A DNA stretch of 26,419 nucleotides from a virus. Shown in pieces: positions 1 to 26,419 of this stretch; position 1 is the stretch's first letter, and each line of letters begins with the position of its first letter. The notes under the pieces were generated by a model that saw only the letters and a list, made by a program, of their open reading frames with translations, was not told the origin of the DNA and ran no database searches. Made by a program: the position numbers and the translations under genes. Location of the stretch: IMG/VR virus record IMGVR_UViG_3300049810_000231, positions 1 through 26,419 of that record; one strand, 5' to 3'.

Positions 1-2296
1 CAGACTTTGTTAAGAAGATCTTATCAATTCTACCTAAGAAGTGAGTGATTTTAAGCTCAACTGTTCCTACAGGAGCAATCATATTTGTTGCAATCTCTCC
101 TGTACCAGAAGAAAATTCAGAACCTGTGGTTGCACCTGTTCTTGCCTTAGTTGGCCTGAAGTCAATAGCATCCCTTAAATTGACGCCATTGAATGATGGT
201 ATACTTGCATAATCATTTGCAAAGTCATATGAATCAACAGAAAAATAATCACCACCAGTATTGTGTCTATAACAATCAAATGTTACAGTATAGTTACCAG
301 CAGGAAGTGATTCACCACCTTTTAAAATTACGTTACCAATATCATAGAATGATTCTCTTTGGCCATTATCTAATAAGAACCTATCGGCATAATCATTGCC
401 CGATGCATCAGTAATTGTTTTAATACCTAAAATATCAACTTCACCCAATGGATATACTGATTGTGCAGCATCATATGTAATAGTAGCAGTAGCATTTAAT
501 GTTTTTGTTTTTGTCTTGGCCTGTGCATTTAATTTTCTTACTGTACAAATAATAACAGCAGACTCACCATTATAAGCAGTTAGACCAATAATCGTAATAC
601 TGTTTGTAGCAACACCAGATACATTTGAATCTGCGATTTCTAAAATGTCTTGGTTATCACCTAAATTACCACTATGAAATATTACATCATCATCATTAGA
701 TAATGTTGTGCCAGAAGGTAAACCAAAGGTAACACTACCACCTGATACACTTTGTCCTGATAATCTTACACGAACATCAATATCGGCTGTATGATTAGAT
801 CCATCTTTTAATGTTTTAATAGAAGTTGCTGGTAGTGGGAATACAAGGGTGTTATTACCTGTGTCGAATCTTTTACCCAATGCATCAGCATGTAAATTGG
901 CTTCGAATGTAGACCCTTGACCAAGTTTTGCAACATTACCAAATGCTTGATTAGAGAGCATGGTTACATCAAAGACATATAATCTGAATACTCCTTCAGC
1001 ACCATCATATTCTAAACCCCTTGCTCTACATGTACCAATGTTTATTCCATCAGAGTCCTTTAAATCAATAACAGTAAGGTTGTTAATATCAGGGATGCCT
1101 TCGCATTCAGCTTCATCTAGTTTTAAGTAGTTACCAAACCCAATAGACTGAATAGTCTCTGGAATTACAAATTCATCTGAAGCTGCTCTGGTTTTATCTA
1201 AAACAATGTGTTCTGTACCAGTTTTTTCTACTCGTCGGCCGCTTATATAGGCAACACTAGGCTCAACTCCGATTGCAATCTTATCATCATCTCCACCTTG
1301 ACCGGCCACCAAGTAACCATTATTATTATTTGCATTTAAATGTTCCTTAATATCAAGAATGAATGGACCAGTAACATAATCTCCACTTTCTTCTGATGTT
1401 CTTGTTTCTAGTCTTGTTGACAATTCTGTATCAACAGGATTCTCGTTTTTCTTAAATACGATCCCGTTATTAACAGTCATTAAGTGAATATAATCATCAG
1501 TTGATCTAGAAGCTAAATCTATGTTTTCTTTAATTAGATTAGTTTCAATAACATATCTATTTGCGCCTGGAGCAGATTCATTAGAAGTGCCTTGAGCATT
1601 ATCAACCAGATCAGTATATCCTGCATCAGCAGAAGATTTATCAGATTCTGTAATTGATAGTCCAATAATATATGTTGGTGTATTAGTATATTTGTCAAGG
1701 ATTAATGTTTCTTTAGGTACATATACCATATTACCAGAGATGAAGTAAACACCTTCTGAAATAGATACACTTGAACCTACACCGGTTTGGTCTGCAATAG
1801 AAGAACCAGAAGCACCACCAACAGTAGCAGATTTACTAACATCAGCATCTGAGGTAATAGTTTCACCCGCACTGAATACCTTCTCTTGATTAGTACCTGA
1901 ATTAGTATATTTCAAGTAAAGAGTAATAGGATCACCAGAGGATTCAGGAATCGCATGAAGTACTTCTGCAGTCAAACCTGTAGTGCCACCAGTAACGGTA
2001 GTACCAATAAATAAATTAACATCGGTTACAGAATTACTACTGTGAGTATTTTCTAATTTAACATAGTGGTAATCAGTATATAAAGACAACTTACCATCTA
2101 AAACTCTATCGCCGTCTTTAAATGTATACTGGCCCAATTTATCAATTTGAGCCTGCAAGTTAGTTTGTAACTGAGTTAATTCTCTAGCCTGAACAGCGAA
2201 TCCTGGACGGAACAAAATTCTATGATAATTTTTTGTTTCGTCAAAGTCATCGTGATATGGCGAGACCGAATAAGTTTTTATATTACTAATAGCCAT
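1..2296 (-). CDS. DUF4815-type tail/baseplate structural protein (3' end outside window)
   Basis: An open frame of at least 765 codons with no stop before the left edge, so the C-terminus is missing. It starts with MAISNIKTYSVSPYHDDFDE, and the N-terminal region (residues 1-65, including a FRPGFAVQARELTQLQ stretch) is the kind I know from DUF4815 virion proteins of marine T4-like phages. The remainder is Thr/Ser/Gly/Asn-rich and looks beta-structured, as in tail fibre or baseplate-periphery proteins. Residues about 92-148 carry a GGTTGLTA module also seen in gp8 and gp53 of this window. The start has a GAGAG ribosome site 6 nt upstream. It is last in the visible part of the baseplate operon, 29 nt after gp8, where T4 carries genes 9-12. 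It is probably a peripheral baseplate or fibre-attachment protein. The family call is fairly sure; the exact role is inference. Confidence 0.75.
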   Translation of the reverse strand, partial: MAISNIKTYSVSPYHDDFDETKNYHRILFRPGFAVQARELTQLQTNLQAQIDKLGQYTFKDGDRVLDGKLSLYTDYHYVKLENTHSSNSVTDVNLFIGTTVTGGTTGLTAEVLHAIPESSGDPITLYLKYTNSGTNQEKVFSAGETITSDADVSKSATVGGASGSSIADQTGVGSSVSISEGVYFISGNMVYVPKETLILDKYTNTPTYIIGLSITESDKSSADAGYTDLVDNAQGTSNESAPGANRYVIETNLIKENIDLASRSTDDYIHLMTVNNGIVFKKNENPVDTELSTRLETRTSEESGDYVTGPFILDIKEHLNANNNNGYLVAGQGGDDDKIAIGVEPSVAYISGRRVEKTGTEHIVLDKTRAASDEFVIPETIQSIGFGNYLKLDEAECEGIPDINNLTVIDLKDSDGINIGTCRARGLEYDGAEGVFRLYVFDVTMLSNQAFGNVAKLGQGSTFEANLHADALGKRFDTGNNTLVFPLPATSIKTLKDGSNHTADIDVRVRLSGQSVSGGSVTFGLPSGTTLSNDDDVIFHSGNLGDNQDILEIADSNVSGVATNSITIIGLTAYNGESAVIICTVRKLNAQAKTKTKTLNATATITYDAAQSVYPLGEVDILGIKTITDASGNDYADRFLLDNGQRESFYDIGNVILKGGESLPAGNYTVTFDCYRHNTGGDYFSVDSYDFANDYASIPSFNGVNLRDAIDFRPTKARTGATTGSEFSSGTGEIATNMIAPVGTVELKITHFLGRIDKIFLTKS
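1853..2023 (-). repeat. GGTTGL accessory module in DUF4815 protein
   Basis: Encodes residues about 92-148: VTGGTTGLTAEVLHAI, then an LYLKY strand, then GETIT. It parallels the modules in gp8 and gp53 in both length and order of motifs. Confidence 0.5.
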
Positions 2297-2325
2297 TTAT
2301 ATTTCTCTCGTTTCTAAATTCTAAA

Positions 2326-3720
2326 TTAGAATTCAATAATACATTTAATATCTTCAATCTGTGATGCACTTCTATTAATAGGTGCTCTATTTTCTAAGAA
2401 GATTAATTGTCCACTACCTTTTAATACTTCTGCTGCATTGTCTGCAGTACTAGCATGAGTATCAGCACTTCCACCCGTAGGATTTGAACCGGTAATTGTT
2501 TCACTGTTTTGGAATAAACCATAACCTGTTTTTGAATTTTGGTAATAATACAATTTTAAATTTGATGCATCAATTTCAACTAGGTATGCTTTAGCGCCTG
2601 AAGTACCACCAGTAATAACTTGGTCAACTACAAAGTTTGTTACACTTTCTCCTGCAGCTAGCTGAAGAAATTTAGTAGCCTTTAAAGTAGGCGAAGTAGC
2701 AATAGTAGTACCACTTGAATAAGGATTCTTTACAATGACAACTTGTCTGAAATCATTGTTAATTGTAATATCACCACCATCAGCACCATCAAGTTGTGTA
2801 TTTAAACCAATGAAGAATGCACCCAGTTCACTTACTGGATCAGTACCGTGTCCTGCAGGAGGAGAAATTACTGTTCTAGCACTGGCGTCTCCAATACTGA
2901 AAGTAACATCAGCAACTGTGTAGTTTGTTCCCCTAGTATTAATTGTAATACTTGCGACTGTTTGTGTAGAACCTGTACCACTCATTACTGCTGTTGCAGT
3001 AGCACCTGTACCATCACCTGTAATAGTAACAGTAGGCGTTGAAGAATAAATACCACCATTTAATACTTCAATTCTTTCAATACCGGCAGCAGTAGTAGAA
3101 TTATATGAAGCAACCTGAGAAGCAGTTTGTGGATATCTAACATCTGTATCTAAAAGAGAACCAGGAATGCTTGCTGTTCCGTTTCCTGCAACAGTAAATG
3201 GAAGAGTACTAACTGGCATATAAGAATTTGTTAAGAATTTTTCCGAGTCAGAAGTTGTAAGTGTGTACATGTATTTCCATGTATAACCGTCCGCACCTGT
3301 GATTGGATCAGTACCAGTATGGACTGGTTGAACACTTGTTGCACCACCACCCGCACTTAGGCATTTATAGACTTTAAATTCGGAAGTAATACAGTAGAAG
3401 GCTTTATCAAAGATATCTGAATCATCAGAATCCCATGCGACGAAAACCTCTCCATCTGCATAGTTAAATCTCGGTACCACATGAGCTACATCAGATGCTG
3501 TGATTAATTTCATGGCAATCATTTGTTGATATGCTTCATTAATATCATCTCTATGATCACCAGGTACGAAAGGAGTTGTATCAGTTAAATCACTGGTGGT
3601 ATTGGACCAGGCATCAGATTTACCAATGCCCAGATAAACACTAGTGTTTGCATCTGCTACATCTTCCTTAAAATTCTCTGCATTGAGAACTCTGAAAGGG
3701 GTTGTAATAATTGCTGCCAT
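2326..3720 (-). CDS. 8: Baseplate wedge protein gp8
   Basis: 464 aa against 334 in T4 gp8. The T4 landmarks occur in order: YLGIGKSDAWSN near residue 29 (T4 has a similar FGRSEPWSS stretch), a CLSAGG segment followed by TGADGYTWKYMYTL at 141-154 (T4 DGYVWEYLFEI), FRQVVIVKNP near 324 (T4 FRQISIITNP), and the C-terminus IFLENRAPINRSASQIEDI (T4 MIYMENRPPI...TEEINILF). The extra length is two inserted modules: a GYTSxPTVTI-type beta repeat at about 213-284, and a GGTSGA module at about 357-415. It assembles with gp6, gp7, gp25 and gp53 into the baseplate wedge. It lies between the gp7-position gene and the DUF4815 gene, the T4 order, and has its own tandem late promoters at 3784-3800. Confidence 0.9.
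   Translation of the reverse strand: MAAIITTPFRVLNAENFKEDVADANTSVYLGIGKSDAWSNTTSDLTDTTPFVPGDHRDDINEAYQQMIAMKLITASDVAHVVPRFNYADGEVFVAWDSDDSDIFDKAFYCITSEFKVYKCLSAGGGATSVQPVHTGTDPITGADGYTWKYMYTLTTSDSEKFLTNSYMPVSTLPFTVAGNGTASIPGSLLDTDVRYPQTASQVASYNSTTAAGIERIEVLNGGIYSSTPTVTITGDGTGATATAVMSGTGSTQTVASITINTRGTNYTVADVTFSIGDASARTVISPPAGHGTDPVSELGAFFIGLNTQLDGADGGDITINNDFRQVVIVKNPYSSGTTIATSPTLKATKFLQLAAGESVTNFVVDQVITGGTSGAKAYLVEIDASNLKLYYYQNSKTGYGLFQNSETITGSNPTGGSADTHASTADNAAEVLKGSGQLIFLENRAPINRSASQIEDIKCIIEF
2476..2652 (-). repeat. GGTSGA accessory module in gp8 (shared with DUF4815 protein and gp53)
   Basis: Encodes gp8 residues about 357-415: a VITGGTSGAKAYL turn, then a strand rich in L and Y, then an ETITG ending. 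The same layout occurs in the DUF4815 protein (1853-2023) and in gp53 (10697-10870). It is a protein-level repeat; I saw no long identical DNA. Confidence 0.55.
2869..3084 (-). repeat. GYTSxPTVTI beta-repeat insert in gp8
   Basis: Encodes gp8 residues about 213-284, two copies of a unit of roughly 36 residues with the pattern (I-x-V-x-N-G-G-x-Y-S-S-x-P-T-V-T-I-x-G-x-G-T-G-A-x-A-T-A). The same unit is repeated about five times in the gp7-position protein (4022-4672). T4 gp8 lacks it, so it is an acquired module. Confidence 0.6.
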
Positions 3721-3748
3721 TTTAATTTATCCTATAAGTTACTTTCTT

Positions 3749-5941
3749 TTAATTTAAGTCTATAAAAGAATTTGTGTTATATCTATTTATACTATTTATA
3801 TTGTTTGATTGTATGGTTTCACTTCCAAATTGTTCAATAGTCTGATTTAAATTAAACTTTTTATGACTATATTTAGGAACAATACCTTTATTATTAAAGT
3901 AGTTATTATCTTGTATGGTTCTTGATCCATCTAAAAGGTGATTGAGCATTACCTTTAAATACATTCCAGTTTCTTTTGCTCTGGATTCAACTACCATTGA
4001 AGAGCCTAATCTAACAGAAGGATCTAAAACATAACCATTACCTTCATTGGTAATATTTATACTAGATATTTCTGTTGGCGTCAGAAGAGCTATACACGTT
4101 GCACCACCACCGCCTCCACCAACTATCTGTACCTCAGGTGCAGAGGTATAACCAGAACCAGGTTCTATAATATACAAACCATCAACTTGTCCTAACTCAT
4201 TAATAGTTGCTCTTGCAGTTGCTCTTGTACCACTAGGAGGTAAAGCAATAATGACTGTAGGCTCACTTGTATAACTGCTACCCAAGCTTGATAAACGTAG
4301 TAGTTCAATCGAAGTGGGTTCCATAACAAACTCTGCAGTTGCCTGAACATTACTCTGTAGTAATACACCATCTTGATCTTTAGCAGTTGGAGGGCCGAGT
4401 GTAATAATAGGTGGCAAACGGTATAATTTATTCGCGTCTGTGGAATAAGTAATGGCACCAACTTTACCAGCCCCACTAGCAGGAGCAGGAACATTAGCCG
4501 CTATTTCTGTATAACCACTTCCACCCTGTGTTACTGTAATACTGTCAATACCACCTTCTACATTTAATACAGCTGTTGCCGCGGCTCCAGTACCTGTACC
4601 TGAGAAAGTAATTGTTGGGGGTGAAGTATAATTATGACCTTGGTTAACTATCTCTACCGAAGTTACAACACCACTTGAAACAACAGGCGAAAGAATTGCT
4701 GTCTTATTTAATAGAGCCTTTGGTTGAGGTCCGAACATAGCTGCGAACATCTCTACAAGTAATGGTAAGTCTTCCGCACCAATAACACCAGGTTGAATAC
4801 CAGGCATAGAGGAGAGAGTAAACCTATTAGTTCTACCATACGCATTCACTAATTGATCTACTATTAAGCCAGTCTCTAAATTTTTAGTAGGTACATTAAT
4901 ACCCTTTTCTACCTTACCATCACCGAGAGCATCTCTTACTAGGTTAATAAGGATCAGAATTTCACCAAAGAAGATAAATCCAGCAGGATGTACTAATCTG
5001 TTAAACGTATATTCCCAGTCAGTTAAATTTTTACCTGTTTTAATGAGGTAAGAGTATTTTTGGTATCTGTAACTATCATGTATCTTTATTTTCTTTTCAG
5101 AAAGAAATCCCTTAGTAGAAATAAACTGATTAGTATCACTGAACCAATCTCCTGATGAAGGTATTAAAGTATTATCATAAGGTCTCTCAATTTCAACTTC
5201 TTCGTTAAAGAGTAACCTAAAGAATGTCTCAATAGAATCAGAGGAACCTCTCACCTTATAGAAGTCTACGATTCTTTTATAAAGCGTATTTTTATTTACC
5301 AGTAGTCCTCTTGGAATGGCAGAGGCAATTTCTTTCTGCATCATTTCTAGGTACTGATTACTCGCGTCTAGCTCACTATCAGAGTTCTTGTCAATGTCCA
5401 TAAAGTCCTCTATGGCATTTAAGACATAAGAGGGACCAGGACCTACCCAATTTTTAATCGGTGTGGTTAAAGAGGCAACATCACCATTGTATGCAGATAA
5501 ACCACTGATGGTCATTGTCTTGCCTATTTCTGATGTACTATTTCTTAATGAGCCAGGTAGCTCGTTACCATTTGATATAGCCACATTAGCACTATTCAAA
5601 GCCACTGTAGCAGTATTACCGTCTTGTCCCTTAATCACTAATGTAGAGCTATTACCCTGTTCATCTGTATAAAACTGATTGTTTTCATTGTCAGGATCAG
5701 AGATACGAAAACGTGCAACGCCATCCAAAACTAGGTCCGTATGAGTCTCTTCTTGCTCATATATAAACTCATTGAGGTTCATAAACTCGTAGTATTTCTC
5801 TAAGAGTAACTGAATACCTGTATCACCAGACGCCTCTAAAATCTCACTCGGTATTACCTGTTGTATTCTCAGATTCTCTTTAGTCTTTTTCTTACTAGAG
5901 GCTACTGTTTCAATGTACCCTGGTGAATTATTCTCTGCCAT
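3749..5941 (-). CDS. Baseplate wedge protein at the gp7 position
   Basis: 730 aa; T4 gp7 has 1032. I do not see direct T4 gp7 motifs. The call rests on position between gp6 and gp8, which is where T4 has gene 7, and on a segment at about 40-65 and 195-320 (LLLEKYYEFMN, YKRIVDFYKVRGSS, FFRLLFNEEVEIERPYDN) that I associate with large baseplate proteins of marine T4-like phages. Residues about 424-640 hold some five GSGYTSxPxVxIxGxGxGAxAxA units, one of them with a run of seven glycines. Such beta repeats suggest an exposed elongated domain. The gene starts 1 nt after the gp6 stop. It could also be a lineage-specific wedge protein that replaces gp7. Confidence 0.6.
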   Translation of the reverse strand: MAENNSPGYIETVASSKKKTKENLRIQQVIPSEILEASGDTGIQLLLEKYYEFMNLNEFIYEQEETHTDLVLDGVARFRISDPDNENNQFYTDEQGNSSTLVIKGQDGNTATVALNSANVAISNGNELPGSLRNSTSEIGKTMTISGLSAYNGDVASLTTPIKNWVGPGPSYVLNAIEDFMDIDKNSDSELDASNQYLEMMQKEIASAIPRGLLVNKNTLYKRIVDFYKVRGSSDSIETFFRLLFNEEVEIERPYDNTLIPSSGDWFSDTNQFISTKGFLSEKKIKIHDSYRYQKYSYLIKTGKNLTDWEYTFNRLVHPAGFIFFGEILILINLVRDALGDGKVEKGINVPTKNLETGLIVDQLVNAYGRTNRFTLSSMPGIQPGVIGAEDLPLLVEMFAAMFGPQPKALLNKTAILSPVVSSGVVTSVEIVNQGHNYTSPPTITFSGTGTGAAATAVLNVEGGIDSITVTQGGSGYTEIAANVPAPASGAGKVGAITYSTDANKLYRLPPIITLGPPTAKDQDGVLLQSNVQATAEFVMEPTSIELLRLSSLGSSYTSEPTVIIALPPSGTRATARATINELGQVDGLYIIEPGSGYTSAPEVQIVGGGGGGATCIALLTPTEISSINITNEGNGYVLDPSVRLGSSMVVESRAKETGMYLKVMLNHLLDGSRTIQDNNYFNNKGIVPKYSHKKFNLNQTIEQFGSETIQSNNINSINRYNTNSFIDLN
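3784..3800 (-). promoter_or_regulatory. Tandem T4-type late promoters upstream of gp8
   Basis: Two exact TATAAATA elements on the minus strand (3800-3793 and 3791-3784), one base apart. They lie inside the last codons of the gp7-position gene and point at gp8, giving a leader of about 55-65 nt. T4 late promoters consist of just this -10 element read by gp55-RNA polymerase. The region is AT-rich, so chance is possible for one copy but less likely for both. Confidence 0.6.
4022..4672 (-). repeat. Five-fold GYTSxPxVxI protein repeat in gp7-position gene
   Basis: Encodes residues about 424-640. Units begin with S-I/V-x-I-x-x-x-G-x-x-Y-T-S and are seen at about 426, 465, 544, 586 and 626. The unit also occurs in gp8. 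The copies have diverged at the DNA level. Confidence 0.65.
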
Positions 5942-5942
5942 A

Positions 5943-7796
5943 TTATCTTAACCTTGAGTTAGTGATATAGTCAATGGAACCTGATGCACCTGCAGTAGAG
6001 ATAGTATCTACCTCTGCCGATATAGACACATAAGTCTGGTCAATATTTAATAACTGATCTCTTTTAGGCGCAATATCTAAACTATTAGGTATTACTGTTA
6101 CCTTAATATCTGTATCGGTATCTACAGCAAAATTATTAATAGTCACTCTACCCTTAGAAGCTTCAATAGTACCGGCGTTATTAATCACCGTAATATTAGA
6201 ACCTTCAACTATCTTGTACACAATAATGGTCCTATTAGAAGACCCTGTAACCACCTTATCACCTAAGTAATGGTCAACACCCCCAATTTTAAATGCAGTA
6301 GAGTTTAAAATAAACTCCTTTTCGGAACCTGATTCAAAGATACCAGAAGCGTATGTTAGGTTAAAGTTATTTAGATTACGTGTAGTCTTAGCCGATATAG
6401 TCTGGAACATATAAGGTCGGATAGTAGAGTTTAGAATAGACCTATCAGAACTATCTATGGCTTTTAATATTTGTGAGTACCTAAACACGCCATCAAATTT
6501 ATTGAGGTTATTAAAGTTGTAGTCACTAATAGTATCTCTTACTACACCTTGTAATTCAACATTAGTTCTATCAGTTAGGTTAGGGTTGTACTTAAAGAAG
6601 ACATCAAGCTCTAAATTAGTAAAGTTAGGGTCTACAATTTCGGGCGTAATAGACACGATATTTTTGCCCTTTAATACGGTATCCTTAATTGTTAACTTTT
6701 CGGCAGGAGTCAAGGTGGCTGCAGTAAGAGGCTTCACTGCCACATATACCTTACCAAAATCAACAGGGTCATTATCTTCACCACCCCATGTACTAATAGA
6801 AGATACATTAGCGAATGATTTCAGTATGATGGCTCTATAATCATCTGATGTTACGGCTCTATTTTGTGCAGTAAATGTCAGAGGTGCGTTGAACCTAATA
6901 GATTCTATAGACTCTCTATCTGAACCACCAGCACTTGGAGTCACTGTGGTTACTGTATAGGATGCGTTAACTAGTCCGCCAAGCGTAGATGATAAGTTAA
7001 ACGTAGATGCCCCATTACTTTCTTCACCATGCGTGTAGATGTAATCTAAGGTAACGATATTATTATTAACCGGTTTCTTACCAATAACACCATCACCAAA
7101 ATATACTTCATATCGGCCGTTAGTGTTTTCTTGTACGTAATGAATCTGTGATGCAGCGTCAACGTTTAAGAGTGATTCAAACCTACTATAAATGTCGTAG
7201 GTCAATGCCTCTTCGTTTTCCTGTACACGAACTCTTAATGTAGATGTATCAACGTCTAAATCTGTAATCTGGAATTTCTGTGACTCAATGTCATTATCAA
7301 CTCTGTATAAGAGAGATTTATAGGTACCTTCTGCAATAACAACATCTTCAAAGACAAACTGTTGAGTCGCACTACCTGTAACCGTTTGAGAGTTCACTAC
7401 AACATACTGATAGGTTTCTCCCTGTACTGTAGTAGTGAGTTTAGTACCTCTTGGTAGAGTTAATGTAGTGGGGTAAGAAGGCCCGGCAGTATTATCTACT
7501 GTTAATGTAATAGAAGCCCTAGGAGCAAGTACCGATCTTGGCACATATCCTAACAACTTAGCTCTTGTTACCACATTACCACGTATCTGTGCAGAGTCAA
7601 GAAAGGCCTCATTTAAAGAATAGTGAGCAGCAACGGCATTATAATGTGTATTATATGCAAGTACATCAAGGAGGGTTGACAAACCACTACCTTCAAAGTT
7701 ATAATCATTAAACTCTGTTTGTTGCTTAAGATAATTCTTTAGGTTATCTTTAATCTGATCGAAATCAAGTTCTGTTACATTTAAATTAGTTGCCAT
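5943..7796 (-). CDS. 6: Baseplate wedge protein gp6 (J-like)
   Basis: 617 aa, close to the 660 of T4 gp6. The N-terminus has the family signature FEGSGLSTLLDVLAYNTHYN at about 36-55, followed by NEAFLDSAQIRGNVVTRAKLLGYVPRS, which opens gp6 and related J proteins. The middle (about 230-400) has NGRYEVYFGDGVIGKKP and a TAQNRAVTSDDYRAI stretch, also typical of J-like baseplate proteins. gp6 forms the dimeric ring that joins wedges into the baseplate. It sits between gp25 and the gp7-position gene, and starts 4 nt after the gp25 stop with an AAGG ribosome site. Confidence 0.92.
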   Translation of the reverse strand: MATNLNVTELDFDQIKDNLKNYLKQQTEFNDYNFEGSGLSTLLDVLAYNTHYNAVAAHYSLNEAFLDSAQIRGNVVTRAKLLGYVPRSVLAPRASITLTVDNTAGPSYPTTLTLPRGTKLTTTVQGETYQYVVVNSQTVTGSATQQFVFEDVVIAEGTYKSLLYRVDNDIESQKFQITDLDVDTSTLRVRVQENEEALTYDIYSRFESLLNVDAASQIHYVQENTNGRYEVYFGDGVIGKKPVNNNIVTLDYIYTHGEESNGASTFNLSSTLGGLVNASYTVTTVTPSAGGSDRESIESIRFNAPLTFTAQNRAVTSDDYRAIILKSFANVSSISTWGGEDNDPVDFGKVYVAVKPLTAATLTPAEKLTIKDTVLKGKNIVSITPEIVDPNFTNLELDVFFKYNPNLTDRTNVELQGVVRDTISDYNFNNLNKFDGVFRYSQILKAIDSSDRSILNSTIRPYMFQTISAKTTRNLNNFNLTYASGIFESGSEKEFILNSTAFKIGGVDHYLGDKVVTGSSNRTIIVYKIVEGSNITVINNAGTIEASKGRVTINNFAVDTDTDIKVTVIPNSLDIAPKRDQLLNIDQTYVSISAEVDTISTAGASGSIDYITNSRLR

Positions 7797-7800
7797 AATT

Positions 7801-8277
7801 CTACCTTAATCTACGTAGTACAATCTCGACTGTGCTTTCTTGGTCAGATTGTGTAATTAAAAATTTTACTGTTATTCTATAAGCGTTTCTATCAGATAAA
7901 TCATCAACAGCCACATATATAGGCTTCACTCTTGGTTCGTCCTTTAATACTCTCTTAATATTATCCTCTAATGCAAGTTCTGTTATAGCATCAGCAGGTT
8001 CAAATAATAACCCTCTTAAATTAGCACCTGTAGCGGCTTGAAAGGGGCGTTCATGGAAATTAGTCAGTATTAGGTTACGTAATGAGTTCTTTACTGCCTG
8101 GTCATCTCTTAATGGTATAATATCTTTTCTGATCTTATGCAGTGTTAGCTTTAAGTCTAAATCACTATATCCCTTTGAACGAGATACATTAGATGCTTTA
8201 TTCACTCTACCTGAAACACTTCTATCTGATAGTATAGAAGGTGAGGTGATTATGTCTCCGTCATTTATATTAGCCAT
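7801..8277 (-). CDS. 25: Baseplate wedge protein gp25
   Basis: 158 aa; T4 gp25 has 132. Residues about 38-100 show the gp25 family core: YSDLDLKLTL, AVKNSLRNLILTNFHERPF, GANLRGLLFEP. The C-terminus TVEIVLRRLR also fits. gp25 is the wedge component around which the sheath initiates; the old name 'lysozyme' for this family does not reflect a cell-wall activity. The first ATG lies only 5 nt after a perfect late promoter, so late mRNA would be leaderless. Read-through mRNA from gp5 would offer a weak AAAAGG ribosome site. Confidence 0.9.
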   Translation of the reverse strand: MANINDGDIITSPSILSDRSVSGRVNKASNVSRSKGYSDLDLKLTLHKIRKDIIPLRDDQAVKNSLRNLILTNFHERPFQAATGANLRGLLFEPADAITELALEDNIKRVLKDEPRVKPIYVAVDDLSDRNAYRITVKFLITQSDQESTVEIVLRRLR

Positions 8278-8282
8278 ATAGT

Positions 8283-8290
8283 TATTTATA
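8283..8290 (-). promoter_or_regulatory. T4-type late promoter abutting the gp25 start
   Basis: Exact TATAAATA on the minus strand, with only ACTAT between it and the ATG of gp25. In T4 late promoters the start point lies about 6 nt downstream of this box, which here is the A of the ATG. The 20 bases 8271-8290 (TATAAATAACTATATGGCTA) recur identically at 12563-12582. Confidence 0.7.
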
Positions 8291-8306
8291 CCTTTTATGT
8301 AAGTGT

Positions 8307-9116
8307 TTAATCAGGCTTCTTTGTTTTACCAGCAGAAGAACCACCTGATATAGTATGTGTATGAGTGGCCAACGTAGCCCCACTATCCGTAATGGTATCA
8401 CTAGCCACAATGGTACTCTCATTAGTCTGTGCTCCACTCACAGCTAAGGTGTCCTGAAGCGTAGTAGAGTCAGATACAGTAAGGGTACCAGTGATAGTAG
8501 TATTACCATCTATGTTCACGATATCGTTTACTGCGTCTATTAGCACAGTGCCTTCTTCATTGATATTAATAATTGTACCACTCTTGTGTCTCAATTCGAT
8601 TTCTTCTACATTCATTGTAAAAGTGTGATTGTCTTTATGTCGAATTCGCACTTCTTCTTCAATCATTCTAATAGTGTGATTATCTTTATGAGTAATCTCT
8701 ATTCGTTCCTCACCAGGCTCATTATCGTACTCTACTCTATGTCCTGCCTCTGTAGTATGTACCTTATTATTAGGATAGTGCTCATCTACCTGTAGCGGCA
8801 AATCAAGTATGTCTTCGGTCTTAGCAGAAAAGGTTCCCATGATAACAGGGTCTTGAGCACTATTACCGTCTCGGAAGAAACCAATCACCCACGACCCTAC
8901 CATTAACTGATGATTCCCACCAACACCCTGTATAGAAGCATATGTATTAGGCATCATCACAGTAGCCCACGGTAAATGTTCTGCCTCTATAGTAGAATCA
9001 TAGTAACCAAAGGGTAATACACGCACTCTATTCATTATATTAGGATCATTAACGTCCTTTACTTCACCTATAAACCATGCAAACTGTCCACCTACGAACA
9101 TATCATTTTGTAGCAT
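8307..9116 (-). CDS. 5: Baseplate hub/spike protein gp5, without lysozyme domain
   Basis: 269 aa against 575 in T4 gp5. Residues 1-105 are the gp5 OB-fold domain (FAWFIGEVKDVNDPNIMNRV, LPFGYYD, LPWATVMMP, GVGGNHQLMVGSWVIGFFRDG, DPVIMGTF). Residues about 130-200 follow directly with three 17-residue repeats beginning HKDNHT/HKSGT, then NITITGT-like strands: a VgrG/gp5-type triple-stranded beta-helix spike. The C-terminus is THTHTISGGSSAGKTKKPD. There is no room for the T4 lysozyme domain. It forms the central spike with gp27, and its start overlaps the gp27-like stop by 14 nt. Confidence 0.88.
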   Translation of the reverse strand: MLQNDMFVGGQFAWFIGEVKDVNDPNIMNRVRVLPFGYYDSTIEAEHLPWATVMMPNTYASIQGVGGNHQLMVGSWVIGFFRDGNSAQDPVIMGTFSAKTEDILDLPLQVDEHYPNNKVHTTEAGHRVEYDNEPGEERIEITHKDNHTIRMIEEEVRIRHKDNHTFTMNVEEIELRHKSGTIININEEGTVLIDAVNDIVNIDGNTTITGTLTVSDSTTLQDTLAVSGAQTNESTIVASDTITDSGATLATHTHTISGGSSAGKTKKPD

Positions 9117-10434
9117 CTAAATCCACCTCACTAGAGTCTTTTTGAATCGTTAAGTATTGATAGTATCCCTTATCAAATACATGTTCTATCTGTGTTACTA
9201 AGTAAACACCTGATTGGAGTTTATCTATGCCAGACCCATCTACATCTTCTTGGGCCTTTCTGATCTCCACTTTAATCTTTTTCCCTACGCTCATATCAAA
9301 GTCACCCGCAATCTGAATGGTATGTTTCTGGTAATTCAGGTTCTCCAAGTAAGCCATTGCCTTAGGTAAGTCGGCTGGAGAAGGGCTCATATAGTTCTGA
9401 GAGTCATTGAAGGCCTTAGAGTTCAGGGATATAAAATAACTCTTTGACTCGCTATACGAAGAAAATATAGCATCCTGCACCTTCGCACGTTCTGATACGC
9501 TAAATGGTATGTGTTGATTTAACCGTAAATTGTTACCCTTATATGCGTATACACTCTTAGAATACTTCTTCTCTGATACATCTATTGTATGCAGTGTTGA
9601 ACCGTATGCCCCATTATAAGCCGATAAGAACTTACCCTGATTGTAATCTGATGTTATATCTCTTATATTAGTCCTTTCATACTCGTAGCCTTCTTCTGTT
9701 TCTAATGCTATATCTGAATCAATGAATGGACTATATGTATAGGTATCATAGACATCTTCTTCTAAGAGAGATTTATATGATTTACAGTGAATTTGTGCGT
9801 TATTATTCAATGTCTGATAATAAAAGAATGGTGTGCTTTGATCGAAACATTGTCTGAGTAGCCATTGTATACCCTGCAGAGGTCTGATATTAGGAAAGAT
9901 ACCCTTAATAATGTTTTTAGATCCTTCTGAGCTTTCTACTTTAATGTCCAATATGCTTTTGCTTACATACTTAATAATCTCTAATGGAGTGCCAGAAAAA
10001 GGAGTCTTTAAAAGCTTTAGATTATTCACATACATATGCTCTGTGACGCATCTAATGTTATATGTGTTCAATCCGGGCTTGAGTCTCTTATAATTAAATA
10101 TCTCTGCTATACGCGTGGCTATTGTGAATGATTTCGTTTCCTTGCTAGGTTCCTTTCTCTTGACTTTAATACTAATCTGCTCGTTACCTGATAGCTTAAG
10201 TTTCTCCATTAAACTTAATGTATCACCTACAGATAATACAACTTCTAGCCCTGGTGATTCAAGTGATTCATAGACAGAGAAATACGCAACCATATTAGTA
10301 ATATCATAGAGATAAGGTGTATTTGATTTATTCTTTACGTTATTGGCTTCTATTACTACACCTACAACTTCATATGTTGTGGGAGTAGATGCAACGCCGT
10401 CTGGCCCTACTCTATTCTGTGATAGACTACTCAT
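9103..10434 (-). CDS. Baseplate hub protein, gp27-like
   Basis: 443 aa; T4 gp27 has 391. The N-terminal half shows hub-like strands (EQISIKVKRKEPSKE, YNIRCVTEHMYVNN) and a segment TPLEIIKYVSKSILDIKV, then IRPLQGIQWLLRQCFDQSTPFFYYQ at about 180-205, a pattern I associate with gp27/gpD-type hub proteins. The C-terminus IAGDFDMSVGKKIKVEI...LVTQIEHVFDKGYYQYLTIQ also fits hub domain IV. The gene lies directly upstream of gp5, its binding partner in T4, with a 14-nt overlap; it also overlaps gp53 by 8 nt. The assignment is mainly by pattern and neighbourhood. Confidence 0.72.
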   Translation of the reverse strand: MSSLSQNRVGPDGVASTPTTYEVVGVVIEANNVKNKSNTPYLYDITNMVAYFSVYESLESPGLEVVLSVGDTLSLMEKLKLSGNEQISIKVKRKEPSKETKSFTIATRIAEIFNYKRLKPGLNTYNIRCVTEHMYVNNLKLLKTPFSGTPLEIIKYVSKSILDIKVESSEGSKNIIKGIFPNIRPLQGIQWLLRQCFDQSTPFFYYQTLNNNAQIHCKSYKSLLEEDVYDTYTYSPFIDSDIALETEEGYEYERTNIRDITSDYNQGKFLSAYNGAYGSTLHTIDVSEKKYSKSVYAYKGNNLRLNQHIPFSVSERAKVQDAIFSSYSESKSYFISLNSKAFNDSQNYMSPSPADLPKAMAYLENLNYQKHTIQIAGDFDMSVGKKIKVEIRKAQEDVDGSGIDKLQSGVYLVTQIEHVFDKGYYQYLTIQKDSSEVDLDATK

Positions 10435-11257
10435 TTAATAAGCTCTCGAAGTTTTCTATGAATCTGCCGATGAAATTAGGGTTAATAACTCTGATTCTAC
10501 TACGCTCTTCATTTAAATCATTAACATATTGTCTATTAGAAACATAGCTTAACGAGGCGGCAGGTGTGGCAACATCTTCCTGATTAATGAAGGTCATATT
10601 AGTATACTCTCTTTGAATACCATCTTCATCTGTAATATAATAGTGATGTGGTGCATCTGCATAGTTAAACACTTCATATGATTCAACAGTGTCTTGTGTG
10701 TTTGATCCAATTAAGAACTCGTAGTTATTATTATTTAATGCACCATCGCCTGAATATCTATTTGTATTCTGCATATCTTGAATCACTAATTGGTTCATAT
10801 CAATGTTTTTCTTAGTGAGTGTACCAATTGCGCCTGATACAGACCCTGTGATTGTTTCTCCTAATTCATATCTACCAGATAAAGAGTCTCTGAATTCACT
10901 AATGGTACCATCTCCTGTTCGCACAATAACCGGCCTTGTAGTAATTGCATACCCATTATAGTGTTCTTTTATATACTCAAATAACTGTTCTTGTGATAAT
11001 GGCCACACTTTATACCCATCGTGCAGAAATTCATTAATAACAAAGAATGTCCAATAGAAATCAGGTGTACCATATAACCTTTGTGATACGGTATCAGGTC
11101 TTTCGCCGTTTTTTACTTCATAGAATTTATACAGAGATGGGTTATCCACAAAATTCTGTAGTGGTCTTACGTTACGGAAGATATTAACCATGCGCATGAC
11201 TGACCCATCTTTCTTTAGATCATAGTTAATAGTAGGAAATTGTTTGAAAAAACTCAT
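10427..11257 (-). CDS. 53: Baseplate wedge protein gp53
   Basis: 276 aa; T4 gp53 has 196. The N-terminal 100 residues are clear: FFKQFPTINYD, then a LysM-like YEVKNGERPDTVSQRLYGTP, DFYWTFFVINEFLHDGYKVWPLS. The C-terminus (YVSNRQYVNDLNEERSRIRV...FIGRFIENFESLLNE) is also family-like. The added length is an insert at about 130-187 carrying a GETITGSVSGAIG module shared with gp8 and the DUF4815 protein. gp53 completes the wedge. It starts 2 nt before the gp48 stop region, without a strong ribosome site, so it is probably translationally coupled. Confidence 0.9.
   Translation of the reverse strand: MSFFKQFPTINYDLKKDGSVMRMVNIFRNVRPLQNFVDNPSLYKFYEVKNGERPDTVSQRLYGTPDFYWTFFVINEFLHDGYKVWPLSQEQLFEYIKEHYNGYAITTRPVIVRTGDGTISEFRDSLSGRYELGETITGSVSGAIGTLTKKNIDMNQLVIQDMQNTNRYSGDGALNNNNYEFLIGSNTQDTVESYEVFNYADAPHHYYITDEDGIQREYTNMTFINQEDVATPAASLSYVSNRQYVNDLNEERSRIRVINPNFIGRFIENFESLLNE
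10697..10870 (-). repeat. GETITGSVSGA accessory module in gp53
   Basis: Encodes gp53 residues about 130-187, absent from T4 gp53. The ITGxxSGAxG turn followed by a DxxxLVI strand matches the modules in gp8 (2476-2652) and the DUF4815 protein (1853-2023). Confidence 0.5.
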
Positions 11258-11259
11258 AT

Positions 11260-12063
11260 TTATGCCTCTGATTTACTCTTTGGATAATCAAAATTCTGTT
11301 GTACCTTGCTTGGTGGTCTTTCTGAACCACCTTCACCAGGTACGTGATATAGATCATTACGAGTAAGTTGTCTTTGTTCTTGAAAGGATAGACCAATAGT
11401 TATGTCTGTAGGTGCACCGTCTTTATGAAACATATTCGCATTATTATTATATGATGCGTTCATACCAGTTAGATATGAATCAAAAATAAACGGCATATAT
11501 TCATTTACCTTCTTACCTTTCATAAATTTAATACGAAAGAGTGGTGGGTATTTAAGAGCAAATTCACCCTCTCTCTTTGCATACATATACTTTCTAAATG
11601 TATGTTCAATAACACGAATGGTCTCTGCTTCTTTTGAATTAGATGCAACTAAATTAAAGTTTAATTCAAATGTACGAATAGACGCACCTTCATATGTAAG
11701 TGTTGATTGGTTATTTAATGCAACTCCTGCTTTAACTGTAGATGCAGCTGCCACACTTAAATCATCACCTATACCCATTTTCTGCATGAGAGCAGTACCA
11801 ATGGCTGTAGCTTCTAAATCAGTGGCTAATTTCTTATTACCTTCTTCGTCTTTTTGCATCATACCTTGCACTGCATTAATTGTGCCTAGGTCTATGTTAC
11901 CAAAGTTTGCACCATCACCTAGTGAAATACCTGATGGTACATATAAGTGAATTTTAAACACATCAGAGTCAAATTCTTTACCTATGATCTCGAAAGAAAC
12001 GTGATGCCCACCCTTTGTGACCTCTTCTCCGAGTGTATGTGGAAATGCTATAATTGATGACAT
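11260..12063 (-). CDS. 48: Baseplate tail tube cap gp48
   Basis: 267 aa; T4 gp48 has 364. The diagnostic part is the C-terminal half: ASIRTFELNFNLVASNSKEAETIRVIEHTFRKYMY at about 144-178, YPPLFRIKFM, then FIFDSYLTGMNASYNNNANMFHKDGAPTDITIGLSFQEQRQLTRND, which matches the tube-cap fold (late residues DGAPT and SFxExxxLTR). The closely related gp54 is a possible alternative. The N-terminus starts IAFPHTLG. It is first in the minus-strand late operon, with a late promoter at 12115-12108 about 45 nt upstream. Confidence 0.82.
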   Translation of the reverse strand: MSSIIAFPHTLGEEVTKGGHHVSFEIIGKEFDSDVFKIHLYVPSGISLGDGANFGNIDLGTINAVQGMMQKDEEGNKKLATDLEATAIGTALMQKMGIGDDLSVAAASTVKAGVALNNQSTLTYEGASIRTFELNFNLVASNSKEAETIRVIEHTFRKYMYAKREGEFALKYPPLFRIKFMKGKKVNEYMPFIFDSYLTGMNASYNNNANMFHKDGAPTDITIGLSFQEQRQLTRNDLYHVPGEGGSERPPSKVQQNFDYPKSKSEA

Positions 12064-12073
12064 AATTTACCCT

Positions 12074-12081
12074 TATAAATA
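12074..12081 (+). promoter_or_regulatory. T4-type late promoter for the gp4 operon
   Basis: Exact TATAAATA on the plus strand, 34 nt before the gp4 ATG. Its transcript would start near 12087. It faces the minus-strand late promoter at 12115-12108, so the two divergent mRNAs would overlap by some 15 nt. Confidence 0.75.
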
Positions 12082-12107
12082 GTAATACATTTAATATTAT
12101 ATAAGGT

Positions 12108-12115
12108 TATTTATA
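12108..12115 (-). promoter_or_regulatory. T4-type late promoter for the gp48 baseplate operon
   Basis: Exact TATAAATA on the minus strand, directly beside the ATG of the oppositely oriented gp4 gene. Its transcript would start near 12102 and reach the gp48 ATG after about 40 nt. With 12073-12081 it forms a 9-bp inverted repeat. Confidence 0.75.
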
Positions 12116-12562
12116 ATGGCTTACAAAGGAAAATATCAAATAAAGGACACAAAAAAGTACTTAGGTGACCCTACAAAGGTTACATATAGGTCTTTATGGG
12201 AACGTCAGGCCTTTAAATGGTGTGAATCAAACCCTCGTGTTAAACGCTGGAACAGTGAAGAGATTGTTGTTCCCTATAAGTGTAAGACAGACAATAAGTT
12301 ACATAGGTATTATGTTGATTTATTAGTAGAGTTTGATAACAGAGATATTATTCTTGTTGAAATCAAACCTAAGAAAGAGACTATGGCACCTAAGAAGCCC
12401 AGTCGCAAGACAAAACGATACATTAATGAGGTTACCACTTATATTAAAAATACATCTAAGTGGACAGCTGCCGATCAATACGCCAAGCATAAAGGTTGGA
12501 AGTTCCAAGTGTGGACAGAAGATACTTTAAAGAATCTTGGTATAAAACTACTAAAGAGTTGA
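12116..12562 (+). CDS. 4: Head completion protein gp4
   Basis: 148 aa, the length of T4 gp4 (150). The family core is plain: SLWERQAFKWCESNPRVKRW at 26-45, then SEEIVVPYKCKTDNKLHRYYVDLLVEF and ILVEIKPKKET. The conserved E (WER), D (YVD) and E-x-K (VEIKP) match the arrangement of a PD-(D/E)XK nuclease fold, as proposed for the gp4 family. In T4 gp4 acts after DNA packaging, before tails join. It is first in the plus-strand late operon, with a late promoter 34 nt upstream and an AAGG ribosome site. Confidence 0.9.
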   Translation: MAYKGKYQIKDTKKYLGDPTKVTYRSLWERQAFKWCESNPRVKRWNSEEIVVPYKCKTDNKLHRYYVDLLVEFDNRDIILVEIKPKKETMAPKKPSRKTKRYINEVTTYIKNTSKWTAADQYAKHKGWKFQVWTEDTLKNLGIKLLKS

Positions 12563-12570
12563 TATAAATA
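12563..12570 (+). promoter_or_regulatory. T4-type late promoter abutting the start of the 12576 gene
   Basis: Exact TATAAATA beginning right after the gp4 stop codon, with ACTAT before the next ATG. The 20 bases 12563-12582 are identical to the gp25 promoter/start on the minus strand (8290-8271). A start point 6 nt downstream of the box would be the A of the ATG. Confidence 0.7.
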
Positions 12571-12575
12571 ACTAT

Positions 12576-13169
12576 ATGGCTAGTTTATTCGATACACTAC
12601 AAGCAAATGCATTCAGGTCTGGAGTCCAGGCACGAACAAAAGCATCTAGGAAATGGTTTGAAAAGAACGTAGAGAAGTTAAAGATGCCTTCTCGTAATGC
12701 ATTATTAAAAGACTCTGCCCTGGATCCTGTTAGTAAACAGATTGCAGGTAATATGTATATGTATTTCTATGATCCAAAGCATAAGAAAACATTACCTTAC
12801 TATGATAGATTCCCTTTGACTATTATGTTACAGCCAGTAAAAGGTGGGTTCCAGGGGTTAAATTTACACTATCTACAGCCTGACATACGTGCTAAATTCC
12901 TTGATGAATTAATGAAGCTAGCGCCAAGTAAGGTAAAGAATAATAGTAGGTTAACCAAGTTAAGATATGACTTGTTACAGTCTACCCGTAAATATAAAGA
13001 ATTCAGACCATGCTTTAAAACATATCTAACAAGTCAGGTAGCCTCAAGAATGGTTAGGGTACCAATGACCGAATGGGAAATTGCAGTATTCTTACCAACA
13101 GAACAGTTTAAGAAATCTGGTAAACAGAATGTTTGGAAAGATTCACTTAAAATTGCGAGACAATCATGA
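12576..13169 (+). CDS. Conserved T4-like phage protein of unknown function
   Basis: 197 aa, very basic (many K and R). The most striking part is at about 60-110: GNMYMYFYDP, LPYYDRFPLTIMLQP, GGFQGLNLHYLQPDIRAKFLDEL. I have a memory of this pattern in marine T4-like phages next to gp4, as a structural or hypothetical protein, but know no role. The neighbours (gp4 before, a tail-tube-fold protein after with a 4-nt ATGA overlap) suggest a part in virion completion or tail assembly. T4 gene 2 lies beside gene 4, but I see no support for gp2. Confidence 0.75.
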   Translation: MASLFDTLQANAFRSGVQARTKASRKWFEKNVEKLKMPSRNALLKDSALDPVSKQIAGNMYMYFYDPKHKKTLPYYDRFPLTIMLQPVKGGFQGLNLHYLQPDIRAKFLDELMKLAPSKVKNNSRLTKLRYDLLQSTRKYKEFRPCFKTYLTSQVASRMVRVPMTEWEIAVFLPTEQFKKSGKQNVWKDSLKIARQS

Positions 13170-13807
13170 GTAATATAGACGCTTTAAAATCAACAATCGC
13201 TAAGAAGGGCGGCCTTGCAAAGGCCAATAGGTTTAATGTTATATTCACACCCCCAACACAAGCACTTCTTAATATTAACCCAGAGGTATTAGTCGGATCT
13301 TTGGTTAGTGGTGAAACACCTAGTGTAAAGAATTTAATTGCAGACCCAAGGGATATATCTTTGTTATGTGAACAAGCAACAATACCTTCGCGTTCTATAT
13401 CAACACTTGATTTTATGGGTGATAAACAAAGTAACAAATTCCCATATGCACATATTGACGGCGATGTGACTATGCACTTTATATTAACGAATGATATGTA
13501 CATGAAAACAATGTTTGATACCTGGATTTCTTCTATTATAGACGTAGATAATTTTAATTTAGGATATAAAGATGATTTTAGTACAGATATAATCATACAG
13601 ACTTTAAATAGTAATAACGTACCAACATACGGAGTCAAATTAGAGAAAGCATTCCCTATCGACAGTTCAGTTATTGCATTAAATAATACAGACGGAGAAT
13701 ACCTCCGTTGTACCATTACTTTTGCATATGATAAATATGTAATAGAAGGACCATTAAGTTCAACTGCCTCTGCACTTAAAGCGGCAATACCAAATGGTCT
13801 GATATAA
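13166..13807 (+). CDS. Tail-tube-fold protein (gp54-like tube initiator or gp19-like)
   Basis: 213 aa. After a basic N-terminus (GGLAKANRFNVIFTPP, the usual opening of tube-type proteins) comes LLCEQATIPSRSISTL at about 72-87, then HIDGDVTMHFILTNDMYMKTMFDTWISSI, and finally GVKLEKAFPIDSSVIALN...LRCTITFAYDKYVIEG. This order is shared by T4 tube gp19 and by tube initiator gp54. The length is between gp19 (163) and gp54 (320). The location among baseplate-hub and tape-measure genes favours gp54, since gp19 normally follows the sheath gene gp18. The start overlaps the previous stop (ATGA). Confidence 0.68.
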   Translation: MSNIDALKSTIAKKGGLAKANRFNVIFTPPTQALLNINPEVLVGSLVSGETPSVKNLIADPRDISLLCEQATIPSRSISTLDFMGDKQSNKFPYAHIDGDVTMHFILTNDMYMKTMFDTWISSIIDVDNFNLGYKDDFSTDIIIQTLNSNNVPTYGVKLEKAFPIDSSVIALNNTDGEYLRCTITFAYDKYVIEGPLSSTASALKAAIPNGLI

Positions 13808-13843
13808 TATAATTAATGACATGAAATGTTAGGAGAGTAAATT

Positions 13844-14563
13844 ATGGCTTTGCCAATTTTAAATAGCTCAAGGTATGAGGCAACAATTCCAAGTACAGGG
13901 CAAACAATTGAATTTCGACCTTTCTTAGTAAAGGAAGAAAAGATTCTTATGGTTGCGATGGAATCAAAGAATAATAAGATGATGATGAAGGCTTTAAAAG
14001 ATATTTTAAATGCTTGTATTTTTGATGATGTAGAGGTAGACAAGTTAACAAGTTTTGATTTAGAGGAATTATTCCTAAGACTAAGATCAAAATCAGTCGG
14101 CGAGACTGTAGATATTAACTTAAAATGTGGAGAGTGTAGTGCAAATACACCTGTACAGATTAACCTTGAAGAGATTCAAATGGGTGAATTACCCAAAGAG
14201 AATCATATTATGTTAACCGATTCTATCGGTATGGAATTTAATTATCCTTCTGTTGATTTGGTAGCATCTTTGGAGTTTGATCCAGAGACAACTAAACCAG
14301 AGAAACAAATGGATATGACATATAAGATGATTATCAATTGTATTGAAAATATTTTTAGTGATGATGAAGTATGGAATGCAGAGAATCAGACCGAAAAGGA
14401 ACTCAAAGAGTTTATTGATGGTTTAAATTCTCAACAGTTTGCGAAGATTACTGAGTTTTTCGGAAAGCTTCCTTCACTAGAACATAAGATGGAGTTTACG
14501 TGTATATCATGTGGGGCAGAACAGGAGATAGAGCTAAGAGGTCTCTCTAGTTTTTTTACCTAG
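13844..14563 (+). CDS. 26: gp26 baseplate hub assembly protein (zero-frame product)
   Basis: 239 aa; T4 gp26 has 208. The opening MALPILNSSRYEATIPSTGQ followed by EFRPFLVKEEKILMVAMES is the signature of the T4_baseplate/gp26 family. Two CxxC pairs (C95/C98 and C220/C223) could form a zinc ribbon. It has a strong ribosome site (AGGAG, 8 nt before ATG). T4 gp26 is needed for hub assembly but is not clearly part of the final hub, which fits a chaperone role. The reading frame ends TTT TTT ACC TAG, with a slippery U7 that could carry ribosomes into the -1 frame (see 14551-14557 and 14557-14754). Confidence 0.9.
   Translation: MALPILNSSRYEATIPSTGQTIEFRPFLVKEEKILMVAMESKNNKMMMKALKDILNACIFDDVEVDKLTSFDLEELFLRLRSKSVGETVDINLKCGECSANTPVQINLEEIQMGELPKENHIMLTDSIGMEFNYPSVDLVASLEFDPETTKPEKQMDMTYKMIINCIENIFSDDEVWNAENQTEKELKEFIDGLNSQQFAKITEFFGKLPSLEHKMEFTCISCGAEQEIELRGLSSFFT
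14551..14557 (+). promoter_or_regulatory. Candidate -1 ribosomal frameshift site (T TTT TTT) at the end of gp26
   Basis: Seven T's in the phase X XXY YYZ with respect to gp26, two codons before its stop. The -1 frame is closed by TAG at 14548-14550 and the zero frame by TAG at 14561-14563, so the shift can occur only in this interval, which is almost wholly the U7 run. An AAGAGG sequence at 14536-14541, 9 nt upstream, could act as a Shine-Dalgarno-like stimulator as in dnaX. No strong hairpin is seen downstream. Confidence 0.7.
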
Positions 14564-14754
14564 GCCTTTCGCATGATACTCTAGTTAACTACTATAAAAC
14601 TAACTTTGCAATGATGCAACACCATAAGTATAGTTTAAGTGAATTAGAAAATATGGTACCATGGGAAAGGGAGATATATGTCGCCCTACTCCAACAATGG
14701 ATTAAAGAAGAAAATGAGCGTGTTGCAGAACAAAATAGGAAAATGAAAAAATAA
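14557..14754 (+). CDS. -1 frame extension of gp26 (gp26-X fusion, tail-chaperone-like)
   Basis: Open frame of 65 codons beginning YLGLSHDTLVNYYKT and containing LSELENMVPWEREIYVALL, then a charged end (KEENERVAEQNRKMKK). It has no start codon with a ribosome site: the first in-frame ATG (14611) leaves 47 residues with no purine-rich sequence before it. Fused to gp26 by a -1 shift it gives a protein of 303 aa. An amphipathic helical extension ending in an E/W-rich helix recalls the T part of tail assembly chaperones G/GT. The stop overlaps the next start (TAATG). It could alternatively be a separately translated small protein. Confidence 0.65.
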   Translation, partial: YLGLSHDTLVNYYKTNFAMMQHHKYSLSELENMVPWEREIYVALLQQWIKEENERVAEQNRKMKK

Positions 14755-15077
14755 TGAGTGAAGAAATTAAAAAAGATTACCATCCGGCAGATACTAATGG
14801 AGACGGTAAAGTGTCAACAAAAGAAGAAGAACTTTATTTAAAGTTTAAAGAAAAAGAACTAGAAGATCAAGACGCAATGAGAGATGCGCAGCGCAAGATG
14901 ACATGGTTTGCATTAGGTGGACTATTGTTATATCCATTCGCTGTAGTAGTTGCTTCACTTGCAGGATTAGATGAAGCTCAAAAAACATTGGGTAGTATGG
15001 CACCAACATATTTTGTGGCTGTTGCAGGTATTGTAGCTGCCTTCTTTGGTGCTCAAGCATATTCGGGTAAGAAATAA
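14754..15077 (+). CDS. Small membrane protein with an EF-hand loop
   Basis: 107 aa. Residues 13-24 (DTNGDGKVSTKE) form a complete 12-residue EF-hand loop: D, N, D at positions 1, 3, 5, G at 6, V at 8, S at 9, E at 12. A charged helix follows (about 25-48), then two hydrophobic segments (about 50-70 and 84-101) and a short basic end. A single EF-hand loop before two membrane spans is unlike any T4 gene I know. Start and stop overlap both neighbours (TAATG), so it is translated with the gp26 extension. The position between chaperone and tape measure gives no clear role; a holin-like or envelope function is possible. Confidence 0.75.
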   Translation: MSEEIKKDYHPADTNGDGKVSTKEEELYLKFKEKELEDQDAMRDAQRKMTWFALGGLLLYPFAVVVASLAGLDEAQKTLGSMAPTYFVAVAGIVAAFFGAQAYSGKK

Positions 15078-15193
15078 TGGATCCGGTTAGTGCATGGGAT
15101 TCACTATCATATGTTGATGGTGTTTTATTTTCAATTTGGTTAGGTATATTATATTACGGTAAATGTTGGATAGACAACAAATTTAAGGATTAA
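15077..15193 (+). CDS. 38-aa single-span membrane protein
   Basis: Starts MDPVSAWDSLSYVDG and continues with a hydrophobic segment (VLFSIWLGILYYG, about 16-28), ending KCWIDNKFKD. The ATG overlaps the previous stop (TAATG), and the stop lies 5 nt before the tape-measure ATG. The tight packing in a late operon supports translation. Function unknown. Confidence 0.55.
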   Translation: MDPVSAWDSLSYVDGVLFSIWLGILYYGKCWIDNKFKD

Positions 15194-15198
15194 TAAAA

Positions 15199-16917
15199 AT
15201 GGCTGACGAAAGTAACAAGATGAAAGGTGGCAATAACAAGCTATCAATGAAACAGGTTGAGGCTGGGTTTGGTGGTAAAGATGCCAAGAAGGCGGCTGAA
15301 AAACAAGCTAAAAGTTTAACTGAATTAGTTGAGTCAATGAAAACTCAATCATCTAATGTTACTTCGCAAGTTACTGCTACTGTTGATATGCAGAAATCAC
15401 TGCAGGGTCTTGAAGGGTTTATGGGAATGAACTCTAATGAAGAAACAGAGGCCATAAGAGAACAGTTTGATAGTTTAAATGCCATCATGCAAGAACAGGT
15501 ATCACTGCAAGAACAGGGCCTTAAATTCGACCAAGGGTTAATAGACAGAACAAACGACCAACTTGCTGCATTACAAGAGGGTATCCAATCAGAAGAAGAT
15601 AAAAGAGAAGCTATAAAGAAACAAGAAGAAGCCAATTCTCTCCTATTAAAAATGTCTAATTCATTTGATAAAGGAATAGGTAAGGTTAAAGAAACTGGCG
15701 GCTTCCTTGCAGGTATAGCTGGTCTAGCCACACTCATATTAAATCCAGAAGCCTTTGCAAAGGGTATTAAAGCTGTCATCGGATTTGTTCAAGATATGGT
15801 AGATGTGGTAGAGAAAGTATTTGCTGGAGACTTTAGTGGTGCCGCAGATGTATTAAAAGACAACCTTGGTATAATTGGCGGAATCCTTGGTGGTATGTTA
15901 TTATTAAACCTAGGTAAGGCACTCAGGGCTGTAAGAAAAGTTGCAACTGCATTTAAGGTCTTCGGTACCTTTATGAAAGGAACCTTTGTTAAAGATATGC
16001 TATTCAGCTTGGGTGAAAAAATGAAAGCTGTTGGTGCTACTATGATGAAACCAATACGTGCTCTTGTTGCAGGCTTTAAAACATTCCGAGTGTTTATGTT
16101 AACCTCCTTTGTTCCAACCATTATGGGCAGTCTATCTAGTATGATGTCGTCTGTAGGTGGAGCATTTATGAAGGTATTTAATGGATTAAGAAAAGCCTTT
16201 ATGGTCTTTAGAGTGTTTATGTTAACCTCCTTTGTTCCAGCAATGATATCTGCACTAGTAGGTATGATGAGTGCAATGGTACCTATTCTAATAGCCATGG
16301 CACCTATCTTATTACCTATTCTTGCCATCGCTGCACTCTTTGCTATCATTGGTATTGCTCTAGTAAAAATAAGAGACGCATTAGGATTTACATCTATCTT
16401 TGATGTAATGATGCTCGGCCTTGCTTACTTACAAGATGCATTCGCAACAGTAGTTAATTTCATCGGTTCCATAGTCAACTTTATTACAGGTATGGTAGAG
16501 AAGTTTGGTAAGTTCTTAGGGTTTGAGTTTGATATACCTGAAATTCCTAAGATGGACACTAATAATGCCGAGAAGAAGAAGATTGAATTAGAGGCTAAAG
16601 CTGAACAAGCCAAGATAGATGCCGCAAATGAAGCAGCTGCTCAACCCGAAGGTGTTGGTGAAGTTGAAGGATTTGCAATGCCTGATATGGCAACTATGGA
16701 GATACCAGAGATTGATACAGGTGCACAATTATCTGATATGTCGGCTGAGAACGCTCTAGCAGGGGTACAGACTGGCTCAGAGAATAATGTGGTTACACAG
16801 GTATCATCTTCTAATACTTCAAATAGTGGTAACACTTCTAATACAGTTATTCAAGGCCATAGACCTAGTAGGACTTCTGATTTCCTACACTTTGGCTTTG
16901 GTTCATTCGCAAGATAA
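15199..16917 (+). CDS. 29: Tail tape measure / hub protein gp29-like
   Basis: 572 aa, near T4 gp29 (590). Residues 30-165 are charged and helical (coiled-coil-like, rich in Q, E, K). Residues 165-240 and 345-440 contain long hydrophobic stretches (FLAGIAGLATLIL, PILIAMAPILLPILAIAALFAIIGIALV), typical of tape measures that enter the host membrane. The last 110 residues are acidic, then Ser/Asn/Thr-rich and probably disordered. Residues 252-360 hold a repeat of about 41-44 residues. The place after gp26 matches the T4 26-51-27-28-29 order. At about 0.15 nm per residue, the tail would be near 86 nm; this is inference. No direct gp29 motif was recognised, so the call rests on length, composition and position. 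Confidence 0.72.
   Translation: MADESNKMKGGNNKLSMKQVEAGFGGKDAKKAAEKQAKSLTELVESMKTQSSNVTSQVTATVDMQKSLQGLEGFMGMNSNEETEAIREQFDSLNAIMQEQVSLQEQGLKFDQGLIDRTNDQLAALQEGIQSEEDKREAIKKQEEANSLLLKMSNSFDKGIGKVKETGGFLAGIAGLATLILNPEAFAKGIKAVIGFVQDMVDVVEKVFAGDFSGAADVLKDNLGIIGGILGGMLLLNLGKALRAVRKVATAFKVFGTFMKGTFVKDMLFSLGEKMKAVGATMMKPIRALVAGFKTFRVFMLTSFVPTIMGSLSSMMSSVGGAFMKVFNGLRKAFMVFRVFMLTSFVPAMISALVGMMSAMVPILIAMAPILLPILAIAALFAIIGIALVKIRDALGFTSIFDVMMLGLAYLQDAFATVVNFIGSIVNFITGMVEKFGKFLGFEFDIPEIPKMDTNNAEKKKIELEAKAEQAKIDAANEAAAQPEGVGEVEGFAMPDMATMEIPEIDTGAQLSDMSAENALAGVQTGSENNVVTQVSSSNTSNSGNTSNTVIQGHRPSRTSDFLHFGFGSFAR
16088..16239 (+). repeat. 123-bp-spaced direct repeat inside the tape-measure gene
   Basis: 29 identical bases at 16088-16116 and 16211-16239, 123 bp (41 codons) apart, both encoding part of FRVFMLTSFVP (residues 296-306 and 337-347). 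A more distant copy begins at FKVFGTF (residue 252), 44 residues before. The identity at the DNA level points to a recent duplication of the 41-residue unit. Confidence 0.85.
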
Positions 16918-16920
16918 AAA

Positions 16921-16940
16921 AGGGACCCCGAAGGGTCCCT
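16921..16940 (-). terminator. Rho-independent terminator after gp32
   Basis: On the minus strand an 8-bp stem AGGGACCC/GGGTCCCT closes a TTCG tetraloop and is followed by a T6 run (16920-16915). This is a textbook intrinsic terminator for the gp32 transcript, about 67 nt after the stop. On the plus strand the hairpin sits 3 nt after the tape-measure stop without a T run, so it may only protect that mRNA's 3' end. Confidence 0.92.
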
Positions 16941-17006
16941 GAATGCCACACACTTTATCAGATATGCTCCAGACTGAACTGGGGTGGCCTATTACAACTC
17001 TTATTA

Positions 17007-17915
17007 TTATGAGTCTTTTGCAAGTTTAGCAAAGTAAGACAACGTATCATCTTCATCACTATCACTACTCGCTGGCTCAGGTGAATCCTGAGTTGCATAT
17101 GCAGCAGTTGCCGCTGGGGCTTCCATTACATTTTCAACTACAGGTGCCGCCATAGGAGCATGACCTGCGTCAACACCTAGGACTTTATTCATCTTTGCCT
17201 TGAGTTCATCATAAGACTTATAGTTTTTAGGATCAAGGAAGTCTTGTAGTGAGTATAGTTTACCATACACTTCTTCCAGTCTATCCTCATCGCCGCCAAA
17301 TAAAGCACCGGCAGCAGCAAACTCTGACTTATCATAGTTTACCCAACCTTCTACTTTACGTACTTTGATTTTGAAGTCAGCACCTTCCCAGAAATCGTAA
17401 GGATTGATAGGTGTTTCATCTTCAAATGCAGGTTGCATTGATTCCATCACTTTATCAAAGATTTTCTTGCCAAATTTGTACAAGAATACCTTTCCTTCGT
17501 TTTGAGGATTGGCAGGATCAGATACCACAAGAATGTTTGACACATAATGTAGGCGTCTTTTACGATCCCTTACTGTTACCTTATCTTCGTCTCTACCTGT
17601 GTTCCATAGAACGGTATTGGCTTCTGATACAGGATCAGGTTGGCCGATAGAAGTTAAGGAGTTCTCAATATACCATAGTCCACCAGGTCCTTGGAATCCG
17701 TGGTCCCAATATCTTACCCATGGTAGGTCTTCGCCTTCCATGCATGGTAAAAATCGGATTACCGCGAAACCATTTCCTGCTTTATCTCTGGTAGGTTTCC
17801 AGAAACGGTCATCACCATATGATTTAGTTTCTGTATTGGTAGATACTGCTTCAGCAGCTTTTACGAGTTTGTCGATTGACGAGCCTCGTGAGCTCTTTAA
17901 GTTTGCAAATGACAT
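17007..17915 (-). CDS. 32: Single-stranded DNA-binding protein gp32
   Basis: 302 aa, T4 gp32 has 301. The core shows FAVIRFLP, PWVRYWDHGFQGPGGLWYIEN at about 65-85 (T4 HGFKGPQGNWYIEN), FLYKFGKKIFDKVMESM, NPYDFWEGADFKIKV, and an acidic tail (SSDSDEDDTLSYFAKLAKD) that in T4 contacts other replication proteins. The T4 zinc ligands Cys77, Cys87 and Cys90 have no counterpart here; the protein has a single Cys, in FLPCME. It coats ssDNA in replication, recombination and repair. It has its own promoter (17980-18008), an AT-rich leader of about 58 nt that could be the target of gp32 autoregulation as in T4, a CGGAG ribosome site and a terminator. Confidence 0.95.
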   Translation of the reverse strand: MSFANLKSSRGSSIDKLVKAAEAVSTNTETKSYGDDRFWKPTRDKAGNGFAVIRFLPCMEGEDLPWVRYWDHGFQGPGGLWYIENSLTSIGQPDPVSEANTVLWNTGRDEDKVTVRDRKRRLHYVSNILVVSDPANPQNEGKVFLYKFGKKIFDKVMESMQPAFEDETPINPYDFWEGADFKIKVRKVEGWVNYDKSEFAAAGALFGGDEDRLEEVYGKLYSLQDFLDPKNYKSYDELKAKMNKVLGVDAGHAPMAAPVVENVMEAPAATAAYATQDSPEPASSDSDEDDTLSYFAKLAKDS

Positions 17916-17979
17916 ATTTTTTTCTCCGTATATTGCATTGTATTTACTGAATTATCCACTTACGCATAATATAATGTAT

Positions 17980-18008
17980 ATTATAACACATTTGTGTTAA
18001 TTTGTAAA
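17980..18008 (-). promoter_or_regulatory. Sigma70-like promoter of gp32
   Basis: -35 TTTACA (18008-18003), 17-bp spacer, extended -10 TGTTATAAT with the hexamer at 17985-17980. The -35 lies inside the last codons of gp59. It gives gp32 an extra transcript beyond that of the upstream operon. Confidence 0.8.
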
Positions 18009-18587
18009 CCCTTTTCTTAATAAATTTTTACATTTATCTGAATTAAAGCTTACAAAGGGAGTGTACTTTTCGATTCTTTTCTTAACATCAGGCCACATAA
18101 TGGTATCTGTTATTTTAGAAGATTCTCGAGGTACAAATCCCAATAAGGAATTAAGAATAACAACAGTCTCTAAACTAATCTCTTCTTGCATCCACAACTG
18201 AATAACAAAGGGAAGTTGACCATCATAACTCTCAAAGAGTTCTTCAAAGTTAACTTTCTGTTCACTCAGTATATTTATATCAACTGAAAAGTGACGATGA
18301 ATACTTTCTAAGATTCTTTTATGATTCTTATAATTATCTTCACCGCACTCGTTGATCATCTCTCCGACATATGATACACCATGTTTAAAGTTTGAAACAT
18401 AGTAACCCATCATATCCTTTTCATACTGCCTTGCAACCTTTGCAAAGAAGTACTTATCTTTCCGTTTTAAAAATGAAGTCGGCTTCACATTTGTTTTAAA
18501 GTTATATTTAAAGGCATCATAGCCTTCTTGCTCGAAGTGTAGTTTTAAAGCATTATATAACTTGTATGACTCAAACGGATCAATCAT
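17997..18587 (-). CDS. 59: Helicase loader gp59
   Basis: 196 aa; T4 gp59 has 217. The N-terminus FESYKLYNALKLHF...YDAFKYNF and LKRKDKYFFAKVARQY at about 40-56 match T4 (VYKLYLMIKQHM, KRRDKYFFQKL). The C-terminal half has ISLETVVILNSLLGF and TDTIMWPDVKKRIEKYTPFVSFNSDKCKNL (T4 ISFETFILLDSFLN, TDNLVWNNY). gp59 loads helicase gp41 onto gp32-covered forks. It starts 1 nt after the DsbA stop and lies before gp32, as in T4. Confidence 0.9.
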   Translation of the reverse strand: MIDPFESYKLYNALKLHFEQEGYDAFKYNFKTNVKPTSFLKRKDKYFFAKVARQYEKDMMGYYVSNFKHGVSYVGEMINECGEDNYKNHKRILESIHRHFSVDINILSEQKVNFEELFESYDGQLPFVIQLWMQEEISLETVVILNSLLGFVPRESSKITDTIMWPDVKKRIEKYTPFVSFNSDKCKNLLRKGFTN

Positions 18588-18588
18588 A

Positions 18589-18852
18589 TTAAACCATCAC
18601 ACTTTCGTATAGGGCTTCTACATCTTCTACTTCACCCACAACATCATTCAAGTTTTGTTTGTGGTAGATAGTTGCCATTTTCTTCAAGTACTTTTTATCA
18701 ATTTCAACATCATCACAACACGATATAATGGCTTCTTTAATAAACTCTCGTTCAGCTGCCATACGCGTCATTGAATTGCTGATTTCTTCAATACAGCCCT
18801 TGATTCGCTTTTTATCTTCATCAGATGATGGGATAATTACATTACTACTCAT
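18589..18852 (-). CDS. dsbA: dsDNA-binding protein DsbA-like
   Basis: 87 aa, T4 DsbA has 89. The C-terminal half KYLKKMATIYHKQNLNDVVGEVEDVEALYESV lines up with T4 DsbA (MFNRLLALYHKDNRDVFEAETEEVVELYDTV). T4 DsbA binds double-stranded DNA near late promoters and accompanies late transcription. It lies between gp33 and gp59, with an AGGAGA ribosome site. In T4 the order is dsbA-33-59; here gp33 comes before DsbA. The match was made from memory on a short protein. Confidence 0.75.
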   Translation of the reverse strand: MSSNVIIPSSDEDKKRIKGCIEEISNSMTRMAAEREFIKEAIISCCDDVEIDKKYLKKMATIYHKQNLNDVVGEVEDVEALYESVMV

Positions 18853-18861
18853 AATATTCTC

Positions 18862-19107
18862 CTATACTGGTAGCTTGTTGCCACCCTTTGATTTAATTAA
18901 ATTGAGACCATGGGCCTCGTTTTCTATCTTTGCTTTAAGTGAATCGGTTAATAAACGTTTTAGGTTTGAATAATCCATTCCTCTCTGCTCGATAATCATT
19001 ACCGCTGCATCTATATAAGATGTGTTAGGTGTCTTAGATACAAGTGTCTCCACTGCTAACGAGAATCTCTTCTTCGTCATTATTTTATGTTCTATAATAT
19101 CATTCAT
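18862..19107 (-). CDS. 33: Late transcription coactivator gp33
   Basis: 81 aa from the ATG at 19107, chosen because it has an AAGGA ribosome site and overlaps the previous stop as ATGA; an ATG 7 codons earlier lacks both. T4 gp33 has 112 aa. Residues about 22-65 (SYIDAAVMIIEQRGMDYSNL, LKAKIENEAHGLNLI) align with T4 (SYLEATTAFLEENSIPETQF, IIEKIQSEAIDENLL), the part that binds the RNA polymerase flap. The T4 C-terminus that binds the sliding clamp (LDFLL) is absent; this one ends GGNKLPV. It works with sigma factor gp55 and the clamp at TATAAATA promoters. Confidence 0.75.
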   Translation of the reverse strand: MNDIIEHKIMTKKRFSLAVETLVSKTPNTSYIDAAVMIIEQRGMDYSNLKRLLTDSLKAKIENEAHGLNLIKSKGGNKLPV

Positions 19108-20291
19108 AATGTCCTTAATAATACACAATCAGCATTCACCCTTCCATTGCAGGGATTTACTTTGGTTGTGACTGTTTTCCACACCTGCGACTCAATCTGT
19201 TTTGGTGTCTTGGTTAATATAAGTGGTAGAATATCCTCAGGTTTACGCAACCTAGTACACTTTGATAATTTAGGCTCAAAGTTTTTAATAGACGTTCCAC
19301 CTATTTCAAAACCAGCAGTCGCAGTGGTAACATACTGATAAAGTGTTCTATTCTTTGTATTAAAGATGAATAGAGTTTCTTTACCGGGGATAGTGACAGG
19401 ATTGATTGAAGCAATCTTAAAATCAGTATCATCGGATTTATATTTAAGGTTTTTAACCTGATCGTCTGTAGATTTTCTCTTAGCAATACGAGGGGTTTTA
19501 CTAGCCTTGAATGACAGTTTCAATGAATCCAAATCAGCAAAGATAGTATCCATTTGTTTTAACATTTTTCTTTTATTAGCAGGACTAATGTGCGAATAAG
19601 CCTCTACACATTGATCACACTTCTTATTGAGTGCATCACTAATTTCATCATAATTTGATTGAATGATTCTTTGGAATGGAGCAATTGCATTGCCCTTTAA
19701 TTGATGTTCTTTAAATAAACTATAGACATCAAGCTTCTCTTTGTATTTGTTATCCATCCAGCCATCAACAATTGTTTCATCCCATGCTGCATAGATTGTA
19801 TCCATCATTTTGCGTCTGGTTCTCTCAGCAATAGAGATAACAGGTGGGGCATTTTTAGTTTCTTCTTTCTTTTCTAGTAGTAAAATCTTGCCTTCTTCTA
19901 CCTGTTCCAATAGATGTGTTTTAACTTTGGCATACTGTTCTTCGGTATGTTCCCATCCACGATAGTGTAAACGTATTACAGCTTTACAACTACCAACTAA
20001 TTTATAATCTTGGCATGCTTTCAGAGCTTTAATTTGATCTGTATCAAACCCAATATCTTCAGCATATCTAATTACATAAGGTATGTAATCTTTAAGTTTG
20101 TAGTAATAGTTATACCAGTGTGCTGCTTTGGTCCACTCAACATTTACTTCTGATTGAGTATATTTCTTTGTTACCCCTTCTTCCCAGAATGGTTCAGGGC
20201 CCATATGAATTTGATCAAGAGAAAGTCTTTTGGATCTTTTCTCTGACCTCTTGGCCTTTTTCTTAGCCGCTATTTCTGTTGCTGTCGCCAT
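19104..20291 (-). CDS. Conserved 395-aa phage protein of unknown function, first gene of the gp33-DsbA-gp59 operon
   Basis: The N-terminus is strongly basic (AAKKKAKRSEKRSKRLS). Residues 20-270 are mostly helical and charged; W and Y are frequent (WTKAAHWYNYYYKLKDYIPYV). The C-terminal 110 residues look like a compact beta domain: PGKETLFIFNTKNRTLYQY, GTSIKNFE, CTRLRKPEDILPLIL, and finally NGRVNADCVLLRT. I have seen this C-terminal pattern in hypothetical proteins of other T4-like marine phages, without a known role. Its operon partners act in replication and late transcription, and the basic N-terminus suggests nucleic acid binding. Promoter at 20316-20344 and AAGGAG ribosome site. Confidence 0.8.
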   Translation of the reverse strand: MATATEIAAKKKAKRSEKRSKRLSLDQIHMGPEPFWEEGVTKKYTQSEVNVEWTKAAHWYNYYYKLKDYIPYVIRYAEDIGFDTDQIKALKACQDYKLVGSCKAVIRLHYRGWEHTEEQYAKVKTHLLEQVEEGKILLLEKKEETKNAPPVISIAERTRRKMMDTIYAAWDETIVDGWMDNKYKEKLDVYSLFKEHQLKGNAIAPFQRIIQSNYDEISDALNKKCDQCVEAYSHISPANKRKMLKQMDTIFADLDSLKLSFKASKTPRIAKRKSTDDQVKNLKYKSDDTDFKIASINPVTIPGKETLFIFNTKNRTLYQYVTTATAGFEIGGTSIKNFEPKLSKCTRLRKPEDILPLILTKTPKQIESQVWKTVTTKVNPCNGRVNADCVLLRTL

Positions 20292-20315
20292 AATATCTCC
20301 TTAATAATATATGTT

Positions 20316-20344
20316 ATTATATCACACTTTTATGCAAAAGTAAA
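20316..20344 (-). promoter_or_regulatory. Sigma70-like promoter of the replication/late-transcription operon
   Basis: -35 TTTACT (20344-20339), 17-bp spacer, extended -10 TGATATAAT with the hexamer at 20321-20316. The leader to the ATG at 20291 is about 18 nt. The -35 adjoins the hairpin at 20346-20394, so the terminator of one operon abuts the promoter of the next. Confidence 0.8.
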
Positions 20345-20345
20345 G

Positions 20346-20394
20346 GGGCCGAGTAACATAATTATAAATAAAGGAGTGCAATGTTACTCGGCCC
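20346..20394 (-). terminator. 14-bp perfect hairpin, probable terminator, with a late-promoter box in its loop
   Basis: GGGCCGAGTAACAT (20346-20359) and its exact complement (20381-20394) flank a 21-nt loop. On the minus strand the hairpin begins 6 nt after the stop of the 86-aa gene and is followed by CTTTACTTTT, a weak T tract, so termination is likely. The loop reads, on the plus strand, TATAAATA (20363-20370) then AAGGAG, then an ATG at 20381 that opens a 7-codon frame. The late box points toward the small-gene block in the antisense direction. Confidence 0.65.
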
Positions 20395-20400
20395 ACAAGC

Positions 20401-20661
20401 TTAAACTTCTGTAGGATCAATATCCTTAATTCCTAAAATCCAATTTTCAGCGGCTTCTTCAGCCCATACTTCAGATTTACCTTCGTACCATTCAATACCT
20501 AAGGTCTTGCCTTTATGTACAAATCTAACTCCAAATGTATTATCTGATTTCTTTTTAACTACTTGTGCTGTCTTTGGATCATTCATAAACTCACTCATAA
20601 GCACTATATCATTTGAGAGGCCTTGAAGCCTCATGTGTTCGTCGTGACTACTATTCGCCAT
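20401..20661 (-). CDS. 86-aa protein of unknown function
   Basis: Soluble and charged. A beta-rich middle (TFGVRFVHKGKTLGIEWYEGKSEVWAEEAAENWILGIK, about 42-80) looks like a small folded domain; no family recognised. GGGAG ribosome site 9 nt before the ATG. Its start overlaps the end of the 43-aa gene by 11 nt, and the hairpin at 20346-20394 follows its stop. Confidence 0.7.
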   Translation of the reverse strand: MANSSHDEHMRLQGLSNDIVLMSEFMNDPKTAQVVKKKSDNTFGVRFVHKGKTLGIEWYEGKSEVWAEEAAENWILGIKDIDPTEV

Positions 20662-20782
20662 CTTTTTTCTCCCAAAACATAGGCATTCTTTTGCCTTGTT
20701 TTTCTTCTTCGATTATGTGGCTAGACATATAACAAAATAAAAATCCGATTCCACATAATACTATTCCAATAAAAGTTTCCAT
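20651..20782 (-). CDS. 43-aa single-span membrane protein
   Basis: Starts METFIGIVLCGIGFLFCYMS, a hydrophobic span with two Cys, followed by a charged, Lys-rich tail ending FWEKKDGE. A GGGAGA ribosome site precedes the start, and the gene fills the gap between two others, overlapping the next by 11 nt. Many phages carry such small inner-membrane proteins; no specific function can be assigned. Confidence 0.6.
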   Translation of the reverse strand: METFIGIVLCGIGFLFCYMSSHIIEEEKQGKRMPMFWEKKDGE

Positions 20783-20788
20783 ATATAT

Positions 20789-21097
20789 TTATCTCCCAAT
20801 GTGCTCTACATCTTTGCGAGGTATCACTTGATATGCACCTTTGTTGTATGCAGGTGCGACTGTAAAGTTTTTAGAAGCTTCTTGCTTCCATGATTGATCT
20901 TTATTAGGTGTATATGTACTTGACATTTCGGCTGAGGGGTATTTGGTTCTGTGTTCTGCTGACATCTTCTCTGCCAAAGTCTGTTCATGCACCATAGGTT
21001 TAAAATCTGCTTTAGGCCTACGTGGTTTGTTTAATGCAGGTGTCTTACGCTTTCTGCCATACATATCATATCTTAAACTTCCAATAGAATTACGCAT
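20789..21097 (-). CDS. 102-aa basic protein of unknown function
   Basis: Rich in K, R and P with low hydrophobicity, probably disordered in its N-terminal half (GRKRKTPALNKPRRPKADFK). It contains TKYPSAEMSSTYTPNKD and ends with IPRKDVEHIGR. I recall short phage proteins with similar YPS and I/VPR motifs in marine T4-like phages, none with a known role. Its ATG overlaps the preceding stop (TAATG), and the AAGGAGG ribosome site lies inside the preceding gene. Confidence 0.7.
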   Translation of the reverse strand: MRNSIGSLRYDMYGRKRKTPALNKPRRPKADFKPMVHEQTLAEKMSAEHRTKYPSAEMSSTYTPNKDQSWKQEASKNFTVAPAYNKGAYQVIPRKDVEHIGR

Positions 21098-21510
21098 TAT
21101 GCCTCCTTACTTGGATCCCATAGGGTCAGGTTCTTAGTTTTAAGTCGGTTTACAAGTAATTTATATCGGCTTTGTTCTTCTTTCCATTCCTTTAACCACT
21201 TATGACCATCACGTTCTGCATCAATAAAGATTGCATTAGTTAATGCTAGTGGAACTAACACTGCACAGTGAGCAATAATACTGACCACTGTATTGTAATT
21301 AAAGAATCCTAGATAGTTTGCCGCTAGGAATCCAAAAAATACACTCCATACAGTAAACAATACTAACATGAAATATGTTTGCAGACTTGGGTCTGGAATG
21401 TACTTTAGGGGGTTATATTTAACGTCCATGACGCGTCTCCAGGCACTTACAATACCCATAACAGTGCGTCTAAATAGTTTTGGCTTTTTTAACATTGGTT
21501 CTATACTCAT
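21097..21510 (-). CDS. 137-aa two-span membrane protein
   Basis: A basic N-terminus, then two hydrophobic segments (about 46-70, FMLVLFTVWSVFFGFLAANYLGFF; and about 75-95, VVSIIAHCAVLVPLALTNAIF), then a charged helical tail (ERDGHKWLKEWKEEQSRYKLLVNRL). Probably an inner-membrane protein with both ends in the cytoplasm. No family recognised. The start overlaps the preceding stop (TAATG). Confidence 0.7.
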   Translation of the reverse strand: MSIEPMLKKPKLFRRTVMGIVSAWRRVMDVKYNPLKYIPDPSLQTYFMLVLFTVWSVFFGFLAANYLGFFNYNTVVSIIAHCAVLVPLALTNAIFIDAERDGHKWLKEWKEEQSRYKLLVNRLKTKNLTLWDPSKEA

Positions 21511-21779
21511 TATGTTTTCCTCTCATATTCATCTATCAATTCTTGGCCAGTAAGTTTTTTACCGAAGGTATGTATTAATCTGCCGTTCTGCCTACGCTCT
21601 ACTACGCCACTATTGAATTCAGTATCGGTTACACACTGACCGTCAATGGTATCCTCTGGTCTGTCGTCATAATGCATGCTATCTAATGAATGTGCATGAA
21701 TACTTTTTACAGATGTTGCCCAGGCCTCGGCTTCCATTTTGATTTTTTGCCTTTCTACCGATTTAGTGTATTGTGTCAT
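21510..21779 (-). CDS. 89-aa protein of unknown function
   Basis: Soluble, charged, helical at the start (KSVERQKIKMEAEAWATSV) and the end (TGQELIDEYERKT), with a strand-like VVERRQNGRLIHTFGKKL between. AGGAG ribosome site. Overlaps the upstream gene by 17 nt and the downstream one by 1 nt (TAATG). Confidence 0.65.
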   Translation of the reverse strand: MTQYTKSVERQKIKMEAEAWATSVKSIHAHSLDSMHYDDRPEDTIDGQCVTDTEFNSGVVERRQNGRLIHTFGKKLTGQELIDEYERKT

Positions 21780-21921
21780 AAGAACTCCTGCCTTGTTCGG
21801 CGAGTTTAATTAATTCTTGCAACTTATCTTCCCATAACTTTTTAAAGTCAGGGTTAGTTGCTCTATCCCTAGCCTTTTGTAGAGCAAATACTCTACGCAT
21901 GGTACGACTAGTCCCAGTCAT
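21763..21921 (-). CDS. Small protein of unknown function (52 aa from the ATG at 21921)
   Basis: The frame could begin at a GTG at 21987, but that would overlap the upstream gene by 80 nt. The ATG at 21921 overlaps it by 14 nt and gives MTGTSRTMRRVFALQKARDR followed by a helical segment (DFKKLWEDKLQELIKLAEQG). No good ribosome site is visible, so translation may depend on coupling. The exact start is uncertain. Confidence 0.45.
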   Translation of the reverse strand: MTGTSRTMRRVFALQKARDRATNPDFKKLWEDKLQELIKLAEQGRSSYDTIH

Positions 21922-22198
21922 TACAAGTTGCTCGATATGTATCCATATACGATGTGCCAGCCAAATAGTCTTTGGTCTGTTGCTCACTGTAATACATATT
22001 TTTGGGACTGTTACATTCTAGGGAATTTGGGGATTGGTGACCTGCCTTCTTAACGTATTTGGTTAATGCGGACTGGTCTGCCTTAAACTTCTTGGCCTCT
22101 TTCTTGGCTGCTGCCTTTTTGGCCTTCTGTTCTTTATCATAAAGTTTCTTTTCCTCTTTGAGGATTTTCATGATTTGGTTATACGATTCATTTGACAT
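21908..22198 (-). CDS. 96-aa Lys-rich helical protein of unknown function
   Basis: Residues 5-50 are a strongly basic helix (KILKEEKKLYDKEQKAKKAA and on), possibly a coiled coil or nucleic-acid binder. The C-terminal part has TYRATCNDWD and two Cys. First gene behind the promoter at 22229-22257, with AAGGAGT ribosome site. Confidence 0.65.
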   Translation of the reverse strand: MSNESYNQIMKILKEEKKLYDKEQKAKKAAAKKEAKKFKADQSALTKYVKKAGHQSPNSLECNSPKNMYYSEQQTKDYLAGTSYMDTYRATCNDWD

Positions 22199-22228
22199 AA
22201 TATGTTTACTCCTTCAATTTATATGTAC

Positions 22229-22257
22229 ATAATATCACATTGTGTCGATGCTGTCAA
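22229..22257 (-). promoter_or_regulatory. Sigma70-like promoter of the 22198-20401 gene block
   Basis: -35 TTGACA (22257-22252), 17-bp spacer, -10 TATTAT (22234-22229) preceded by TGTGA (extended -10). The 17 bases at 22251-22267 are identical to those at the 23205-23233 promoter. Confidence 0.85.
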
Positions 22258-22267
22258 CACGTTTCTG

Positions 22268-22570
22268 TTAAAAAGATGCAATTAATTTAACTAAATTGTT
22301 AATTAAAAACATCAGACCTACACCATTAAGTAGTATTAGTGCTCTATCTTGCCATATAATAGACACCCATAACCATAGAGCAATACCACTAATAGATAGG
22401 TATAGATCATATATTTGCATACCTTCTACGCCCCTAATGGACATAGCAATTAATACAAACGCACTTGCAACCCACTTTAAATACCAATCTAGTGTATACT
22501 TGGGAGTTGCACTCTTAAAAATTCGTTTTGAGTTTTCCAACTCATTTTTGTTAAATTCAGGCACTGACAT
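22268..22570 (-). CDS. 100-aa membrane protein, DUF6552-like
   Basis: N-terminal 25 residues are soluble; then YTLDWYLKWVASAFVLIAMS, RGVEGMQIYDLYLSISGIAL, WLWVSIIWQDRALILLNGVG and a final hydrophobic stretch. This order (LDWYLKW..., R-G-x-E-G, IYDL, W-x-x-DRA-ILLN-VG) is what I remember for the DUF6552 membrane proteins of marine phages. About three spans. Function unknown. The stop lies 11 nt before the -35 of the next promoter. Confidence 0.65.
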   Translation of the reverse strand: MSVPEFNKNELENSKRIFKSATPKYTLDWYLKWVASAFVLIAMSIRGVEGMQIYDLYLSISGIALWLWVSIIWQDRALILLNGVGLMFLINNLVKLIASF

Positions 22571-22578
22571 ATAATCCT

Positions 22579-22968
22579 TTAGTAAGCATGACTATAACCA
22601 TGACACAACACACTATGGTCATGCCCATAACGTACATCTGTCTTTTTAAATAATTCAAGGGCTCTTTTAGCGGCCCATTGATCCTCAAATTTCTTTCCAC
22701 CAATGTGAACTAGAAACTCTTCAGAATCATTATAAGGACGATTGCCTTTCCAATCATATAGAGTAAAGTATGATGATTCAACACCAAACTCATCTTCAAC
22801 TTCGTATTCAATTACAAACTCAAATGTACATTTTCCATCGCCTGAGATGTATTCCTCAGGTTGGCCAAACATTTCAATTAGATCATTATAAGATGCAGTC
22901 ATTTCACCTTGTCGGCTAGAGCCACATCCATCATTGGTTGAGGGATAATATGTTACACGAGTAGTCAT
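22579..22968 (-). CDS. 129-aa conserved phage protein of unknown function
   Basis: Acidic, soluble. It contains MTASYNDLIEMFGQPEEYISGDGKCTFEFVIEYE, then FTLYDWKGNRP and FLVHIGGKK, an order (YxDLxExFGxP, xIYDWK, HIGG) I associate with a small hypothetical family frequent in marine phages. The C-terminus has HDHSVLCHGYSHAY, four His and a Cys in 14 residues, which could bind a metal. Overlaps the previous stop by 1 nt (TAATG). Confidence 0.7.
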   Translation of the reverse strand: MTTRVTYYPSTNDGCGSSRQGEMTASYNDLIEMFGQPEEYISGDGKCTFEFVIEYEVEDEFGVESSYFTLYDWKGNRPYNDSEEFLVHIGGKKFEDQWAAKRALELFKKTDVRYGHDHSVLCHGYSHAY

Positions 22969-23174
22969 TACGCTACCTCCATCAAATAAAGTTCTGCCTG
23001 TTGAGGCGTTGCAAAATACCCAGACAGTCTGTCATAGGGCTCGGTACCAACCGAAGTGGTTCCGTCACTCCAGTAGTATTCTACCTCACATGACTGGCCA
23101 ATGTAATAACCAGCAGCTGACTGCATGACCTTTGGCTCTGAAACACTCAATAATTTATCATCATTCATACTCAT
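22968..23174 (-). CDS. 68-aa phage protein of unknown function
   Basis: The core VMQSAAGYYIGQSCEVEY then EPYDRLSGYFATPQQAELYL resembles small hypothetical proteins that I recall from marine T4-like phages (SAAGxYIG, PYxRxSxYF). First gene behind the promoter at 23205-23233; AAGGAG ribosome site. The stop is shared with the next start (TAATG). Confidence 0.7.
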   Translation of the reverse strand: MSMNDDKLLSVSEPKVMQSAAGYYIGQSCEVEYYWSDGTTSVGTEPYDRLSGYFATPQQAELYLMEVA

Positions 23175-23204
23175 AATATACTCCTTAATTCACTTTATGT
23201 AACC

Positions 23205-23233
23205 ATTATAACACTATTTTGAAGGGCTGTCAA
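23205..23233 (-). promoter_or_regulatory. Sigma70-like promoter of the 23174-22268 gene group
   Basis: -35 TTGACA (23233-23228), 17-bp spacer, -10 TATAAT (23210-23205) preceded by TGT (extended -10). A consensus-strength promoter. The 17 bases 23227-23243 recur exactly at 22251-22267. Confidence 0.9.
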
Positions 23234-23252
23234 CACGTTTCTGCAATTATTT

Positions 23253-23681
23253 TTAATTATTTTTCGGCCAACATTTATTGTATAATTTCTCTTCAAGCCT
23301 GAAAGCTTCACGTTCCCATGGTTGGTTTTCATATTTCCAACCCTCTGCATTACGACCTTTCCATACACGAGAGCCGTATGAATTTAACTCCCCTCGGAAG
23401 TATTGTTTTGCATGCACCATTTCATGGGCTATTGTCTGCATCATTTGTTCAAAGGGAAGTGGATTACCCTCTTCAGTACGAGAGATTTGTATATCACAGT
23501 ATCCCTTTTTCATATCACCCCAACACAAGCCTTGAGCATCTTCTTCAAGCTGTGTTTTAAAGTTAAGAAAGATCACCTTAGAATGCATACGGTTAATACC
23601 GAGTTCCTTACATAGGTTACCAATATAGGTTACAATCTTGGCTTTGTTTTTCATTCGTCCTTTCATAACGAGTAATGGCAT
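23253..23681 (-). CDS. SprT-like zinc metalloprotease
   Basis: 142 aa. Residues 86-90 are HEMVH in the context TIAHEMVHAKQYFRGEL, the HExxH zinc site of SprT-like and related minimal zincins. A Glu-rich segment about 33 residues later (NQPWEREAFRLEE) can supply the third ligand. An N-terminal helical part and GYCDIQISRTE strand precede it. Related host and phage proteins act on DNA-bound proteins or are of unknown target; a role in protein turnover during infection is inference. It starts 5 nt after the upstream gene with a GAGG ribosome site. A later ATG (codon 10) has AAGGA before it and is possible. Confidence 0.75.
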   Translation of the reverse strand: MPLLVMKGRMKNKAKIVTYIGNLCKELGINRMHSKVIFLNFKTQLEEDAQGLCWGDMKKGYCDIQISRTEEGNPLPFEQMMQTIAHEMVHAKQYFRGELNSYGSRVWKGRNAEGWKYENQPWEREAFRLEEKLYNKCWPKNN

Positions 23682-23686
23682 ATTTA

Positions 23687-23869
23687 CTACCTCTTAAGTT
23701 TTACAAAACGTCTACGGGATTTACTGAATTGCTTCATGGGAGATTTAAACCAAATCTCCTCACGAGTTCCAGTCTTGACATATCCTGCCAAGTGACCTGC
23801 ATCATTAACGATGTAGGTATGATTGGGAGTTGAATCCCCCCAATCAGTGATTTCTTTTAAGTACTGCAT
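23687..23869 (-). CDS. 60-aa conserved phage protein of unknown function
   Basis: Start chosen at the ATG that overlaps the preceding stop (TAATG); an upstream ATG would add 12 residues inside the neighbour. The sequence MQYLKEITDWGDSTPNHTYI, then VNDAGHLAGYVK, IWFKSPMKQFSKSRRRFVKL resembles a small family I remember from marine phages (PNHTYxV, LxAYxKxGT, KSPxxFxKxxRxFVKxK). Basic C-terminus. Function unknown. Confidence 0.7.
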   Translation of the reverse strand: MQYLKEITDWGDSTPNHTYIVNDAGHLAGYVKTGTREEIWFKSPMKQFSKSRRRFVKLKR

Positions 23870-24141
23870 TATGCTGCACTCAATAATGATGGAGCAACTT
23901 TCCAAAGACCAGTCATTGTTTCAACCTTGATGTTTTTGGGCATTATCTTGATTACCTTACCGGTCACTTTCTGACCTCTTGAAGTAAAGAATACAGAGTC
24001 ACCTACCGAAAATTGTGCTTTGGCTGAGGCCTGTTTAATAGAACGTAATACCTTCATTCGGGCATTAAACACTGGGATTAATGCATTCATTGACTCTAGG
24101 TCTAGGCCGTTAATTTCTTTGATTAGGTTATTCATAGTCAT
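23869..24141 (-). CDS. 90-aa protein with an SH3/KOW-like domain
   Basis: Start at the ATG at 24141, which has GAGAG 6 nt upstream; the ATG 7 codons earlier would leave a leader of only a few bases. The N-terminal 45 residues are helical (NLIKEINGLDLESMNALIPV). Residues about 48-85 (FSVGDSVFFTSRGQKVTGKV, then KVET and LWKVAPSLL) look like a small SH3-type barrel, as in KOW domains, often found in nucleic-acid-associated proteins. First gene behind the promoter at 24177-24204. Confidence 0.7.
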   Translation of the reverse strand: MTMNNLIKEINGLDLESMNALIPVFNARMKVLRSIKQASAKAQFSVGDSVFFTSRGQKVTGKVIKIMPKNIKVETMTGLWKVAPSLLSAA

Positions 24142-24176
24142 ATTTTCTCTCACTTGTTTCATTAATTTATGGTACC

Positions 24177-24204
24177 ATTATATCACATTTAGAGCATATG
24201 TAAA
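24177..24204 (-). promoter_or_regulatory. Sigma70-like promoter of the SprT-like gene group
   Basis: -35 TTTACA (24204-24199) preceded by GCGTG as in the other promoters (ACGTG), 16-bp spacer, -10 TATAAT (24182-24177) preceded by TGTGA. Confidence 0.8.
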
Positions 24205-24285
24205 CACGCTAAGTAAAAATAATTGCATTTTTTTATATTATTTTGGAATATGTAACATATTTGTCACACATTTTGGTTATAAGGG

Positions 24286-26121
24286 CTATGGTGCGTATAT
24301 TTTAATACGCTCTTTCTTACCTTTAACCGTTATATCACCTATTGGTCTCGGTTTAAAGTCGGTAAGTTGTTCCATTGTGAAACTGGAGATGATGGTTGGA
24401 CAGTTGATGTACTCTCCTCTTGCTGCTGTGGCTTCGAGTCTTGCGGCAAGGTTGACTGCGTCTCCGATGACAGAGTAATCAAACCGAGACTCACTACCCA
24501 TATTACCAACAATGCAATCGCCAGTATTGATGCCAGTTCCAACATTGATGGGGGGTAAACCCTGTTCTTTATATTTTCGTCTAAGTTCATCTGTTTTTGC
24601 CTCTATTTCAAGAGCTGATTTAACAGCCATATCTGCGTGATTTGGACAGTCTAATGGTGCGTTCCAGAATGCCATTATACAGTCGCCCATATATTTATCT
24701 ATTGTTCCACCATTATTCATAATTATTTTAGTCATATTATCCAAGAAATCATTGATTAGTAATACAAGTCCTTCTGGATCGTCGTTGTTTTTATAGTGCT
24801 CTGATACTGGAGTGAATCCACATATATCCATAAACAAGAAAGTCATCTCTCTACGCTCACCCCCGAGCTTTAATAATTCAGGACTCTTCTGCAATAGATA
24901 TACCTGCCTAGGATCAAGGTATGTTTCAAATTGTTTCTTTATCTGTTGCCTTAAAACAAACTGTTTATAGAAATTATTGAACGCGGCTGAGGTAAAGGTT
25001 ATTATATATAATATTAAGGTACTTAAAGGGGACAACAGTATACTGTAGCTCTGCCATATATAAATAAATCCACCTACAACAACACTTGAAAGGATCAAGA
25101 ATGTGGTACCTGAAATCCATATCGGAAGATAATATACTGCCACCACAATCAGTATCGAACCCACTATCATACTCACTATCTCTAGTATATCGGCCCACAA
25201 AGGACGAGTTATCTGAGTACCATCAACGATGGTCTGAATGGCAGAAGCCTGTAATGAATGTGCAGACTTCATACCACTTGGAGTTGGAATCTGTGATGCC
25301 AAGCCAGAAGCAGTTAAACCAATCAGTACAGATTTCCCCATTAGATTTGGTAACTCACTGGACCCGTAGTTTATTTCCGTAAACTTAATATTAGGATTTA
25401 ACCAGATTTGCCCTTGATTGCCTGTTGGTATTTGAAAGGGCCTAAGTATAATTTCTTCAATACCTGTATCATTTACCTTAACGGTATATGACGGCTTATT
25501 CTGCATAACTCTTATAGTCTCCAAACTAAATGACGGATAGAGTTGATTATTAATTTGAGATAGTAGTGGTATTCTTCTTGCAACACCATCTATTTCAGGC
25601 ATTGCATTAATTAATCCATGGCCCCAAGCTCCTTCTTCTAATGCAGGTATATTGGTAACCAATCCATCATAACGTACTACCCAATCCATTGGGTCTCCAG
25701 TACCAAATACTGCTGAACCAACATAAGGCGCAGTAGAGCTTCTACCACTTGGGTCTGCATCTTGTGATAATATAATACCATTATCTTTAATCCAAGATGC
25801 GAATACTTCATCACCACCGAATCTATCGGCCTCTGGGTACATGATAGTGAATCCAATCATTCCAGCACCAGCGTTACGCAAGTCAGAAATCATCTGTGCA
25901 TATATATGTCGTGGGAATGGGTATTGGCCGTGAACGCCTAAAGTTTCTTCTGATATATTTAACAATACAATATCATTTGACTTTGTTTCTTCTATAGATG
26001 TTATGTATTGATCAAAGACTGTAAGCCTTAATTGCTGTAGAAATGAAGGATCAGATACTCTTATTACAACACCTAGTATCACAATGGCCAGAGTAGCCCA
26101 TATAGAAGTTATGTATTTCAT
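24286..26121 (-). CDS. CHASE2-domain membrane adenylate cyclase
   Basis: 611 aa from the ATG that overlaps the curlin-like stop (TAATG). Order: membrane span about 5-22; CHASE2 sensor about 25-305 outside the membrane (DIVLLNISEETL, QYPFPRHIYAQMISDL, GAGMIGFTIMYPEADRFGGD, GDPMDWVVRYDG, GKSVLIGLTASG); three spans (about 311-333, 338-356, 361-381); class III cyclase domain about 425-606. The catalytic set is complete: metal Asp432 (MDICGF) and Asp480 (KYMGD), ATP-specifying Lys476 and Asp548 (RFDYSVIGD), and Asn557/Arg561 (NLAARLE). So it should make cAMP as a homodimer under control of the sensor. This architecture is common in bacteria (often beside FecR), but I know no phage example. Intact, without frameshift. 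Confidence 0.93.
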   Translation of the reverse strand: MKYITSIWATLAIVILGVVIRVSDPSFLQQLRLTVFDQYITSIEETKSNDIVLLNISEETLGVHGQYPFPRHIYAQMISDLRNAGAGMIGFTIMYPEADRFGGDEVFASWIKDNGIILSQDADPSGRSSTAPYVGSAVFGTGDPMDWVVRYDGLVTNIPALEEGAWGHGLINAMPEIDGVARRIPLLSQINNQLYPSFSLETIRVMQNKPSYTVKVNDTGIEEIILRPFQIPTGNQGQIWLNPNIKFTEINYGSSELPNLMGKSVLIGLTASGLASQIPTPSGMKSAHSLQASAIQTIVDGTQITRPLWADILEIVSMIVGSILIVVAVYYLPIWISGTTFLILSSVVVGGFIYIWQSYSILLSPLSTLILYIITFTSAAFNNFYKQFVLRQQIKKQFETYLDPRQVYLLQKSPELLKLGGERREMTFLFMDICGFTPVSEHYKNNDDPEGLVLLINDFLDNMTKIIMNNGGTIDKYMGDCIMAFWNAPLDCPNHADMAVKSALEIEAKTDELRRKYKEQGLPPINVGTGINTGDCIVGNMGSESRFDYSVIGDAVNLAARLEATAARGEYINCPTIISSFTMEQLTDFKPRPIGDITVKGKKERIKIYAP

Positions 26122-26419
26122 TAATCTTGCGTCACACTTACAGCACAACCACCAACCGTCATGCATGTTTGCGATAAGTTATATGTCTGTGATGTAGTAC
26201 TCATTTGTTTTAATGTTAAGTCTGTTCCATATAATCCATCAAGCGTTATGGTTGCAGTATGACTCGTATTATTTCCTTTTTGACGAACAAATACATCATT
26301 ATAATCATTATAAATTGTTAAATTTAGATTTTTAGCACCATCACTTTGTTGTTTGACTTGAACCTTATTACCATCTCCAGCTAGATGCAAATCAAAACTA
26401 TGACCTGTTGTAGACCCTT
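26121..26419 (-). CDS. Curlin-repeat (CsgA/CsgB-like) protein, N-terminus outside window
   Basis: The frame is open through the right edge, so at least 98 C-terminal residues are seen. Units of about 22-25 residues carry the curlin pattern of alternating polar and hydrophobic residues with Q and N at fixed places: GDGNKVQVKQQSDG, then YNDVFVRQKGNNTSHTATI, then GTDLTLKQMSTTSQTYNLSQ. The end (CMTVGGCAVSVTQD) has a Cys pair. Such repeats form extracellular amyloid. Host interaction, surface coating or virion function are all possible; the signal peptide cannot be seen. Curli-related genes are recalled from marine phages, but pairing with a cyclase is not. The stop overlaps the cyclase start. Confidence 0.75.
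   Translation of the reverse strand, partial: GSTTGHSFDLHLAGDGNKVQVKQQSDGAKNLNLTIYNDYNDVFVRQKGNNTSHTATITLDGLYGTDLTLKQMSTTSQTYNLSQTCMTVGGCAVSVTQD

Follow-up and report, generated by a model that had tools for sequence, protein, structure and literature searches.

Two genes of one phage that encode unrelated proteins begin with the same 20 bp, and the question raised by this locus is why they should do so. In the window, a 26,419-nt stretch of viral DNA that was analysed at its full length, TATAAATAACTATATGGCTA occurs exactly twice, at 12563–12582 on the plus strand and at 8290–8271 on the minus strand. No third copy was found in the 26,419 nt when up to three mismatches were allowed, and there was none in 100 dinucleotide shuffles of the window. 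The 20-bp observation is therefore confirmed. Two explanations for it had been put forward in the original prediction: constraint on a leaderless late start module, or movement of a promoter cassette.

The shared start and its two genes

TATAAATAACTATATGGCTA consists of the 8-bp box TATAAATA, the 5-nt spacer ACTAT, the hexamer ATGGCT, which provides codons 1–2, and a final A; the match thus spans promoter, spacer and two codons, as had been described. On the plus strand the box (12563..12570, exact at 8/8 positions) begins directly after the stop codon of gp4, and is followed by the spacer (12571..12575) and the ATG (12576..12578) of gp2, a DNA end protector of 197 aa (12576..13169; PHROG 429, E 6e-51; tblastn against 1980 phage records). 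On the minus strand the box (8283..8290, again 8/8), the spacer (8278..8282, assigned by exact match and orthologue comparison) and the ATG (8275..8277) belong to gp25, a baseplate wedge subunit of 158 aa (7801..8277; PHROG 261, E 3e-37; Pfam PF04965, GPW_gp25). The view that the two proteins are unrelated was borne out by BLASTP of gp25 against gp2, which found no similarity. Comparison of the two start regions showed that identity ends at the 20-mer, the flanks differing immediately on both sides.

The window comes from a T4-like phage and carries gp25, gp5, gp53, tail tube cap, gp4 (head closure, the upstream neighbour of gp2; 12116..12562, plus strand; PHROG 218, E 1e-54), gp2, tail tube and baseplate hub genes; it also encodes gp33, gp32 and a helicase loader. 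In the textbook case of T4, late promoters have the box TATAAATA and depend on gp55, gp33 and gp45. Of the late-transcription genes, gp33, the co-activator of T4-type late transcription, was found inside the window (18862..19083, minus strand; PHROG 254, ‘late promoter transcriptional regulator’, E 1e-17), and gp55 and gp45 fall outside the fragment. When 8 kb of the window was searched at the nucleotide level against the phage collection, no match was found.

Distance and spacer letters in relatives

As the record is a fragment of 26,419 bases only, wider searches for the 20-mer and for gene starts were run on relatives. Orthologues of gp25 and gp2 were collected from IMG/VR, and the loci of these marine relatives yielded a sample of 6,355 unique ORF starts, gene starts on uncultured contigs being ORF-based. 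The enrichment at gene starts that had been suggested as a check was found: TATAAATA lies 5 nt before the ATG at 116 of the 6,355 starts, 6 nt before it at 9, and at any other spacing from 0 to 20 nt at 9 or fewer, counts which are dominated by the gp25 and gp2 families through which the loci were chosen and which are not phylogenetically independent. The box also lies 5 nt from the ATG in 13 protein families other than gp25 and gp2, whereas the other spacings average 0.5 families each (Poisson p ~1e-14). General AT-richness was rejected as a cause, since permuted 8-mers give no such peak; each of 55 other arrangements of the eight letters occurs at most 4 times at spacing 5. An enrichment at spacing 11 was also rejected, its first count of 6 having fallen to 1 when the ATG was required to be the main start. 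In pattern scans of IMG/VR, ORF starts accounted, among the matches listed, for 106 of 116 at spacing 5 and 80 of 103 at spacing 8. At a few starts the box lies 8 nt before the ATG, with a predicted leader of ~3 nt; these include Mosig (MT647606) at 89816, which is gp25, and HTVC008M (NC_020484) at 59698 and 109413.

In nearly all gp25 and gp2 orthologues the ATG is preceded, at a short and fixed distance, by TATAAATA or occasionally CATAAATA. For gp25 this distance is 5 nt in 99 of 102 orthologous contigs; for gp2 it is mostly 5 nt (56 contigs), sometimes 6 nt (27), with a group of 15 at 21 nt. The letters between box and ATG vary, with 13 spacer types at gp25 and 18 at gp2 (GATAT, ACTAT, GTACT, GTTAT, CTAGT, AAGGT and others) and mixed letters at positions -3 to -5. 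The distance is conserved and the spacer letters are not.

This bears directly on the shared 20 bp. Box, spacer length, T at -1 and ATG are fixed by the module, and GCT is a common second codon, so that only a few free bases had to coincide. Identical spacers at gp25 and gp2 have a probability of ~0.04, and within contigs 1 of 23 gp25/gp2 spacer pairs is identical where 0.7 are expected. Nor is the 20-mer confined to the window; 22 IMG/VR stretches contain it, their flanks differ, and the genes it precedes are diverged gp25 genes, gp2, an HNH-like gene and another virion-like gene. Its recurrence before several genes in different surroundings fits convergence under constraint better than cassette movement.

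The alternative, that a piece of ~20 bp was copied between the two gene starts in the lineage of the window, would account for an exact identity at two unrelated genes of one phage, but it is very improbable. The flanks diverge at once on both sides, paired spacers agree at chance level, and the other genes with the 20-mer have unrelated flanks. Moreover, the flank of gp2 in the window is an ordinary gp4 end, alignable with relatives, and the box sits there just as in relatives with AGTAT, ATACT or GTTAT spacers; the closest gp2 relatives have AGTAT or ATACT at the same place, one or a few bases different, in an alignable flank. A mobile promoter cassette would be recognised by shared flanks or joint change and by sporadic presence among relatives, and these signs were not found.

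One exact 20-mer, at 4962–4981 of a 190,865-bp IMG/VR record (IMGVR_UViG_3300021364_003460, L241), precedes a short basic protein resembling HNH homing endonucleases, possibly a mobile gene using the module.

A predicted transcription start at the ATG

The T4 late box spans positions -13 to -6 of the transcription start (PMC1524935), about one helical turn before it (PMC2988020). If these positions are carried over, a 5-nt spacer would place +1 on the A of the ATG, at 12576 for gp2 and, in the same way, at 8277 for gp25, and the late mRNA would be leaderless. Base -1 is T or C at 114 of the 116 starts with the box at 5 nt, compared with 44% at other starts. A pyrimidine followed by a purine is the usual transcription initiator. 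Shine–Dalgarno (SD) 4-mers at -4 to -13 occur at 0% of these starts, as against 42% of the other starts whose ORFs have 100 codons or more, a difference due in part to the box itself occupying the region. The start codon is ATG at 128 of 129 starts with spacing 5–6. Upstream of the box there is no conserved -35 element, relative entropy being mostly below 0.3 bits per position and at its highest 0.46 (48 representatives). The boxes stand before late virion genes: gp25 and gp2 in the window, gp4 and others in relatives.

A further sign comes from terminators. A strong hairpin with a T-run lies within 45 nt before the box at 13 of 146 sites, compared with 7 of 2000 random positions, and mostly ends a few nt from the box. 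Transcripts from upstream should not reach a gene whose box follows so closely on an intrinsic terminator. The sites include gp2 of the cultured phages HTVC008M and Mosig; in Mosig the annotated start of gp2 is exactly the ATG of the module. In five relatives (L121, L126, L128, L131 and L141) the leaderless module stands at the start of gp4, immediately after a terminator, whereas gp4 of the window is leadered.

Taken with the architecture, the spacing and its conservation, these observations make it highly probable that TATAAATA-N5-ATG serves as late promoter and gene start in one, giving leaderless late mRNA, the position of +1 being taken from T4. The late RNA polymerase (host core with gp55, gp33 and the gp45 clamp) would bind the box and open the AT-rich spacer, and RNA synthesis would start six bases further on, at the A of the ATG, which follows a pyrimidine. 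The resulting mRNA would have neither a 5′ leader nor an SD, and ribosomes would initiate on its 5′-terminal AUG. In this scheme we infer leaderless translation, the use of gp55 and the position at which transcription starts. It is thus probable that, across a large group of marine T4-like phages, the transcripts of some virion genes start precisely at the AUG. The original idea of a leaderless late start module under constraint is strongly supported in this form, with the constraint falling on the box, the exact distance, the pyrimidine at -1 and the ATG; the spacer letters, with their many types, are not part of it.

The box could instead be an internal late promoter that merely adds transcripts, with re-initiation or a distant SD on read-through polycistronic mRNA as the main source of the protein, and the 5-nt spacing reflecting compact gene packing. 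Both genes of the window lie behind co-directional genes, so that a read-through mRNA could also serve them: gp2 starts 13 nt past the gp4 stop and gp25 29 nt past gp5, with AAAAGG immediately before the gp25 box, 13 nt from the ATG. An SD-like 4-mer is present at -13 to -24 in 28% of starts with the box at 5 nt. This explanation is nevertheless unlikely. Packing leaves unexplained both the pyrimidine at -1 and the exact distance, as there is almost nothing at 0–4 or 7–15 nt; nor does it account for those starts that a terminator, with its end close to the box, separates from the preceding gene.

Where the same gene does have a leader it carries an SD, which also argues against read-through. 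The gp2 clade with 21-nt spacing reads TATAAATAGTTAT-ACAGGAGAAAAACTTT-ATGGC where related contigs read TATAAATAGTTAT-ATGGC. The inserted ACAGGAGAAAAACTTT, between GTTAT and ATG, is an SD; the box is unchanged, and the leader was gained together with the SD. In the tree the leadered gp2 sequences form one branch (98/95) nested among leaderless ones. The gp25 of Melnitz is similar, with the box, 16 nt and GGAG.

It is scarcely credible that the motif is a purely translational signal, an AU-rich or Kozak-like context that resembles a late box by chance. Bacteroidetes do have SD-less starts in Kozak-like contexts, according to one report (PMC6847099). The full 8-mer is however the T4 late promoter, and it is also carried by leadered starts in the same marine phages, 16–60 nt upstream; in addition, the spacer is mixed at -3 to -5, and an SD-like 4-mer precedes roughly one in two of the remaining starts of these genomes.

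Known systems and distribution

The preferred reading, a late promoter fused to a leaderless start, shares with the T4 late promoter the 8-bp box, the lack of a conserved upstream element, an AT-rich stretch past the box and a gp33 gene in the window. It differs in distance. In T4 there are 22 boxes that an ORF start follows within 70 nt, none of them less than 13 nt from the ATG and 20 at 13–30 nt; this leaves a leader with room for an SD, whereas the marine module joins box to ATG at 5 nt. The lambda cI repressor gene is another case of a phage mRNA starting at the AUG, transcribed without a leader from PRM, a sigma-70 promoter; there, however, a single repressor gene is concerned and not a recurrent architecture of late genes.

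Bacterial leaderless genes have a -10-like TA signal ~12 bp before the start codon (PMC3160421). Like the module, they have a promoter element positioned for transcription to start at the start codon, and no SD. Their element is of the host sigma-70 type (TANNNT), in contrast to the phage late box found here, which serves virion genes of a lytic phage with SDs at about half of its other starts. An unusual translation start has also been described for gp25 itself. T4 gene 25 has a split ribosome-binding site, in which an SD 27 nt upstream is brought near by a hairpin (PMC3014915), and the split site is missing from distant T4 relatives (review, PMC3014915). The T4 start is leadered, polycistronic and dependent on RNA structure, while no leader is predicted here.

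In cultured phages, independently annotated starts fit the module in HTVC008M (gp2, gp25, CsgF, 2OG-Fe oxygenase, baseplate wedge initiator and a small gene after the major head protein), in Mosig (gp2, nitroreductase, hydroxylase and hydrolase, some with A or C as first box letter), in Melnitz (gp2 and adenylate cyclase) and in P-SSM4 (NC_006884; plastoquinol terminal oxidase and a small gene after a photosystem II gene, positions 107303 and 172868). The cyanophages Syn9 and S-PM2 have no starts with the box at 5 nt. T4 has no module start, its one pattern match not starting an ORF of 50 aa, and C48C1 has one match to the 16-bp pattern, at a short ORF. The 16-bp pattern alone was absent from the Sinorhizobium, Stenotrophomonas, Rhizobium, Aeromonas, Acidovorax, Ochrobactrum, Desulfovibrio and P-SSM2 phages tried.

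The open-access literature yielded no report that connects late promoters of the T4 type with leaderless mRNA. Published cyanophage promoter searches sought boxes in intergenic space, and in the available portions of these reports use of the box-to-ATG distance was not seen. The phages with the module include cultured SAR11 phages, and its genes include virion genes such as gp2 and gp25. If the module is confirmed, part of the virion of a lytic phage is made from leaderless mRNA, and a preference of infected cells for leaderless initiation becomes directly testable; the module would also fix start codons in annotation and supply a minimal promoter-plus-start element. More tentatively, marine T4-like phages may possess a compact ‘plug-in’ late unit of ~16 bp, comprising promoter, transcription start and translation start, for essential virion genes and acquired cargo genes alike, which would commit part of late protein synthesis to leaderless initiation. 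The cargo genes in this still doubtful proposal would be plastoquinol oxidase (P-SSM4), CsgF and 2OG-Fe oxygenase (HTVC008M), nitroreductase (Mosig) and adenylate cyclase (Melnitz).

A separate arrangement of late boxes was observed between the divergent tail tube cap (minus strand) and gp4 (plus strand) genes of the window, at 12063–12116. Two TATAAATA boxes face each other here, at 12074 (plus) and 12115 (minus), each ~35–45 nt upstream of its own ATG and accompanied by an SD, and the predicted transcripts overlap in antisense by ~15 bp. The face-to-face layout recurs in marine relatives, Melnitz, Mosig and C48C1, and gp4 of T4 is preceded by TATAAATA-N7-TATTTATA.
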